Of a stretch of 64,000 nt of DNA, positions 1-64,000 are shown piece by piece. This DNA comes from Acidobacteriota bacterium. GTDB taxonomy: Bacteria; Acidobacteriota; Terriglobia; Bryobacterales; Bryobacteraceae. The position numbers and the translations under genes are program-made. Location: positions 1 through 64,000 of the forward strand of contig JACQZR010000221.1 of the NCBI GenBank assembly GCA_016213775.1, read 5' to 3'. The first letter of the stretch is position 1. Each line of letters starts with the position of its first letter. Under the pieces are notes generated by a model. It had not been told where the DNA came from and made no database searches. It worked only from the letters and a program-made list of their open reading frames with translations.

Positions 1-107
1 CCGGCGAAGGCTATCGTCTTGGAGCCAGCCTTAAGTTTTCCGCTCTCGTCGAGAAAAAGATGCCATGTTGGCATATCGCTTCCAGGTATAGAGTAGAAGT
101 CTATCAT
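1..107 (-). CDS. N-terminal fragment of a possible DUF3800 protein (runs off the window)
   Basis: An ATG at 107 opens a frame of 35 codons that continues past base 1. The peptide contains LFLDESGKLKAGSK, which resembles the N-terminal acidic strand (F-[VIL]-D-E-S-G) of DUF3800 proteins, a family with an RNase H-like fold that is common in mobile and defence regions. The upstream side (108-150) is AT-rich and could hold a promoter. An internal ATG (codon 12) is an alternative start. Only the first strand is visible, so the family assignment is tentative. Confidence 0.45.
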   Translation of the reverse strand, partial: MIDFYSIPGSDMPTWHLFLDESGKLKAGSKTIAFA

Positions 108-295
108 GTAGGTATTAGGTTAGTCAAGTATATTCTTGCCAAACGAACCTAGTCCCATTTTCGAACAGCGCAACAAAGACGAAATACAGTCGCCTCCCAA
201 CAGGATTCAGCAGCGGCAATCCCTACGGCTTCCCGTCGGATATCCAGAAGCAGGTGTGACAAGCCGCCGTTTTGGTCCGAATACCTAGAGGCTAA

Positions 296-1750
296 CTACG
301 GGGCTGGCGATGCGCAGTGTTGTTTAGTAAGGCCGGCTCGCAGCCGGAAGTCTTCCAACGATGCAAAGGGTTTGGTTTCGCGGGCGGCGATCCAGCGCTC
401 GCGTTCGGCGGAGGTGAGGCCGGGGATCAACTGGAGCATGGCAGCAGGGGCGCTGTTGCTATCGAACAGAAGCGGCTGGGCGCCGCCGAACATCTCGACT
501 TTCACCTGGACCGCGGCGATTTGACAGGGGATTTGCGGGCCAAGGCGGGAGCGGAGAATGGCGGGTTCCTTCTTCACCGCTTCGAGCCACCGCTTGCGGG
601 CGGCACTGATGCCGTCCCGGTTGAGGCTCTTGAGGTCGAGGCGGAGAGCGGCGTTGTAGTGCTGGGTCCAGAGCGCGGCGGCAGCGGGGTCGATGAAGAC
701 TCCGTGGGAGAGGTCGTTGAGTGCGGTGGTAATGGCATCGGCTTCATCGGGGAAGCGGTTTCTGTATTCGATGACGAACTCGATGAGCCAGGGAACGCCG
801 GTCTCGACCTTGACGCGTGCGAAGAGGGTATCCATGGTTTGGAGCATGCGCAGGTGGCGGGCGCGGATTTCGTCTTCGGCTGGGACCTTGTTGCCGCGCA
901 TGGTGAATAAGAAGAAGAAGCTCGCGTGGAAGCCTTCGCTCTGCAGGAGCTGGTTGGGAGTACGAAGGGTGGCGAAGTCGCGGGCCTTCTCCAGTTGAAG
1001 ACGGAGGTAATCGGGGCCCTGATAGGCTTGCGCGAAGGCGTAATGATTTTCGCGAACCTCGGTGTAGCGGGCGATGTTTTGCGCGTAGGAGGCGAGGTCG
1101 GCGGCGTTGCGGAAATATTCGTCCTGGGGGTAGGGTCCACCGCCGAAGGAGACAGCTTCGTGGTGGTAGCGGGCGCGGTCGGCGGGTTCGGTCGAGACGT
1201 GCGCGTTGAGGGTTTCCAGGTGAATGGCCCAACCTTCGCTGAAGGCGGTGGCGCGATCGGTGAGGGCAGCGGTGGTGTGCGGGATGGAAGTGATGTCGGC
1301 GGGCTGGAGTTGTTTGCCGCCGGCGAGCATGGCCATGGCGACGTGGCCGGTTTCGTGGAGAAAAGTGGAGGTGAACGAGTAGGGGTCCGGGGAGAGGAGA
1401 ATGTAAGCGGCGCCGGGCAGGTCAGTGGAGTTGGTGGCGGTCTGGACTCGGAGCCCGATGGCAGCGTGGTTGCCACCGGGAACGAGGGCGACGTAATAGG
1501 TTTCGGGCTGATGGGCGGGGTTGCCTTTGGCGTTGATGATCTGGAAGGCCTGTTGGTAGAACCAGAGCGCGCGGGCGGCGGCGGGGTGGTTGAGCCAGGG
1601 TTTGTATTTGCCGTCGGGGACGGGGCGGTACAGAGGGAGAGGGTCGGAGGGGGAGCGGCGCGGTTTGGCGTTGCCGACGGGCTCGAGGAAGGTGACGGTT
1701 TGAGGAAAGGCGGTGGGCACAAGCAGGACGACAAGGGCGAAGCGGATCAT
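296..1750 (-). CDS. Secreted zincin-like HExxH protein with C-terminal helix-hairpin-helix
   Basis: A 484-residue protein. The start at 1750 (MIRFALVVLL) gives a signal peptide ending near PTAFPQ; the frame is open further upstream but would run into the preceding gene. Around residue 135 lies FLHETGHVAMAML, an HExxH zinc-protease signature, and about 40 residues later FSEGWAIHLETL supplies a conserved Glu, as in gluzincin-type sites. The last 45 residues (LIPGLTSAERERW...FASLEDFRLRAGL) resemble a ComEA-type helix-hairpin-helix that usually contacts nucleic acid; here it may mediate a protein contact. It is third in an apparent operon, 4 bp after a small membrane protein that follows an ECF sigma factor. 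I do not recognise a named family. Protease activity is inferred from the motif. Confidence 0.7.
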   Translation of the reverse strand: MIRFALVVLLVPTAFPQTVTFLEPVGNAKPRRSPSDPLPLYRPVPDGKYKPWLNHPAAARALWFYQQAFQIINAKGNPAHQPETYYVALVPGGNHAAIGLRVQTATNSTDLPGAAYILLSPDPYSFTSTFLHETGHVAMAMLAGGKQLQPADITSIPHTTAALTDRATAFSEGWAIHLETLNAHVSTEPADRARYHHEAVSFGGGPYPQDEYFRNAADLASYAQNIARYTEVRENHYAFAQAYQGPDYLRLQLEKARDFATLRTPNQLLQSEGFHASFFFLFTMRGNKVPAEDEIRARHLRMLQTMDTLFARVKVETGVPWLIEFVIEYRNRFPDEADAITTALNDLSHGVFIDPAAAALWTQHYNAALRLDLKSLNRDGISAARKRWLEAVKKEPAILRSRLGPQIPCQIAAVQVKVEMFGGAQPLLFDSNSAPAAMLQLIPGLTSAERERWIAARETKPFASLEDFRLRAGLTKQHCASPAP

Positions 1751-1754
1751 TTGT

Positions 1755-2189
1755 TCAGTGTGACGGGGGGGCACGGTGTGATGCAAGACGGAGGGTTGCC
1801 GTTGACAGGTTCGAGTGGGAGTGCGGGTCCCACAGGGTGACGGCACGGTAGCGGGAGGGGTCCGCCGAGGGCGGGAATAAGAGGACCACTTTGGAGGTGT
1901 GCGGTGGGAGAACGCCGGCGAGCACTCGCACGGTGCTTTCGACGGTTTCGCTGTCGCGGGCGTTGGTGGAGGCCAGGAGCAGGACTTGCAGTTCGTGGTC
2001 GCCGCAGCCGGACACGCCGCTGAGGCGGAGAAGTCGTCTGGGCCCGGCGGCTACCAGTTCGGTGCGGCCAGTGCAATCGGCGGCGATCACCGGGATTAGC
2101 ATTCCACTGGCGAGCACGGTCTCGTCCTTGCGCCACACCAGAAAGCCGGCGAATGCGGCCCCCGCCAAAACAAGTGGCGCCCACCACAT
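1755..2189 (-). CDS. Small single-span membrane protein between sigma factor and zincin
   Basis: A 144-residue product starting MWWAPLVLAGAAFAGFLVW, a single N-terminal membrane segment or uncleaved signal, followed by an extracytoplasmic region with no motif I recognise (GCGDHELQVLLLAS, TSKVVLLFPPSADPSRYRAVTLW). It begins 4 bp after the sigma factor stop and ends 4 bp before the zincin start, so the three genes are very likely co-transcribed and translationally coupled. A membrane protein directly after an ECF sigma gene is often its anti-sigma partner, but no ZAS zinc motif or long cytoplasmic N-terminus is visible, so that role is not supported here. The same DNA is open in other frames; the hydrophobic start and tight spacing favour this one. 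Confidence 0.6.
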   Translation of the reverse strand: MWWAPLVLAGAAFAGFLVWRKDETVLASGMLIPVIAADCTGRTELVAAGPRRLLRLSGVSGCGDHELQVLLLASTNARDSETVESTVRVLAGVLPPHTSKVVLLFPPSADPSRYRAVTLWDPHSHSNLSTATLRLASHRAPPSH

Positions 2190-2193
2190 CCTC

Positions 2194-2673
2194 TTAAAGG
2201 GCACTGACGCTGGCCTCCAGGATGGCCGAAGCAACGAGGTTCTGTTCCTGGAGCAGGCTCTGGCGGGCGGAGGCGATTCTCTGCGAAGCCTCTTCGACAG
2301 TGATGCCGCAACAGGTGGCAACGGCGGAGATGGGGAGGTCGAGGACGTCGCGCAGGAGGAGCGCCTCGGCGGTGGGGAGAGGGAGGTGGCGGACGGCCTC
2401 GATGACCGGGTCGTCGTGGCGGAGCCAGGAGAAGGTGACGGCCCATCGTTGTTCTTTTCGGATCTGGCTGAGGAGGCGGGTAGCGAGGCGTACAAGCATG
2501 CCGCCGGGGTGGGAAAGGTCGAGGTTGTCGTAGCAATCCTGGACGAGGCGCTCGGCCTTCGATTCGCTGCCAGTGAGGGTGTATGCGAGGCGAAAGAGAT
2601 CGTCCGCGTGGGAGAGGGCGGCTTCAAGATTCGCCGCTGGTGATTTGGCCGCTGTTTGCATGAGGTCGAGCAT
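2194..2673 (-). CDS. Short ECF-type RNA polymerase sigma factor
   Basis: A 159-residue protein with the two-part layout of ECF sigma factors. Residues about 18-60 resemble region 2 (DDLFRLAYTLTGSESKAERLVQDCYDNL). Residues about 105-150 resemble region 4, with a helix-turn-helix (AEALLLRDVLDLPISAVATCCGITVEEASQRIASARQSLL). It is shorter than typical ECF factors (170-200 residues), and region 2 is divergent. Two starts are possible, 2673 and 2661; neither has a strong ribosome-binding site. It heads a three-gene operon and is divergent from the winged-helix/TolB gene across about 150 bp. Targets are unknown; autoregulation of the operon is the usual arrangement. Confidence 0.7.
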   Translation of the reverse strand: MLDLMQTAAKSPAANLEAALSHADDLFRLAYTLTGSESKAERLVQDCYDNLDLSHPGGMLVRLATRLLSQIRKEQRWAVTFSWLRHDDPVIEAVRHLPLPTAEALLLRDVLDLPISAVATCCGITVEEASQRIASARQSLLQEQNLVASAILEASVSAL

Positions 2674-2826
2674 GGTGGCTAGCGGCGGTAAAACACCATC
2701 AGCCGTGCCTAAATTTTTACTAATTCCGGCAACACGTTGAAAAAGAAGGAGATGATGTTTCCATAAAAAGGCTCTGGTCCGGGAATAGGAGAGTCGGCGG
2801 CGGGCATTTAGGAACTGCTAAAGCCC

Positions 2827-4929
2827 ATGTTGGAGAAGTCTCAGCTTCGGTTCGCATCGTTTCTGCTGGACCCTGCGGGTCGGCGGCTGATGCGCGACGG
2901 CAAGGCGCTGACCCTCACGCCGAAGCTGTTTGACCTGCTTTGTTTCCTGGTTGCCAATCGCGGGCGGGTGATCGAGAAGGAGGAGATTTTCAAGGCTCTC
3001 TGGCCGGACTCGTTCGTCGAGGAGAACAATCTCACGGTGAACATCGCGATGCTACGGAAAGCGCTGGGGGAGCGCTCCCTGATCGAGACTGTGCCGAAGC
3101 GGGGGTATCGTTTCGCGGCTGAGGTGATTGAGGAATTGCCACTCGCAGTGGTGGCACCAGCAGTGGTGCCAGCAGCGCCGCCGCGATCAGCTTCGAAAGT
3201 GCGGCTGGCGTGGGCTGCGGTGGGGGTCTTGGCGGTAGCGCTGACAGCGAGCGCGCTGTACGCCTTTCGCGAACCGGCACGTCTGAAAGCAGTCCCGCTG
3301 CCGGGCCCCGAGTCCAACGACACCGAGCCCGCGTTATCCCCTGACGGCAAGCAGTTGGCTTTTGTTCGCACGGAGATGGGGACACCGGAGATCCATCTGC
3401 GAATTCTCGGCGCCAGCAACGTGGTGCAACTCACGAAGGAAGGGACGGCAGCGTTTGCGCCGGAATGGTCGCCGGACGGGAAATGGATCGCGTTCCAGCG
3501 GCGCAATCCCGAAGCAGCGCCCGGGGTGAACACAATCCGGATTGTGGCGTCGATCGGGGGACCGGAGCGATCGATCGGCGCAATGAAGTCGCATTCTGGG
3601 CACCACAAATTGAGTTGGACGCCGGATGGGGAATGGATAGTGGCGGCGACCAAAGTAGAGAATGGGGATCCGTTCGGACTGCAGGCGTATTCGGTAAGAG
3701 GGCGGGAACGCCGTGCGATGACGCGGCCCCCTTCGACCGTGATCGGCGATTTCTCACCGGCAATCAGCCCGGATGGACGGTTTCTTGCCTACGCCCGCTG
3801 CATTACGATGTCCGCTTGCCAGGTATGTCTGCAACCATTAACCAACGGCGTACCGGCGGGGACGGCAATCGAGATTCCATCTGAGCCCATGTACGCGCCG
3901 TTAATCGCCTGGAGCGCCGACAGTTCGGAGATCGTGTTCTCCGGAGGCGATTGGGCAGTCGGGCAACTGTACCGCGTGCCCGTGCGGTTCCACCGGTTTC
4001 CGGGCAAGGTGACGCCGCTCACCGGAGCGGGTGAACTCGGGGCGTGGCCATCCATTGCGCTGGTGGGGCGGACCAATCTGCAACGGATGGTGTACACGCG
4101 GGACAACTTCGACCGCAATCTGTGGAAGCTGGACCTAAAGACCGGCGCGAAGTCGGTGATTGCGGCTACGCGGCGGATCGAGCAGTGCCCGCGAATCTCT
4201 CCACGTGGGGATCGAATTGCCTTCGCGAGCACACGCTCAGGGACATGGGAGATCTGGAACTGCGACGCCACGGGGAACCATTGCACTCAGGTGACGGATT
4301 TCGGAAGGGGCTTGTGTTTGTGGGTGAATTGGAGCCCCGACGGGCGGATGCTCGTCTTTGATTCGCGGCGGGACGGGCAGCCGGACATATTTGTGGTGAA
4401 CGGCGAAGGAGGACCAGCACGGCAACTGACATCGAGCGCTTTCGCTGAGGTGGCGCCGGTATGGTCGAAGGACGGCAAGTGGATCTACTACGCGTCCAAT
4501 CGCACAGGGCGGTACGAGATCTGGAAGATCGCGCCGGAGGGCGGACAGGAAATCCAGGTGACGCGGGACGGTGCGCAGATGCCGCAACTTTCGGCGGATG
4601 GGCGGTGGCTTTATTTCATGCGGTACGGGGAAAGCGGACTCTGGAGGATGGCTTTGGAGGCTGGGCGGCCGGAACGCGTTGCGGGGGCGGAGAACGCGAG
4701 CGGCATTCATGCCTATAAAGTGACTGCAAAGGCCGTGTTCTTCGTCGCCCAGGATGTCACCTGGCATATGCGCCGCCTGGATTTGGCGACCGGAGAATTG
4801 AAGAGCGTGATGACGACGACCAAGGATCCGGTGATGGGGCTGGATGTGGATGCGGCTGAGACCAGCCTGATCTATGGATGGAACGACCGGGAGGAGCACG
4901 AATTGATGGTGGTGGAGAACTTCCGCTGA
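2827..4929 (+). CDS. CadC-like transmembrane regulator with TolB/PD40 beta-propeller sensor
   Basis: A 700-residue fusion. Residues about 8-100 form an OmpR/PhoB-type winged helix (LTPKLFDLLCFLVANRGRVI, then ENNLTVNIAMLRKALGE and VPKRGYRF), the DNA-binding domain of CadC-like regulators. A Pro/Ala linker leads to one membrane segment at about 125-147 (LAWAAVGVLAVALTASALYAF). The periplasmic remainder carries TolB/PD40 propeller repeats with the hallmark S-P-D-G-K (SPDGKQLAF, SPDGKWIAF, SPDGRFLAYA, SPDGRMLVFDSRRDG, SKDGKWIYYASNRTG). This architecture is expanded in Solibacter-like Acidobacteriota. It would bind DNA directly from the membrane in response to a periplasmic ligand; ligand and targets are unknown. 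No kinase partner is adjacent. Confidence 0.85.
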   Translation: MLEKSQLRFASFLLDPAGRRLMRDGKALTLTPKLFDLLCFLVANRGRVIEKEEIFKALWPDSFVEENNLTVNIAMLRKALGERSLIETVPKRGYRFAAEVIEELPLAVVAPAVVPAAPPRSASKVRLAWAAVGVLAVALTASALYAFREPARLKAVPLPGPESNDTEPALSPDGKQLAFVRTEMGTPEIHLRILGASNVVQLTKEGTAAFAPEWSPDGKWIAFQRRNPEAAPGVNTIRIVASIGGPERSIGAMKSHSGHHKLSWTPDGEWIVAATKVENGDPFGLQAYSVRGRERRAMTRPPSTVIGDFSPAISPDGRFLAYARCITMSACQVCLQPLTNGVPAGTAIEIPSEPMYAPLIAWSADSSEIVFSGGDWAVGQLYRVPVRFHRFPGKVTPLTGAGELGAWPSIALVGRTNLQRMVYTRDNFDRNLWKLDLKTGAKSVIAATRRIEQCPRISPRGDRIAFASTRSGTWEIWNCDATGNHCTQVTDFGRGLCLWVNWSPDGRMLVFDSRRDGQPDIFVVNGEGGPARQLTSSAFAEVAPVWSKDGKWIYYASNRTGRYEIWKIAPEGGQEIQVTRDGAQMPQLSADGRWLYFMRYGESGLWRMALEAGRPERVAGAENASGIHAYKVTAKAVFFVAQDVTWHMRRLDLATGELKSVMTTTKDPVMGLDVDAAETSLIYGWNDREEHELMVVENFR

Positions 4930-4960
4930 CTCCCGCGATTCCCCCATAATAAAGAGATAA

Positions 4961-6355
4961 ATGATTCGCAACGGCCAGTACATCAAGGACCTGCTTGTGT
5001 CTGAACCCGGACACACGGCGGTGGCTCAGGGTTGGGTGAAGACGCGGCGGGACAGCAAGGGGGTGCACTTTGTGCAACTCAACGATGGTTCGTGTTTCGC
5101 TGATCTGCAGGTAGTGATTGACGCCGGGGTAGTTACGGCGGAGGCGATTGCGCCGGTCACGACGGGCGCCTGCGTGCGCATCACGGGGACGCTGGTGGAA
5201 TCGCTGGGGAAAGGTCAGGCGGTGGAGCTGCGGGGGGAGACGGTGGAGGTGCTGGGGGATGCTCCGCCGGAGACGTATCCGCTGCAGAAGAAGCGGCACA
5301 ATCTGGAGACGCTGCGGGAGTTCGGCCATTTCCGGACCCGGAGCAATACGTTTGGGGCCGTGTTCCGGGTTCGCAACCAGCTTGCGTATGCGATCCATAA
5401 GTTCTATCAGGAGCGGGGATTTCTCTACGTGCATTCGCCGATTCTGACGACGTCGGATGCCGAAGGGGCCGGGGCGATGTTCCAGGTGACCACGCTGGAT
5501 CTGATGAATCTGCCCCGGCAACAGCCCGGTGGGGCGATTGACCATACGCAGGACTTCTTTGGCAGGCCGGCATATCTGACGGTGAGCGGCCAGTTGGAGG
5601 CGGAGATTTTCGCGCTGGCGTTCACTAACGTGTACACGTTTGGACCGACGTTCCGGGCGGAGAATTCGAACACGCCGCGGCACCTGGCGGAGTTTTGGAT
5701 GATTGAACCGGAGATGGCTTTTTGCGATCTGGAAGGAAATCAGACTCTGGCGGAGGAGTTTCTCAAATATCTCATCACGCATGTGATGGATAACTGCAAG
5801 GCGGACCTGGAATTCTTTGCGCAGCGGTATGAACCCAACTTATTGGCGATGCTGGAAAACGTCGCGTCGAGCGAGTTTGCACGGGTTCCATATACGGAGG
5901 CGGTGAGGATTCTGGAAGAGTCGGGCAGACAGTGGGAGTTCCCCGTGCATTGGGGGTCGGATTTGCAGAGCGAGCATGAGCGCTATCTGACCGAGGAGAC
6001 TTTCAAAAGGCCGGTGATCGTTACGGATTATCCGAAAGAGATCAAGGCGTTCTACATGCGGGCCAATGAAGATGGCAGGACGGTGCGGGCGATGGACGTG
6101 CTGGCTCCGGGCATCGGCGAGATCATCGGGGGAAGCCAGAGAGAAGAGCGCCTCAACGTGCTCATTGACCGGATCCGCGAGGCAGGTCTCGATGAGAAGC
6201 ATTACTGGTGGTATCTCGATCTGCGGCGGTACGGGAGCGTGCCTCATGCGGGGTTCGGACTGGGATTTGAGCGGATGGTGATGTACCTGACGGGGATGAA
6301 GAATATCCGGGATGTGATTCCGTTCCCGCGCACGCCGGGTCATGCGGAGTTTTGA
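4961..6355 (+). CDS. asnS: Asparaginyl-tRNA synthetase
   Basis: A 464-residue class IIb aminoacyl-tRNA synthetase that charges tRNA-Asn with asparagine in the cytoplasm, using ATP. Residues about 20-100 form the OB-fold anticodon-binding domain ([23 protein letters not shown]). Class II motif 2 is seen at [22 protein letters not shown], and motif 3 at the C-terminus as [21 protein letters not shown] followed by the family-typical end [11 protein letters not shown]. Length and ends match bacterial AsnS. The start ATG follows AAAGAGATAA, a modest ribosome-binding site. It sits 31 bp after the regulator gene on the same strand but is probably transcribed independently. Confidence 0.96.
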
Positions 6356-6572
6356 GGGTACTGTTGCGGAGTCCACCGGGTGTAGTTTCTCACGTCAAAG
6401 TGCGCAAGGGTGTTTCTGAACCGGGATGAAAGTGACGGTTTTCACCATGGCAGCTTGGGGTATATAGCACAAGTGTAATGGATTCATTCGCTTGAGACTG
6501 TTTGGTTTTTCTACGCATGGCGCTGTCGGAGCGTTTGCGAATGGTGTTTGAATTGCACCTTCAGGTACTTCT

Positions 6573-8252
6573 ATGCGGCCTTATTTACTGGCTGTTCTCA
6601 TCCTCCTCTCGCCGCTGGCGCTGGCGCAAAAGAACGAAGCGCTGGACTGCAAGTCCTGCCATGATACGCAACCGAAACTCGACAAATCGATTCACGCCGC
6701 GTTGACATGCGACACCTGTCATGACCAGGTGAAGCAGTTCCCGCACCCGGAGAAGTTGGCGAAACCGGATTGTGGCCCCTGTCATCCGGATCAAGGCTCA
6801 GGGCACGCAAGCAGCGTCCATGGCAAGGCGCTGACAAGCGGGAACGCGGCCGCGCCCTCTTGTGCCAGTTGTCACAGTTCGGCGCACGAGACCCAGAAAG
6901 CTACGACGGAGGCGTTCAGGAAGGCAGTGCCGGAGACGTGCGGCATGTGCCACAGCGAGGTCCTGGACCAATTCAAGCTGAGTGTCCATGGAACTGCCGC
7001 TGCCAGTGGAATTTCCGCGGCGCCGGTGTGCACGGATTGCCATGGAGAGCACAACATCCAGGCGAAGAGTCAGGCGAGCAGCCCGGTGAATAAGGCGCAC
7101 ATTCGCGAAACTTGCGCCCGGTGCCACGGCGACGTGCGGCTCGCCGGGCGGTTCGGGTTGCCATCGGACCGGATTACCACGTTTGACTCGTCGTTCCACG
7201 GGCTTGCAGCGCAGGGTGGGTCTCAGACGGTGGCTAATTGCGCCTCGTGTCACGGCTTTCACAACATCCTGAAGTCCAGCGATGCGAAGTCGATGACGCA
7301 CCCCGGCAATCTGGCCAAAACTTGCGGCAATTGCCACCCGGGAGCGGGAGCGCGGTTTTCATTGGGGACGATTCACTGGCAGGAGGGCGGCAAGGCGCCG
7401 CCTCCGGTGATGTTCGTGCGGTGGTTCTATATGGGGGCGATTCCAGTAACGCTGGGATTGATGTTCCTGCACCATTTGGGCGATTTCCTGCGGAAGGTGA
7501 TCGCGATGCGGTTCCGGAAAACCGGGCAGGCGTGGCACCCCTCCGGCCAGCCGGGTGACCTGCGGATGTACGGGTGGGAGCGCATTCAGCACGCGCTGCT
7601 GGCGGTGTCGTTTATCATTCTCGGCTGGACAGGTTTTGCGCTGAAGTATCCCAATACGTGGTGGAGCGCGCCTCTGATGGCGTGGGAATCGAGTTGGCCG
7701 GTACGCGGAACGGTGCACCGCGTTGCCGCGGTGGTTTTTGTGGTTTGTTCCTTGATGCACTTAGTGCTGTTGTTGACGAACAAGAAGCTGCGAGATCACT
7801 GGCTGACACTTATTCCCAAGATGCGGGATATACGCGAAGGCTTCGCGATGATGGGTTACAACCTCGGGTTGACGGACAAACGTCCACACATATCGCCACA
7901 TAGCTACATCGAGAAGGTGGAGTACTGGGCCGTGGTGTGGGGCGCATTAGTGATGGGCCTGACAGGGGTGATGCTGTGGTTCAACGGTTGGGCGATGCAA
8001 CAGTTCCCGAAGATCTGGTTGGACGTGGCCACTTCGATTCATTTTTATGAAGCGGTGCTTGCGTGCGCGGCCATTGTCGTGTGGCACTTCTACACGGTGA
8101 TTTTCGATCCGGAAGTCTACCCGATGGATACGGCCTGGCTCACTGGGCGGACGGTGCGGCGTCACGAGCATGCGGCGCCGGGACGGACGCCGGCCAGTGG
8201 TGGCGAGAAAGATCATCATTCGGACCCGGTGTCGCCGAAGTTCACCGACTAA
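6573..8252 (+). CDS. Nine-haem c-type cytochrome fused to cytochrome b561-like membrane domain
   Basis: A 559-residue protein with a cleavable signal peptide (RPYLLAVLILLSPLALAQ). Nine CxxCH haem c sites follow within about 250 residues (CKSCH, CDTCH, CGPCH, CASCH, CGMCH, CTDCH, CARCH, CASCH, CGNCH), so this part lies in the periplasm. The C-terminal half has about five membrane segments with paired histidines (LMFLHHLGDFL, HALLAVSFIILGWTGFALKY, VHRVAAVVFVVCSLMHLVLLL, VEYWAVVWGALVMGLTGVML, VVWHFYTVIF), like the cytochrome b subunits of thiosulfate reductase or formate dehydrogenase. It probably oxidises menaquinol and passes electrons to periplasmic cytochromes, a CymA/NapC-like role; this is inferred from architecture. 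The convergent minus-strand operon next to it encodes an outer-membrane cytochrome conduit, a likely acceptor. Confidence 0.85.
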   Translation: MRPYLLAVLILLSPLALAQKNEALDCKSCHDTQPKLDKSIHAALTCDTCHDQVKQFPHPEKLAKPDCGPCHPDQGSGHASSVHGKALTSGNAAAPSCASCHSSAHETQKATTEAFRKAVPETCGMCHSEVLDQFKLSVHGTAAASGISAAPVCTDCHGEHNIQAKSQASSPVNKAHIRETCARCHGDVRLAGRFGLPSDRITTFDSSFHGLAAQGGSQTVANCASCHGFHNILKSSDAKSMTHPGNLAKTCGNCHPGAGARFSLGTIHWQEGGKAPPPVMFVRWFYMGAIPVTLGLMFLHHLGDFLRKVIAMRFRKTGQAWHPSGQPGDLRMYGWERIQHALLAVSFIILGWTGFALKYPNTWWSAPLMAWESSWPVRGTVHRVAAVVFVVCSLMHLVLLLTNKKLRDHWLTLIPKMRDIREGFAMMGYNLGLTDKRPHISPHSYIEKVEYWAVVWGALVMGLTGVMLWFNGWAMQQFPKIWLDVATSIHFYEAVLACAAIVVWHFYTVIFDPEVYPMDTAWLTGRTVRRHEHAAPGRTPASGGEKDHHSDPVSPKFTD

Positions 8253-8945
8253 CTAGGCAAGGCTTCGCCTTGATATCCCTTCTGGATATAGGAGCCAGAA
8301 GTCAGGAGCCAGAAGCCAGAATGAAAGCCGCAGCCTGACAAGATGCGTTACGAGAACAAAATTCTCGTTGCGCGCCGGATAAGCGCCTAACAGCCGTGGC
8401 AACAGTCGTCAGCTCCCGTTACACGCTGCGTAACGCGCTGAATCTACCCCAGCCGCGCGCGTCAGCAAGCGGTGTTCTCGGACTTCCGCAAAAGGCTGCT
8501 AAGGGGTAAGCGCAAGAGGGGGCCTCGGGCTCGCAGCCACAAGTGGTTAGGCAAGTACTCTGCACAACGGCTGGAACAGCATGGCTTCCACCAATCGCCG
8601 GCAGCGGTCGCGCGCGGTCGCGGTTCCCCACCTCCACAGCACTCACCCTTGGCGATGGGAACAAGTCGCGCTGAATCCGATGCACTATCACCAGTGCGAT
8701 GAAGCGGAGTTTGGAAGTGAATCCACGCCCATGATTCCCTTTATGGAACGATTTCCGGAAGTGGGAGCGCGAGAGACGACTGCGACTGTCGTCGGGATGG
8801 AGTAAGGTCAGGACCACCATCAGCTACGGATGGGGTGGGAGCGACAGCGATCCCCGGCCAATCCTGCTGACCAAAAAAGGGCGGCTTGCGAGAAAGCTGC
8901 AAGCCGCCAAGCCCAAACGAACAAGCCAACCAAAAGGAGGAGACA
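8253..8945. other. Gene-free interval with hairpins and a short direct repeat
   Basis: I find no convincing gene in these 693 bases; open frames on either strand lack family features. Just after the cytochrome stop lie two small perfect hairpins, 8258-8272 (CAAGGC, TTC loop, GCCTTG) and 8273-8289 (ATATCC / GGATAT). Neither has a T-run, but they may stop or stabilise the upstream transcript. AGGAGCCAGAAG is repeated at 8290-8301 and 8304-8315. A third hairpin, ACGAGAA / TTCTCGT, lies at 8350-8368. The terminator of the minus-strand operon is at 8872-8908. Confidence 0.6.
8872..8908 (-). terminator. Intrinsic terminator of the cytochrome operon
   Basis: Read on the minus strand, a perfect 10-bp stem (GGCGGCTTGC pairing with GCAAGCCGCC, arms at 8899-8908 and 8880-8889) with a 9-base loop is followed at once by CCTTTTTT. 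This is a textbook Rho-independent terminator, 38 bp past the stop of the OmcA/MtrC-family gene, and it marks the 3' end of the minus-strand operon. Confidence 0.9.
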
Positions 8946-10997
8946 CTACCTTGCGTGAACTCTAGCCACGCTGAAATCGCCATTTACCCCGTGACAGGTG
9001 GAGCAGCTTTCGCCCAGCGCTGTGGTGTTTGCCAGGGCATGCGAAGCAGCGGCCCTTGAGGCGTGGCACCCGAGGCAGGCGTTGGTTTCCGGATTCACTT
9101 TGGGGATGAAACCCCGCGGATCGGTAACCTGCAGCAGGTTGTCTTTCAGCGGTAACTGATGAGAAGTTCCAACGTGGCAGGAAGCGCAGTTACTCAAGAT
9201 GCCGGGGTAGCCGACTTCATTGAAGTTATTCAAGCTTCCGCCAAATCCGATGATTGTATAATCGCGAGTCTGTTCCTCACCGGCATGGATGCGGTGGATC
9301 ATCGTCGAGAAATTGACGCTTTCGGGCGGGTTCTGGGCTGCGGCGCGCCGCGACGTATCCGTAGTGTTGGGATTGTGGCAGAGGACGCACTGCTCGATCT
9401 GGTTGCGGTTGGACCCATGTAGGGAGAGGAAGCCGTGGCAGCCATTGCACTTATCGAGACTTACTATCTGACGGCGGTTTTCCACGGGTTTGCCGTCCAC
9501 CGAGAAGGTCCTGGTGACATTGAGAATCGCGTCGCGGACGGTCTGCTCCTTGGTGGTACCCGGGGAGAGAACCGTGTTGCGATAGCCTTCGCTCCCGATG
9601 GTGAAGGAGCCTTTGGCATCAGCCGGGATAGTGGCATTGAAGGTGTAGGCGAAGCGGCCCCCGCCGAGATCCTGGGCGGCGCGAGCGGTTTCACTGACGT
9701 AAGTGGCGTAGTCGGAAGTGGGACCGGCGAGAAGCAAGTTGAGAGAAGTCATGTCGGCCGGCTTGACGATGTTGCCATCTTTGTCCTTCAGGGTGAAGGT
9801 TACACGAGGTTTCCTGCCGGCGACGCCGTCGTCTATGGTGAGGATGTCGATGCGAGGCTGCGGCAAGGAGGGGGCGAGAGTGGGAATGTAGTGTGCGCCC
9901 ATGATGGAGGCGTCAAAATCCAACTCCCCTTGGGGGATATGGCAATTGGCGCAGAGGTTATCGGAAACCTGGGGACCGGCGACGTGGCCTCTGCCCGAAG
10001 CAAAGTCGACGTCATCGTGGCAAGCGCCGCAAGCCGCCCGGGTGGGGTTCTTCAGGTGTGCGTCAGCCTGCGCCGCCCGAGTTGCACCGGTGGCCGTAGT
10101 GATGTGGCAGGACGAGCAGGTGTTTGGCCCAGCCGGGAATTCGATTTTCCCATAGCAGTTGACGGAGTTGGCGTTGCCAATGATGCAGTAGTCCTTGCCG
10201 CCGGCGACGCTGGGCAGGTTGGCGCCCATGTGGATCTTGTGAGCCATCACCACCATATCCACGGTGTTGCCGGTATCCGGGTCGATGGTCTGCGGCTGGT
10301 GGCACATGACGCAGCCTTCCATGCTCTTGCGTGAGCCGCCGTGGAAGCCTAAGTCCACGTGGCACTTGTTGCAGGTGGCGGTTTTGATGACATCGCGAGT
10401 CACGGTAAGGGGAGAACCATTGGGAACCCAGGAGAAGACCGTGTCGGCGTAATTGGTGCCCAGGTCGAAAGCCGAGAGGTTACGATTGCCGTAAATGAGG
10501 ACGGAATGAGTCACGGAGCGATCCACGTCGGCGGGCAATTTGGTTCCGAAAGTGTAGACGTATTCTCCCTCCGCCACCAGGGTGTAGGTGCCACCTGTAT
10601 CCGCGCCGGCCTGAATGGCGGATTTACCGCTGCTGGGACTGGTTTGTGTACGGACAGTATAGGAAAGATACTGAGAGGCACCTTTGGGGATGCGGGCCAG
10701 AACGAAACTGGAGTTTACCACTCCGGGAGTGGTGATGCCTGCACGATCAAGGCCGGCTCCAACGGTGTCTGTGATCTTGAAGTACGCCTTCACGACGCCA
10801 TCCGAGCCGACGTCGACTTTGCTGATCTGAAACCTCAGGCCGGGACGGACGAAATTCAGCGTCCGCTCGTCCAGATAAGCGGCCTTGTCGTTGGACTTGT
10901 AGAGTTTAGATGGCGCTCCCAGCCCTGCTCCAACCAGCAGAAGAAGAATTGCTGCACCGAGTGCGATGAGTAGCCTTTTATTCCGTATGAACCTCAT
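8946..10997 (-). CDS. OmcA/MtrC-family decahaem c-type cytochrome
   Basis: A 683-residue exported cytochrome with exactly ten CxxCH motifs, in two pentahaem clusters (CNKCH, CVMCH, CSSCH, CGACH, CANCH; then CNGCH, CVLCH, CASCH, CLGCH, CSTCH) separated by beta-rich domains. This is the split plan of OmcA/MtrC cell-surface cytochromes. Family context such as MVVMAHKIHMG and FSTMIHRIHAGEE is also present. The N-terminus (MRFIRNKRLLIALGAAILLLLVGAG) is a signal or anchor; no lipobox Cys is visible. The start at 10997 has GGGAGG six bases upstream, whereas an ATG at 11003 abuts that site. It is the last gene of the operon. By analogy with Shewanella and Geobacter it would pass electrons to extracellular acceptors; the acceptor is unknown. 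Confidence 0.9.
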   Translation of the reverse strand: MRFIRNKRLLIALGAAILLLLVGAGLGAPSKLYKSNDKAAYLDERTLNFVRPGLRFQISKVDVGSDGVVKAYFKITDTVGAGLDRAGITTPGVVNSSFVLARIPKGASQYLSYTVRTQTSPSSGKSAIQAGADTGGTYTLVAEGEYVYTFGTKLPADVDRSVTHSVLIYGNRNLSAFDLGTNYADTVFSWVPNGSPLTVTRDVIKTATCNKCHVDLGFHGGSRKSMEGCVMCHQPQTIDPDTGNTVDMVVMAHKIHMGANLPSVAGGKDYCIIGNANSVNCYGKIEFPAGPNTCSSCHITTATGATRAAQADAHLKNPTRAACGACHDDVDFASGRGHVAGPQVSDNLCANCHIPQGELDFDASIMGAHYIPTLAPSLPQPRIDILTIDDGVAGRKPRVTFTLKDKDGNIVKPADMTSLNLLLAGPTSDYATYVSETARAAQDLGGGRFAYTFNATIPADAKGSFTIGSEGYRNTVLSPGTTKEQTVRDAILNVTRTFSVDGKPVENRRQIVSLDKCNGCHGFLSLHGSNRNQIEQCVLCHNPNTTDTSRRAAAQNPPESVNFSTMIHRIHAGEEQTRDYTIIGFGGSLNNFNEVGYPGILSNCASCHVGTSHQLPLKDNLLQVTDPRGFIPKVNPETNACLGCHASRAAASHALANTTALGESCSTCHGVNGDFSVARVHAR

Positions 10998-11203
10998 TGA
11001 CATCCTCCCAAGGAAATCTGTAGGCAAATCCAATACCATTCGCGCGTCCTGTTGGATTCGGCCGCACTGGAGAACTGGAGGAATCCACAAGTCCTTCCAG
11101 GTCTGCGAGATGGCTTGATGCCTGAAGAACGGAGAGCCCGATTCCACCCTCGTTCCGGGGAGTTTCGGGCTTTTCAATTTGAAACGGACGATTCTGGTGC
11201 GGG

Positions 11204-11410
11204 TTATTTCACGCAGGCTTTCAGATCCTTCTTCTCGCCGTAGCACTTCCCGACGTCGTTGAGCTCTTTCGACTTCGCGGTCACGTGGCAGGACACGCAG
11301 CCTTTCTTTTCCTTTTTGGTGTACTCGGGTTTGCCGAAGGACAAGGTGGCGCTCAAAATCAGGCCCGCCACAACAGCAACAACGGACGCAACTAAGGGTA
11401 GTCTTTTCAT
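11204..11410 (-). CDS. Small monohaem c-type cytochrome peptide
   Basis: A 68-residue exported peptide. It has a signal sequence (MKRLPLVASVVAVVAGLILSATLSFG), one haem c site (KKGCVSCHVTAKSKEL), and a C-terminal pair of cysteines (GKCYGEKKDLKACVK) that could form a disulfide. AGGAG lies eight bases before the ATG at 11410, a good ribosome-binding site. It sits between the barrel gene and the decahaem gene of the same strand. The mature part is only about 42 residues, so it may be a periplasmic electron shuttle or a small subunit of the conduit. About 206 bp separate it from the next gene. Confidence 0.8.
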   Translation of the reverse strand: MKRLPLVASVVAVVAGLILSATLSFGKPEYTKKEKKGCVSCHVTAKSKELNDVGKCYGEKKDLKACVK

Positions 11411-11457
11411 TTTCTTCACTCCTGTATTCAGTTTGATTCGGTCTCGGACAAATCGTT

Positions 11458-13422
11458 CTAATGGATGCGGACTCCGATGGTGCCTTGATGCGACCGGAAG
11501 CCCTCGTACAGATAGAAGCTCTGGGTGACGCCATACCAGCGGTACTCCCCGAAGAAATCGAGGCGCGATGTCACCGGGGTAGTCAGCCGTGTGACCGGCT
11601 GATAGTAGCTCGTCGGCCGTGTACCGCTGCTGAGGAACATCGATCCGCCGGCGGTAAGGGTAGGATGGAACGTCCAGCCGACGGCCATGCGCCAAGTGAG
11701 CAAACCTGTGAGGGTGTGGGCGTTATCGCGGTACAAAGATCGCCTGCTGAGGAACAGATCGGGATCGAGGTAGTTGAGGTCCGAGCGGATGGTGGAGCGG
11801 GCATATTCTCCCATCACCTCGAACGTTTTGCCTCCCTTTGGGAGCCACTGCACGCCAGCCGCCGTCTGCATGGATCGGAACTCAAAGGGCACGAGACTCG
11901 CGGGGGCGGAATTGTTGGTGTACTGGAAGGTTCCGTACAAATGGAAGGCGTCTGAGAAGTAGTAGCGACCTCGCATACGGAGGCGTTCAAAGTCGCTCAT
12001 GCTGGTGCGGTATAGGACCTTATCGGCGCGAGCGATTTCGACATCGGCGTTGAATGACGCACGGTCGGTTGCGCGATAACCCACACCACCGATTGCCGAC
12101 TTCCGACGTAACTCCCCACGCTCCTGCGGATTTTGCCCCAGTTGGCCGCTACGGCCTAAGCTCTCTCCCCACACGTAGCGCTGGCCACCCCGGACCACGA
12201 TGCGTCTAGTAACCTCATACACGGCTTCCACTTGCTCCTGGTTGTAATTCCACACCAGGCGGTCGGCGAGGGCGCTCACGCTCGAGCCGGAGGACAAATT
12301 CCCAATTGCGCCTGATCCGTTATGGAGCCTGTCGGTGAGCCAGGAGCCTATGACCCGGAATCGGCTCATGGGACGCAATTCCGCGCCGGCTCCGGCGGTA
12401 ATATGCGGTTGGTTGGCGCTGCTGAGGGCGAGGAAATTCTGCGAGTTAAAGAAGGCGAGGGAGTCGAGATCGACGAAACGTCCGTCGTTGGTGTGGCGGT
12501 AGGATACGTCGCTGCGGGGTTTGCTGTATTGGAATGAGGCTGAGACATCGAGCCAGTTGGCTGGCTGGCCGGTGAGCAATCCGCGAGTGAAAAGGCTGCT
12601 CCCTTCGACGTCGTAGGACTGCAGCAGATTGGAAAGAAACAGCGTTTGCCCGAGGATGGGACGCGTGATGTTGCCCAGGTTACGGCCCGCCGTCTGAAAC
12701 AGCGATTGGCCGTCGCGGAACAACAACCCGCCCTGCTCGAGGGTAGCGTGGTATCGTCTCCGTTCGATCCGGACGCCGCCGCGCGCGAGGTTCGTATGGT
12801 CGGTCAGATCCGTTGCAACGGGGTATTCGTTGGCATCGGAAACGAAGGCCGAGACGCCGCGGCCGAAGCCGCGGTCGCGAGAATAGCCGAAGTAGGGAAT
12901 GATCCAGTTGGTGGGCAGAATGTCCAATTGGATGTCGGTCATGCGGCGAGTGGTGTCAAATGCTCTCTGGCTGGCGAATATCCCGCGGTCAATCAAGGGG
13001 TTGGCGTAGGAAGGCAGCGAATTGAAGTAGGCCGTGGAGCGGTGATCGACACGCAGCCGGTAATAGGCGCTGTTTTCGACGTTGAAGCTCATCCAGGCAC
13101 TTGGATCGCCTCCCCATCCGGAGCCTCGGAACTGCCCCTTCTTGATTGCTTTATTAGTGTCGGAATGGTAGCCGATATCCCAGTTCATGAGACGTAGGCC
13201 TTCGCCGAGATTCACCATACTGCGATAGGCATCGAAGTTGCCGCGGATGTCGCCGTTGACGCGGACGCCGAGTTCGAGATCGGCGCGAAAGGGGCCCACG
13301 GCGGCGGGTTCGGCGGCGGCTTCGGCCGTTTTCTCTTCAGCCTTCTTCTCTTCCGGTTTAGGCGGGTCCTGCGCGGAAATGAGCGCGGCGGCTGCAACTG
13401 CAAGTAGGAGTGTTTTCATCAT
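11458..13422 (-). CDS. Outer-membrane beta-barrel, MtrB/PioB-like porin of the cytochrome conduit
   Basis: A 654-residue protein with a signal peptide (MMKTLLLAVAAAALISAQ), a charged Lys/Glu/Ala-rich linker (EEKKAEEKTAEAAAEPAA), and then about 600 residues of alternating aromatic and polar strands typical of a large beta-barrel. It ends with a strand and turn (SFYLYEGFRSHQGTIGVRIH). I chose the start at 13422 because GAGG lies six bases upstream; an ATG at 13434 overlaps the preceding stop as ATGA and is also possible. Its position directly between a DmsE/MtrA-like decahaem gene and an OmcA/MtrC-like gene identifies it as the likely porin that holds the periplasmic cytochrome through the outer membrane. 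Sequence similarity to MtrB itself is not obvious by eye. Confidence 0.75.
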   Translation of the reverse strand: MMKTLLLAVAAAALISAQDPPKPEEKKAEEKTAEAAAEPAAVGPFRADLELGVRVNGDIRGNFDAYRSMVNLGEGLRLMNWDIGYHSDTNKAIKKGQFRGSGWGGDPSAWMSFNVENSAYYRLRVDHRSTAYFNSLPSYANPLIDRGIFASQRAFDTTRRMTDIQLDILPTNWIIPYFGYSRDRGFGRGVSAFVSDANEYPVATDLTDHTNLARGGVRIERRRYHATLEQGGLLFRDGQSLFQTAGRNLGNITRPILGQTLFLSNLLQSYDVEGSSLFTRGLLTGQPANWLDVSASFQYSKPRSDVSYRHTNDGRFVDLDSLAFFNSQNFLALSSANQPHITAGAGAELRPMSRFRVIGSWLTDRLHNGSGAIGNLSSGSSVSALADRLVWNYNQEQVEAVYEVTRRIVVRGGQRYVWGESLGRSGQLGQNPQERGELRRKSAIGGVGYRATDRASFNADVEIARADKVLYRTSMSDFERLRMRGRYYFSDAFHLYGTFQYTNNSAPASLVPFEFRSMQTAAGVQWLPKGGKTFEVMGEYARSTIRSDLNYLDPDLFLSRRSLYRDNAHTLTGLLTWRMAVGWTFHPTLTAGGSMFLSSGTRPTSYYQPVTRLTTPVTSRLDFFGEYRWYGVTQSFYLYEGFRSHQGTIGVRIH

Positions 13423-13430
13423 TTGGAGCC

Positions 13431-14366
13431 TCATCTCAACAAGGTCCGGTTGACGTGGGACCCATGCACTTTCACATGACACACCGTACAGTTGCGGTAT
13501 CGTGGACTCCGCATATCGTGGAGCGACGGCGGAACGCCACCGAGGGCGGGGGTACTAGGAGAAAGCCCGGAATGGCATTCCAGACAGAGGTTTCGCACCT
13601 CGCCACGGGTCAACATCTTGGGGTTCGCCGAACCGTGGGGTTCATGGCAGGACGAGCATCCTTCGGTGCGGACCGGAGCGTGTTCAAAGGCGAACGGCCC
13701 GCGCTTGTTGGAGTGGCACTTGAAGCATCCAGGCTCATTGGCGGAGATGTCGCTGAAGGGGTTGGCCAGCAGCCGGCCGTGGGGGTTGTGGCAATCGACG
13801 CAGTCGATGCCGCCCTCCTGCAACTTGTGGCGGTAAGGCCTTGCAAATTGAGCCACTTGCGCCACGTGGCAAGTGCGGCAGTTGGAGACGATTTTGGCAG
13901 GTTTGGGTTTGTGAACAGTGTGACAAGTATTGCAGGCGACCTGATTGCGGGCATGTCCCCCACGCACCGCGCCGACCCGCGTCGGCTGGTTCATATGGCA
14001 CTGCAAACATGTGCGATTTGCCTCCGCAACGGGCAACCGGAGCGGGTTTCGAATGTCCTTCGGATCGGCCGATTCGGCGTGCACACTGCCCATTCCATGG
14101 CACGACTCGCACGCTTTTTCCGCAAATCCGCGTTTCTTATCGGTTTCCACTATGGAATGTTGGCTTTTTTGGAATGAGTTGAAGATCTCTTCATGACAGC
14201 CCATGCAAACCGCGCTGCCCATGTATTCCAGCTTCGGCTTTTCGGTCTTGGCTGTGTCGGCAGCCTTGTCAGGCTTGGCTTTGTCCTGAGCGCTAAAACT
14301 TGCCGGGGCCATCCAGAGAGAAGCGATGCAGCCTGCTGTTATGAGGACGAGGGGTATCCGTTTCAC
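13431..14366 (-). CDS. DmsE/MtrA-like periplasmic decahaem c-type cytochrome
   Basis: A 311-residue protein with a signal peptide (start GTG; KRIPLVLITAGCIASLWMAP...ASFSAQ), a Lys/Ala-rich linker and ten CxxCH sites (CMGCH, CESCH, CLQCH, CNTCH, CRTCH, CVDCH, CFKCH, CSSCH, CLECH, CTVCH). Spacing and phrases such as YMGSAVCMGCHEEIF, CVDCHNPHG and CSSCHEPHGS are characteristic of the DmsE/MtrA family, whose members sit inside an outer-membrane barrel and carry electrons across it. Its stop overlaps a possible start of the barrel gene. It is the first gene of the cytochrome operon, 36 bp after the DUF4132 gene on the same strand, so transcription from further upstream is possible. Confidence 0.9.
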   Translation of the reverse strand: MKRIPLVLITAGCIASLWMAPASFSAQDKAKPDKAADTAKTEKPKLEYMGSAVCMGCHEEIFNSFQKSQHSIVETDKKRGFAEKACESCHGMGSVHAESADPKDIRNPLRLPVAEANRTCLQCHMNQPTRVGAVRGGHARNQVACNTCHTVHKPKPAKIVSNCRTCHVAQVAQFARPYRHKLQEGGIDCVDCHNPHGRLLANPFSDISANEPGCFKCHSNKRGPFAFEHAPVRTEGCSSCHEPHGSANPKMLTRGEVRNLCLECHSGLSPSTPALGGVPPSLHDMRSPRYRNCTVCHVKVHGSHVNRTLLR

Positions 14367-14402
14367 GTCGCAGGGTTGATTGCACGTGGATGGCCAAAAG
14401 CA

Positions 14403-16802
14403 TTACAACTGCCTGCGGATGGCCTCATCCTTAATGTGCGAATCATTCACGAGCAGAAGAGCTTTGCTGAGGATCAAAGCGAGGATCCGGTCGCCTTCAA
14501 AGGGCAACCAAAGGCGTTCGGCGGAATCGCCCGCGCCTTGAACGATACAAATGTAGCGGCTGCCGGGTTCGAGAATCACGTTAGCGCTCCCGAGGTGGAT
14601 GCGGTACGTGTGCAGGCGGCCTCGGACGATCAGGTGCCGTCCTTCGATGTGGCAGTGGTCGCGGAGGGCGAGTTTCGGCAGTAGGCTTTCGAGAATGGAT
14701 TTCCGGTTCTGGGCCGATTCGCTCAATTCGGCGAAGCCGAACTCGCGCCAGTAATCGATATGCGGATCGGCGGGCCGGTCCTGGCCCCAGAGGGCATCGG
14801 CGCCGATGCTGGCGACTGAGGCAAAAAGGTCGACGTCGCGCATGACTTCAGAGAAAACAACCGGCGGAACGTCCTCCAGGCGTACGGTGGCCGGCCGCCC
14901 GCCGAAGAAGACCGCATTGGGGTCTTCCCGTTCCCCAGCCCGCCGGAAGCAGATCTTGCCGGTGCCGGCGGTGAGATAAACTCCGTGCCCGGACACGTCG
15001 TCTTCATTCCGTGGAAACTCCACCTCCAATTCTGCCTTCAATTGATAGTCTGGCAGCGTCAGTTGCGGCGTATTGTGGGAATCCCACTTACCCATAAGAG
15101 TGAATTGCCACCCACGCTCTTTGCACAAGGCTGCAAACTGATGCTGCCGCAAGATATGGCCGGCAAAGCGCAGGGAGTAAGTGGCGGTCTGTCTTTCGGC
15201 TTCTGTGAGCAGGTAGACTTCGCGATGGGCCTGCTGAAACGGTTGAACCTCGGCGTGATCCTCGATCCAGCAGCGCCAACTGAGGACGGTTTGGACGGAG
15301 GCGCGAACCGGATGCCAGAGACGCACCATCGCGCCGTCGGACGAAGCAACCGGGTTGCCCGCCCAATCGACGAGCGCGCCGTCGTGCCAGATGGCGGTGT
15401 GGGAATGGCGGCCCTCGCCAAACTCCCAGATCAGGCGACGAGTGAAGGCTTGGGCTACCGGATGGTCCAAATACCATTCGCGCCATCGGGGATAGGCGGT
15501 TACCCCTGGAGATAACAGCATCCTCTCCATGCGGATGCGCATCGCCGACAGCAGGGCATCCAGTTCTTTGGCCGTCCTCTTCAGTCCGTTGATCTCCGCG
15601 GCATGGGCGCTTTTGAGTGCCGCGGGGATGCTCTTCAGCGGTTGGCTGTTGCTGGTCCATGTGAGCCGGGCTTCGCCGCTCTTCACCGCGAGTTCGGCTA
15701 CGCAATCGCCCACCGTCTCACGGCGTACCCCGTTCGCATCGAGGCCGAACGCAGGTACCGACATTGCTTCGAGGTCCTCGCGGCTGACGTGATTGCGCGC
15801 CGCTGCTTCGCAAAGCGCCTTCTCAATCAAGCGGCGCGCGACATCGTACCTGACGCGGGCGGCGAGGCGGCTCAACTGCGCAACAGCATCGAGTCCGGGC
15901 ATCACCGAGAGAGCATTGAGGCAGGCGTTTCCGACACGATGCGACACCGCGCCGAGCATGGGGATTTTGCGAAAGCAGGCGAAGGCGTAGTCAGCCAGAT
16001 CCGGCGACAGTGACGCGTCCCCCACGGCGCCGATGGTCCAGATGAAACCTTTTTGAATGGCGGCCTCGTCCTCTGGCATCTGGACTTGCGGCATATCGGG
16101 CATGGGGCCGATGGCAAGCCAGCGGTGCGAGGTCTGGACAAACTCTTCGCGCGGGATCTGCCCGGCGATGCGCACCGCCTCGGCGATCCACTTATTTGAG
16201 GCGGTGCTTTGGGTCAAGGATCGGGCGTGTTGAAATAACGCGCGCCAGGCAAAATGGTTTGGGCCGCGTGCGGCGTCCTGAAAGACGCGGCGCGACCATG
16301 CGCCGGCAGCCTCGATCGGCGAGTCGGCCGCGAAGCCGCGGGCCCGGCCTTGCACCAGGGCGTCGATCCGGTTGTGCAGTTCGCGCATCTGCGGTCCGCC
16401 GTGCCATTCATCAATGGAGGCGCGCAGTGCGAGCAGTGCATCTGTGAGCGCTTGAGTCCGCGGCGCCTGTTCGACGGCGGAGAGCAGGGCTTTGTGCGGG
16501 AACTCCACGCGGGGCTTTTGGCACATGTCGACGAGGCGGATAGCTTCAATGGTGTTCAATTCGATGCCGCCGCGGAGAAGCGCGCCGGACATTCCTCGCA
16601 GGATCAGTTTGAGTGCATAGGAATCGCAGTCCGGGAGCGCCGTCAGGGCCTGGTAGAGAAAAGCGAGTTGTTCTTCCGATGGCGCGGCCCGCAGGCTCTG
16701 CAGTTGGGTAGTGACAAGTTGCATGGCCTCCCGCTCAGTGAACACCATGTGCGCCGATTGGGCCGCGTACTGCACCTGACGCATTGCTTCCTGCGCGTCC
16801 AT
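14403..16802 (-). CDS. DUF4132 (MolR/YehI-type) protein
   Basis: A 799-residue cytoplasmic protein without signal or membrane segments. The N-terminal about 450 residues are helical and repeat-like. The C-terminal half carries the DUF4132 block (HPVAQAFTRRLIWEF, then REVYLLTEAERQTATYSLRFAGHILRQHQFAALCKERGW). It ends with the C-terminal domain typical of this family (VRGRLHTYRIHLGSANVILEPG, FEGDRILALILSKALLLVNDSHIKDEAIRRQL). The family includes E. coli MolR and YehI, whose biochemistry is not settled; many members also carry WGR domains, absent here. It starts 8 bp after the stop of a MoaD/ubiquitin-like protein ending in Gly-Gly, so the two are almost certainly co-translated. This suggests a modifier or sulfur-carrier partner, which is an inference. 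Confidence 0.7.
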   Translation of the reverse strand: MDAQEAMRQVQYAAQSAHMVFTEREAMQLVTTQLQSLRAAPSEEQLAFLYQALTALPDCDSYALKLILRGMSGALLRGGIELNTIEAIRLVDMCQKPRVEFPHKALLSAVEQAPRTQALTDALLALRASIDEWHGGPQMRELHNRIDALVQGRARGFAADSPIEAAGAWSRRVFQDAARGPNHFAWRALFQHARSLTQSTASNKWIAEAVRIAGQIPREEFVQTSHRWLAIGPMPDMPQVQMPEDEAAIQKGFIWTIGAVGDASLSPDLADYAFACFRKIPMLGAVSHRVGNACLNALSVMPGLDAVAQLSRLAARVRYDVARRLIEKALCEAAARNHVSREDLEAMSVPAFGLDANGVRRETVGDCVAELAVKSGEARLTWTSNSQPLKSIPAALKSAHAAEINGLKRTAKELDALLSAMRIRMERMLLSPGVTAYPRWREWYLDHPVAQAFTRRLIWEFGEGRHSHTAIWHDGALVDWAGNPVASSDGAMVRLWHPVRASVQTVLSWRCWIEDHAEVQPFQQAHREVYLLTEAERQTATYSLRFAGHILRQHQFAALCKERGWQFTLMGKWDSHNTPQLTLPDYQLKAELEVEFPRNEDDVSGHGVYLTAGTGKICFRRAGEREDPNAVFFGGRPATVRLEDVPPVVFSEVMRDVDLFASVASIGADALWGQDRPADPHIDYWREFGFAELSESAQNRKSILESLLPKLALRDHCHIEGRHLIVRGRLHTYRIHLGSANVILEPGSRYICIVQGAGDSAERLWLPFEGDRILALILSKALLLVNDSHIKDEAIRRQL

Positions 16803-16810
16803 TGCCGTCC

Positions 16811-17188
16811 TCAGCCTCCCACCAACGGAACCAGTTTGAGGAACTCCACCGCGGCCCGGTCGTGCAGTTCCAGGTCGGCGTCGAGGTCTGTCACCTGCCG
16901 GCCATCCACCAGCACAAGGAAGCCGTTGTTCTCAAAACTGGAGCAGGCTCTGCGAAACTGCGCTTCCCAATCGAGATGGCGGCGGGTGCGCAGGCGGAAG
17001 CCGTTGAGGATGGCCTCGGATTCTTCCGGTTGCACCAGGCCGTGGAAGACTTCGGGCAGGGCGACGTTGTAGCGATCCACTTCATCCTTGACGCGAGCGC
17101 GGATGAGGTGGCGAAGGGTGGTGGGTCCCTCGCCGATGAGCAGCGATTGCGGACTGGATGTGGTGTCCAGAATCTGGATAGCCGGCAT
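16811..17188 (-). CDS. Small beta-grasp (MoaD/ubiquitin-like) protein ending in Gly-Gly
   Basis: A 125-residue protein that I do not recognise as a named family. Its C-terminus, NGFLVLVDGRQVTDLDADLEL then HDRAAVEFLKLVPLVGG, matches the last strands of MoaD/ThiS proteins: a beta strand, a GRxV turn, D-x-x-L, a D/R-AVEF strand, L-x-P-L-V-G-G, with the two glycines as the final residues. The N-terminus (MPAIQILDTTSSPQSLLIGEGPTTLRHLI) fits the first beta hairpin and helix of the fold. About 50 extra helical residues (RARVKDEVDRYNVALPEVFHG) are inserted between them. MoaD and ubiquitin-like proteins act through a C-terminal thiocarboxylate or isopeptide bond after adenylation by an E1-like enzyme. 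No E1, JAB protease or molybdopterin gene is adjacent; the only partner is DUF4132. Confidence 0.6.
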   Translation of the reverse strand: MPAIQILDTTSSPQSLLIGEGPTTLRHLIRARVKDEVDRYNVALPEVFHGLVQPEESEAILNGFRLRTRRHLDWEAQFRRACSSFENNGFLVLVDGRQVTDLDADLELHDRAAVEFLKLVPLVGG

Positions 17189-17297
17189 CTTTGTTTATCG
17201 GCGGCTGGGTGGCGGGATTGGATAAGGCAGTTCCCTTAGGTGGCCGGCAGGCGCCTGCGGGTGGGGTCGGGGTGTAGAATCTAGTTTTCGAAACGTT

Positions 17298-18752
17298 ATG
17301 CCTATCCTACTTGCGCTCATTCTTGCGGCCAATTCGCCGGCGCAGACCTATCAGCCGGCGTGGGAGTCGATTGATAAGCGGCCGACGCCGGCGTGGTTCA
17401 CGGATGCCAGGTTCGGCATCTTCATTCATTGGGGCGTGTACTCGGTGCCAGCCTATGCACCGGTGATTCCCGGGAGGCTCGCGTACGCGGAATGGTATTG
17501 GAACGCTTTGACGCGCGGCGGCCAACCGAAGGCAAATCCGATTCAGACGGGCACCTACGAGTATCACAAGAAGATGTACGGGGCCAACTACGACTACGCC
17601 AATTTCGCGGCGCAATTCCGGGCGCAGTTGTACGATCCGGACCAATGGGCGGACGTCTTTCAGCGGTCGGGGGCGAAGTATGTCGCGCTCACGTCGAAAC
17701 ATCATGACGGGTTTGCGTTGTGGCCCAGTAAGGAGGCGTCGGCGACGTGGGGACGTCCGTGGAACGCCGTCGAGACGGGACCGAAGCGCGATGTCCTTGG
17801 CGATCTGACGGCGGCGGTCCGCAAGAAGGGTCTGAAGATGGGGTTCTATTATTCGCTGTATGAGTGGTACAACCCGCTCTGGTTGAAAGACAAGCCGCGC
17901 TACATCCGCGAACACATGACGCCACAGTTCAAGGATCTCGTGACGCGCTATCAGCCTTCGATCATTTTCAGCGATGGCGAATGGGATCTGCCGTCGGCGG
18001 ATTGGAAGTCGCCGGAGCTGCTGGCGTGGCTGCTGAATGACACCGCTGTGAAGAACGAGGTGGTGATCAATGACCGGTGGGGCAAGGATTCGCGTCACAA
18101 GCACGGCGGCTATTGGACTACCGAGTACACGCCCGGGATGGCGAGCGGCGACCATGCGTGGGAGGAGAGCCGGGGCATGGGTTTCTCATACGGCTACAAC
18201 CGCGCGGAGCGGATCAACCACTATCACACCGGGCGCGAACTGGTGATCATGCTGGCGGACATTGTGAGCCGGGGAGGAAATCTGCTGCTGGATATCGGAC
18301 CGGATGCGGATGGCACGATTCCGGTGATCATGGAGCAGCGTTTGTTGGAGATCGGCGACTGGCTGAAGGTGAATGGCGAGGCGATCTACGGGACAAAGGG
18401 GTGGAAGCAGACGCGGCAGTGGGGCGCTGGCGATGTGCCAAAGGTGGAATACGGGAAGGAGTTTTCCACTGCCTACGATGTGACCAAGCTCACGGAGAAG
18501 CAGCCGGGTGGCAAGGCTTCGATTGACGCGTTCTTCACGAGCAAGGGGAACAATGTGTATGCGATTTTGCCGCGGTGGCCGGGGCGGCAGTTTGTGGTGA
18601 AGGATGTGAAAGGCATTCAGGCGGCGACGTTGTTGGGGTCGGGGGCGAAGTTGGCGTTCAAGGCGTCGGCGCGCGGGGTGACGATTGAGATGCCCGAGGT
18701 TCCGGAGGAGTTGATGCGGCAGCCGGCGTGGGTCTTGAAGCTGACGCTGTGA
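17298..18752 (+). CDS. Secreted GH29 alpha-L-fucosidase
   Basis: A 484-residue glycoside hydrolase that removes alpha-L-fucosyl residues with retention. The signal peptide (PILLALILAANSPAQ) points to the periplasm or outside. Family signatures are WFTDARFGIFIHWGVYSVPAYAP at the N-terminus, KYVALTSKHHDGFALW, and IIFSDGEWD, where the Asp after Ser is the expected nucleophile. The C-terminus (SIDAFFTSKGNNVYAILPRWP) is the usual beta-sandwich. The polysaccharide-lyase-like gene at about 22 kb and the sulfatase at the right edge suggest use of fucosylated or sulfated glycans, but these genes are not in one operon. Confidence 0.93.
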   Translation: MPILLALILAANSPAQTYQPAWESIDKRPTPAWFTDARFGIFIHWGVYSVPAYAPVIPGRLAYAEWYWNALTRGGQPKANPIQTGTYEYHKKMYGANYDYANFAAQFRAQLYDPDQWADVFQRSGAKYVALTSKHHDGFALWPSKEASATWGRPWNAVETGPKRDVLGDLTAAVRKKGLKMGFYYSLYEWYNPLWLKDKPRYIREHMTPQFKDLVTRYQPSIIFSDGEWDLPSADWKSPELLAWLLNDTAVKNEVVINDRWGKDSRHKHGGYWTTEYTPGMASGDHAWEESRGMGFSYGYNRAERINHYHTGRELVIMLADIVSRGGNLLLDIGPDADGTIPVIMEQRLLEIGDWLKVNGEAIYGTKGWKQTRQWGAGDVPKVEYGKEFSTAYDVTKLTEKQPGGKASIDAFFTSKGNNVYAILPRWPGRQFVVKDVKGIQAATLLGSGAKLAFKASARGVTIEMPEVPEELMRQPAWVLKLTL

Positions 18753-18803
18753 TGCGAGCGTTGACAACCGCGGCGGACAGCGCTACTCTCCCCTAAGAGA
18801 CTT

Positions 18804-19130
18804 ATGGCAGACAGCGAGTTGTTCCCGGGTACGCTCGACCTTCTCATCCTCTCCACTTTGGAGACCGGCCCGGCGCACGGCTATTCCATCATGGAGTCCA
18901 TCTGGAGCGATTCCGGCGAGCTGTTTCGCGTGGAGGAGGGGGCACTCTATCCGGCGCTGCACCGGCTGGAAGTGAAGGGCTGGTTGGCGGCCGAATGGGG
19001 TGTGTCGGAAGCGAACCGGCGGGCGAAGTACTACAAGCTTACGAAGGCGGGAGTGAAGCAACTGGCGAAGGAGCGCGAGGGGTGGCGCAGGGTGGTGCTC
19101 GGGATGAAGCGCGTTGTGGAGGGAGCCTAG
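18804..19130 (+). CDS. PadR-family transcriptional regulator
   Basis: A 108-residue winged-helix protein matching PadR: LFPGTLDLLILSTLETGPAHG, then YSIMESIWSDSGELFRVEEG, ALYPALHRLEVKGWL and KYYKLTKAGVKQLAKE. The start at 18804 follows CCCCTAAGAGACTT. It is 3 bp ahead of the permease gene, the standard PadR-ADOP arrangement of Acidobacteriota, where the regulator probably controls the permease. The ligand is unknown. Confidence 0.9.
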   Translation: MADSELFPGTLDLLILSTLETGPAHGYSIMESIWSDSGELFRVEEGALYPALHRLEVKGWLAAEWGVSEANRRAKYYKLTKAGVKQLAKEREGWRRVVLGMKRVVEGA

Positions 19131-19133
19131 GCC

Positions 19134-19448
19134 ATGTTGCGAAAATTGCGCGGGCTCATCAACCGCGGCCGGCTGGACGCGGACTTGAAAGATGAGTTGG
19201 AAGCCCACTTGGCGTTGAAACAGGCCAGGCTGGAAGCGGAAGGGCTGTCCGCCGCGGAAGCCCGTCGGCAAGCGGTGCTGGCAATGGGGGAATCCAGCCG
19301 CGTGGCGCGAGACGGCGCGCGCGGAGTGGACGTTTCCGAGGATGGAGAGTCTCTGGCAGGACGCGGTGTTTGGGGCGCGGATCGTGCGCAAAGACAAGTT
19401 GTTCGCGGTAGTCGCGCTGGCGACGTTGGCGATTGGGATTGGCGCTAA
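19134..19448 (+). pseudogene. Frameshifted N-terminal part of the ADOP permease
   Basis: Starting at 19134 the frame encodes the cytoplasmic helical head found in ADOP permeases (MLRKLRGLINRGRLDADLKD, ELEAHLALKQARLEAEGLSA, ARRQAVLAMG). It then leaves the family sequence at the run of five G at 19286-19290. One G fewer would read MGNPAAWRETARAEWTFPRM, the normal ADOP continuation, and join directly to the downstream frame (MESLWQD...). The whole span 19134-21831 is 2698 bases, one more than 899 codons. The shift is either a real mutation or a homopolymer error; the read-out beyond about 19290 in this frame is meaningless. Confidence 0.8.
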
Positions 19449-21831
19449 TACGGCGGTGTTCTCGTTGCTGAATGCGCTCCTGTGGCGATCGCTACCGGTG
19501 CGCGTCCCGGAGCAACTGGTGCGGCTGCGGGTGACGAATCTTCCACCCACCGATCGCGCATGGGTGAATGGACGCGCCGTTGCGGTGAAGGAGCGGGACA
19601 GAATCCCGTTCGCTCTGTATGAAAGTCTCGCGAAGCATGAGGCTTTTCAAGGTGTGTTCGGTGTCGCCGGCGTGGGGAAGGTGGTGGCGGAAATCGATGG
19701 AACGCCGCAACAGTTGCGAATGTCCACCGTGACAGGATCGTACTTTCCCGTGCTCGGTGTGGCGGCGGGGGCGGGGCGTTTGCTGGCTCCGTCCGACGAT
19801 GTGCCGGGAGGCGGGGCCGAAGGCTGGAGTATCGTCATCAGCGATGCGCTGTGGGCGCGAGTGTTTGGCAGGAGCGCGGCGGCCATCGGAATGAAGATCC
19901 GCATGGAGCAAGTGCCGTTCACCATTGTCGGAGTGGCGGAGCGGCGGTTCCACGGGGTGCACCCGGGCGAGGATCCGGAGGTGTGGATGCCGGTGAGCTC
20001 CCTCGAGACGCTGTATCCGAAGTGGCGGTGGCGAACAGACAGCGGCGCATGGATGATGCAAACGATGGCCCGTGTCAAGCCCGGCATTGGGGTTGCGGAA
20101 GCCGCGCGGGGACTCGGGGCGAGATCGCATGCGCTGCTCGAGCAAGTGAAACCCCCGGGCCTTGCGGCGGAGGATGAGAAGCACTTTCTGGCGTTGAAGC
20201 TGGAGGCCGTGCCTGCCGGCTCCGGGTACTCAGCGTTGGCAGAGTCGTTCGGGGCCGCATTGTGGACGCTGATGGGGGCGGTGGGGGCGGTACTACTCAT
20301 TGCGGCGACGAATCTGACCAATCTGGTGATTGCGCGAGGTACGGCGCGGAGACAGGAGATCGCGGTGAGGCTGGCGCTGGGAGCGCCGCTGGCGCGGATC
20401 AGAAGGCAGTTGGTGGTGGAACACGCGTTGCTCGCAGGCATGGGCACGGGGCTCGGAATTCTACTCGCTCGATGGATCCAGGATGCGTTGCTGCGAGGCG
20501 TGGCCGCGAACGCGGTGCTGGAGGCGCCGACGGACTGGCGCGTTCTCGGGTTCGCGGCGTGTCTGCTGGTGGTGGTGGTCGTGGTCGCGGGATGGGCGCC
20601 TGCATGGTCAGTAGCCGGGAGCGCCATCCACAGTACGAGCAAGCGCCACGGCACGCGGGAAACATCGTGGTTGCGGAGCGGGCTGGTGGTAGTGCAGATT
20701 GCGCTCACGCTGGTGATGTTGGGCGGAGCGGGTTTGCTCACCGTTTCGCTGCGTTCGCTGCTCGGCGAGTCCACCGGCTTTGATACGGCGAATTCGCTGT
20801 TCGTGACGCCGGACCTCTTTAACGCCGGAGTGCACCGGGAGAAGATGCCGGAGGTGTACGAGCGCATTTTAAACGAGACGCGCCGGCTTCCTGGTGTGCG
20901 TTCCGCGGGCTGGACGCTGCACATGCCGCTGACCGGCGGATTGCAGGCGTTTACGGTGGAGTTGCCGGGCCGGCCGGATTTGCCGCCCAAGGAGCGGTTT
21001 GTCTTTTCTCACCAGGTGACCGACGGGTACTTCGCCGCCGCCGGAGTGCCGCTGTTGGCGGGACGTGATTTCGCGAGGCGTGGCGCGAACGGGCCGGCCG
21101 GTTCGATCGTCAGCCGGAACTTCGCGCTGCGTTTCTTTGGAACAGTGGAGAAGGCAATCGGGCAGCGGATGAAGCCGGGAAACCTCGGATGGACGGAGAT
21201 CATCGGCGTGGCGGCGGATGCGAAGTTCTCGAACGTCAAGGAGCCGGAACCGTACACGGTCTACACGTCGTATTGGGATCAGAAAACTGCTCTGGGAATG
21301 ACGTTGGTGGCGAACCATGAAGGCCGTCGAGAGCCGCTGGTGAGTGCACTGCGAACGCTGTTGGAAACGGTGGCCGCGCGCAAGCCGTTCCTTCGGGTGC
21401 GAACGCTGCCGGAGAACATTTCCAATTCGGTGGCGATGGAAAAGCTGCTGGCCTCGGTATTGAGCTCGTTCGCGGGCTTCGCACTGGTGATCTCCGTGAC
21501 CGGCATTGCTGGGATGCTGAGCTACCTGGTGCAGTTGAAGCGTCGAGAGATCGGGATCCGGCTGGCGCTGGGAGCAACGCCGGAGAGGGTGGCACGACGC
21601 GAGTGGCGGTACGGCCTGGCACTGACCGCGGCCGGTTTGCTGCTCGGCGGGGTGCTCAGCTACTGGCTCCGAACGGCGCTGTCGTCCTTTCTGTTTCACG
21701 TGGAAGCAGGCACGTGGACGGTGTGGGGCGCGGTTTGTGGAGTGCTCCTGATTGCGGGGGCGGTGGCGAGTTGGATCCCAGCGCGCCGGGGGGCACGGCT
21801 GGATCCGATGGCGGTGTTGCGGATGGAGTGA
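19342..21831 (+). CDS. ADOP/MacB-FtsX-type ABC transporter permease
   Basis: 829 residues in this frame. Two MacB-like periplasmic core domains and FtsX permease modules are visible. The first membrane segment is FAVVALATLAIGIGANTAVFSLLNALLW, the classic ADOP start. Further spans include ALWTLMGAVGAVLLIAATNL with the coupling loop ARRQEIAVRLALGAPLARIRRQL, a central pair near FAACLLVVVVVVAG, and a C-terminal set with a second coupling loop (LKRREIGIRLALGATPERVAR). It ends GARLDPMAVLRME as usual. An intact gene would begin at 19134, about 69 codons earlier, but a 1-nt shift separates the head. No ATPase gene is adjacent. Substrate unknown; the family is linked to export of peptides or antibiotics, or to lipoprotein handling. 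Confidence 0.88.
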   Translation: MESLWQDAVFGARIVRKDKLFAVVALATLAIGIGANTAVFSLLNALLWRSLPVRVPEQLVRLRVTNLPPTDRAWVNGRAVAVKERDRIPFALYESLAKHEAFQGVFGVAGVGKVVAEIDGTPQQLRMSTVTGSYFPVLGVAAGAGRLLAPSDDVPGGGAEGWSIVISDALWARVFGRSAAAIGMKIRMEQVPFTIVGVAERRFHGVHPGEDPEVWMPVSSLETLYPKWRWRTDSGAWMMQTMARVKPGIGVAEAARGLGARSHALLEQVKPPGLAAEDEKHFLALKLEAVPAGSGYSALAESFGAALWTLMGAVGAVLLIAATNLTNLVIARGTARRQEIAVRLALGAPLARIRRQLVVEHALLAGMGTGLGILLARWIQDALLRGVAANAVLEAPTDWRVLGFAACLLVVVVVVAGWAPAWSVAGSAIHSTSKRHGTRETSWLRSGLVVVQIALTLVMLGGAGLLTVSLRSLLGESTGFDTANSLFVTPDLFNAGVHREKMPEVYERILNETRRLPGVRSAGWTLHMPLTGGLQAFTVELPGRPDLPPKERFVFSHQVTDGYFAAAGVPLLAGRDFARRGANGPAGSIVSRNFALRFFGTVEKAIGQRMKPGNLGWTEIIGVAADAKFSNVKEPEPYTVYTSYWDQKTALGMTLVANHEGRREPLVSALRTLLETVAARKPFLRVRTLPENISNSVAMEKLLASVLSSFAGFALVISVTGIAGMLSYLVQLKRREIGIRLALGATPERVARREWRYGLALTAAGLLLGGVLSYWLRTALSSFLFHVEAGTWTVWGAVCGVLLIAGAVASWIPARRGARLDPMAVLRME

Positions 21832-21838
21832 GGCTTCG

Positions 21839-22609
21839 CTATTCGGGCAACTGCTGCTTGCGGTATTCGTCGATGTAGAGCGTCATGGGGGCATCCATGA
21901 CGTCGCGGTAGAGGCCCATCTTGAAATAGAACTGGCTCGGATTGGCGTAGCCAGTGGATGCGTCCTCAGGGTAGGCTGTGGCACCCTTGTAGTCGACTAC
22001 CTGTTTGCCATTGATCCATGCTTGGAGGATGCCGTGACTGGCCGGCGTGAATCGGATGCGGAAACGGAAGTCAGTCCATTTGCCGCGGAGCTCTTCGGTT
22101 GTTGTGTAGAGCGTTTCGCTGCGGCGGCTGCGGTTCATGGTGATGCGCAGCGTGCCGGAAACGTAACGGACGGCTACCACTGGGCTGTTGTCTGAACAAG
22201 GCTTGTTGTCTCCATTGCAATACTGCTTCCATTGGGCGATGACGAGGCGGACGGGCACGATGGGGAAGTCCGCGGGGATCATTTGGCTGAAGGAGTACTC
22301 GTAAGGGACGTTCTCTCGCGAGACCAGTTTGCTGGCTTCCAGCAGTTCGGCGCGTTCGGTGTCCTTGCTGCCATTCATGCCGGCTTCAAACTTCTCGCCT
22401 TTGCGCAGAGTCACGCGGGCGGCGCCGCGGCCGGAACGTACGATTTCGGACTGCATGGTGACAGATCCCGCGGCGAAGCGGTTGGTGTCCCACACGGCGC
22501 TCAAGCTGCCGGTTTCGAAGCCGTCATAGACGTTGATGCGCGGAGGTTGTGCGTTGGCGATGAAGGGGGCGATGACTGCTGTGGCAATGAGGGCGCGATT
22601 GAGGTTCAT
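21839..22609 (-). CDS. Secreted polysaccharide lyase-like protein (heparin lyase I fold)
   Basis: A 256-residue secreted protein (signal MNLNRALIATAVIAPFIANA) matching the Polysacc_lyase family with a heparin-lyase-I-like jelly roll. It has an N-terminal YDGFETGSLSAVW strand, TERAELLEASKLVSRENVPYEYSFSQMIP, the central VRLVIAQWKQY, then KWTDFRFRIRFTPASHGILQAWINGKQVVDY and a final YFKMGLYRD...LYIDEYR. These phrases are typical of the family. Substrate cannot be read from the sequence. It is convergent with the ADOP permease (8 bp apart) and divergent from the following gene. Confidence 0.75.
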   Translation of the reverse strand: MNLNRALIATAVIAPFIANAQPPRINVYDGFETGSLSAVWDTNRFAAGSVTMQSEIVRSGRGAARVTLRKGEKFEAGMNGSKDTERAELLEASKLVSRENVPYEYSFSQMIPADFPIVPVRLVIAQWKQYCNGDNKPCSDNSPVVAVRYVSGTLRITMNRSRRSETLYTTTEELRGKWTDFRFRIRFTPASHGILQAWINGKQVVDYKGATAYPEDASTGYANPSQFYFKMGLYRDVMDAPMTLYIDEYRKQQLPE

Positions 22610-22643
22610 TGGAGGTTCCGGGCTATCCTGGGATCAGCTTCTT

Positions 22644-23369
22644 ATGTTGTACCGCGCCATCCCATCGCTTGTTGCCATCGCCTTCGCCTTAGCGGGGTTT
22701 GCTTTCGACCGCAAGACTGAGTTCCCCGACTGGGATGAGCGCACGGTAATCCGCATGGTGACGGATTCCGCGTGGGCCAAGGTGAAAACCGTGAAGATCG
22801 AATGGCTGAAGAAGGAAGACCGCCTGCCCATTTCCTACAAGGACGTGCCGGGCGCGGACAAGGGCAAGCCGATTCCGGATTCGTACGGGAGCCCGGTTGG
22901 CGGAGTCGGTTCGAAGCCGCGAGCGGCGCAGTTGCCGGATCGCGCGGAAGTGATTGTTCGATGGGCGAGCGCGTTGCCGGTGCGTCAGGCGAAGGCGCTT
23001 TTCCGGCAGCGGGAGCAGAAAGCGAGCGCGGAGAAGCGGAACGAGTGGATCGGTGTGCCGGGCGCGGATTATGTGGTTGAGGTGTACGGTGTGCCGGCGC
23101 TCGTCGCGCATCAGGGGACGGGCACCGTCGAATCGTTGGTGCGTCAAGGGGCGTGGCTGCAAACGCGATCGGGGCGGAAGATCGCGGCGAGCCGTGTGGA
23201 ATCGGAAGTGAACGGGCTGGAGTTGACGGTGCTGGTGCACTTTGCGAAGACGAATCCGCTGCAGGTCTCGGACGGGGATGTGGAGTTCTTCGCGGATTTT
23301 CAGTTGTTCCAGGTGCGGGAGAAGTTCAAGCTGAGCTCGATGGTGTATCTGAATCACCTGGAGCTTTGA
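22644..23369 (+). CDS. Secreted protein of unknown function
   Basis: A 241-residue product starting MLYRAIPSLVAIAFALAGFA, a signal peptide; the frame is open for 37 codons upstream, but the ATG at 22644 gives the best signal. The mature part has phrases I have no family name for (EFPDWDERTVIRMVTDSAWAK, DRAEVIVRWASALPVRQAKALF, GVPGADYVVEVYGVPAL, DVEFFADFQLFQVREKFKLS). The size and alternating pattern suggest a beta-rich fold. It begins 34 bp from the divergent polysaccharide-lyase gene, so both promoters lie in a very small interval. Confidence 0.65.
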   Translation: MLYRAIPSLVAIAFALAGFAFDRKTEFPDWDERTVIRMVTDSAWAKVKTVKIEWLKKEDRLPISYKDVPGADKGKPIPDSYGSPVGGVGSKPRAAQLPDRAEVIVRWASALPVRQAKALFRQREQKASAEKRNEWIGVPGADYVVEVYGVPALVAHQGTGTVESLVRQGAWLQTRSGRKIAASRVESEVNGLELTVLVHFAKTNPLQVSDGDVEFFADFQLFQVREKFKLSSMVYLNHLEL

Positions 23370-23397
23370 ATACAGGCGTAGGAGAAACGGAGACTGG

Positions 23398-23829
23398 CTA
23401 CAGAGAGGATGACTTTGAATTCTCGGCATACCAAGCGGCGAGGAAGGCAGCCGGTGTGATCCGCTTGGTGAACTTCCACTTTGCGGGGAAGTGTCTGGTG
23501 TTGCCGGTTACAAGGAAGTCAGCTTTTGCTGCCTCCGCGCACTCCAGAAACATCGCGTCATCTGGGTCTAGGAGCTTTAGCGATAGGCCGGAGACTGGAG
23601 TGACGATAGTGCTGGCCGCGCGCAGGGCCTTCAGAAGCAGCACGGCGCGTCTTTTGTCCAACGGATAGCTCTTGCGTAGGAGCAGTTCCTGATACTCGGC
23701 CAGGATAGCCCCGGTGGAACATAATCGCACTTGGCCGGCTAGTGCCAGTTTCAGAACACGAAACGGCGGACCGTCTTCGTTCAAGTAGGCCGAGACGATG
23801 ACATTGGTGTCCAACACGACGCGGATCAT
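23398..23829 (-). CDS. PIN-domain ribonuclease toxin
   Basis: A 143-residue PIN protein of the COG1569 type. The first acidic residue is in MIRVVLDTNVIVSAYLNEDG, the Glu in GAILAEYQELL, and the third and fourth acidic residues in KLLDPDDAMFLECAEAAKAD followed by FLVTGNTRHFP. All positions expected for metal binding are present, so it is probably an active RNase. It lies 18 bp after the Phd/YefM-type antitoxin gene, and the two form a type II toxin-antitoxin operon. Confidence 0.88.
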   Translation of the reverse strand: MIRVVLDTNVIVSAYLNEDGPPFRVLKLALAGQVRLCSTGAILAEYQELLLRKSYPLDKRRAVLLLKALRAASTIVTPVSGLSLKLLDPDDAMFLECAEAAKADFLVTGNTRHFPAKWKFTKRITPAAFLAAWYAENSKSSSL

Positions 23830-23847
23830 TTGAGCGTGAAGGCGGCT

Positions 23848-24120
23848 TTACTTTTTGCGCTCGCGCCTGGCAGCGGCAATCTCGGCATCAATCTGCCGCA
23901 TGGTTAGCTTGTTTAAGCCTTTTTGTTTGGCCTCCGCACCGATGGCTTTGAGCCACTCCGGCGTAGGCGCAAAGGTGTCGATGTAGTCGTTTATGCCCAT
24001 GATGACCGCCTGCGGCTGGCCGCGGCGGTCCACCACGAAGCGTTCGTTTTTTTGGTTGATGCGCTTTAGGATCTGCCCAAGCTGGGTGCGGGCAGTGACA
24101 GCGGAGATAACGTTGGTCAT
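23848..24120 (-). CDS. Phd/YefM-family antitoxin
   Basis: A 90-residue protein with the Phd/YefM DNA-binding head (NVISAVTARTQLGQILKRIN, FVVDRRGQPQAVIMGINDY) and a charged C-terminal tail (DAEIAAARRERKK) that would wrap and inhibit the PIN toxin. The start at 24120 has no good ribosome-binding site at normal spacing; a GGAGG lies about 25 bases upstream beside the palindromic operator. It is the first gene of the pair, as is usual for autoregulated systems. Confidence 0.87.
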   Translation of the reverse strand: MTNVISAVTARTQLGQILKRINQKNERFVVDRRGQPQAVIMGINDYIDTFAPTPEWLKAIGAEAKQKGLNKLTMRQIDAEIAAARRERKK

Positions 24121-24152
24121 AGATTTGGCAGGTTTAATGATGAGCCTCCATC

Positions 24153-24170
24153 GAATTGATTAATCAATTC
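24153..24170. promoter_or_regulatory. Palindromic operator of the Phd/PIN operon
   Basis: GAATTGATTAATCAATTC is a perfect 18-bp palindrome, 33 bp upstream of the antitoxin start. Phd/YefM antitoxins bind such palindromes near their own promoter, so this is the expected autoregulatory site. Function is inferred from position and symmetry. Confidence 0.7.
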
Positions 24171-24232
24171 ACTTGCAGTGTAGCGGCTGGGGCAGAAGTG
24201 GTCAAGCAGAGAATCAGTCCGCGCCCCACTGG

Positions 24233-25411
24233 CTAGCCGCCCACAACCTCCAGGCGCGCCGGGTCGAAGGCAAGGCGGCGTTTCTGAACGTAGCTTTCGA
24301 CGGCCAGTAGCGGAGGGAGCACCGAGATGCGCGCGATGCCGACATCGCCGTTGGGGAGTTTGCGGCTTTTGCAGCAATCGAGGAAGTTGCGCACGTGCGG
24401 GCCGACGTTGCGCTCGCCCTGGTAGCGTTGTTCGACGGGCTTGGCGCCCTTGCCCGCAGTGGTGAACTGCCAGCGTCCGCGATTGATGAACAGGGTGCCC
24501 TTGTCGCCATAAAAAGTGAGGCCGTATTCGGGCGCGACGGCATAGCAGTTGGATTGGAAGAGCACGCTGAAGCCGTCGTATTCGAACAGAGCGTTGCATG
24601 TGTCGGGCGCGGTGCGGCCATCGTTGCGATTGAAGTAAATGCCGCCGGCGAAGACGGCCGAGGATGGGGCCTTTTCACCCAGGTACATGTGGACGACGTC
24701 GAGCCAGTGATGGCCGAAGTCGGTGGTTTTGCCGCCGTTGAAATCGAGGAAGGCGCGGAAGTTCCGGTACTGCGCGGGGTTCCAGGGCCGGTGTGCGACG
24801 GTGCCGAGGAAGCGGGTCCAATCGAGGTTCTCGGGCTGTTGCGCGGGCTCTGTGGGAAGCGCTCCGGGAATGCCGCTATGCCAGACGGCATCGACATGAC
24901 TGACCTTGCCGAGTGCGCCCGTAAGCACGAACTTCTCCTTCGCCTCAAGGAACGGCTCGCCGGAACGCTGCTGCATGCCCACCTGGCAGATGCGCCGGGT
25001 TTCGCGGGCCACCTGGAGCATGATGGGTGCTTCGGCACGCGTGCGGCACAGCGGCTTCTCGACGTATACGTCTTTGCCGGCTTTCATGGCGTCGCAAGCG
25101 TGATCCTTGTGCCAGTGATCAGGTGAGGCTATGAGGACAGCGTCGATCTCCTTGAGGGCCAGCAGGTCCTGGTGGGCGTTGAAAGTTTTGGCCGCGGGGG
25201 CCAGGGTTTTCGCTTTTTCAAAGCGAGCGGGGTAGATGTCACAGAGCGCGCGCACATCCACATCTGGGTTCTTGGCGAAGCTGCCGAGAACGCTGGTGCC
25301 GCGGTTGCCGGTACCGATCACGCCAAGGTTGATGCGATCGTTGGCGCCGAGAATTCGGGAGTAAGATGCAGCGCTGAGGGACGCCGCGAGGGCTTGCCGC
25401 CGGGTGAGCAT
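24233..25411 (-). CDS. Secreted Gfo/Idh/MocA-family oxidoreductase
   Basis: A 392-residue NAD(P)-dependent oxidoreductase-like protein. It opens with a Tat-type leader (MLTRRQALAASLSAASYSRI). The Rossmann fingerprint follows (INLGVIGTGNRGTSVL), then VLIASPDHWHKDHACDAMKA and the family motif GKDVYVEKPLCRT, whose EKP lysine is catalytic in related enzymes. The C-terminal beta-sheet domain contains DFGHHWLDVVHMYLG. Tat-exported members of this family are common in Planctomycetes and Acidobacteriota and act on sugars; the substrate is unknown. It is the last gene of a three-gene minus-strand operon, 30 bp after the SGNH hydrolase. Confidence 0.88.
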   Translation of the reverse strand: MLTRRQALAASLSAASYSRILGANDRINLGVIGTGNRGTSVLGSFAKNPDVDVRALCDIYPARFEKAKTLAPAAKTFNAHQDLLALKEIDAVLIASPDHWHKDHACDAMKAGKDVYVEKPLCRTRAEAPIMLQVARETRRICQVGMQQRSGEPFLEAKEKFVLTGALGKVSHVDAVWHSGIPGALPTEPAQQPENLDWTRFLGTVAHRPWNPAQYRNFRAFLDFNGGKTTDFGHHWLDVVHMYLGEKAPSSAVFAGGIYFNRNDGRTAPDTCNALFEYDGFSVLFQSNCYAVAPEYGLTFYGDKGTLFINRGRWQFTTAGKGAKPVEQRYQGERNVGPHVRNFLDCCKSRKLPNGDVGIARISVLPPLLAVESYVQKRRLAFDPARLEVVGG

Positions 25412-25441
25412 GAAGGCTCCTTTTCTTTAACGGTAGCCGAT

Positions 25442-26236
25442 TCAGTGGCTGGGACGGAGCGGTTCCTGGGCAACCACGCGCTGGGCGATTTGATTGAGGG
25501 TGGAGGCATCGCTCCACGGGAGGTTGACGAGCGTCACGACTGTTGGATCGTTCCAGCGGCGCGGACCGCTGATGGTTGAGGGCGGCTCAACCGCGCCGCG
25601 TCCGGTGAGGCACTGGTAGAAGAGCAGCGCGTTGAGGTAGGAGCCGGCACTGGTAGGATGCGACCGGTCGGGCATATGCAGACGGATGGACGGCGCTTCC
25701 AAACGGGTGACGGTCCAGGCGAGGCCCGTGGGAACGATGGATGCGCCGAGTTGTTGCGCGGCGCGCGTGAAGGCATCGTCGAGACGGCGCTGCTGTTCGG
25801 GGTAGCCGTCCCGGGCCCAGGTGGCGTAGAGCACTGTGCGAGCGCCCACCTTCTTAATCTCCGCGTCGAACTTAGCGGCGAATTCGAAATACTGCGAGGG
25901 GTCGTTGATTTCAAGCGTGCCGCGAGGGGCAACGAGTTTGCCGAGCGTGGAGTGTTCCTGGAGCACGACGAAATCCCAGCCGCCTTTGCGAATGGCTTCG
26001 ATGGCTTCCTTGTTTTCCCAGTGCCATTTGAGCGTCATGCCGCCGCGGAGGGAGACTTCGGTCTGGATGCGCGGGGCGTCCTTTTGTTTCTCAGCGATGG
26101 TCTCCAGAAGTTTCGGGAGGTTATTGAAGAAGGTGTAGCTGTTGCCAATGAAGAGGACACGGATCGGTTTGGGCGCGGACTGCGCGCCGAGGTGCAGCGC
26201 GAGCGCGAGAGTGAGTATCAGGGAGCGGCGGAGCAT
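25442..26236 (-). CDS. Secreted SGNH/GDSL-type hydrolase
   Basis: A 264-residue secreted protein (signal MLRRSLILTLALALHLGAQS). Block I is RVLFIGNSYTFFNNLPKLL, with GNS in place of GDS; block II Gly is in SLRGGMTLKWHW; block V is MPDRSHPTSAGSYLNALLF, which holds the Asp and His of the triad. The order fits the DUF4886-like branch of SGNH esterases. The substrate is probably an acylated carbohydrate, judging from the neighbouring oxidoreductase. The start at 26236 lies 5 bp after the preceding gene; the frame is open far upstream but overlaps that gene. Confidence 0.8.
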   Translation of the reverse strand: MLRRSLILTLALALHLGAQSAPKPIRVLFIGNSYTFFNNLPKLLETIAEKQKDAPRIQTEVSLRGGMTLKWHWENKEAIEAIRKGGWDFVVLQEHSTLGKLVAPRGTLEINDPSQYFEFAAKFDAEIKKVGARTVLYATWARDGYPEQQRRLDDAFTRAAQQLGASIVPTGLAWTVTRLEAPSIRLHMPDRSHPTSAGSYLNALLFYQCLTGRGAVEPPSTISGPRRWNDPTVVTLVNLPWSDASTLNQIAQRVVAQEPLRPSH

Positions 26237-26241
26237 TCTTA

Positions 26242-27213
26242 CTATTTTGCAGGATTGGGCAGGAACAGAAGAAACTCGGGCGAATCGGGGAGCGACGCGA
26301 CGAAGGCGGTGGGGTTCTGGAAGGTCTCGTCCGTGATGAGGATTTGTGGGGTTCCGGTGCGGATGGCGATGTAAGAGTTGGAGCCATCGAATGCGAGTCC
26401 GGAGATGTTGCCCAGCGTGGTGGTGAAAACGCTGGTGAATGCGAGTGCCGGCTTGGTGGTGCTGGTGGGGAGCGCCGCGGACCAGATCTGTTTGCCGGCG
26501 CTGACGTAGAGTGTGGCGCCGGTGGGATCGAGGAGGAGGTGCGTCGGGGAGTCGAGTGCGCCCAAGCTCTTGCCGAGGTAATTGCCGGTGCCTGGTTCGT
26601 ACATGCGGACGCAATTGCCAGGCTCGTCGACAACGAAGAGAATGCCGGCGGCGAAGAGCACGTCACGCACGGAGTTCTGCATCTTGCCCTTTTCGATGTT
26701 GACGTCGAGCCCGCCTTCGCCTTTCTCCAGCGTGGGCGCGGTGGGAACGTTGGGAAGGTCGCCTTCCTTGGAAGCCACGAAAGTCGCGTCAAGGAAGGTG
26801 CCCTTCGTTTTCTGCTTCACGGTGGACCAGTAGGAGGCGACGGGATTGGGTTGGCCCGCTGCGAACCAGGCCACGACGTTGGTGTCCTGGTTGGAGACGT
26901 AGCAGTTGCCGGAGGAATCGAAGGTGAGCGAAAAGGGGTGGTTGACGGAGTTGACTTGGCCGTCGATAAAGACGCTCTGGAGGGTGTAGGATAGGCCGGA
27001 GCCCTGGAAGCAAAGGATGTTGCTGGTGTGTTTGGACCCGTTGGCAACGTAGAGGAGGCAACTGGAGGCGGCCATGCCGCGCAGTTCAGACAGCGTTGCG
27101 GTGGTGGTTAGGACAGAGGTGCTGAGTGGTTGCGTCTGCGGGCCGCTGCCGGTGAGGTAGGCGTAGATATTGTTGACACCGCTGCTGCCGCCGTGGAAGG
27201 TGACCAAAAGCAT
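26242..27213 (-). CDS. Beta-propeller protein of unknown function (NHL/YncE-like)
   Basis: 323 residues from the ATG at 27213. It has propeller-like repeats with the pattern of NHL/YncE proteins: ELRGMAASSCLLYVANGSKH, FSLTFDSSGNCYVSNQDTNV, VLFAAGILFVVDEPGNCVRM, LLLDPTGATLYVSAGKQIW, GLAFDGSNSYIAIRTG. No signal peptide is evident. An ATG at 27276 would lengthen it by 21 residues but overlaps the divergent gene start, so I prefer 27213. It leads the SGNH / Gfo-Idh operon. A role in binding is likely, but none is assignable. Confidence 0.65.
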   Translation of the reverse strand: MLLVTFHGGSSGVNNIYAYLTGSGPQTQPLSTSVLTTTATLSELRGMAASSCLLYVANGSKHTSNILCFQGSGLSYTLQSVFIDGQVNSVNHPFSLTFDSSGNCYVSNQDTNVVAWFAAGQPNPVASYWSTVKQKTKGTFLDATFVASKEGDLPNVPTAPTLEKGEGGLDVNIEKGKMQNSVRDVLFAAGILFVVDEPGNCVRMYEPGTGNYLGKSLGALDSPTHLLLDPTGATLYVSAGKQIWSAALPTSTTKPALAFTSVFTTTLGNISGLAFDGSNSYIAIRTGTPQILITDETFQNPTAFVASLPDSPEFLLFLPNPAK

Positions 27214-27274
27214 TTGGAGAGTGTAGCAATGATCCGCATCCTTTTGTGGTGGCGGCGCATCCAATATAGCTTTC

Positions 27275-29365
27275 ATGCATACGAACCGCCTAGCTGGCGA
27301 ACATAGCCCTTACCTTCTGCAGCACGCACACAACCCCGTGGATTGGTATCCGTGGGGGGAAGAGGCTTTCGGGCGGGCTCGCGCGGAGAACAAACCGATT
27401 TTCCTTTCCATCGGATACAGCACCTGCCACTGGTGCCATGTGATGGAACGGGAGTCGTTTGAATCAGAGCATATTGCTGCGATCCTGAACCGCGATTACA
27501 TCTCGATCAAAGTGGATCGTGAGGAGAGGCCGGACATCGACCGCATCTACATGTCGTTCGTGCAGGCGACGACGGGCGGGGGTGGTTGGCCGATGTCTGT
27601 GTGGCTGACGCCGGAGCTGAAGCCGTTTTATGGCGGGACCTATTTTCCGCCGGAAAACCGGTGGCAGCGGCCGGGGTTCGCAACGATATTGGAACATATC
27701 GCCAATGCGTGGGCGAACGAGCGCGAGAAGATCCTCGAATCGGGCGAGGACATCGTGAAGCAGTTGTCGTCGATGGCTGCGGCCAAGTCCGCGGACAGCC
27801 GGTTGGATGAGCGTGGGGTTGATTCGTGCTTCCTGGCGCTGCGGCGGAGTTTTGATGCGCGGCTGGGTGGGTTTGGGCAAGCGCCGAAGTTTCCCCGGCC
27901 GGCGCAGTTTCATTTTCTGCACCGGTATTTCGCGCACTCGAACAACGATGAAGCGATGGAGATGAGCTTGTTCACGCTGCGCGAGATGCACAAGGGCGGC
28001 ATGTACGACCAGCTTGGCGGCGGGTTCCATCGTTATTCCGTGGATGCGCACTGGCTGGTGCCGCACTTCGAAAAGATGCTGTACGATCAGGCGCAACTGG
28101 TGATGTCGTACCTGGAGGCGTATCAGATTACGCAAGACCGCCAGTATGCGGACATCGCCCGGGAAACGCTGGATTATGTGCTGCGCGATATGACGGACCC
28201 GGGCGGAGCGTTCTATTCGGCCGAGGATGCCGATAGCGTGATCGACCCGGCGGAGCCGGAACATAAAGGGGAAGGCGCGTTTTATATCTTTTCGGCGCGG
28301 GAGATCGAGGAGACGGTCCGCAAGCCCGAGAGTGATTGGTTCGCATACCGCTACGGCGTGGAGCCCAGCGGCAATGTACACGAGGATCCGCATGGCGAGT
28401 TCACGGGGCGCAACATTCTGCACCAGGCGCACTCGATCGAGGAAACGGCGAAACAGTTTGGAGTGGATGTGGCTACGCTGCGGATGGCTCTGGCAGGGGC
28501 GGCGGCGCGGTTGATGGCGCATCGGAACAAGCGCGTGCGTCCGCACCTGGATGACAAGATCCTGGTGGCCTGGAACGGGTTGATGATTTCGGCCTTCGCC
28601 AAGGCAGCGCAGGTGTTGGGTGACCGGCGGTATCTGGAATCGGCCGAACGGGCGACGGCGTTCATTCGTTCGCGGATGATTGCGGCGAATGGCGATTTGC
28701 TGCGGCGGCATCGCGCCGGCGAGACAGGCATCGCGGGCTTTTTGGATGATTACGCCTTCTTTGTGCAGGCGTTACTGGAACTGTACGAGGCCAACTACGA
28801 TGCGGAGCTCATGAAAGAAGCCTCGCGGCTGACGCTGCGGATGATCGACTTGTTCGGCGATGCGGCAGGCGGCGGGTTCTTCAGCACGGCGGAAGGCGAT
28901 GCGAGTGTCCTGCTGCGGTTGAAGGATGATTACGACGGGGCGGAGCCGTCGGGGAATTCGATGGCGGTGTCGAACCTGTTGCGGCTGGCGGCAATCACCA
29001 ACAAGGACGAGTTGCATGGGGCTGCGAAGGCGACGCTGGAGTCGTTTGCTGGAAGGCTGAACACGCTCGGGATCACCGTGCCCATCATGACAGCGGCGTT
29101 TTTGTATTCGCTGCGCAAGCCGCAACAGATCATACTGGCGGGTGATCCGGCTTCGGCGGAATCGGCGGCAATGCTGCGCGAAATCCGCAAGCGATTCCTC
29201 CCTCACACGGTGACGTTGTTTGCGAGCGCGGAGCTTGCTGAATGGCTGCCGGCGGTGAAGGGGATGGCCGCGACCGAGGGCGTGACTACTGCTTACGTTT
29301 GCGAAAATTTCACCTGCCAGCTTCCGGTGACGACGCCGGATGCGCTGGCCAAGTTGCTAGAATAG
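27275..29365 (+). CDS. YyaL/SSP411-type protein: thioredoxin-like domain plus six-hairpin domain
   Basis: A 696-residue protein of the DUF255 family. The N-terminal block, [20 protein letters not shown] followed by WYPWGEEAF, is diagnostic. A thioredoxin-fold active site CHWC is in [19 protein letters not shown], and [20 protein letters not shown] follows. The remaining about 500 residues form an (alpha/alpha)6 barrel like N-acylglucosamine 2-epimerases ([47 protein letters not shown]). The biochemical role of the family is not established. No signal peptide, so cytoplasmic. Its start codon overlaps the region of the divergent propeller gene. Confidence 0.92.
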
Positions 29366-29416
29366 GGGTTCATCTCACCCCCCTTTCTGATCTCAATACC
29401 AATCCTGGAGGAAACA

Positions 29417-29926
29417 ATGGAAAGAGCAGCCGCCACTACGCTTCGTGGCAACCCGTTCACTTTGATCGGGCCGGAACTGAAAGCGGGCGACGCCGCCCCG
29501 AACTTTGACACGATTGACAACGGGCTGCAACCCGTTGACCTGGCCAAGACCGGCAACACGGTACGCATCATCAGTGTGGTGCCGTCGCTGGACACTCCGG
29601 TTTGCGACATGCAGACCAAGCGGTTCAATGAGGAAGCCGCGAAGATGGAAGGCGTGGACATCTACACGGTGAGCATGGACCTGCCGTTCGCGCAAAAGCG
29701 CTGGTGCGGCGCGTTCGGAGTGGACCGGATCAAGATGCTGTCTGATCACCGGACGGGTTCGTTCGGGGAGGCGTATGGCACACTGATCAAGGAACTGCGC
29801 ATCGAGAGCCGTGCGATTTTTGTGCTGGACAAGACGAACAAGATCGCACACGCCGAGTATGTGAAGGAAGTGGCCGATCATCCGAATTACGAGGCTGCGC
29901 TGGAGGCGGCCAAGGCTGCGCTGTAA
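29417..29926 (+). CDS. tpx: Thiol peroxidase (Tpx-type peroxiredoxin)
   Basis: A 169-residue atypical two-cysteine peroxiredoxin that reduces peroxides with thioredoxin. The peroxidatic Cys lies in VVPSLDTPVCDMQTKRFNEE, with the expected Thr and following Arg region. The resolving Cys is in DLPFAQKRWCGAFGVDRIK. GGAGG precedes the ATG at 29417 by six bases (CTGGAGGAAACAATG). Length and both cysteines match active Tpx. It follows the DUF255/thioredoxin-like gene by 51 bp on the same strand. Confidence 0.95.
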   Translation: MERAAATTLRGNPFTLIGPELKAGDAAPNFDTIDNGLQPVDLAKTGNTVRIISVVPSLDTPVCDMQTKRFNEEAAKMEGVDIYTVSMDLPFAQKRWCGAFGVDRIKMLSDHRTGSFGEAYGTLIKELRIESRAIFVLDKTNKIAHAEYVKEVADHPNYEAALEAAKAAL

Positions 29927-29942
29927 AGACGCTGCACTGTAG

Positions 29943-30049
29943 GCCGATTTCGGCTTGCGCTGGGGCGGGATTCCTTACGGACTCCCGCCCTTCGTGTTTC
30001 TGGGGTTTGCTGTGGGGCAGGATTCATCCTGCACCGGGCTTCAGCCCGG
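29943..30049. terminator. Tandem hairpins between convergent tpx and DUF1501 genes
   Basis: Four perfect hairpins follow one another: 29943-29954 (GCCGA / TCGGC), 29963-29990 (GGGCGGGA / TCCCGCCC, 12-base loop), 30017-30032 (GCAGGAT, TC, ATCCTGC) and 30034-30049 (CCGGGCT, TC, AGCCCGG). The second is followed by TTCGTGTTTC, a weak T-rich tail. Between two convergent stops they probably terminate both transcripts. The last two share a 7-2-7 design with a TC loop. Confidence 0.65.
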
Positions 30050-30053
30050 CATT

Positions 30054-31475
30054 CTACACGAGGATTTCGTTGACGATGTTGCCGTGCACGTCCGTGAGGC
30101 GCATGTCGCGTCCGCCGTAGGCGTAGGTGAGGCGCTTGTGGTCCATGCCCAGCAGGTGGAGCATAGTGGCGTGCAGGTCGTGGACGTGGACTTTGTTTTC
30201 CACCGCGAAGTAGCCGTATTCATCGGTTGCCCCGTGAACGTAGCCACCTTTGACGCCGCCGCCTGCCATCCACATGGTGAATCCGAAGGGATTGTGATCA
30301 CGGCCGACGTTGGTGACGTAGCCGCCATCGGGCATTTGCGCGCACGGGGTGCGGCCGAATTCCCCGCCCCAGATCACCAGAGTGTCCTTGAGCATTCCCC
30401 GGGAGTGCAGATCCTTCAATAATCCGGCAATCGGCTTGTCAGTGGATTGGGCGTTGATGCGGTGGCCTTTTTCGATGGCCGAGTGCTGATCCCAACGATC
30501 GAGGCCGGGGCGCGCGGGTGTGAGCAGTTCGACGAATCGCACACCGTGTTCCACCAGGCGGCGAGCGATGAGGCACTCACGTCCGAACTCTTCGGTGATC
30601 TTTTCGTCAAGGCCGTAGAGCTTCCTCGTCGCCTCGGATTCGTTGGAGAAATCGAGCAGATCGGGAACGGCGGATTGCATGCGAAACGCCATCTCGTAGT
30701 TCCTGATGGCGGCGTCGACTTCGGAAGATCCGGCAAAACGGTCCAAAACTCCTTTATTCAATTTGCCCAGCAGATCCAGCTTGGGGCGCTGCGCTTCGAG
30801 GCCGCCTTCCGCGGGCACCAGATCGGCCACAGGGTACTTGCTGTTGCGAAAGAGCGTGCCTTGATAGGAAGCGGGGAGGAAGCCACTGGAGAAGCAGTCC
30901 ATGCCGCCGGGAGGGATGAGGCCGCTTTCCAGAACGATGAAGCCGGGGAGATTCTCGCTCGCACTACCGAGGCCGTAGTTGACCCACGAGCCCATGCTGG
31001 GGCGGCCCTGAAAGCCCGAGCCCGAATGCATGAAGTAGTTGCCGGCGGTGTGTTCGCTGTGATTGGCGACCATGGCGCGGAGGATGGTCATGTGGTCGAC
31101 GCACTCGGCGACGTGGGGGAACAGCTCGCTGACGTCGATGCCGCTCTGGCCGTGCTTCTTGAACTGGAAGGGTGATCCAAGCACTTTGTCGCTGATGTTG
31201 AACACCGTAGTAGGCGTCTTCATCGGGATCTTCTGCATGTGCTCTTTGGTGAGGCGTGGCTTGGGGTCGAAAGTGTCCATCTGCGACGGACCGCCATCCA
31301 TAAAGAGGAAGATGACGGCTTTGGCTTTGGGTGCGAAGTGCGGCTGGCGCGTGGCTCCGGCGGCATCACGGGCCAGTTGATGCAGCAGCGCAAGGCCGCC
31401 GAATCCGTTGGCGCAGCGGCAGAGCGCCTCGCGGCGGGACGTGATTTGACGGCAGTGAGGTGGTCTATCGGACAT
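30054..31475 (-). CDS. Tat-exported DUF1501 (sulfatase-fold) protein
   Basis: A 473-residue protein of the DUF1501 family with an alkaline-phosphatase/sulfatase-like fold. A Tat-like leader (SRREALCRCANGFGGLALLH) precedes KAVIFLFMDGGPSQMDTFDP, which is diagnostic. Later family phrases include MTILRAMVANHSEHTAGNYF, GVRFVELLTPARPGLDRWDQ, LVIWGGEFGRTPCAQ and RDHNPFGFTMWMAGGGVKGG. Enzymatic activity is not established for the family. Its start overlaps the end of the DUF1549/DUF1553 gene by 11 bp. The two genes are a fixed pair in Planctomycetes and Acidobacteriota and probably act together in the periplasm. Confidence 0.9.
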   Translation of the reverse strand: MSDRPPHCRQITSRREALCRCANGFGGLALLHQLARDAAGATRQPHFAPKAKAVIFLFMDGGPSQMDTFDPKPRLTKEHMQKIPMKTPTTVFNISDKVLGSPFQFKKHGQSGIDVSELFPHVAECVDHMTILRAMVANHSEHTAGNYFMHSGSGFQGRPSMGSWVNYGLGSASENLPGFIVLESGLIPPGGMDCFSSGFLPASYQGTLFRNSKYPVADLVPAEGGLEAQRPKLDLLGKLNKGVLDRFAGSSEVDAAIRNYEMAFRMQSAVPDLLDFSNESEATRKLYGLDEKITEEFGRECLIARRLVEHGVRFVELLTPARPGLDRWDQHSAIEKGHRINAQSTDKPIAGLLKDLHSRGMLKDTLVIWGGEFGRTPCAQMPDGGYVTNVGRDHNPFGFTMWMAGGGVKGGYVHGATDEYGYFAVENKVHVHDLHATMLHLLGMDHKRLTYAYGGRDMRLTDVHGNIVNEILV

Positions 31476-34230
31476 AGATCAACTCCGCGGAATTCAACAG
31501 GACGTGGCACAGATCGGCCCAGGCTTTTTCGTTGTTGCCCGCGCGCCCGATGTAGTCGAGCGTTTCGCGGCGTTCCCAATCTTCGGGTGGACGCGCGAAG
31601 GCCGCGGCATAGAGACGGTGGATGCGCTTGGTGGGGTCGGGTTCTTCCTTGAGCACGCGTTGCGACCAACTGCGGGCGAGGTCGAGGACAAGGTCGTTGT
31701 TGAGCAGCATCAGCGCCTGGGCTGGAACAGCGGATGCGCCGCGCGTGCCGATAGTGGAAACGGGGAGCGGGTAATCGAAGGCGAGAAACATCGGTGTGAT
31801 GAAGTTGCGGCGCACCTGAATATAGATGCTGCGGCGACCGTTGCCGTCCAGCGGGCCGGAGGCGGGTTTGCCGCGGCCGTCCTGATACTTGCTGATGTGC
31901 GGTCCGACGCTGGGTCCGTACATGGTTGCGTTCAGGCGGCCAGTGACGACGAGGATCGTGTCGCGAATGGCTTCGGCTTCCAGCCGGCGGACGGGCATGT
32001 GATGCACGAGCGCATTACGCGGATCGAGTTCTACTGCTTGGGGCGAGGCCCGGTTTCCCATGTGATACGCGCTGGAGAGCACGATGAGACGATGCATTTC
32101 CTTGACGCTCCAACCATGCTCCATGAAGGTGACGGCGAGCCAATCCAGAAGTTCCCGGTGTTCTGGTTGTTCGCCCATCTTGCCGAAGTTGTCGGTGGTG
32201 CGGACGAGTCCCTGGCCAAAGTGGTGTTTCCAGATGCGGTTCACCATCACGCGCGGGGTAAGCGGGTTCCGCGCCATCCAATCGGCGAGCTGATGGCGTC
32301 CGCTACCTTCAGTGACATCGGCGTTGGGAGCCAGGACGCGGAGGAAATGGCGAGGGACTTCTTCGCCGAGATTCTCGTGGCTGCCGCGGATGTGGAGCTT
32401 CACGTTATGGGGCGCTTCGTCCATGCTGAGCATCCCGAAGTTGGATTCAGGGATTTGATCTTCCAGCGCGGCGCGCCTGCGTTCCAGCTCCGCGATGGCC
32501 GCGCGCGCGGCGGCGGTTGGTTCCGGCGCGGCGGGCTGGGGCTCCTCTTCGGCGGGCGGCTTCTCGTGATCGGAGAGGATGATCCTGTCCACCACGATGT
32601 GTCCGGTACGGCTGCGATCGATGAGCTCGAAGTAGCAACTGCGGCCGATTTCCTTCGTCATGCGGATGGTCTGCCAGTAGAGGCCCGGCTTGCCGTTGGC
32701 GACGAAGTTTTCGCTTTTGTGATCGTCGGCGACAACGGTGAGGCGCAGTGGTTCGCGCTCCTTGAGTCCCTTGGCACCTTTGGTGCCGCCCATGCGCACG
32801 TGCACGTAGAGCTTCGGCATTTTGAACTTCTTGGAGGTGAGAGTGCCGACAAGACGATCGGTACCGAGGCCGGAAGAATCCGCCCTGCTCGATGAGGACA
32901 TTTTGGCGAACGCTTCTCCGGTAGTCACCCATTCGCCAAAGTCATCAAACAGAATGTCGCCTTCACGTAGTTTGACAGCCGCGGGCCGGTACGCCGGCGC
33001 CGCACCCAGCGCACGAATCTCGGCGTTGATCTCACCGATTTTACGATGCATGGCAGCGATTTCGCCGGCCATAGCGGGCGTGTCGATGACGGCCTCGCGA
33101 AGGTAGGTGCTGTGCATGATGCCGGCGAGACCGTAGTAATCGTTCGTGGGGATGGGATCGAACTTGTGATCGTGACAACGGGCGCAGGCCAGGGTGAGGC
33201 CGAGGAAGGTTTTGCCCATCACGTCGATTTGATTGTCCACAGTGTCCGCGCGCGTTTTGACACTGTCCGTCGCGCTGTTGAGCACTTCGCCGAACCAGTA
33301 CATGCCTGAGCCGAGCGGAGATTCGAGGAGCCTTCCGTTGAGGCTGGCTCGCGGCTCGCGCATCAGGTCGCCGGCGATATGCTCGCGCACGAACTGGTGG
33401 TAGGGGACGTCCTGATTGAATGCGCGGATGACGTAGTCGCGATACTGCCATGCGTCGAGTTTGTCGTTATCGAATTCGTGACCGTTGGTTTCGGCGAAGC
33501 GGACCAGATCGAGCCAGTGGCGTGCCCATCGTTCGCCGTAGTGCGGCGAGCCGAGGAGCCGGTCCACTACGTGGCGATCGGCGTCCGCCGTACCGTCCTT
33601 CAAATACTTATCCATTTCAGCGGGCGTTGGCGGGAGGCCGGTGAGATCGAAAGTCACGCGCCGGAGCCAGCTTCGCCGATCAATGGGCTCGGCGGGTTGG
33701 AGGCCCTTGGATTCGAGCCGCGCGAGAAGGAAGGCATCGATGGGAGATTGCACCCAGGTGTTCGCGCGAACGGTTGGGAGTGCGGGTTTGACGGGCGGTT
33801 GAAATGCCCAGTATTTGCGGGCCCGCTCCCAGTCGATGCTGGACTTCGTGGAAGTGGCAGGGGCAGCCTCTGCGGTGCGCGGGTCCGGCGCGCCCATCTT
33901 GATCCAGGCTTCGATACCGGCGATCTGCGTATCGTTCAGCTTGCCGCCGGGAGGCATCTTGAGACGCAGGCTTCTGTAGCCGATCGCCTCGATGAGTAGG
34001 CTCCTGTCGGGATCGCCCGGCGTGATGGCCGGACCGGAATCGCCGCCTTTGCGTAGAGCTGCCGCGGTGTCGAGGCGCAGCCCGCCCATCGCCATTTTCG
34101 ATTTCTCACTGTGGCAGGCGTAGCATTTCTCCACCAAAACGGGGCGGATTTTCTTCTCGAAAAATTCCTCGCCGGTGTCGGCGCCGCCGCACACAAATGG
34201 CACTAGTGCGGCAATGAGAAGGCGGGACAT
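31465..34230 (-). CDS. Planctomycete-type cytochrome c / DUF1549 / DUF1553 protein
   Basis: A 921-residue exported protein (signal [16 protein letters not shown]). An N-terminal PSCyt1 domain carries one haem c site ([20 protein letters not shown], then [10 protein letters not shown]). DUF1549 (PSD) follows with [60 protein letters not shown]1553 is at the C-terminus ([56 protein letters not shown]). The central stretch looks like a carbohydrate-binding insert. It is first in the pair with DUF1501. A periplasmic oxidative role in polysaccharide use has been proposed from context only. Confidence 0.9.
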
Positions 34231-34271
34231 TGACCTATCATATAATGAAGGTTCAGAAAGAATAACTCCGT

Positions 34272-34748
34272 TTGCCACACAACGTCATTGAAGGAAACCT
34301 GGATTCGCGCGGGCTCAAGTTCGCCATCATCGTGAGCCGTTTCAACAGCATCATCACCGAACGCCTGTTGGGCGGGGCGCTGGACGCGTTGCGCCGCACG
34401 GGATGCGCGGAAGGGGACATCACGGTGGTCCACGTGCCGGGGTCGTGGGAACTTCCGATAGTGGCGCGCGAACTCGCCGCACAGAAGGCATACGACGGGG
34501 TCATTGCGTTGAGTGCGGTGATTCGCGGCGACACTCCGCACTTTGATTATGTTGCCGGCGAAGCCGCGAAGGGTTTGGGGCAGATTGCGGCCCAGACCGG
34601 CGTGCCGGTGGCGTTCGGCGTATTGACCACCAACACCGTGGAACAGGCGGTGGATCGGGCCGGCGCCAAGAGCGGCAACAAGGGGTTTGACGCCGCGATG
34701 ACCGCAGTGGAGATGGCTAACCTGATGAAGCAGCTTCGCTCGAAGTAG
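34272..34748 (+). CDS. ribH: 6,7-dimethyl-8-ribityllumazine synthase
   Basis: A 158-residue lumazine synthase, which joins 5-amino-6-ribitylaminouracil and 3,4-dihydroxy-2-butanone 4-phosphate in riboflavin synthesis. Diagnostic motifs: [56 protein letters not shown] (including the catalytic His) and [20 protein letters not shown]. The start is TTG at 34272; no better start is available and the ribosome-binding site is weak. It lies 5 bp before nusB, a common pair. The rest of the riboflavin pathway is not in the window. Confidence 0.95.
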
Positions 34749-34753
34749 GATCG

Positions 34754-35209
34754 ATGCCTTCCCGTCATCGCTCACGGCAGCGCGCACTCCAGATTCTCTA
34801 TCAACTGGATATGCATAAGCAGTTGGTGTACAACGCAATTGACGATTTCTACGAGACTCTTTATTCCGCCGAAGGCGTGGATGAGGCTGCTGCCGCTCCG
34901 CCTCGCGATGAGTTCATGGAACGGCTGGTGCGCGGCACGGTGGACCAATTCGAGCGCGTGGATGCGAGCATTTCGCAGCATTCCGAACACTGGCGGTTGG
35001 AGCGTATGCCGACTGTCGACCGGAATTTGTTGCGGCTTGCGGTTTTCGAAATGATGGAAGTCGGTACGCCGCCTCCGGTCGTGATCGACGAGGCGCTGGA
35101 GCTGGCGCGTAGGTTTTCCGGAGACGAGTCTGTTCCCTTTATTAATGGTGTGCTCGATGCCGTGAGGCGCGATCTTGCAGCGCCGCCGGCCAAGGCGAGC
35201 AAAGAGTAG
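34754..35209 (+). CDS. nusB: Transcription antitermination factor NusB
   Basis: A 151-residue helical RNA-binding protein that joins NusE (S10) on boxA RNA in rRNA antitermination. Family features: SRHRSRQRALQILYQLDMHK at the start, MPTVDRNLLRLAVFEMMEVG in the middle, and TPPPVVIDEALELARRFSGD, ESVPFINGVLDAV at the end. Length and ends are normal. It is directly behind ribH and probably co-transcribed. Confidence 0.95.
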   Translation: MPSRHRSRQRALQILYQLDMHKQLVYNAIDDFYETLYSAEGVDEAAAAPPRDEFMERLVRGTVDQFERVDASISQHSEHWRLERMPTVDRNLLRLAVFEMMEVGTPPPVVIDEALELARRFSGDESVPFINGVLDAVRRDLAAPPAKASKE

Positions 35210-35259
35210 ACCCGTTTTCACCCGCGAAACCCGGTGCTATATTGCGGACGGGGTTCCCA

Positions 35260-36543
35260 ATGACTCCAATACTTGCGATTGCTTTTTTTCTGGCAACGCC
35301 GGGCGTCGCATCCACACGTATCGTCGCCGTTACTCTGAACGGAGTGATTCATCCCATCAGTACGGAGATTGTCGCGCATGCCATCGAGCAGGCGCGCGAG
35401 GAAAAAGCAGCCGCCATTCTGATCCGGTTGAACACACCCGGCGGGATGTTGGAGGCAACGCGGCAACTCAACGAAAAGATCATCGCGGCGCCGGTTCCGG
35501 TGATCGTGTATGTGACACCCGCGGGCGGCAGGGCGGCATCGGCCGGGTTCTTCATACTGCAGGCCTCCGATGTCGCGGCGATGGCTCCGGGCACCAACAC
35601 AGGCGCGGCGTCGCCGGTGTTGTTGGGGCAGCAGATGGACCCTGTGATGCGGAAGAAGGTGGAGAACGATGCGGCGGCCTCTCTGCGCACGCTTGCGGGG
35701 AAGCGTGGGCGCAACAGCGAACTGGCGGAGCAGACCGTCTTTGAGGCCAAGTCGTATACGGAAACCGAAGCGCTGGAGAACGAGCTCATCGACCTGATTG
35801 CGCGCGACGAGGTCCAGTTGCTGCAACTGGTGAACGGGCGGGAAGTGCAGCGGATGCAGGGCGGCAAACAGGTGCTGCAGGTGGCCGATGCGCGCATTGC
35901 CGATTATCCGCTGACTCTGCGTGAGCGCTTTCTTTCCGCGGTTTCCGATCCGAATCTTGCCTTTGTCCTGCTGATCCTGGGCGCGCTGGGCATCTACATT
36001 GAGTTTTCCACTCCTGGACTGATTCTGCCCGGAGTGGCCGGCGGGATTCTCGTGTTGCTGGGGCTGTCGGCTTTGGCGGTGCTTCCGATTCACTGGGCAG
36101 GGGTGGCGCTGTTGATCCTGGCGCTGGCGCTGTTTTTGCTGGAAGCGAAGATTACGTCGCACGGCGTGCTGGGCTCAGGCGGCGTGGTGGCGATGGTGCT
36201 TGGCGCGGTAATGCTCGTGGACGGTCCGCCGGAAATGCGCATTCGTTGGAGCACGGCGATCGGGGTTAGTCTGCCGTTCGCGGCAATCACGATGTTTCTC
36301 ATGACGCTGGTGATCCGGGCGCGGCGCGCCAAGTCGATTATGGGCGACGCAGCGATGATTGGCCAGGTGGGTGTGGCGGCTACGGGGTTGCAGCCGCGGG
36401 GCAAGGTGCGGGTTCGCGGGGAGTATTGGGATGCCACTTCGCAATCGAGCGTTGAGTCCGGGGCCGCCGTGCGTGTGGTGGGCGTGGACGGGATATCGCT
36501 TCGTGTGGAGCCCGCATCCAGTGGGCAAGGAGACTACTCATGA
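35260..36543 (+). CDS. NfeD-family membrane serine protease (ClpP-class domain)
   Basis: A 427-residue protein from the ATG at 35260; a TTG at 35242 in the same frame is less likely. The signal peptide is followed by a ClpP-class serine protease domain of the archaeal 1510-N type: [20 protein letters not shown], then [20 protein letters not shown] with the candidate catalytic Ser in AASAG. Four membrane segments follow at about 230-330 ([34 protein letters not shown] and two more). A C-terminal NfeD OB-fold closes the protein ([27 protein letters not shown]). Its stop overlaps the slipin start as ATGA; the NfeD-slipin pair is conserved and thought to act in membrane protein quality control. 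Confidence 0.9.
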
Positions 36544-37289
36544 CCGACGTGGTAACGCTGTTCATCATCATTGTCATTCTCTACCTGCTCAGTTCCATCA
36601 AGATACTGGCGGAGTATGAGCGCGGCATCATCTTTCGATTGGGCCGTGTGTTGCCATTGCCCAAGGGTCCCGGACTAATACTGGTCTTTCGCCCCATCGA
36701 CCGGATGGTGCGTTTGTCCCTACGGTTGGACGCCTTAGAGGTTCCGTCACAGGACGTGGTAACGCGCGACAACGTCACCGTCAAAGTGAATGCCGTTGTG
36801 TACTTCCGTGTGATCGACGCCGTGAAGGCGGTGATCGAGGTCACAAACTATCTCTACGCCACGTCGCAGTTGGCGCAGACGACTCTGCGCAGTGTGCTCG
36901 GCGAGGTGGAGTTGGATGAGTTGCTGGGCCAGCGCGAGAAGCTGAATGTGAAGCTGCAGTCGATTCTGGACCAGCACACAGGACCGTGGGGTGTGAAAGT
37001 CTCGCTAGTGGAAGTGAAGCAGGTGGATCTGCCGGAAAACATGATCCGTGCGATTGCGCGCCAGGCCGAGGCGGAGCGCGAACGCCGGGCCAAGGTGATC
37101 CACGCCGAGGGCGAGTACCAGGCGGCGGAGAAGCTGGCGATGGCCGCTGAGCAGATTCAGAAGCAGCCTGCTGCAATCCAATTGCGGTACCTGCAGACGC
37201 TGGTGGAGATCGGGTCAGAGAAGAATACGACTGTGGTCTTCCCATTACCGGTAGAGTTCATGGGTGCGCTGGCGAAACTGGCGAAGTAG
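36540..37289 (+). CDS. Slipin (stomatin-like SPFH membrane protein)
   Basis: A 249-residue stomatin/SPFH protein. One N-terminal membrane hairpin ([20 protein letters not shown]) leads into [40 protein letters not shown] and [20 protein letters not shown], all diagnostic of slipins. The C-terminal coiled coil ([32 protein letters not shown]) drives oligomerisation. It is the target or partner of the NfeD-type protease encoded just upstream, with overlapping stop and start codons. Confidence 0.93.
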
Positions 37290-37897
37290 GAACTCGCACC
37301 TCTACATGCGAAGATTGCCTGCTGCGGAGTGAGGTTGTGATGAAATGCTCCTGGTATCGTGGGTCGTATCTTATACCAACACTCCGAAGGCCCCATCCTC
37401 ATCATCCACCGCGCAGGCTTTTGGTGACCAGTCTGTACCCGTAGGAATCGCTCTACCGATCATTTTGTGGGTGCGCATCTTCCGGCACGCCCGGCGTGAT
37501 ACGACACTTCGCTGAGGATGGCAATCTGCTCAAGAACAGAACAAAACCGGGGCAGAGTCAATTCTCCTCGCGGGTCATCACGAAGCGGGCGCGCCCTGTT
37601 GGTCGAGCGACGGAAAGTGGGGTGCCGGCCAGGCTTCCCGTGCCAACGAAAGTGGCCGGCAATATCATCCGCGCGGCGGCGTGCCGCTTGGGTCTCCATC
37701 ATCTGGGCAAGGACCCTACGCCAGCGGTGCATGCAGCGCCTTGACCGGTCGAAGATGACGCTGAATGGCGAAACGTGCGATCGGTCACACTCGCCGCACC
37801 GATGTTCGCATGGGGCCATGATCCTTTCTTGTCGAGCGTCAGATGCGGCACCCCGGCGCGGGTGGTGCTGGGTCACTTTTGGCGAGCAAAGTAGGGG
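37290..37897. other. Interval without a recognisable gene beside the mobile element
   Basis: These 608 bases separate the slipin gene from the left end of the inverted-repeat element. Frames of up to about 139 codons exist on both strands, but none shows family signatures, a plausible start with ribosome-binding site, or amino-acid composition distinct from shadow frames. A minus-strand frame (37460-37876) has a Cys-rich start (CEHRCGECDRSH) that might be debris of a transposase, but I cannot support that. It is probably degraded DNA of the accessory island. Confidence 0.5.
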
Positions 37898-37926
37898 CTT
37901 ATGTTGAGCACTGGATTATGTTGAGT
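37898..37926 (+). repeat. Left terminal inverted repeat of the element
   Basis: A 29-bp sequence beginning CTTATGTTGAGCACTGGATT and ending ATGTTGAGT, perfectly inverted at 38677-38705. It has two copies of TTATGTTGAG spaced by CACTGGA, suggestive of paired recombinase-binding sites. Confidence 0.85.
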
Positions 37927-38570
37927 CAGGGGCTTCGTGATGTCGGCGACGAAGCCGGCAGGCCGTGGGAGGCGACCGGAAACCGTAGAAACACCCTGAT
38001 CGAAGTCGACCGAGCGGCGCACGCCGATGGTTCAAGTTTGGCCGCCTGCTCGCGCACGAAGTCCACGATCGCTTGCGGCGTCACCTTCGCGACATCGAAT
38101 GCCTCCGTGCCGAATACGGCCTTCACCAACAATGTGGCGTGCCGCAAATAACGGGAACGGGTGCCGGGCATGAGCCCAGCAACGTGCTGAAGATGGGAGT
38201 CGAAGCGGCCTACCAACTCCTCGCCTTCGGTCTTGGCCGCGTGGCCCGGGTGACCTTCGGCGGGTTGCGGACGAAGCAAGCGGAGCACCTTGGCAAGCCC
38301 ACGTCCTGCGGCGCGAAGTTGCCCATTCTTTCGCCTGCCGGTACAACTCCGATAACGAGCCAACGCGGCTTCGTCTGCTTCCGCGATGCTCAGTCCATGC
38401 CTGCAAAGCCATCTGCCGAATTTATCGGCCACGCGCACATACCTGCGGATCGTCTCCGGTGGGTACTGCTCTTCGTAGAGGTTTTTGGCGAGGACGGGCA
38501 ACTGCGTCGCCAAGGGCCCCGAGTTTAATCCCGCAAGCGTAGACGCCTGCTTGAATAACGAGTCGATCAT
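37926..38570 (-). pseudogene. Tyrosine recombinase N-terminal part, catalytic domain lost
   Basis: 214 residues from the ATG at 38570, which has GGAG eight bases upstream. The sequence shows two SAM-like core-binding segments: YPPETIRRYVRVADKFGRWL with RHGLSIAEADEAALARY, and LVGRFDSHLQHVAGLMPGTR with SRYLRHATLLVKAVFG then VTPQAIVDFVREQAAKL and TSIRVFLRF. It then switches to unrelated residues (PVASHGLPASSPTSRSP) and stops inside the left terminal repeat. The R-HxxR-Y catalytic domain that should follow is absent. The pattern fits integrases of recombinase-in-trio elements. It cannot catalyse recombination but might still bind the ends. Confidence 0.7.
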
Positions 38571-38676
38571 GCTCTTCTCCTTTCGGTCCAGACCCGAAAC
38601 GAAGAGCATGCAAACAGCCGTGATTATGTTAAGTGGCCCTCAAAAAATCGCCTAGAAACGCGCCCTCGCCGCCGGA

Positions 38677-38705
38677 ACTCAACATAATCCAGTGCTCAAC
38701 ATAAG
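38677..38705 (-). repeat. Right terminal inverted repeat of the element
   Basis: Exact reverse complement of 37898-37926. It overlaps the 3' end of the hsdS-like reading frame, whose last six codons (LSTGLC) come from the repeat itself. Confidence 0.85.
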
Positions 38706-39151
38706 TTGCGCCACTGATTGCTGCGTGTTCCAGTCCGGGACATGCACCGTTCCTTTAGCCAGCCGCTTGAAAAGAAGGCGCTCGCGTACTGCGCCACGCG
38801 CTAGAGAACGGATCAGATCCTCGCCGCCCTCCGAGCGTAACCAGTAGTAGAACCAGCGATGGTGCAGCACGCCGGGCCGGGTGCGGAACACCACGTAATC
38901 CGGGCTGGTGATCCCCGGCTCGTCGCCGTCTTCCACCATCGCGATGGACCGATCATGATACGCATCGGGTTGTAGAAGATCGTGCCCGGCTCGACCAGTT
39001 TGTAACGCTCCGGAGACTTACCGACCGGCTCCTTGGCGAGTGCCAGACCCGCGCGCGTCGCGCCCAGCACGCGGTACTTGGCCCACTTGGGTCCGACCCC
39101 CGATGAAACCTCCACCAGTGCTTCGCTGAGTGGGATGCTGCGGACGCTCAT
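38679..39151 (-). pseudogene. hsdS: Broken type I restriction specificity subunit (HsdS) gene
   Basis: From the ATG at 39151 the frame reads SIPLSEALVEVSSGVGPKWA, SPERYKLVEPGTIFYNPMRI, MIG and then goes off. A second frame, one base away, continues the same protein (MVEDGDEPGITSPDYVVFRT, GVLHHRWFYYWLRSEGGEDL, RLLFKRLAKGTVHVPDW). Together they make one target-recognition domain of an HsdS protein, with a 1-nt deletion near 38945-38950. The C-terminus is lost at the right repeat of the mobile element. HsdS chooses the DNA target of type I restriction-modification; this copy is non-functional. Its start overlaps the hsdR remnant stop as ATGA. Confidence 0.72.
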
Positions 39152-39585
39152 GCCGTGAACATCCTCCGTTTGGTTTCAGCGAGCACTTGGGCGGGGATGC
39201 CAGCGAGTTTGAGCGCAGCAAGCCCGCCCGCGCCGCGCATCCCGGGCGTCGCGAAAATCTGCGGGTTCTCCAGCCCATCGGTGCCCGCTTTGGCGAACTG
39301 GCTGGCCAACGCGCGCACAGCGCCCGCCGCCTGAGGTGGCATCGCGCTGAGCCAGGGGGTGTGCTTGTACCCGAATGCCGCCGCCCGCTCTACCCGCGTC
39401 CTCGGCTGCATTCCGTAACCGAGTTCGGCCAGCACGTCGTAAAGATCGAAATCTTGCATCTCCTCGAGGTCCCGCACCAGTAGAACGGAGCGGCCGGCGT
39501 CGGGCAACTGGCCGATCAACACGCGTCTCTCTTGCGGCGCAACCCACTTCGCGCGGAAGTCGTCGAGAGTCGGCGCCTCCTCCAC
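39148..39585 (-). pseudogene. hsdR: C-terminal remnant of type I restriction subunit HsdR
   Basis: About 145 codons matching only the EcoEI-type C-terminal domain of HsdR: TLDDFRAKWVAPQERRVLIG, QLPDAGRSVLLVRDLEEMQD, FDLYDVLAELGYGMQPRTRV, ERAAAFGYKHTPWLS, GTDGLENPQIFATPGMRGAG, GLAALKLAGIPAQVL, ETKRRMFTA. The nuclease and helicase domains are missing. The frame stays open to about 39600, where it meets the opposite-strand XRE gene, so a rearrangement has joined the two. The GTG at 39585 is only the nearest formal start. The methylase gene hsdM is not in the window. Confidence 0.8.
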
Positions 39586-39599
39586 GAGCTTCGCGGCGA

Positions 39600-39941
39600 A
39601 AGAGATTCGGCGCCACCATCCGCGCGCTCCGGGAGGAGCAACAGATCAGCCTGCGGAAGTTTGCCGACAAGGTGGGCATCAGCCCCACGTACCTGTCCAA
39701 AGTCGAGCGGGATGAGTTCCCGCCTCCGGGAGAGGACACCATCAAGAAGATTGCCGACGCCCTGGGCCAAAACCCGGATGAGCTGTTGGCCCTCGCCGGG
39801 AAGGTCTCTTCGGACCTGCCGGCCATCATCCAGCAGCGGCCGCGGCAACTCGCCACGTTTCTCCGGACCGCCGGCGAGTTGACGCCGGAAGAACTGGCCA
39901 AGTTGACCAAGTATGTGGAGAAGATGAAGCGCCCGACCTGA
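39600..39941 (+). CDS. XRE-family helix-turn-helix regulator lacking a clear start
   Basis: The recognisable protein runs from KRFGATIRALREEQQISLRK to the stop at 39941. It has a Cro/C1-type helix-turn-helix (FADKVGISPTYLSKVERDEF), PPPGEDTIKKIADALGQNPD, a downstream helical part (LPAIIQQRPRQLATFLRTAG) and a charged end (ELTPEELAKLTKYVEKMKRP). No ATG, GTG or TTG lies in frame close before it; the nearest ATG (39375) would add unrelated residues encoded opposite the hsdR remnant. The gene has probably lost its 5' end. It lies 50 bp before an ImmA/IrrE gene, the usual repressor/anti-repressor-protease pair of mobile elements. Confidence 0.7.
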   Translation, partial: KRFGATIRALREEQQISLRKFADKVGISPTYLSKVERDEFPPPGEDTIKKIADALGQNPDELLALAGKVSSDLPAIIQQRPRQLATFLRTAGELTPEELAKLTKYVEKMKRPT

Positions 39942-39991
39942 CGCGGTTTCGTGACGGCGGGCCAACCTGATGAAAATGAGGATGAAGCAGA

Positions 39992-40798
39992 ATGGAAGTC
40001 AAAGTCCCCCGGATCTCCGAGAGAACGATCGAAGCGCAGGCAATCTCCCTGCTGGAGCGCTACGAAAAAGAGCACGAGCCCATCCGCAAGCCGCCGTTGC
40101 CTGTGGATGAGATCCCTGAGATGGTTCTCAAGGTTCGGCTCGAGTTCGACGATCTCCGGAAGCTGCTGGGGCGCAACGACGCCATCGGGGCCACCTGGTT
40201 TGAGACGAGCGAGATCTACATCGACCAGAGCCCTGACCCGACTGAGCATCCTCGCAAGCGGGGCCGCTACCGCTTCACTGTCGGCCACGAGATCGGCCAC
40301 TGGGTCTTGCATCGCCGGTATGTGCCGGATCGCGCGTCGCAGTTGGATCTATTCGAGGGGCGGACACCGGAACCCTCCATCCTCTGCCGGGAATCGAGTA
40401 AGCGGGAACCAGCAGAATGGCAAGCGGACCGCTTCGCCTTGTTCCTGCTGATGCCGAAGACTCTGGTCATGGAATCCTGGCGCGCCAGAGACCTCCGACT
40501 TCTACCTGGCCTGCTACCTGCGCTGCATCGGATATACGCTCGACGACGTCCGCCGCGACGGCCGGCGGATGCTCTTCGTCTTTCAGGACAAGCCGGGACG
40601 AAAGGCAGACCTGATGGCCTTCTTTGGAGACAACGCCGAAGTGAATCCCTTGCGTTTCGTTTCGGCCATCAAGGATCTGAAGACTCTGATTCACAACTCA
40701 TAGGGGGACAGCGAATGGAAAGGAAGCCGATCTCGACCAGCGCGACGCTTGCAATATGCAAACATCGACCGTCAGAAGGGGCTGTTCTGGCCGTATGA
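39992..40798 (+). CDS. ImmA/IrrE-family metallopeptidase with altered C-terminus
   Basis: The first about 160 residues are a normal ImmA/IrrE domain: ISERTIEAQAISLLERYEKE, VDEIPEMVLKVRLEF, ATWFETSEIYIDQSPDPTEH, the zinc site RYRFTVGHEIGHWVLHRRYV, and EPAEWQADRFALFLLMPK, which carries the third ligand region. After about 40480 (LVMESWRARD) the residues are unrelated, because the DNA now encodes a DUF5659 protein in another frame; the formal stop is at 40798. The true C-terminus was probably lost in a deletion. Such proteases cleave partner XRE repressors, here the gene just upstream. Confidence 0.78.
   Translation: MEVKVPRISERTIEAQAISLLERYEKEHEPIRKPPLPVDEIPEMVLKVRLEFDDLRKLLGRNDAIGATWFETSEIYIDQSPDPTEHPRKRGRYRFTVGHEIGHWVLHRRYVPDRASQLDLFEGRTPEPSILCRESSKREPAEWQADRFALFLLMPKTLVMESWRARDLRLLPGLLPALHRIYARRRPPRRPADALRLSGQAGTKGRPDGLLWRQRRSESLAFRFGHQGSEDSDSQLIGGQRMERKPISTSATLAICKHRPSEGAVLAV
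40488..40703 (+). pseudogene. DUF5659 protein, 5' end lost
   Basis: In a frame different from the ImmA/IrrE gene, the codons from 40488 to TAG at 40703 encode 71 residues: ETSDFYLACYLRCIGYTLDD, VRRDGRRMLFVFQDKPGRKA, DLMAFFGDNAEVNPLRFVSA, IKDLKTLIHNS. This matches nearly full-length DUF5659 domains. The frame extends back only to a stop at 40449-40451, with no start codon, so the first few codons and the ribosome-binding site were lost when it was joined to the protease gene. The function of DUF5659 is unknown. Confidence 0.68.
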
Positions 40799-41147
40799 GC
40801 GCTCCGGACTGGTGGAACGAATCGTTGACAACCAGCAAATCGAACACTTCGTTTCCAACCCGCCGGAGGACACCAGGGCGTATGGGCGATCGATGGTGCT
40901 GCGTGCCGCGCAACCTTCGGAAGTGGCGGCGATTGGCTGGGATTCCATTACATTCCGTAACCTCGACGCCATCGCCCACGGTGGCAAGCGGACGCGGCAA
41001 CTGAGTCTCGCCGATCCGGAGGGCTTCACCAAGGCGGTGCTCGGAGACCTGTCAAAGCCCGGCATCAGCTTGGAGGAGATTCTCGACCTTCCCGCGTTCG
41101 TGCCTTTCCATGAAAAGGAGCATAAACATGAAATTTCGTACACATGA
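40749..41147 (+). pseudogene. dop: C-terminal part of a Dop-like Pup deamidase/depupylase
   Basis: About 132 residues match the C-terminal third of Dop: LQYANIDRQKGLFWPYERSG, LVERIVDNQQIEHFV, SNPPEDTRAYGRSMVLRAAQ, PSEVAAIGWDSITFRNLD, GKRTRQLSLADPEGFTK. The PPEDTRA and A-x-x-WDS-x-x-F blocks are characteristic. The codon at 40749 is TTG for the leucine of LQYA, not necessarily a start. An ATG at 40715 behind AGGGGGACAGCG looks like the original start (MERKPIS), but it is in another frame and the catalytic N-terminal two thirds are gone, so an internal deletion is likely. It overlaps the Pup-like gene by 20 bp, the normal dop-pup order. Confidence 0.75.
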
Positions 41148-41310
41148 CGAAGATGGCCGGTTCCAACAGGCCGAACTGGCTCCGGTCGCGGCAATTGACG
41201 CCGGGACTGCGGGGGCGGAGTTCCTCGCCGCCGCCGACGAGGCCATCGCGCGCGTTCTATCCGGGGACGCCGAGAGTTTCCTCCGGTCCAACCGGCAGTT
41301 TGGGTGGTGA
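41128..41310 (+). CDS. pup: Pup-like small protein modifier with altered C-terminus
   Basis: 60 residues from an ATG with AAAAGGAG seven bases upstream. The body is acidic and helical (FLAAADEAIARVLSGDAESF, LRSNRQFGW). The C-terminal region aligns with mycobacterial Pup, which ends VLEENAEDFVRAYVQKGGQ: here VLSGDAESFLRSNRQFGW, with V-L, [ND]-A-E-x-F-[VL]-R and Q at matching positions. Pup ends in Gly-Gly-Glu/Gln, the residue ligated to lysines. Deleting one G from the GGG at 41302-41304 would give Phe-Gly-Gly-Glu-stop. As written, the product ends Gly-Trp and could not be conjugated. Position between a dop-like and a pafA-like gene confirms the identity. Confidence 0.75.
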   Translation: MKFRTHDEDGRFQQAELAPVAAIDAGTAGAEFLAAADEAIARVLSGDAESFLRSNRQFGW

Positions 41311-41316
41311 GTGAAT

Positions 41317-42678
41317 ATGAGACCGCCCAGACTGTTCGACCGGCCGGATATCCTGCGGGCCATCGACAGGTTGAGTGCGCAGATCGAGCCGTGTGTCAAT
41401 GCGGCGGACGGCCGCGGAATATTTCTGGCCAGCGGCGGCCGTTTCTACCTCGACTGGACAGACATCGCCGACAAACCGGAGACGGGCACTGCCGAGTGCG
41501 GCGACCCGGCTCACTTGTTGCACCAGGTCAAGGAGGGGGACATCTTCATGCGCCGCCTCGCAGCTCTCGTCGAGCAGGAGATCGGCGGCGAAATGATGTT
41601 CACCGAAACCAACGTCGATTATGCCAGTGGCAATACCTGGGGTTGTCATGAGAGTTATCTGGTGGCACGTGGCACGGACTTCTGCGCTGGACTCGTCCCG
41701 TTTCTCTGTTCCAGGGTCATCTACACAGGAAGTGGAGGCTGGAACAATCAGTCGAAGGGTCTGGAGTTTCTACTCTCCCCTCGCGTCTCCCACCTGCATA
41801 AGGTATTTGGGCATGACACCCAACGCTCCAAACCGATCGTGAACCTGCGTGATGAAAGCCATGCGCGACAGGACGATCAACGGATTCATCTCATTCTTGG
41901 AGAAGGTCTGCACAGCGAAACGTCGATCCTTTTGAAGAGTGCAACCACGGCGCTGGTTGTGGCTCTGATTGAATTGGGCCTCGACCCCGGATCGGCTGTA
42001 GCATTGAAGAACCCGTTGAGCGCGATCCGAGACTTCGCATCGGATCCTTCGTGCACTGCTGTTGCGAGCACAGAACAAGGACCGGGCATGCGAGCGATCG
42101 ACATCCAACGCCACTATCTCCAACTTGCCGGCGACCACCTGGCGGACCTTCCCGTGTGGGCCGAATCCGTCTGCCGGCTTTGGAAGGAGGTCCTCGATAG
42201 GCTGGAATCCGGCGAGGAGCAGGCCAGCCCTCGTCTGGACTGGGTCATTCGCCGAAATGTCTACACCAGCTTTCTCCAACGGCGTGGGTTCTCATGGGAT
42301 ACCATCCACTCGGGAGCGGCGCTTTCCTCCGAGGAGGGCCAGGCTGTTCGTTCGGAGCTCTTCGAATTAGACACTCGCTTTGGCGCTGTCAGCGGGAAAA
42401 CCGTCCTGTTCCAGTCGCTCGACACACAGGGCGTACTCCAACATCGAATCAGCGGCTGGATTCCGCGCGAGGAAACGGTAACCCGCGCCAAACTCCGTGG
42501 CTCGATTATTCGTGATGCGCATGAGCAAGGCAATCGCCGGAGGATAGTTGCCGACTGGAGCTACCTTCGGGATCAAGAGGGTCGGGTGCTGGACTTGAAA
42601 GATCCGTTCACGGTGAATGCGGAATGGCAGATCGAACCAGGGCGGAGGACAGACCGCCTCCCTTTCTGGCACGCGTGA
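41317..42678 (+). CDS. pafA: PafA-like Pup ligase missing the N-terminal nucleotide motif
   Basis: A 453-residue member of the PafA/Dop carboxylate-amine ligase family. Matching blocks: IFLASGGRFYLDWTD (with the Asp of the catalytic loop), TGTAECGDPAHLLHQ, TETNVDYASGNTWGCHESYL, PIVNLRDESHARQDDQRIHL, LGEGLHSETSILLKSATTAL, RAIDIQRHYLQLA, and LDWVIRRNVYTSFLQ near the C-terminus. The conserved start, which should read R-x-[IL]-[MF]-G-I-E-T-E-[YF]-G, is absent: MRPPRLF passes straight to DRPDILRAIDRL, as if about a dozen residues were deleted in frame. Those Glu residues bind Mg-ATP, so activity is doubtful. A GTG at 41311 is an alternative start. It overlaps the convergent SBBP gene by 71 bp. Confidence 0.82.
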   Translation: MRPPRLFDRPDILRAIDRLSAQIEPCVNAADGRGIFLASGGRFYLDWTDIADKPETGTAECGDPAHLLHQVKEGDIFMRRLAALVEQEIGGEMMFTETNVDYASGNTWGCHESYLVARGTDFCAGLVPFLCSRVIYTGSGGWNNQSKGLEFLLSPRVSHLHKVFGHDTQRSKPIVNLRDESHARQDDQRIHLILGEGLHSETSILLKSATTALVVALIELGLDPGSAVALKNPLSAIRDFASDPSCTAVASTEQGPGMRAIDIQRHYLQLAGDHLADLPVWAESVCRLWKEVLDRLESGEEQASPRLDWVIRRNVYTSFLQRRGFSWDTIHSGAALSSEEGQAVRSELFELDTRFGAVSGKTVLFQSLDTQGVLQHRISGWIPREETVTRAKLRGSIIRDAHEQGNRRRIVADWSYLRDQEGRVLDLKDPFTVNAEWQIEPGRRTDRLPFWHA

Positions 42679-43706
42679 GCAAGCGGCTGCTGGCGTTCCC
42701 CCCGCTGACGCGCACAAGCCAACCGGGAAGAGCGCGTAGATACGTGGAATAGACGATGTCCGTGCCTGCGGGATTAATCTTCGTCAGAAACGCATCGAAG
42801 TCGTCGCCCACAGGCGGGGCTTTCAGCGAGTTCCTCGTGGCCAGGCCCGCTCGTGCATGGCCCGTCACGTAGGCGGCACCTGTAGAATCCACCGCAATTG
42901 ACTGTGGTTGTGCCGCGTCCAGCATGACGATGTAGGTGAAAGCGGTACCCGCCGGATTGATTTTGAAAACTCCGCTGCCATACCCTGTCATGTACGATGC
43001 GCCGGCGCTATCCACGGCAATCGCTTGCGCGACTCCAAACGAATTGTGCCGTCCCAAAGTCGCCCACACAATCGTCGGGTCAATTACCAACGGTACTTTA
43101 CGGTCATAGCGGCCCACGGCAAAGGACACGGTGTTCCCATCGAGGCGAAACTCGGCCTCCACCGGAATCCGTCGCCCGCCGGCCTTCTGATAGGCCACTG
43201 GTTTGTGCTGCGTCAGCGGGCCATCCTCGGTTTCGATGATCAGATCGCCGTTGGCGTGGATGCGCAGCGAACGAGCGCCCGCCACCTTCCATCGGATGGC
43301 CTCCGGCCGCGCCCCGGCTTCGAGGTGAAAATCGTATTCCACCATGCCAGACTCGGCCTTGACGCGCGCATAGTGCGGGACGCCGCGAATCCACTTACTT
43401 TCATCGTGCCCTGTAAAGTAACTGGTGATGCCGGGAAGCGGATCGAGTGTCTGCCATTTCGCAGGCTTCCGCGCAGTCTCCAATTGGAAGCGGACCCGCT
43501 GAGCGCTGCCTCTCGACATCACCACGCCATCATCAAGAAGGGACAGCGAGTAGGAAGACATCTGCGAAAGAAAACGTACATTGGCGGGAGTCTGGCCCCG
43601 GTTGGGCTCAAAGGGGAGTTGAATCGCACCGTAGTGTGGTGAGGGTGCGGGAGCGGCGGCAAATGGACGCGCTATTAAGACCGTACCACAGACGACCTCT
43701 GCGCCA

Positions 43707-45491
<1,785 letters not shown>

Positions 45492-45492
45492 C

Positions 45493-46452
45493 CTAGCAGT
45501 GTAGCTTTATCTGTGCTTCGAGGAAATCGACTACCCGCTCGAAGGGATCGAAGGCGCCGTAGGCTTGCGCGATGGGCGCGCGGAGATTGGAGTTGGCGTT
45601 GATGTCGTAGAAGATGAGACGGCCGTCGCTGGCTTCCAGATATTCGATGCCACCCACGTCGAGACCGCCTTCGGCCACGATGCTCTTACCGGCTTCCACG
45701 GCGGCCTGCGGCACTTCCGGGTAGGAGAAGAATTCCACGGGCTTTGCCGGCTTGGCTTCCGGCAGCGCACAGTGTGAATCGCCGCCGCCTTCGGGATTGC
45801 AGGCTTCCGAGGGACAGAGGTTGAATGCGCCGTGCGAGACGACGCGCATGGCATAGAGGAGGTTGCCGCCGAGGAACTCCATGCGGACGATGCCGCGCGA
45901 GGGGTCGACGTCGAAGGCTTCCTGCAACAGCAACAGATTGTCTGGGAGCCACAAGTCGGGCTGATCGCGCAGCAGGCGGCGAAGTTCGTCGCCGGATTGC
46001 AGCAGGAACATGCGCGCGCCGCTGCCGCCTTGTTCGGGCTTCATCAATGCCGGCCAGCGGTCGCCCCATGCCTGGATGGCCGTATCCGCATCGTTGAAGG
46101 TGAGGCTGCGCGGATGGTGGATGCCCAGCTTTTGCAGCATGGCGACCTGAGTCGATTTGCTGAGTTCCAGCCAGAAGGCTCGCGAGCCGTTGAGCACTCG
46201 TGCGCCGCCGGTTTCCAGGCTGCGCATCAGCGATAAGGCGAAGGGGACGGCGCGGGTATTGCCTCGCACATAGGCGCTGGGGCTGGCCTGATTGAAGTAG
46301 AGCGGGGAGTCGGGTACGGCATCGGGATCGAACGCACCACGCTTCAAATCGAATGCGGCGTAGTCTATGCCGCGCCGCTCCAACGCCGCGAACAAAGGCT
46401 TCTGCCATTCGGGATGCTCATAGAGCACCACCAGTGGAACGCGGTTAGCCAC
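45493..46452 (-). CDS. ATP-grasp domain protein (RimK-like ligase)
   Basis: A 319-residue protein from a GTG at 46452, which overlaps the end of the upstream gene by 8 bp. ATP-grasp features: an N-terminal domain with LVVLYEHPEWQKPLFAALER, GIDYAAFDL; a central lysine-containing strand (WPALMKPEQGGSGARMFLLQ); and the C-terminal metal site GGLDVGGIEYLEASDGRLIF followed by YDINANSNLRAPIAQAYG, where E and N are the Mg ligands. The family joins a carboxylate to an amine with ATP. The substrate is unknown. Coupling to a mannonate-dehydratase-like gene may be coincidental. Confidence 0.8.
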   Translation of the reverse strand: MANRVPLVVLYEHPEWQKPLFAALERRGIDYAAFDLKRGAFDPDAVPDSPLYFNQASPSAYVRGNTRAVPFALSLMRSLETGGARVLNGSRAFWLELSKSTQVAMLQKLGIHHPRSLTFNDADTAIQAWGDRWPALMKPEQGGSGARMFLLQSGDELRRLLRDQPDLWLPDNLLLLQEAFDVDPSRGIVRMEFLGGNLLYAMRVVSHGAFNLCPSEACNPEGGGDSHCALPEAKPAKPVEFFSYPEVPQAAVEAGKSIVAEGGLDVGGIEYLEASDGRLIFYDINANSNLRAPIAQAYGAFDPFERVVDFLEAQIKLHC

Positions 46453-47524
46453 GCTTCTTCTCTGCCAGGGCCGCGGCGTACAATGCGCGGATGTAGCCCA
46501 TGCTGTACGACCATGCGGCATGACGGCCGGTGGCCATGGCGGGCACGTGATCGGCGATCAGGTTCCCGCGGAAATCGACGTCCACCAGGGTCTTCATCAG
46601 CTTGTACATATCGGTGTAGCCGTTGTCGATGTACGTCTCGACGAAGTAGGGAATGGGCGCGGTGACATTGCGGAAATGGATCTTCCACAGCTTGCCGATT
46701 TTGGCGAAGGCGCGCGCGGCCTCGAACACATCCTTGCCGGTGGACTTGCCGCCTTCCATCCAGGTGCCGCAGCAGAGGCAGACACCGATGGCGGGCGAGT
46801 TGGCGATTTCGAGAGCCTTCATATAGCCGTCGAAGGTGCCGAAGATGTGGCGGGGGATACCGGCGAGTTCGGGCACTGGCGGGTCGTCGGGGTGAATGCC
46901 GAAGCGAACGCCCGCTTCTTCGCAGACGGGAGCGATCTGTTTAATGAAGTAGGTGTAGTTCTCCCAGAGCTCTTCCTTGGAATACTTCCGCCCGTGACTG
47001 AGGGGCCCCTCATAGGTCTTGCCGTTCCAGAAGCCTTTAGCGGTTTCCATTTTGAAGGCGCGAGCGGCGCCGCCGCCACGAGTGCTCTCCTGGGTGCTGG
47101 ACCAGATGCCATTGGCCATATGGGCGTAGGTGATGTACCCGATGCCCGCCTTACCTGTGTCGCGAATATACTGCTTGAGCCATTCGATCCTTGCGTCGCG
47201 GCCGGGCAGACCGAGAGTGATCTCTTCGATGTTGCGGTTTTCGTTGTTGGAGATGTTCCAGACCTTGAGCCCCGCGCCTTCCACCTTTTTCTTAATGGCG
47301 AGGAAATTATCGAGGGTGCCGCGGCCTTTGCCGGTCTGGACGTTGAGCCAATCGACTCCCATTTGTTTGATCCAGGTGAGGTCGGCGTCAGTGACTTCTT
47401 CGCCCACTTGCATGGAGATTTTGATACCCGGGCTTAAAGGCGTCAGCGTTTTTGCCGAGGCGGCGGGCGTCATGGCGGCGGCCATACCGGCCAGCGCGAA
47501 GTTTCTTCTGGTGAGTTGGCTCAT
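46445..47524 (-). CDS. Secreted mannonate dehydratase-like TIM-barrel protein
   Basis: A 359-residue protein with a Tat-like leader (MSQLTRRNFALAGMAAAMTP, then AASA). The TIM barrel resembles UxuA mannonate dehydratase: WIKQMGVDWLNVQTGKGRGT, LKVWNISNNENRNIEEITLG, CEEAGVRFGIHPDDPPVPEL then AGIPRHIFGTFDGYMKALE, a Cys in GVCLCCGTWMEGG, and WKIHFRNV. The His-Pro-Asp-Asp, Cys and His residues are the metal-site positions of that family. Export and moderate similarity leave the substrate uncertain; it could be a sugar epimerase-like enzyme. The ATP-grasp gene follows with an overlap. Confidence 0.8.
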   Translation of the reverse strand: MSQLTRRNFALAGMAAAMTPAASAKTLTPLSPGIKISMQVGEEVTDADLTWIKQMGVDWLNVQTGKGRGTLDNFLAIKKKVEGAGLKVWNISNNENRNIEEITLGLPGRDARIEWLKQYIRDTGKAGIGYITYAHMANGIWSSTQESTRGGGAARAFKMETAKGFWNGKTYEGPLSHGRKYSKEELWENYTYFIKQIAPVCEEAGVRFGIHPDDPPVPELAGIPRHIFGTFDGYMKALEIANSPAIGVCLCCGTWMEGGKSTGKDVFEAARAFAKIGKLWKIHFRNVTAPIPYFVETYIDNGYTDMYKLMKTLVDVDFRGNLIADHVPAMATGRHAAWSYSMGYIRALYAAALAEKKRG

Positions 47525-47588
47525 GTGGGCACTCCTGTCGCAACATCATATCGCTAGTTCACTGGAAACGTCCGATGAGGGAAGTATA

Positions 47589-47825
47589 GTGAACAAGGAA
47601 CAAGCAACATTCCACATCACGGAAGATGCGCTGGAGCGTCTTGCGGCCGGACACGCCTTTTCGCCGGAGGAGAAGGAGTGCTTTGCGGTTCACTTGTTCT
47701 CGTGCCGCTACTGCCAGCAGCGCTATGCGGACTGGCAGGGTTTTGTGCGGGCGTTCCGGGCGGCGATATGCAGGATTGACGGCGAGGAGCCGGGGCGCGG
47801 GGCGTCGAGGCCGCCGCGGCGGTGA
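47589..47825 (+). CDS. Small zinc-finger protein resembling a ZAS anti-sigma domain
   Basis: 78 residues from a GTG at 47589 (NKEQATFHITEDALERLAAG). The segment HAFSPEEKECFAVHLFSCRY then CQQRYADW contains H-x3-C-x2-C (HLFSCRYC), the zinc motif of ZAS anti-sigma factors, in the usual helical setting. The tail is basic (GRGASRPPRR). There is no membrane segment and no sigma gene next to it. It might be a soluble anti-sigma or regulatory fragment. The start codon choice is uncertain because the frame is open upstream into the opposite-strand gene. Confidence 0.55.
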   Translation: MNKEQATFHITEDALERLAAGHAFSPEEKECFAVHLFSCRYCQQRYADWQGFVRAFRAAICRIDGEEPGRGASRPPRR

Positions 47826-47954
47826 ACGTCTTGCGATGGATGAAAACGGAGTGTAGGTTCTGGCAAAGGGAACCGGGCTTATGGCTGCGGAAATGTCCAA
47901 AGTTCCAAAACATTTCCCTAAAGTAATGTTTAAAACATTCCGATAGATGTGTGT

Positions 47955-48683
47955 ATGCGGACGGCACTACTCCTCCTTCTTGCGATTCAGCCTCTGGCGG
48001 CGCAGCCCGAGCGGTTCGGATTGCCGGCTTGCACCGGGCCAAACCGGGAGATCGCCGTCCGGACGGGGTTCACGATGTGGTTTGACGCGATGCACAAGAC
48101 GCCCCTCTGGAGCGCGTATGAACTCACGGCGGAGCGCCTGTCGGCAGCAGCGGGCGTCAGACGGGCGCGCCATTTCCGGCATGACGCGGAACTGTCCTCC
48201 GCATTCGATTCGGACTATCGGCTTTCGGGGTATTCGCGGGGGCACGTTGTACCCGCCGCCGATGTGGCCTGGAGCGAAGGCGGGTTGCGCGATTCGTTCC
48301 TGCTCTCGAACGCGGTGCCGCAGAACGGAGCCCTGAATTCGGGGAAGTGGCGGGTTCTGGAAAACGCAGTGCGCAAGCTTGCGGTGACGTCGGATTTCGT
48401 AGTGGTGTTCACTGGACCGGTGCTCTGCGAAGGTGCTGCACACATTGGCGCAAGCAGCGTGACAGTGCCGTGCGAACTGTATAAGGTGGTGATCGCTGGC
48501 AAGGGCGGCGAACTGAAGATGTTCGCGGCAATGCTGCCGAACGACCGGAATCCAGGAGAGCCACTGAGCGCGTTCCTGACGCCAGTGGCGGAGGTGGAAC
48601 GCCGCACCGGGCTCGACTTCTGCCATGCGTTGCCGGCGGACGTGCAGGCGCGATTGGAAGCTGAGGTGAACCCGCTGCCCTAG
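47955..48683 (+). CDS. Secreted DNA/RNA non-specific endonuclease (NUC family)
   Basis: A 242-residue protein with a signal peptide (MRTALLLLLAIQPLAAQ). The beta-beta-alpha-metal nuclease core is visible: FDSDYRLSGYSRGHVVPAAD has the R-G-H motif with the catalytic His, and DSFLLSNAVPQNGALNSGKW carries the metal-binding Asn. Two further cysteine pairs (LPACTG; CEGAAH with VPCELYK) may form disulfides. It would cut DNA and RNA outside the cell for nutrient use. The ATG at 47955 is preferred over the GTG two codons earlier. Confidence 0.88.
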   Translation: MRTALLLLLAIQPLAAQPERFGLPACTGPNREIAVRTGFTMWFDAMHKTPLWSAYELTAERLSAAAGVRRARHFRHDAELSSAFDSDYRLSGYSRGHVVPAADVAWSEGGLRDSFLLSNAVPQNGALNSGKWRVLENAVRKLAVTSDFVVVFTGPVLCEGAAHIGASSVTVPCELYKVVIAGKGGELKMFAAMLPNDRNPGEPLSAFLTPVAEVERRTGLDFCHALPADVQARLEAEVNPLP

Positions 48684-49242
48684 ATTTTGCAGACAGTGTC
48701 TGCAGAATTGCTACGCGCTCTTTGCAGGTGAGATAACGAGAACATTGTCATTACCTTATGTTTTGCTTTTGGTAACACCAGGGTGTTCATGGAGGCCAGC
48801 GGGGGAAGACCGGATGGAATTCTCGGAGTAACACTGACCGGAAGGTGGACAGGAACTTGCGTCGAGTGGACCGGTTTGGATAATGATGCGAGTTCCACCC
48901 CGACAGGCGGTCGGATCTAGTCTCTCACTGCCGTGAAAGTTAACAGATCTGGAATGTGCGAGTCTCTCGCAGTCGTATCAGAACGTAAACGAGAATGCCC
49001 TCCCCAAGATCAATGCTATCGGCAGAAACCAACTCTCCGGTTGAGCGTACTAAGGCGTCGCGTCCAGCCCCATGCCCCACGAGATGACGCAGCCGCCAGA
49101 GATGGCCGTTTCGCCCAGTGAGCCATTGAGCACAGCACTGGAAACGAGAAGCGTCCAAATGAGGAGTCGAGTGCGCACTTCCGGATCCGAGACATTCTAT
49201 GGCTTGTGGAGCGATCCGGCTACGATGGTGGATACGGCCATT
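48684..49242. other. Interval without a supported gene before dinB
   Basis: 559 bases. Directly after the nuclease stop is a hairpin (48688-48704, TGCAGAC, AGT, GTCTGCA) without a T-run. The rest contains only short frames with no family features. The frame of dinB is open back to 49072, but conservation of the polymerase begins only at 49243. No promoter palindrome like the one at the DnaE-type gene is seen. Confidence 0.5.
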
Positions 49243-50478
49243 ATGAAAACTATCTTTCACGTCGACATGGATGCGTTCTTTGTTTCCGTGGAAGAACTGT
49301 TTGATCCATCGCTCAAAGGCAAACCGGTTGTGGTTGGCGGCAAGCCGGATCAGCGCGGCGTGGTTTCGGCGGCGTCGTACGCCGCGCGGAAGTACGGCGT
49401 GCATTCCGCCATGCCGCTACGCACGGCGTACAAGTTGTGCCCGCAAGCCATTTTTGTGGAGGGGCATCGCGGCCGTTATACGGAGTATTCCGGCTACGTC
49501 TTTGAGGTGCTGCGATCGTTCTCGCCCCTGGTGGAAATGGCGTCCATCGACGAAGCTTATCTCGACATGACGGGCTCTGAGCGGTTGCATGGTCCGCCGA
49601 TGATGGCCGCGCACAAACTGCATGAGCGCATCAAGCAACGGACCAACTTGAATTGTTCGATTGGCGTGGCCTGCAGCCGGCTGGTGGCCAAGATCTGTTC
49701 CGACCAGGCAAAGCCCAATGGCGTTCTATTCATCCCCCCGGGCGCGGAGGCGCGGTTTCTGGCTCCGCTGGAGGTTCGCAGAATTCCAGGTGTCGGTAAG
49801 GTGACCGAGAAGTCGCTGCACTCATTTGGCATCCGCCGCATCGGGGATCTGGCGCACCTCGACGAGCGATTCCTCGAATCGAAGTTCGGCAAGTGGGGTC
49901 TGGCTCTCGCCGGCAAAGCGCGTGGACTCGACGCCGGCGGCTGGTTTGATACGGACGTAGGTTTCGGTGACGAGGCCAAGTCGATCAGCCATGAGCACAC
50001 CTATATGGAGGACACGGCCGATGTTCGCGTGATTGAGGCATCGCTGGCAAAGTTGAGCGAGATGGTGGCGAGCCGCCTGCGCGAGAGTGGATTCTTTGCG
50101 CGGACCATCCAGTTGAAGCTGCGCTATACCGATTTTTCGACGATTACGCGTGCGCAGACGCTCGACCATGGCACGCAGCTCGACATCGAATTGATTGAAC
50201 AGACGCGCAAGCTGTTTCACAATAACTGGAATGGGCGGCCGGTGCGTCTGCTGGGCGTGCATGCCGGGAGTCTGGAGCATGAAGAAGGTCAGTTGAACCT
50301 GCTCGAGACCGAGAAACAAGAGCGCTGGAAAAAAGCGCTCAGCGCCGTGGACCGCATCCGCGACAAGTTCGGGACGTCGAGCGTGTCGGTGGCGAGCGCA
50401 ATGAAAGGGGAGTTCGTGGAACGCGTTCACGAGACTCCGGCGGATCTGCCGGGCCGCAAGAAGAAGGGCCGCGATTAA
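49243..50478 (+). CDS. dinB: DNA polymerase IV (DinB, Y-family)
   Basis: A 411-residue translesion polymerase. Motif I with metal ligands is KTIFHVDMDAFFVSVEE at the very start; motif III is EMASIDEAYLDMTGS. Also visible are KPVVVGGKPDQRGVVSAASY, ARKYGVHSAMPLRTAYKLCP and GVACSRLVAKICSDQAKPNG, followed by the thumb helix-hairpin-helix (RRIPGVGKVTEKSLHSFGIR) and the little finger. All catalytic acidic residues are present. The C-terminus ends LPGRKKKGRD; no clamp-binding motif is evident there. Its stop overlaps the convergent higA stop. With the DnaE-type polymerase nearby it suggests a damage-tolerance region. Confidence 0.93.
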   Translation: MKTIFHVDMDAFFVSVEELFDPSLKGKPVVVGGKPDQRGVVSAASYAARKYGVHSAMPLRTAYKLCPQAIFVEGHRGRYTEYSGYVFEVLRSFSPLVEMASIDEAYLDMTGSERLHGPPMMAAHKLHERIKQRTNLNCSIGVACSRLVAKICSDQAKPNGVLFIPPGAEARFLAPLEVRRIPGVGKVTEKSLHSFGIRRIGDLAHLDERFLESKFGKWGLALAGKARGLDAGGWFDTDVGFGDEAKSISHEHTYMEDTADVRVIEASLAKLSEMVASRLRESGFFARTIQLKLRYTDFSTITRAQTLDHGTQLDIELIEQTRKLFHNNWNGRPVRLLGVHAGSLEHEEGQLNLLETEKQERWKKALSAVDRIRDKFGTSSVSVASAMKGEFVERVHETPADLPGRKKKGRD

Positions 50479-50891
50479 GCGATGAAGGCGTCGATGGACA
50501 GTTTGAAGCGATCCGCCAGTTTGCGCGCGTGGGCTTTGCTGATTTCGCGATGCCCGTTGAGGACCTGACTGGTGACGGCGCGGGAGCCGAACACATCGAG
50601 CAGGTCGATGGGGCGGAGGCCTTTCTGCTCCATGATGTGTTTCAAGGTGTCGAGAGGCGCGTCCTCCGGATCGACGACGGTGCGGTCTTCGTATTCGATG
50701 ACAAGGTGGGCCAGCAGTGACTGCAACTCGGTTTCTTCGGCGTCGAGGCCTTCGGTTTCCTGCTTGCCGTCGAGGCGCTCCAGTTCCGCGGAGAGACGGT
50801 CGAATTCTTCATCGCGTTGAATGAAGCGGGGCCTGTACTTGCCAAGCAAGCGGCCATATTTCTTTTCGTCTAGAACATCCACTTGTGCCAT
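50475..50891 (-). CDS. higA: HigA-type antitoxin with helix-turn-helix
   Basis: 138 residues. The N-terminal part is a charged helical region (RDEEFDRLSAELERLDGKQE, LQSLLAHLVIEYED). The C-terminal XRE-type helix-turn-helix is LKHIMEQKGLRPIDLLDVFG, SRAVTSQVLNGHREISKAHA, RKLADRFKLSIDAFI. This layout is the HigA branch in which the toxin gene comes first. It overlaps the higB-like gene by 22 bp. It should bind the palindrome upstream of higB and neutralise the toxin. Confidence 0.88.
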   Translation of the reverse strand: MAQVDVLDEKKYGRLLGKYRPRFIQRDEEFDRLSAELERLDGKQETEGLDAEETELQSLLAHLVIEYEDRTVVDPEDAPLDTLKHIMEQKGLRPIDLLDVFGSRAVTSQVLNGHREISKAHARKLADRFKLSIDAFIA

Positions 50892-51166
50892 AGATTCCTC
50901 ATGTACTCATCATGCGTCAACAGAGCTTTCACGTAGATGCGTCTCCCCCTCCAGTTAACTACCGTAATGAGCCGGTAGTTGTTCCCCAAAATATTAAAGA
51001 TCAGAATACGGCCCACTTGGTCAGCCGTCTGGTAGATCCTGCGACAGTCAACCAAACTCGCCCAATCCGCACGCCGTACTGTGCGCCACCACTGCTCGAT
51101 TGCGTTCGCCGCCTCAGGATGCTGTTTCATGAGCATTCGCGTGTGACGGCGATTGATGACGTTCAC
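50870..51166 (-). CDS. higB: HigB-type mRNA interferase toxin
   Basis: A 98-residue RelE-superfamily toxin of the HigB_toxin family. It starts with GTG at 51166 (NVINRRHTRMLMKQHPEAAN). Family phrases: IEQWWRTVRRADWASLVDCR, DQVGRILIFNILGNNYRLIT, VVNWRGRRIYVKALLTHDEY. These enzymes cleave mRNA on the ribosome. The gene order toxin-antitoxin and the overlap with higA are typical of the hig family. Confidence 0.9.
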   Translation of the reverse strand: MNVINRRHTRMLMKQHPEAANAIEQWWRTVRRADWASLVDCRRIYQTADQVGRILIFNILGNNYRLITVVNWRGRRIYVKALLTHDEYMRNLWHKWMF

Positions 51167-51172
51167 ACAAGC

Positions 51173-51193
51173 ATGTTAGCATACTGCTAACAT
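51173..51193. promoter_or_regulatory. Inverted repeat upstream of higB, likely HigA operator
   Basis: ATGTTAGC (51173-51180) and GCTAACAT (51186-51193) are perfect inverted halves around a 5-bp spacer, just 7 bp before the higB start. HigA-type antitoxins autorepress through such sites. It lies between the toxin start and the stop of the DnaE-type gene, so it can serve only the hig operon. Confidence 0.72.
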
Positions 51194-51202
51194 CGAATCC
51201 GC

Positions 51203-54200
51203 TCATCCCGCGTGGGCCATGAAGGCGATCTCCGGCTCCTCCGGCTCCACGATCTTCGGCATGGCGACGCTGAGTCCGTTCAGCGCGCATCCTTTGCGGT
51301 TGTCAAAGGGATCGGCGGTGGCGTGCACGGCCACTGCGGGCTGCACGGTGAAGTGGCCGTATCCCTGATAGGTTTCGGCGAAGAGAGAGACTTCGACGAA
51401 GCCGGTGTGATCGGCAAGCGTCAGGAACTTCATTGGGCCGCGGGCCGTGGGGTGAATGCGGTCCGCGACAATGAGCCCGCAGACATCCAGTTCCTTCTGA
51501 AAGTAGCGGCGCGGGTGGACGCGGAGATCCTCGGCGGTGACGTAGTAGGACCAGTCGGCGCGAGGGGCGAAGTAGTCGAGCGGATGGCAGGTGACGGGGA
51601 AACCGAGCAGTTCGTGCTCCCAGCGCGCGGACGGGTGGCTGTCGTCCCAACCGGGGTCGGGATCGTTGCTGCCGAGCAGTGACGACATCTCGCGGTGACC
51701 GCGCTGCATGACGGCTTCCAGACGGCAGAGACGCCAGAACAGACGGCCGCGCGGTTCGCCGAACGTATCGAGCGCACCCACCTTGAGAAGCGCGGTCCAC
51801 TCGCTGCGCGACGGGTTCACTTTGCGGAAAAAGTCGCCGGCATCGTTGTAGGGACGACGCGTAACGATGCGGTCGACGATGTCTTTGTTGAGGCCCTTCA
51901 ACTGATTGATCGGCAGCAGAATCTCGCTGCCCTGTACGAGGAAACGTTCGGCATCGGAGCGGCGGACATCGGGCGCGAGGAAGCGTCCGCCGCAACGCAA
52001 GGCTTCGAGCACGTAGAGCATGGTGGAATAAAATCCGCGGCGATTGGTGAGCACGGAGGCGAGAAATTCCACCGGGTAGCGCGTCTTGAGCCACGCGCCC
52101 TGAAAGGCTTCGACGGCATAAGCGGCCGAATGCGCTTTGTTGAACATGTAGCCGGCGAAGTCTTCGAGCAACTGCCAGACAGCGGTGGTCTCGTCTTCAT
52201 TGCGGCCATGCTTGCGGGCGCAGCGGCGGAACTCTTCGCCGAGCTCGTCGATGCGCTTGCGGTCCTTGTTCTTGACGAGCGCGCGGCGGAGCATGTCGGC
52301 CCGGCCCCAGGGCATGTTGGCGAATCCGTTGGCGACCAGGAGGATGTGCTCTTCGTAGGCCATCAATCCATAGGTGTCGGCGAGCAGCGGTTCGAGCGAG
52401 GGATGCACGAAGGTGACCGGCTCCAGCTTCTGATGGCGGCGGGCGAAGGCGCGTTTTTTGCCTTCGTTGGCAGCGCCGGGACGAATGATGGATTCGACGG
52501 CGGTGAGACAATCTATGTCGCGGCAGTTGGTCATGACGAGGAGCGATGTCATGGCGGGCGATTCGATGTGGAAGACACCACGCGCCTGGCCGGTGGCAAT
52601 AGTCTCCCACGCGGTGGCGTCGTTCCAATCGCAATCGCGGTGGACGTCGATGTCGACGCCGGTGTTTTCGAGGAGATTGGCGCGGGCTTCGCGGAGCACG
52701 CTGAGTCCGGCCTGGCCGAGGAGGTCCATTTTGAGTAGACCGAGCTCTTCCACGTCGTCCATGTCGTAATGCGTGGTGAGGATGCCCTTGGCGCTTTCAA
52801 AGACAGGCATGCGATCGGCGATGGGATCGGCGCTGATGACGAGTCCGCAGGGGTGCATCATGCGGTGGCGCGGGATGCCTTGAAACGCCGTCGCCATGCG
52901 GAGGATAGAGCGGTACGGCTCCTCTTTGTAGGGAAGCTCGCGGCATTCGGGCTGCTCGCGCACGGCGGCTTCGGCGTCGCCAAAGAACCAGGGCAGACGC
53001 TCAGTAAAGCGGCGCACCTCCCGTTCGGGCATGCCGTAGACCTTCGCGATATCGGCGATGGCGGCGCGCCCGCGGAAGGTGTTGACTGCGCCGATCATGG
53101 CGACGTGCTCGCGCCCGTAGCGGTCAAAGACGTACTGGACCACTTCATCGCGCTTGTCCCAGGGCAGGTCGAGGTCGATGTCGGCGAGCTTTTGGAAAGC
53201 CATGCGCTCGCGGTTGAGGAAGCGTTCAAAGCAGAGGCCGAAACGGAAGGGGCAGACGTTGCTGATGCCGAGCGTGTAGCAGACGAGGCTTCCCGCGGCG
53301 CTGCCCCGAGCCAGCGTTTCGATACCGCGCGCGTTTGCCCAGGAAACGATGTCGTGGAAGATGAGGAAGTATTCGGCGTAGCCCACTTCCTGGATGATGG
53401 AGAGTTCGCGGTTGATGCGGTCCTGGACTTCGGCTTTTGCATCCACGCCGTAGCGCCGGCGAATGCCTTCTTCCGCCAGGCGGCGCAGCAGGGCGATGGC
53501 GGTTGTGCCGGGCGGCAGGGGGAAGCGCGGGAAGCGGATGTCGCCGAGCTCAAAATCGAACTGGCAGCGTTCGGCGATGCGGAGCGAGTTCTCTAAGGCT
53601 TGCGGCAGGCCGCCAAACTGGCGCTGCATCTCTTCGGGCGAATGCAGATGATAGTGGCCGGCAATGAGCTTGCCGGGATGCGTTTGCGTGAGCAGGGTGA
53701 GGGTCCGCATGGAGGAGAGAATGTCGTATTGGAGGCGGTCCTCGGGTGCGCGGTAGTGGGCATTGGCGGCGGCGACGAGCGGGAGGCGGAGGCGGCGTCC
53801 GTACGTGGCGAACATGCGCGACAGGCGGAGGTCGTCTTCGTTGTGCGGGCAGATTTCCAGGGCGAGGCCGCGCGGGAAAATTTCCTGATACTCGGCGATG
53901 CGGCGCTCGGGGTTCTGCGCGCGGCGGGCCAGTTGGCCGGGTTCGCTTTCAGGGCCGAGCAGGCAGATGAGACCTTCGCGATGCGTGTGGAGATCGTCGA
54001 AGGTGACGCCTTGCGGGTGTTGGATGAGCGTCGTGAGGAGACGGCAGAGGTTGCGGTATCCGGTGGCGTTCTCCACCAGCAGGCCGGCGGTGGCATGGTT
54101 GTCACCGACGTGAACTTCGCTGCCGATGACGGGGTGGATGCCGGCGGCGCGGGCCTTTTTGTAGAACTGGACTGCGCCACCGAGGGTGTCGGTGTCCATG

Positions 54201-54313
54201 AGGCCGAGAGCGGGAAGTTGCCACTGGCGGGCAGTGTCGAAGAGGGCGTCCAGCGAGAGGGCGCTGTCGAGGAGGGAGTGCGTCGAGTGGTTGTGGAGGG
54301 GAACGTACTGCAC
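51203..54313 (-). CDS. dnaE2: DnaE-type DNA polymerase III alpha subunit (DnaE2-like, short form)
   Basis: A 1036-residue C-family polymerase. The N-terminal PHP domain starts YVPLHNHSTHSLLDSALSLD. Palm acidic residues are in FQKLADIDLDLPWDKRDEVV. Further family blocks: ETLARGSAAGSLVCYTLGIS, ARGVFHIESPAMTSLLVMTN, FAGYMFNKAHSAAYAVEAFQ, a helix-hairpin-helix after LLPINQLKGLNKDIVDRIVT, and an OB fold (RGPMKFLTLADHTGFVEVSL). It is shorter than the replicative DnaE (about 1160 residues), like damage-inducible DnaE2 proteins, but no imuA/imuB genes are adjacent, so the DnaE2 call is tentative. The start is GTG at 54313 with no ribosome-binding site; a 34-bp palindrome covers it. Confidence 0.85.
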   Translation of the reverse strand: MQYVPLHNHSTHSLLDSALSLDALFDTARQWQLPALGLMDTDTLGGAVQFYKKARAAGIHPVIGSEVHVGDNHATAGLLVENATGYRNLCRLLTTLIQHPQGVTFDDLHTHREGLICLLGPESEPGQLARRAQNPERRIAEYQEIFPRGLALEICPHNEDDLRLSRMFATYGRRLRLPLVAAANAHYRAPEDRLQYDILSSMRTLTLLTQTHPGKLIAGHYHLHSPEEMQRQFGGLPQALENSLRIAERCQFDFELGDIRFPRFPLPPGTTAIALLRRLAEEGIRRRYGVDAKAEVQDRINRELSIIQEVGYAEYFLIFHDIVSWANARGIETLARGSAAGSLVCYTLGISNVCPFRFGLCFERFLNRERMAFQKLADIDLDLPWDKRDEVVQYVFDRYGREHVAMIGAVNTFRGRAAIADIAKVYGMPEREVRRFTERLPWFFGDAEAAVREQPECRELPYKEEPYRSILRMATAFQGIPRHRMMHPCGLVISADPIADRMPVFESAKGILTTHYDMDDVEELGLLKMDLLGQAGLSVLREARANLLENTGVDIDVHRDCDWNDATAWETIATGQARGVFHIESPAMTSLLVMTNCRDIDCLTAVESIIRPGAANEGKKRAFARRHQKLEPVTFVHPSLEPLLADTYGLMAYEEHILLVANGFANMPWGRADMLRRALVKNKDRKRIDELGEEFRRCARKHGRNEDETTAVWQLLEDFAGYMFNKAHSAAYAVEAFQGAWLKTRYPVEFLASVLTNRRGFYSTMLYVLEALRCGGRFLAPDVRRSDAERFLVQGSEILLPINQLKGLNKDIVDRIVTRRPYNDAGDFFRKVNPSRSEWTALLKVGALDTFGEPRGRLFWRLCRLEAVMQRGHREMSSLLGSNDPDPGWDDSHPSARWEHELLGFPVTCHPLDYFAPRADWSYYVTAEDLRVHPRRYFQKELDVCGLIVADRIHPTARGPMKFLTLADHTGFVEVSLFAETYQGYGHFTVQPAVAVHATADPFDNRKGCALNGLSVAMPKIVEPEEPEIAFMAHAG

Positions 54314-54345
54314 GCTTATAGTGTAAATATTTACACTATAAGCGT
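54312..54345. promoter_or_regulatory. Perfect 34-bp palindrome overlapping the polymerase start
   Basis: The 17-bp halves 54312-54328 (ACGCTTATAGTGTAAAT) and 54329-54345 are exact inverted copies with no spacer. On the coding strand it ends inside the GTG start codon and contains two TATA-like hexamers (TATAGT, TATAAG). A dimeric or tetrameric repressor bound here would block both promoter and start codon. The core GTAAATATTTAC matches no LexA box I know for other phyla. It could also fold as a cruciform or mRNA hairpin over the start. Confidence 0.75.
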
Positions 54346-54452
54346 CAACGCTGGTTTGGGGTGGCCATCAACGACGAGAAGCGAGTTGTTCGATCAGAAA
54401 CTCATGGAGCAGCGGGCCAAACTCCCCGATGCAAAATTCGGACGCGGTTCGC

Positions 54453-54899
54453 TCACTTCTTTTTCTTGACGGCGTCGGCACTGGCTTTGGCTTCTTCCAT
54501 TTCGAAGGCAACTTCGCGTTCTTCGTTGGCGCCCAGACGGACGTTGGACGTCATGTCGGGGTAGCCTTCCTTTTTCACTTCCACAAAGTAGTAAGCGTTG
54601 GAGGGGAGTTCGATTTTCAACTGGCCTTTGGCGTCGGTGGCGCCGGAGGGTTTCTGGTCGATAAAGACTTGTGCGCCGGGGACTCCCGTTGTACCGGTGG
54701 TGATGACCAGCGTACTCGGTTTGCCGATGACGAGCCCTTCCTCGTTTTTCTTGAGGGGAGCCTCCGGTGGGGGGAGCCGAGCGATGAAGATCGCGCCGCC
54801 GGCGATGCCGAGGATGGCGACAGCCACCCAAATGAGGTTTTGCTTCAAGGAAGAATTACGTTCCCGGTAGACGCCGGGAGGGGGAGCTTGGTTTGCCAT
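54453..54899 (-). CDS. PEGA-domain membrane-anchored protein
   Basis: A 148-residue protein with a short cytoplasmic N-terminus, one membrane segment (LIWVAVAILGIAGGAIFIA) and an extracytoplasmic PEGA-type domain: STLVITTGTTGVPGAQVFID, QKPSGATDAKGQLKIELPSN, AYYFVEVKKEGYPDMTSNVR. The tail is Lys-rich (KASADAVKKKK). PEGA domains bind surface components, and their role is usually structural. It stands alone, 57 bp after the fused MFS/synthase gene start region and on the same strand. Confidence 0.8.
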   Translation of the reverse strand: MANQAPPPGVYRERNSSLKQNLIWVAVAILGIAGGAIFIARLPPPEAPLKKNEEGLVIGKPSTLVITTGTTGVPGAQVFIDQKPSGATDAKGQLKIELPSNAYYFVEVKKEGYPDMTSNVRLGANEEREVAFEMEEAKASADAVKKKK

Positions 54900-54956
54900 A
54901 AGCTTTCTCGTCGATCTCCTGATAATAATTGTCGCGCGGCTGGCAACGGACCGCCC

Positions 54957-57062
54957 CTACCGCAGCACGCCGATGAGGCTGGAATAATCGTCCGTCCACA
55001 TGCGCAGCTTCTGCCGAACCTCCACGGTTTTCAACGACCCGTCGAACACCTTGTGTTTGAACACCTCTGCCGAGTTGGCGACAAGCACCCAGGTAGTGGA
55101 GAAGCAGTTGCCTTCGTCGCCGTCGTCCTCGGTTTCGATTTGCACCACCTGCTTGCCGAGGTTGGAGGTCACCCGTTCAATGACCGGCTCCAAGTCCAGA
55201 TAGCGATTCGACACATGAATGGCGAGGATGCCGTTTGGCTTGAGGTGCGCGAAGTAGAGCTGAATGGCCTCTTTGGTCAGCAGGTGAACCGGGATCGAGT
55301 CGCCGGAAAAGCAGTCCACGGCGAGCACATCGAAATCATTCTTCGGCTCGCGCTCCAGCGACAGGCGGGCGTCGCCGAGAACTACCTCGGCCTTGGCCGG
55401 AGACTCCTTGAGGAAGAAGAACTCGGTCATGGCGAGGTCGCGCACCATGGGGTTGATCTCATAGAACTTGTAGTGATCGCCGGCGCGGGCGTACCCGCCA
55501 AGGCTGCCTGCTCCGAGTCCGAAAACGCCCACTGTCTGGGGCACTCCTTCCTGACGGGTGCGAATGGCGCGGCCCGCTCCGGTGTCGCGGCAGTAGTACG
55601 TCAACGGCTCGCGGCGGCGCGTCGGGTGGACGTATTCCTCTCCGTGGTTGATCGCGCCATGGAGGAGCGTGCGGTAGGAGTTAGTTTCATTGGGATCGCC
55701 ATCGTCGCGGATGCGAAGAGAGCCGTAGAAATTACGAGCGACAATGCGATGCTCGCCCACGTTCAGTTTTACGGTACGGCCGACGAAGATGGCCAGCATG
55801 AGTACTGCACCGACCATCAGGACCACCTGCCACTGGCCCCAGCCTTCATAGAACCGCGACTTGGGATCGGTGACCAGCGCGGCCACGGCGATGAACCCGC
55901 AGAAGACGATCGCAATGGGGAATTCGTAGTAGGAGTTGAACAGGTAGGGGGCGACGAGGCCGACGAACAGTCCGCCGATTGCGCCACCGACGGAGAGGGC
56001 CAGATAGAAGCCCGTAAGGAATTTCGGGTGCGGTTTGCGCTTCACCATCTCGCCGTGACACACCATGCAGCAGACAAAGAACGACGCGCAGAAGACGGAG
56101 AGCAGGATCTTCATGTTGAAGTCCTCGGTGCCCTTCCAAAGCAGGTAGGCCATGCCGCCGAGCGCCGGTGCCAGCAGCGGCAGAAAGATGGGGCGGCGAT
56201 ACCAGCCGTCGGAATCGAAGCAGAGAATGAACGTCAGCAGGTAGAGGATGAGCGGGGCGACCCACAGGAACGGGATGGCGGCGACATCCTGCGTCAGGTG
56301 CGTTGTGACGCCGAGCAGGAGTGCCGAGGGACAAGCGGCCAGCGAGATCCACATGGCGAACGATCCGGCGGTGGGCGCGACCGCTTCGGCGGCATCCTCA
56401 GGATCGCCGGGCTCGGTGGAAGCCGGCGCGGACGCGCCGCGTATGCTCGTCAGTCCGCTGGCTGCGCAGAGCGCCACGAAAAGGACGTAGGCGAACGACC
56501 ACGCTGAGCCTTGCATACGCGACGGCAGATTGGGCTCCACCAGGATCGGGTAGGAGATTAGCGCCAGCATGGAGCCGAAGTTGGACAGTGCGAAGAGGCG
56601 ATAGGGCAGGACGCCTTTGCCGCTGCGCGCGTACCAGGATTGCAGCAGCGGGCTGGTGGTGGACAGCAGGAAATACGGAGCGCCTACACAGGCAGCGAGT
56701 AGCAGCAGGATCTGCGCCGATGGGTTCTGCCCGCCAGCGGGTTTCCAGTTGACGCCTGGCGTAATCGGGAGCACCGCCAGACTCACCACCAGAAGTCCGA
56801 TGTGCAGATAGGCGTGGTTGCGCGGAGTGAGGGTCCGGACGCCCCAGTGCACATACAGGTATCCCAGCAGCAATACGATTTGGAAGAAGAGCATGCACGT
56901 GGTCCAGACGGCTGCCGAGCCGCCGAACCATGGAAGGATCATGCGCGCAATGACGGGTTGTACCTGGAAGAGCAAAAAGGCACTGAGAAAAATCGTGGTG
57001 GCATACAAGAATAGCCCTGCGCCCGCCGAGCGCTGCGCGGGCGGTTGAATTGAGTTCTCCAT
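54957..57062 (-). CDS. Fused MFS-like membrane domain and spermidine synthase-like domain
   Basis: A 701-residue membrane protein. The N-terminal about 430 residues hold roughly a dozen membrane segments (TIFLSAFLLFQVQPVIARMI, LPWFGGSAAVWTTCMLFFQI are diagnostic of this family). The C-terminal about 250 residues form a spermidine-synthase-like Rossmann domain: VGVFGLGAGSLGGYARAGDH, YKFYEINPMV, VVLGDARLSLEREPKNDFDV, LAVDCFSGDSIPVHLLTKEA. The nucleotide/SAM loop (GLGAGSL), acidic residues and the DCFSGDSIP loop are kept. Whether the enzyme makes polyamines is unknown; the fusion is common in Acidobacteriota and Proteobacteria. It is divergent from the histidine kinase gene. Confidence 0.9.
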   Translation of the reverse strand: MENSIQPPAQRSAGAGLFLYATTIFLSAFLLFQVQPVIARMILPWFGGSAAVWTTCMLFFQIVLLLGYLYVHWGVRTLTPRNHAYLHIGLLVVSLAVLPITPGVNWKPAGGQNPSAQILLLLAACVGAPYFLLSTTSPLLQSWYARSGKGVLPYRLFALSNFGSMLALISYPILVEPNLPSRMQGSAWSFAYVLFVALCAASGLTSIRGASAPASTEPGDPEDAAEAVAPTAGSFAMWISLAACPSALLLGVTTHLTQDVAAIPFLWVAPLILYLLTFILCFDSDGWYRRPIFLPLLAPALGGMAYLLWKGTEDFNMKILLSVFCASFFVCCMVCHGEMVKRKPHPKFLTGFYLALSVGGAIGGLFVGLVAPYLFNSYYEFPIAIVFCGFIAVAALVTDPKSRFYEGWGQWQVVLMVGAVLMLAIFVGRTVKLNVGEHRIVARNFYGSLRIRDDGDPNETNSYRTLLHGAINHGEEYVHPTRRREPLTYYCRDTGAGRAIRTRQEGVPQTVGVFGLGAGSLGGYARAGDHYKFYEINPMVRDLAMTEFFFLKESPAKAEVVLGDARLSLEREPKNDFDVLAVDCFSGDSIPVHLLTKEAIQLYFAHLKPNGILAIHVSNRYLDLEPVIERVTSNLGKQVVQIETEDDGDEGNCFSTTWVLVANSAEVFKHKVFDGSLKTVEVRQKLRMWTDDYSSLIGVLR

Positions 57063-57092
57063 CTAATCCCACTCATCTTACAATGGAAAGGC

Positions 57093-58556
57093 TTGTTAAA
57101 GCCCGAACCGCATCGCAGTCACCGCAGCCTGGGGAGAGCCTTCGGCGATCTGAAGGTACGCCCCAAATTGATCGTGCTGCACAATGTCTTTTTTCTCATC
57201 CTCGCCTGTGCGGTCTACTTTTCGCTGATCCCGCTGGTTGAGAACCGTGTGGCCAGCGCGCGGCTGCGGGAAAGCAGCCTGTTGATGCAGACGTTTGGAG
57301 AGGACCGGGCGTTGCCGCAAATCCCCGGAAGCGAGATTTACGAGTTTCGCGAGGGCACGGCCGAGGCGTTGGGGATCGCCGCCGATATTCGCAGTTGGCT
57401 TGATGAGAATCCCGGGCTCATCTGGCGGGATCAGACGCGGACCGGTCAGATCTACCGCCTGGTTCCGGTGACGGGGGTGTACCGCAGCGCGCGCATGCCC
57501 GATCGCTTCTATGACGAGGTGATGCTGCGGGCCAAGCGCACGTTGTTTGTGGTGCTCGGCGTCATCTATGTTCTTGCGGTGCTGACGCTCGAGTATTTCA
57601 TCATGCCGCAGTACGTCTACCGGCCCATCCAGATGATGCTACGCGCCGATAGCGCCACGCAGGCCGACGACCGCGACAGTGAACTGGTGCGCGACGAGGA
57701 AATTCCCGGAGACGAGATCGGGCAGATTATGCGGTCGCGCAACCAGACGGTGAGCGAACTGCGGCGGCATGAGGATCACCTGGCGGAGGCGCTATCCGAG
57801 TTGGAGCGGATTGCCGCCGATCTGCGCGGCAAGAACGAGATGCTGGAGCGCGCCAAGAAGAGTCTGGAAGACCAGGACCGCCTGGCGAGCATCGGGCTGT
57901 TGAGCGCCAGCGTGGCGCACGAGATGAATACGCCGCTCACCGTGCTCCACGGCTCGATTGAGAAGCTGATGGAAACGGCCGGCGATAAGGCGACGCACGA
58001 CCGGCTGGCGCGGATGCTGCGTGTTGCCGAGCGGTTGAAGAAGATCAGCGAATCGCTGGTGGATTTCGCCCGGGCGCGCAAACACGAAACCGCCGCGGTG
58101 GGCGTGCGCGCCGTGGTGGACGAGGCCTGGAGCCTGCTCGCAATCGACGATAAGGCCTCGGCCGTGCGGTTTCATAACCGGGTGCCGGACGATCACCTTG
58201 TTGTGGGCGACATGGACCGCCTCATCCAGGTCTTCCTCAACCTGCTGCGGAATTCCTTGAATGCCATTGGACTGGATGGGAGGATTGATGTGTGGTCGGA
58301 GATTAGCGAAGAACGGGGGCGGCGCTGGGTGTTGATTCGCGTCGATGACGACGGACCCGGCATTCCCTCCGACGTGCTGCCGGATATTTTCGACGCCTTC
58401 GTCACCACGCGTCTGGATGCCAAGGGCACGGGGCTGGGACTGACGGTGTCGGAAGGGATCGTGCGGCAGCATGAGGGGTCGATTGCGGCGTCGAACCGCG
58501 AGGGAGGCGGAGCGCGGCTGGAAGTCCGGTTGCCGGCGGTGAATCATCATGGCTAA
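57093..58556 (+). CDS. Membrane sensor histidine kinase
   Basis: A 487-residue kinase, probably starting with TTG at 57093. Membrane segments are at about 28-47 (VLHNVFFLILACAVYFSLIP) and 150-170 (TLFVVLGVIYVLAVLTLEYF), enclosing a periplasmic sensor of about 100 residues. A linker and coiled coil follow (SELRRHEDHLAEALSELERI). The phospho-accepting His276 is in SASVAHEMNTPLTVLHG; the ATPase has N box LIQVFLNLLRNSLNAIG, DDDGPGIP, and GTGLGLTVSEGIV. The catalytic layout is complete. Its stop overlaps the response regulator start by 8 bp, so they form a two-component system. The signal is unknown. Confidence 0.9.
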   Translation: MLKPEPHRSHRSLGRAFGDLKVRPKLIVLHNVFFLILACAVYFSLIPLVENRVASARLRESSLLMQTFGEDRALPQIPGSEIYEFREGTAEALGIAADIRSWLDENPGLIWRDQTRTGQIYRLVPVTGVYRSARMPDRFYDEVMLRAKRTLFVVLGVIYVLAVLTLEYFIMPQYVYRPIQMMLRADSATQADDRDSELVRDEEIPGDEIGQIMRSRNQTVSELRRHEDHLAEALSELERIAADLRGKNEMLERAKKSLEDQDRLASIGLLSASVAHEMNTPLTVLHGSIEKLMETAGDKATHDRLARMLRVAERLKKISESLVDFARARKHETAAVGVRAVVDEAWSLLAIDDKASAVRFHNRVPDDHLVVGDMDRLIQVFLNLLRNSLNAIGLDGRIDVWSEISEERGRRWVLIRVDDDGPGIPSDVLPDIFDAFVTTRLDAKGTGLGLTVSEGIVRQHEGSIAASNREGGGARLEVRLPAVNHHG

Positions 58557-59178
58557 TCCAATGACGGAAGGAACAAGCGCGATTGAACTGGCGCTTTTGG
58601 ACGACGACGGCGATTTCCGGACCTACATGGAAGACCTGCTGGCCGATGAAGGGCTGTATCACGTGCGGACCTACGGGCATCCTGACGAGTTGTTCGCGGG
58701 CATGGAGCAGACGCTGGCGGACATCGTGCTGCTGGATATGAAGATGGGTGAGCGCACAGGAGACAAGGTGCTGGAGCAGTTGCAGGCGCGGTATCCGGGC
58801 CTGTGCGTGATCATCGTGACGGGATACCCGTCGTTGGAGGATATGCGGAACACTTTTCGCATGAAGGTGTTCGACTATCTGCCGAAGCCGTTCACGCTGG
58901 CGCAGATACGGCAGACGCTGCGCAATGCGGCCGACGCCTTCGGGTTGGGGAGGACGCCGCATGGACTGCTGCGCGAGCGGCTGGGGCAGCGGATTAAGGT
59001 GCTACGGACCGAGCGCAACTGGTCATTGAAGGACTTGGCGCAATCGGCGAAGCTCAGCGTCTCACAGATCAGTTCCATCGAGCGCGGGGCGCATATGCCG
59101 AGCATTGAGAGCCTATTGGCGATATGCCGGGCGCTGGAAAAGCGTCCGTCGGAAGTGCTCGCTTCGATAGAGTTCTAA
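58549..59178 (+). CDS. Response regulator with XRE-type helix-turn-helix output domain
   Basis: A 209-residue protein. Residues about 12-125 form a receiver with the acidic pocket LALLDDDGDF, phospho-acceptor Asp63 in DIVLLDMKMGERTG, Thr in VIIVTGYPS and Lys in FDYLPKPFT. Residues about 145-205 form a Cro/C1-type helix-turn-helix (LGQRIKVLRTERNWSLKDLA, QSAKLSVSQISSIERGAHMP, SIESLLAICRALEKRPSEVL) in place of the usual OmpR, LuxR or Fis domain. It is translationally coupled to the histidine kinase. Targets are unknown. Confidence 0.9.
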   Translation: MANPMTEGTSAIELALLDDDGDFRTYMEDLLADEGLYHVRTYGHPDELFAGMEQTLADIVLLDMKMGERTGDKVLEQLQARYPGLCVIIVTGYPSLEDMRNTFRMKVFDYLPKPFTLAQIRQTLRNAADAFGLGRTPHGLLRERLGQRIKVLRTERNWSLKDLAQSAKLSVSQISSIERGAHMPSIESLLAICRALEKRPSEVLASIEF

Positions 59179-59179
59179 G

Positions 59180-59356
59180 CTACGCCACGTTACGCTTGAG
59201 CGGCACACGAGCCCCGACGATATCCTCGATTTTGCGGGCTTCGTCAGCCATGCGGTCGGTCATCACGGTGCCGTTCGGCCCGGGGATCGCTGAAAGCCGT
59301 AACAGGCTCAGTTGAAATTCCAGGTAGTTCGTCATGTCCATCTGTGGCTGTGTCAT
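59180..59356 (-). CDS. Possible 58-residue small protein
   Basis: A frame convergent to the response regulator, with stops 1 bp apart: MTQPQMDMTNYLEFQLSLLR, LSAIPGPNGTVMTDRMADEA, RKIEDIVGARVPLKRNVA. The composition is balanced, with an amphipathic first helix and a charged C-terminal helix, and it shows none of the Arg/Pro or Ser/Pro bias of shadow frames nearby. The ribosome-binding site is weak (GTGGGTGT before ATG). No family is recognised. An internal ATG at 59341 is an alternative start. Confidence 0.4.
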   Translation of the reverse strand: MTQPQMDMTNYLEFQLSLLRLSAIPGPNGTVMTDRMADEARKIEDIVGARVPLKRNVA

Positions 59357-59503
59357 ACACCCACTGATCGGATGATTGCCCAGAAACTATAGAGGGGAAG
59401 CCGCGATAAATGACGCGTTTTCAATTAGAAGCGCAAAGGATGCGGCGCGCACCACCAACGGGGTCACAAAGATGCTCGCGCCACACTCCGTTTTGCGCGT
59501 TCC

Positions 59504-61273
59504 TCAGAAGATAAATGCAAGACCGCCGCGCAGCGCCCGCGGCGAATGCACTAACCGCAACGATTGGCCAGAAGGCAGGTAAATCGGCTGATACCCCTGC
59601 GCCAGCATATTCCGGATCTCCGCAGTGGCTTCCAGCTTGCCTGACGTGCCACCGAGCACCGGGATGGGTTGGCGGATCTGGAGGTTCAGTCCCTGGGCCG
59701 GGTTCATGCCCTGGGTCATGTAGAAATGGCCGGGGGTGAGCGAGCGGCCGTTCATGAACTGATATCCAGTGGTGAAACGCGTGCCGGAATGCGGCAGAAC
59801 CGCAGCCATCTGTGTAGAAGCCCAATGCCGCCGCTGCGTGCGCAGGACGTCCCGTAGCTCCGCTACGTCATTGGAGCCCAGGTTCTCCCGTCCGGCTTCC
59901 AGAACCCCACTGTTGCCATATGCGACGGTCATTGTCACGTTCTCACCGAACGACTGTTTGATGGAGACCATGTAGCCTGTGGTGGAATACGCGCCCGCAT
60001 TCAGCACTGATGTCGACGAGAAGAGATCAGGAAGCAGGTCGCCCGCAGCCAGCACGCCTTCGGCTCCGGTGGCGGTGAGAGCGGCATTGCTCACTTTCTC
60101 GCTATAGGCGGAAAGGCCGAAGGTGCGGGAACCAAGCTTCTTGTGATAGCCCAGCTCGTAATTCCGCGCATGTTGCACGCGCGCCGCGCCGTCATGAACG
60201 CTGACGCGGGGGAACATGCCGAGGTTGGAAAGCTGCTGGAACTCCTGCGATTGCACATCGCGAGCATACAGGGCGGTGGGAGGCAGCCCGGAGTTGTAGC
60301 CGAACTCCACCACGCCCCATCCTTCCAGGTCGGCACTCGCCAGCGCGTACGGCGAAAGATAGTTGAGCCGTTGCAGGAAACTGACCGATTCCAGAGTGGC
60401 GCCATAGGACAGCGAAAAGTGGTCGCTCAACTGAACCTGATCGCTCAGGCTGAAGGACATGGTCCGGAACATCGGCGCCGAATCAGGACCGGCGGCCCCC
60501 GGCATGCGTCCGGGGAGCAGAATCTGGCGCATCGTAACGGAAACTTCCGGCGACCGGTAGTCGCCAAACTGCCGGCTGAACGATGTGCGGAAGCTGGCGG
60601 CGGGAATACCGGAGGAGGAAGCGTAGCCGAGATTGCCGGCCACCTCAAAGTTGTTGTGCCCACGGTAGGAAGTGGCTAGTGCGAAGGCCGTTCCAAGATC
60701 CGGCTGGCTGCCCAGTGTGGGCGGCAGGGCGGAATCGCCCGCGCTCAACCGCACTGTCCCACGCGTGTTGGTAAAGCCGGACAGAAGCACACTGTGGGGA
60801 TCCTTGGAATCGATCGGGGCAAAACGAAGAATCGGCCGCGTGGCCAGCGAACCGCGCAGAGTCCACTTCCAATCCTCGCTCATGAACCCGTCCTTCACGG
60901 GCAACGAATACACCAGATCGATTGTGCTCAGCATACCGGCCAGATTGATGGAGAGCACACGGCGAACGCCCGGCTGTATCGAGATGCCGTTGCGCAGGGC
61001 AGGCATGAAGGTGTTCAGAGTCACCTTAACGGAATAAACATCGGAGGGGATGGAATCAAACTGGAAAGACCCGCGATCATCGGTGAGCGTGCGGCTCACC
61101 ATTCGGTCCATGCGGTTGAACAGGAGCACTACTGCTCCCATTTGCGGGATTCCGAGGGCATCAGAGACAATGCCAACGATGCTACCAGTGAGCGTATTGG
61201 GGGCGGGATACACTGCCGGTGCGCTGAACAGCGCTAGTAGTACAGCGGCGGAAATGCTTTTGGAAAGCATCAC
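59504..61273 (-). CDS. Carboxypeptidase-regulatory-domain outer-membrane protein, TonB-receptor-like
   Basis: A 589-residue exported protein (signal MMLSKSISAAVLLALFSAPA). Residues about 28-105 form a carboxypeptidase-regulatory-like domain (LTGSIVGIVSDALGIPQMGA, VVLLFNRMD, TLTDDRGSFQFDSIPSDVYS, VKVTLNTF, IQPGVRRVLSINLAGM). The remainder is a beta-rich region with barrel-like strands (YELGYHKKLGSRTFGLSAYS, NVTMTVAYGNSG, RFTTGYQFMNG). It is smaller than the roughly 1000-residue Oar-like receptors of Acidobacteriota and has no evident TonB plug. The substrate is unknown. The GWxTD gene lies about 100 bp upstream on the same strand. Confidence 0.75.
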   Translation of the reverse strand: MMLSKSISAAVLLALFSAPAVYPAPNTLTGSIVGIVSDALGIPQMGAVVLLFNRMDRMVSRTLTDDRGSFQFDSIPSDVYSVKVTLNTFMPALRNGISIQPGVRRVLSINLAGMLSTIDLVYSLPVKDGFMSEDWKWTLRGSLATRPILRFAPIDSKDPHSVLLSGFTNTRGTVRLSAGDSALPPTLGSQPDLGTAFALATSYRGHNNFEVAGNLGYASSSGIPAASFRTSFSRQFGDYRSPEVSVTMRQILLPGRMPGAAGPDSAPMFRTMSFSLSDQVQLSDHFSLSYGATLESVSFLQRLNYLSPYALASADLEGWGVVEFGYNSGLPPTALYARDVQSQEFQQLSNLGMFPRVSVHDGAARVQHARNYELGYHKKLGSRTFGLSAYSEKVSNAALTATGAEGVLAAGDLLPDLFSSTSVLNAGAYSTTGYMVSIKQSFGENVTMTVAYGNSGVLEAGRENLGSNDVAELRDVLRTQRRHWASTQMAAVLPHSGTRFTTGYQFMNGRSLTPGHFYMTQGMNPAQGLNLQIRQPIPVLGGTSGKLEATAEIRNMLAQGYQPIYLPSGQSLRLVHSPRALRGGLAFIF

Positions 61274-61376
61274 ATTCCTTCATTACTACGGCGGATGGTA
61301 ATCCACCGGTTCCTGCGTCCCGAACAACCGGATCAAGGGAGGCTTCCTGCCGGAACACGAAGCCTCTTGTCCGATA

Positions 61377-63074
61377 CTATACCACTGTAAAAGTAACCGA
61401 AGGGGTCAACTGCTGGTTGCCCACCTTGTCGTTCACCTTCATTCGCAACTGATACTGGCCCGGTTCCATATCCCGGAGAGGCAGAATCTTTTCAATCGTA
61501 ATCTGGTTGGGGGAAGCACCTTCAATCTTGTCCAACTCTTCGGTGAAATCGAAGATCTTCTCATTCGAACCCTGCTTCACCACTTCGTACTCGATGGTGC
61601 CCGAGGGCTTCTTGTGCGTTTCGTCGGTTCCGAAATTGTAAAGCTGCATGTAGATTCCCATCTTCTCGTCGCGCTTGAAGGTGGCGCCGATACGGGGCCG
61701 GACCTTTGTCGTGCCGATGACGAACTGGCCCGTACCAATCTGCTTGGTGGGAACCTTTTCGATCAGGTCGGCGAGCACGACGGAACTGGAGCCGAGCTTT
61801 TCTTCTTCGTAGCGCGGCACATGCAGCGCCGTTTCGTAGTTGTTCAGCGTGCCGCCATTCACATCCTTGACAACGACGTTCAGGCGATACGTCCCGGGGA
61901 TGAGCGGCACGGACTTCTGGTAGATGGAACTGCCCTTCACCGCTTCCTGCATCAACTCCGCCGGGAACTCGACGGTGACGGCTTCCTCGAAGACATTCAC
62001 CACGCGGCGCGCCATCGAGGTGATGCGGGCGTAGATATTGAGGACGCCCTTGGAAACACCCTCGGTGTTCTTGTACTGCAGATCCTTCTTATCCACCTGA
62101 ATGGTGAAGTTGCTGAGGATCGTCGTGTTCGTCAGCCGCATGAAATCCGTGCGCACCTTCACAGGAAGGACGTTATAGCGGATGGTGGACGAGACGGCCG
62201 CTTCCAGATCCTTGAACTTGATGGGTGGCGGTTTCTGCAGATTGGCGAATTGCTGCAGGCGCTCAAACTGGTTCATGCGCGAGGGTAGCGGCTGAGTGCC
62301 GGTCCCGAGGCGGGTACCGTCGGTGCGGCTGAAGCGGTCCGCCTTGTCGGCCATGCCCATCTGTTCCATCAGCGTCAGGCCGGCGTTGGGCACATAGAGG
62401 AGGGCGTCCTTTTCCGACGGATCCATGGTCATGCGATACTCGCCGGTCATTGTCGTATCGACGAATTCGATGATGATGTCCGAACCGATCCCCTCGATCC
62501 AGCGGTAGCGCCACTGTTCAAACGGATAGGTGGAGGTGGTGCCGCCGCCTTCTTCAAATGGGCGCTGATAGGTGCCGCCAGAGGGATGCGATTCGATTTC
62601 GTCGGGTGGGCCGAAAGTGATGTAAATGCGTCCGCGATCGGCTTTCCATCCCGGGATACCCGAAGCATAGCGCTCGTTGGCGTAAGCGATGCGGCGGTAG
62701 TGCTCTTCCTTGAACTCGTTCTCCATGGAATCCGGGCTGGGATCGCGCCGCAGCCAGAACTGTTCGATGAACTGCTCGCGTTCATCGTCAGTGTTCAAAT
62801 TCCGGAAAGCTTTGCGCTCCTCATCAGTGATGATGTAGGTGACATCCTCATTGAGCCATTTGCGGTAGGGTGTTTCCAGCTCTTTGCGGAGTTTGGCCTC
62901 CCGCTTCTTCCGCTCGCGTTCCGAGAGCGGTTTGGCGACCGTTTCGCGATTTTCCTGGGCTACAGCCTTTTTATCCGGGGCTGCACCCTTCTTTTTATCC
63001 TGGGCAGCGGCGGGAGTTGGAGCAAGTAGCAGGGCAATGCCCATACCGACAGCAAACAGCGTTGTAGCTCTCAT
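61377..63074 (-). CDS. Secreted GWxTD domain protein
   Basis: A 565-residue protein with a signal peptide (MRATTLFAVGMGIALLLAPT then PAAAQ) and AGGGAAG three bases before the ATG read as AGGGAAGCT. A Lys/Glu-rich linker (SERERKKREAKLRKELE) leads to the GWxTD domain: YRKWLNEDVTYIITDEERKA, FRNLNTDDEREQFIEQFWLR, RDPSPDSMENEFKEEHYRRI, GRIYITFGPPDEIESHP. The C-terminal half is beta-rich. The domain is widespread in Acidobacteriota and Bacteroidota; its role is unknown. Confidence 0.87.
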   Translation of the reverse strand: MRATTLFAVGMGIALLLAPTPAAAQDKKKGAAPDKKAVAQENRETVAKPLSERERKKREAKLRKELETPYRKWLNEDVTYIITDEERKAFRNLNTDDEREQFIEQFWLRRDPSPDSMENEFKEEHYRRIAYANERYASGIPGWKADRGRIYITFGPPDEIESHPSGGTYQRPFEEGGGTTSTYPFEQWRYRWIEGIGSDIIIEFVDTTMTGEYRMTMDPSEKDALLYVPNAGLTLMEQMGMADKADRFSRTDGTRLGTGTQPLPSRMNQFERLQQFANLQKPPPIKFKDLEAAVSSTIRYNVLPVKVRTDFMRLTNTTILSNFTIQVDKKDLQYKNTEGVSKGVLNIYARITSMARRVVNVFEEAVTVEFPAELMQEAVKGSSIYQKSVPLIPGTYRLNVVVKDVNGGTLNNYETALHVPRYEEEKLGSSSVVLADLIEKVPTKQIGTGQFVIGTTKVRPRIGATFKRDEKMGIYMQLYNFGTDETHKKPSGTIEYEVVKQGSNEKIFDFTEELDKIEGASPNQITIEKILPLRDMEPGQYQLRMKVNDKVGNQQLTPSVTFTVV

Positions 63075-63449
63075 AGCTTCCCTAATGACAGAGTTCGACA
63101 AACTAACCATTATTCTAGAGAACGGAATTGGCAGCGTCAAGGCGGTCTTCCCCCTGGTGTGAAACCTCTGCGCGTGAGTTTTGGACGCGGCGGTCATGGC
63201 GATGGTTACATAGGAGATGGTTACAAGGGAAACGTTCCGGACTTGCTGACAACGAAATGCCAAACCGAGCCGCGACATGCTAAACCGAGCCGCGCGCGTG
63301 AGCAGCGGTTTGCGGATTTCTCACAGACCCTCGCGGCTCATGACCGATTCCGAACCGCGTCCGTTAGGGAAGAAGCTTCCGGGGAGATTCCCCAACCACC
63401 CTCTCGCAAGTGTCCCCGCCCGCACGGATGGTAGAATGGGCGAGGCTGA
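63075..63449. other. Intergenic interval between divergent GWxTD and sulfatase genes
   Basis: 375 bases with no supported gene. Two short direct repeats are visible: GATGGTTACA at 63200-63209 and again about 16 bases on, and a CTAAACCGAGCCGCG-like unit occurring twice near 63262-63296. Promoters for both flanking genes should lie here; I see no convincing -35/-10 pair. Confidence 0.5.
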
Positions 63450-64000
63450 ATGGACTCCGCAAACACCACGCGACGGGTGTTCCTGATGACCGGCTTGGCA
63501 AGCGGCACTGCCCGGGCGGCAGGCAGCCAAACGCCACCCAGCCGGCAACTCGGACGGCGGCGTCCGAATATTCTGTTCTTCCTGTCCGATCAACATCGTG
63601 GCGATTTCCTGGGCGCCAATCAAACCAGCGGCGTTGTCACGCCGAACCTCGATCAGGTTGCCCGCAACGGGATGCGGTTTTCGAGGGCCCTGGCCGCGTC
63701 GCCGTTGTCCGGACCGTCACGCGCCTGCCTGGCTTCCGGACGTGAATACGCCCGCTGTGGCGTGCGCAATAACGGGCAAGACTACCCGTTAGATATCCCA
63801 ACGTTCTATCAGAGCCTGCGCGAGGCTGGGTATCACGTGATGGGGTGTGGGAAACTGGACCTCCACAAGGCGAGTCTCGACTGGGGAATCGACGGCAAGC
63901 GGTTTCTGCCGGAGTGGGGCTTCTCAGACGGAATCGATAACGCCGGGAAGATGGACGCGATCTTGAGTGGCGCCAGGGAACCGCGTGATCCATATATGGC
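63450..64000 (+). CDS. Tat-exported sulfatase, serine type (3' end outside window)
   Basis: The first 183 codons of a sulfatase. A Tat-like leader (NTTRRVFLMTGLASGTARA) is followed by RPNILFFLSDQHRGDFLGAN, the N-terminal metal-binding strand, then PNLDQVARNGMRFSRAL. The formylglycine site is SPLSGPSRACLASGRE: Ser replaces the usual Cys in C/S-x-P-S-R, so maturation would need an anaerobic-type radical SAM enzyme. VMGCGKLDLHK supplies the lysine and histidine of the site. The ATG at 63450 gives the leader. The gene is cut by the window edge, so length and substrate are unknown. Confidence 0.85.
   Translation, partial: MDSANTTRRVFLMTGLASGTARAAGSQTPPSRQLGRRRPNILFFLSDQHRGDFLGANQTSGVVTPNLDQVARNGMRFSRALAASPLSGPSRACLASGREYARCGVRNNGQDYPLDIPTFYQSLREAGYHVMGCGKLDLHKASLDWGIDGKRFLPEWGFSDGIDNAGKMDAILSGAREPRDPYM

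Follow-up and report, generated by a model that had tools for sequence, protein, structure and literature searches.

A ubiquitin/MoaD-like protein with a Gly-Gly end, encoded beside a DUF4132-DUF7737 protein, suggests a bacterial pathway of the ubiquitin-like kind that has yet to be characterised

Does a small protein with a Gly-Gly end, encoded directly ahead of a DUF4132 gene in an Acidobacteriota bacterium, belong to a modifier or sulfur-carrier system, and could DUF4132 be the enzyme or target that acts on its tail? This was proposed in a preliminary description of the window, by which we mean the whole 64,000-nucleotide stretch of DNA analysed. The gene of the ubiquitin/MoaD-like protein (hereafter Ubl) starts with ATG, and its product has the C-terminal sequence ...DRAAVEFLKLVPLVGG-stop (also written AVEFLKLVPLVGG), with LKLVPLVGG as the last residues. 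Plus-strand ORFs overlap the same bases; the minus frame is taken as real because homologues in other genomes support it. The length of 125 residues and the Gly-Gly end had been described correctly, and the strand, which had not been given, is minus. The DUF4132 gene does lie 8 bp away as described, but it is not the only neighbour, a gene for a multihaem c-type cytochrome following 36 bp past it on the same strand.

Table 1 Features of the Ubl-DUF4132 locus, in positions of the window.
Feature	Position	Strand	Basis
Ubiquitin/MoaD-like protein (Ubl), 125 aa, Gly-Gly end	16811..17188	minus	sequence, predicted fold, homologues
C-terminal tail LVPLVGG, residues 119-125, conserved	16814..16834	minus	clade A ends, alignments
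Intergenic gap Ubl/DUF4132, 8 bp	16803..16810	minus	ORF coordinates
DUF4132 protein, 799 aa (helical N-terminal part, DUF4132, DUF7737)	14403..16802	minus	Pfam, model
Helical N-terminal region, residues 1-347, HEAT/ARM-like in model	15762..16802	minus	low confidence before ~residue 110; matches only common helical repeats
DUF4132 domain PF13569, residues 388-565	15108..15641	minus	Pfam
DUF7737 domain PF24879, residues 697-799	14406..14714	minus	Pfam; marks Ubl-linked DUF4132 proteins

The cytochrome contains ten CxxCH motifs (counted by eye) and matches Paired_CXXCH and cytochrome c3/c7 in Pfam; the segment 11461-14366 (minus) also includes the next gene, which encodes a predicted outer-membrane barrel (a weak match). 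Cytochrome and barrel possibly form an electron conduit, and their genes are possibly co-transcribed with DUF4132. A PIN-domain gene with a Phd/YefM-type antitoxin gene is located at 23401-24120 (minus). No E2 or JAB was found among the window neighbours scanned with Pfam, and the statement that the window holds no E1 also stands: the two ThiF-family genes of the genome, one with a rhodanese domain, are both on other contigs.

Neither Pfam nor NCBIfam returned a match to the window Ubl at E <= 1, the curated MoaD/ThiS family models of these two collections included; its profile found no match among PDB sequences. It was present in its own genome only among 12 genomes of the genus, and matched at E <= 0.01 in 5 of 396 genomes of the phylum, its own included, two of these matches (L005, L006) being weak. 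A phage origin was rejected: phage records yielded no match, and a search of viral contigs with one pattern confirmed none. A known defence system was likewise rejected, the scanned Ubl and DUF4132 proteins having no PADLOC match.

AlphaFold2, given 13 aligned sequences, modelled the structure of the window Ubl (mean pLDDT 72.3, pTM 0.64). The model runs strand 3-8, strand 14-17, helix 25-42, an insert, and strands 90-94, 97-99 and 113-118, which is the beta-grasp order. The "unusual helical insert" reported previously is present between helix 1 and strand 3, but only one helix (74-86) is modelled there, and residues 47-65 have low confidence (pLDDT < 50). The best 50 Foldseek rows consisted largely of ubiquitin and SUMO chains, plus one MoaD (6jbz_B) and a few others; the lowest E value was 0.008 (probability 1.00), and none was below 0.001 among the matches listed. 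VIA-align placed a chain of the U11 snRNP complex at the top (8y6o_X, Z 9.6) and aligned human MoaD (5mpo_B) over 77 residues (Z 8.8, 2.7 A), while Pyrococcus furiosus MoaD (1vjk, Z 7.7, 24% identity), Urm1 (7q5n, Z 7.6) and SAMP1 (4hro, Z 7.5) scored below 8, where Z may reflect merely a common arrangement. The window Ubl is predicted to fold like MoaD, SAMP1, Urm1 and ubiquitin, and the beta-grasp fold expected for it is supported at the level of prediction. For a Deinococcus relative, MoaD-like structures including 5MPO, 3PO0, 1VJK and 6JBZ had been found independently, according to the accessible text of PMC9650054.

Relatives of the Ubl were found beside DUF4132-DUF7737 proteins in five phyla. 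Pairs occur in L007 of the window's own phylum, in a Dokdonia MAG of the Bacteroidota (L002, best segment 49% identical) and further genomes of that phylum, in Nonomuraea (L012, Actinomycetota), on a Novosphingobium plasmid (L013, Alphaproteobacteria) and on Deinococcus plasmids (L041). Profile searches with eight relatives matched 12/276, 24/213, 11/149 and 1/114 genomes (centres included, groups overlapping). MoaD/ThiS models matched none of the eight Ubls scanned with Pfam or the seven scanned with NCBIfam; one of them (L028) gave weak, unrelated matches.

A midpoint-rooted tree of 64 Ubls, some on long branches and with the frameshifted Ubl of L140 excluded by hand, separated two sets of 32 with support 100/100. 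The L013 branch is very long, and the joining of the Deinococcus members to L060 may be a long-branch effect. The clade A profile detects eleven clade B members (2e-6 to 1e-12 per genome), which shows that both clades share a common origin. In clade A, to which the window belongs, 31 of 32 members including the window Ubl end in Gly-Gly, the exception being L112 (LVGV); in the frameshifted L140 gene the next frame reads ..SFIKLTPLVGG. Conservation rules out a chance origin of this end, as Gly-Gly terminates only 1 of the 168 ORFs with 150 aa or more that were counted in 16 stretches (the window included). Clade B has a second tail type: 28/32 members extend 1-3 residues past a conserved Gly (FLxG or similar), 24 end in Trp, and the four with a Gly-Gly end (LAGG) are all from Deinococcus. 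Homologues next to DUF4132 that lack the terminal Gly-Gly, named at the outset as an observation against the proposal, therefore exist in clade B (28/32) and are not the pattern of the window's clade A (31/32 with Gly-Gly), and a Gly-Gly tail is not a rule of the Ubl family as a whole.

The coupling to DUF4132 was borne out across phyla, since 51/64 Ubls (26/32 in clade A, 25/32 in clade B) have a same-strand DUF4132 gene in the fetched stretch. This gene starts within 250 bp past the Ubl in 23/32 and 17/32, respectively. Where found, the DUF4132 partners in clade A are 612-875 aa long (longest ORF) and those in clade B have 1626-1760 aa, apart from three cut or split ones; the two clade B partners scanned with Pfam (L008, L041) are DUF5724-DUF4132-DUF7737 proteins. 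The order is reversed, with the Ubl behind DUF4132, in L021, L142 and L143 of clade B, and in three further clade B members DUF4132 is annotated directly downstream and cut by the stretch end. No intact DUF4132 was found in the fetched stretches of six clade A Ubls (L111, L114, L117, L122, L123, L124) or of L127, L130, L133 and L057 (with DUF4132 remnants) in clade B. Three genomes with such solo Ubls (G1107, G1194, G1157) have a second Ubl with DUF4132. The solo Gly-Gly Ubls of L123 (9834-11324) and L124 (2778-4356), from two closely related genomes, share the same neighbour, identified by Pfam in L123 as a DAHP synthase-chorismate mutase. Tandem arrays were observed in L107 (4396-12829; one Ubl, three DUF4132 genes) and L118 (3915-13247; two Ubls, three DUF4132 genes). 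Pairs in L026, L028, L029 and L013 lie near integrase- or transposase-like genes (by eye) or on a plasmid, which suggests that these pairs are mobile.

The window DUF4132 protein matched PF13569 with 156 bits (curated cut-off 27). In its model (pLDDT 77.7, pTM 0.59) one half is helical and the other, C-terminal one is mixed. The structural matches were to helical repeats only, mostly designed or HEAT/ARM-type (Foldseek E 0.0045 at best, Z up to 8.9); this comparison barely covered the C-terminal half, for which we claim no new fold. Against PDB sequences the protein itself gave no match, and the DUF4132 profile returned a single hit of no significance (E 1.8). Residues shared by 20 or more of 23 aligned DUF4132 proteins include P393, K397, H447, H497, Q524, R527, E528, E536, R545, S651, E652, R655 and D656. 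No cysteine is among the positions so conserved, which makes a thioester E2/E3 role unlikely, and from the alignment these residues would fit a binding or catalytic site of the non-thioester kind.

The proposed survey of DUF4132 neighbourhoods was carried out starting from DUF4132. Across 392 + 395 genomes, 30 places scored over the cut-off, four of them previously known, and the stretches of all 30 were retrieved; a 31st match below the cut-off was dropped. A Ubl was adjacent or near at 14 of them (3/19 in the window's own phylum, 11/11 in the other phylum), but 16 had none despite at least 1.5 kb of upstream sequence at each, and the Ubl as a partner of every DUF4132 was rejected. A strong match to DUF7737 separated the two groups, being present at 14/14 Ubl-linked places and 0/16 others, counts that are given without a probability as the loci are not independent by descent; the local profile was built from five proteins, two of which belong to the 14 that it marked. 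Among the Ubl-less places only L038, a broken gene, had a weak match (E 8e-6). By Pfam, PF24879 is present in the window protein, L008, L041, L042 and L043 and absent from L031, L033, L034, L035, L039 and YehI. L042 and L043 have no neighbouring Ubl.

Four relatives have a ThiF-family gene that overlaps the DUF4132 stop or begins at most 3 bp past it (L002, L028, L113, L140). This corresponds to 4/32 clade A loci (31 tree loci plus L140, which was assigned to clade A by profile score, 100 bits) and to 0/32 in clade B, of which three loci break off before DUF4132 ends; contig ends truncate other stretches. That the window has no E1 is therefore a local feature, since these four relatives carry one directly behind DUF4132. 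Aligned with Escherichia coli MoeB and ThiF, the four linked E1s keep the GxGGLG, NLxRQ and TDN motifs and a cysteine aligned with that in "NCRTAGV" of ThiF, which we take to be Cys184; the L113 gene is broken after this cysteine. The first of the two CxxC pairs, presumably the zinc site, is absent in 4/4 and the second in three, L113 being broken before it. The linked E1s fall into two supported pairs in a tree of E1s rather than one group, with L002 on a long branch. Two of them match the E1 part of PADLOC E1-E2 models. Pfam scans of nine neighbours of the four loci found no E2 or JAB; two of the nine are nuclease-like (PDDEXK YhcG, Uma2). An E1-type protein in L071 (4010-5458) has an N-terminal extension that resembles a fused MoaD-type domain by eye.

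In the known carrier systems MoaE uses MoaD and ThiG uses ThiS. The Ubl resembles the MoaD/ThiS carriers, which work with MoeB/ThiF and MoaE/ThiG, in its predicted beta-grasp fold, its free Gly-Gly end and, at four loci, a ThiF/MoeB-family E1, but it differs in lacking a curated-model match and in the long insert that separates helix 1 from strand 3; the partner here is a DUF4132-DUF7737 protein, and the linked E1s lack CxxC pairs. WGR-DUF4132 and HEAT-DUF4132 proteins and E. coli YehI share the DUF4132 domain with the window protein, whereas the six scanned with Pfam lack DUF7737 and no Ubl occurs in their stretches; at the yehI locus none is annotated or was seen. Bacterial operons for ubiquitin-like conjugation include those named Bil and Bub. 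Together with CBASS and types 6a-6e (Iyer 2006), these operons share the combination of a Ubl and an E1 with our four loci, where a large DUF4132 protein is found instead of the E2 or JAB that the nine scanned neighbours lacked. MolR and HEAT do not occur in the accessible text of Iyer 2006 (PMC1779556).

One member of the family has been studied experimentally. The Ubl of L041 ends in LTALAGG and is followed by a DUF5724-DUF4132-DUF7737 protein; from gene order (thioredoxin before, DUF4132 after) it is DR_A0165 (SEP068184) of Deinococcus radiodurans. DR_A0165 was published as a MoaD-like prediction (PMC9650054) and, with DR_A0166, represents the same Ubl family as the window pair but in the sister clade B, with a long partner that contains DUF5724. 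In the portions of PMC8533742 available, drA0165-drA0166 is strongly upregulated upon DdrO depletion, moeA and moeB are not differentially expressed under that depletion, the DRA0166 protein increases with mitomycin C in the wild type but not without IrrE, and the naming of the DUF4132 family ties it to MolR. The corresponding portions of PMC9650054 report that deletion of DR_A0165 gives a higher antioxidant capacity, that DR_A0165 binds Trx1, that 157 proteins co-purified with both N- and C-tagged DR_A0165 in D. radiodurans, and, according to its authors, that the protein is found in Deinococcus only. The C-tagged form still pulls down the same 157 proteins, so a free C-terminus is unnecessary for those contacts. 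As far as their accessible texts go, the two sources conflict over a radiation/desiccation response motif: one is listed upstream of DRA0165 in PMC8533742, and an RDRM upstream of DR_A0165 was not found in PMC9650054. We found no discussion of DR_A0166 as a partner of DR_A0165 in the available text of PMC9650054. In the literature searched, three papers name DUF4132 and none names DUF5724 or DUF7737. Among the matches listed in that search, which did not extend to preprints or to the majority of subscription papers, we found neither the pairing of Ubl and DUF4132 nor the two types of tail nor the link to an E1.

The explanation that we rank first, with about an even chance of being right, is that an E1 can activate the Ubl and that DUF4132-DUF7737 makes use of the Ubl tail. 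The Ubl would be made as a beta-grasp protein with a free Gly-Gly end, the end being read from the sequence and the fold predicted. A ThiF/MoeB-family E1 would adenylate this end; the linkage of the genes is observed and the activation conjectural. The activating E1 in some relatives would be the small one encoded right behind DUF4132; the organism of the window may use one of the two ThiF-family proteins of its genome, of which one is a ThiF-rhodanese fusion. The tail, as a thiocarboxylate or bare, may then insert into DUF4132-DUF7737, which by analogy with MoaE-MoaD and ThiG-ThiS would use the Ubl as a sulfur or acyl donor or as an activating subunit. The capped tail of clade B may serve for docking only, or may first be clipped to a single glycine. 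We favour this explanation because of the beta-grasp model, the Gly-Gly end in 31/32 clade A members, the four E1-linked loci and the DUF7737 distribution (14/14 versus 0/16). It is weakened because an E1 accompanies just 4/32 clade A and 0/32 clade B loci and the four E1s are not one group, because 28/32 clade B members lack Gly-Gly and most of them lie beside DUF4132, because six clade A and four clade B Ubls have no intact DUF4132 in their stretch, and because L042 and L043 carry DUF7737 without a Ubl and 157 proteins co-purified with the C-tagged Ubl as well as the N-tagged one (PMC9650054, accessible text). The preliminary proposal is borne out in part, by the predicted fold, the tail of clade A and the coupling across phyla; DUF4132 as the enzyme or target that acts on the tail is putative, as is any active site or pocket in it.

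A bolder version, which we consider improbable, would make DUF4132-DUF7737 the receptor or effector enzyme of an unrecognised, DNA-damage-induced Ubl pathway, with charging of the Ubl by a small E1 lacking the zinc cysteines, transfer of its C-terminus to DUF4132-DUF7737 without an E2, and a capped clade B precursor (FLAG-SYW and the like) clipped on demand. Ufm1 is comparable, its precursor being capped and having a single glycine.

The Ubl may conjugate, may carry sulfur or may only dock. Ranked second, and in our judgement doubtful though a real possibility, is a stable regulatory subunit of DUF4132-DUF7737 comparable to YukD or TmoB, with the tail as a docking peptide, no E1 chemistry, and the four E1s as later recruits. 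Such a non-covalent role would agree with a pairing kept in clade B, where the tail is mostly G plus 1-3 residues and 24/32 end in Trp, with the absence of an E1 from most loci, and with the 157 proteins brought down alike by the C-tagged Deinococcus Ubl (PMC9650054, available portions); it leaves unexplained the free Gly-Gly in 31/32 clade A members, the coupling of E1s to clade A loci and the solo Ubls.

We regard as unlikely, and rank third, that the Gly-Gly Ubl is a protein modifier placed on lysines of other proteins or of DUF4132 in a DNA-damage response, with DUF4132 as target or E2-free ligase. The absence of E2 and JAB from the nine neighbours scanned at the four E1 loci, the lack of cysteine among the most conserved DUF4132 positions and the protease that clade B tails would require argue against conjugation, to which the free Gly-Gly, the E1 in four operons and the DNA-damage regulation of the family's Deinococcus operon (PMC8533742, accessible text) would otherwise lend themselves. 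Least probable, and to us hardly credible, is a divergent MoaD/ThiS paralogue for molybdenum cofactor or thiamine, whose place near DUF4132 would be fortuitous or reflect molybdate control of the MolR type: MoaD ranks among the nearest folds and the DUF4132 family is tied to MolR by name, but the Ubls scanned (eight with Pfam, seven with NCBIfam) match no MoaD/ThiS model, 51/64 have a same-strand DUF4132 in their stretch, and moeA and moeB did not respond to DdrO depletion (both Deinococcus and naming data from the available portions of PMC8533742).

The Ubl-DUF4132 pair thus hints at a pathway of the ubiquitin-like kind in bacteria. DUF4132 proteins are common to many bacteria and their biochemistry is uncharacterised; a Ubl partner, the DUF7737 domain and, in some operons, an E1 make the family a testable system. 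The published Deinococcus data can also be re-read in this light, since DR_A0165, with its antioxidant phenotype and its DNA-damage-inducible DUF4132 partner, belongs to this Ubl family.
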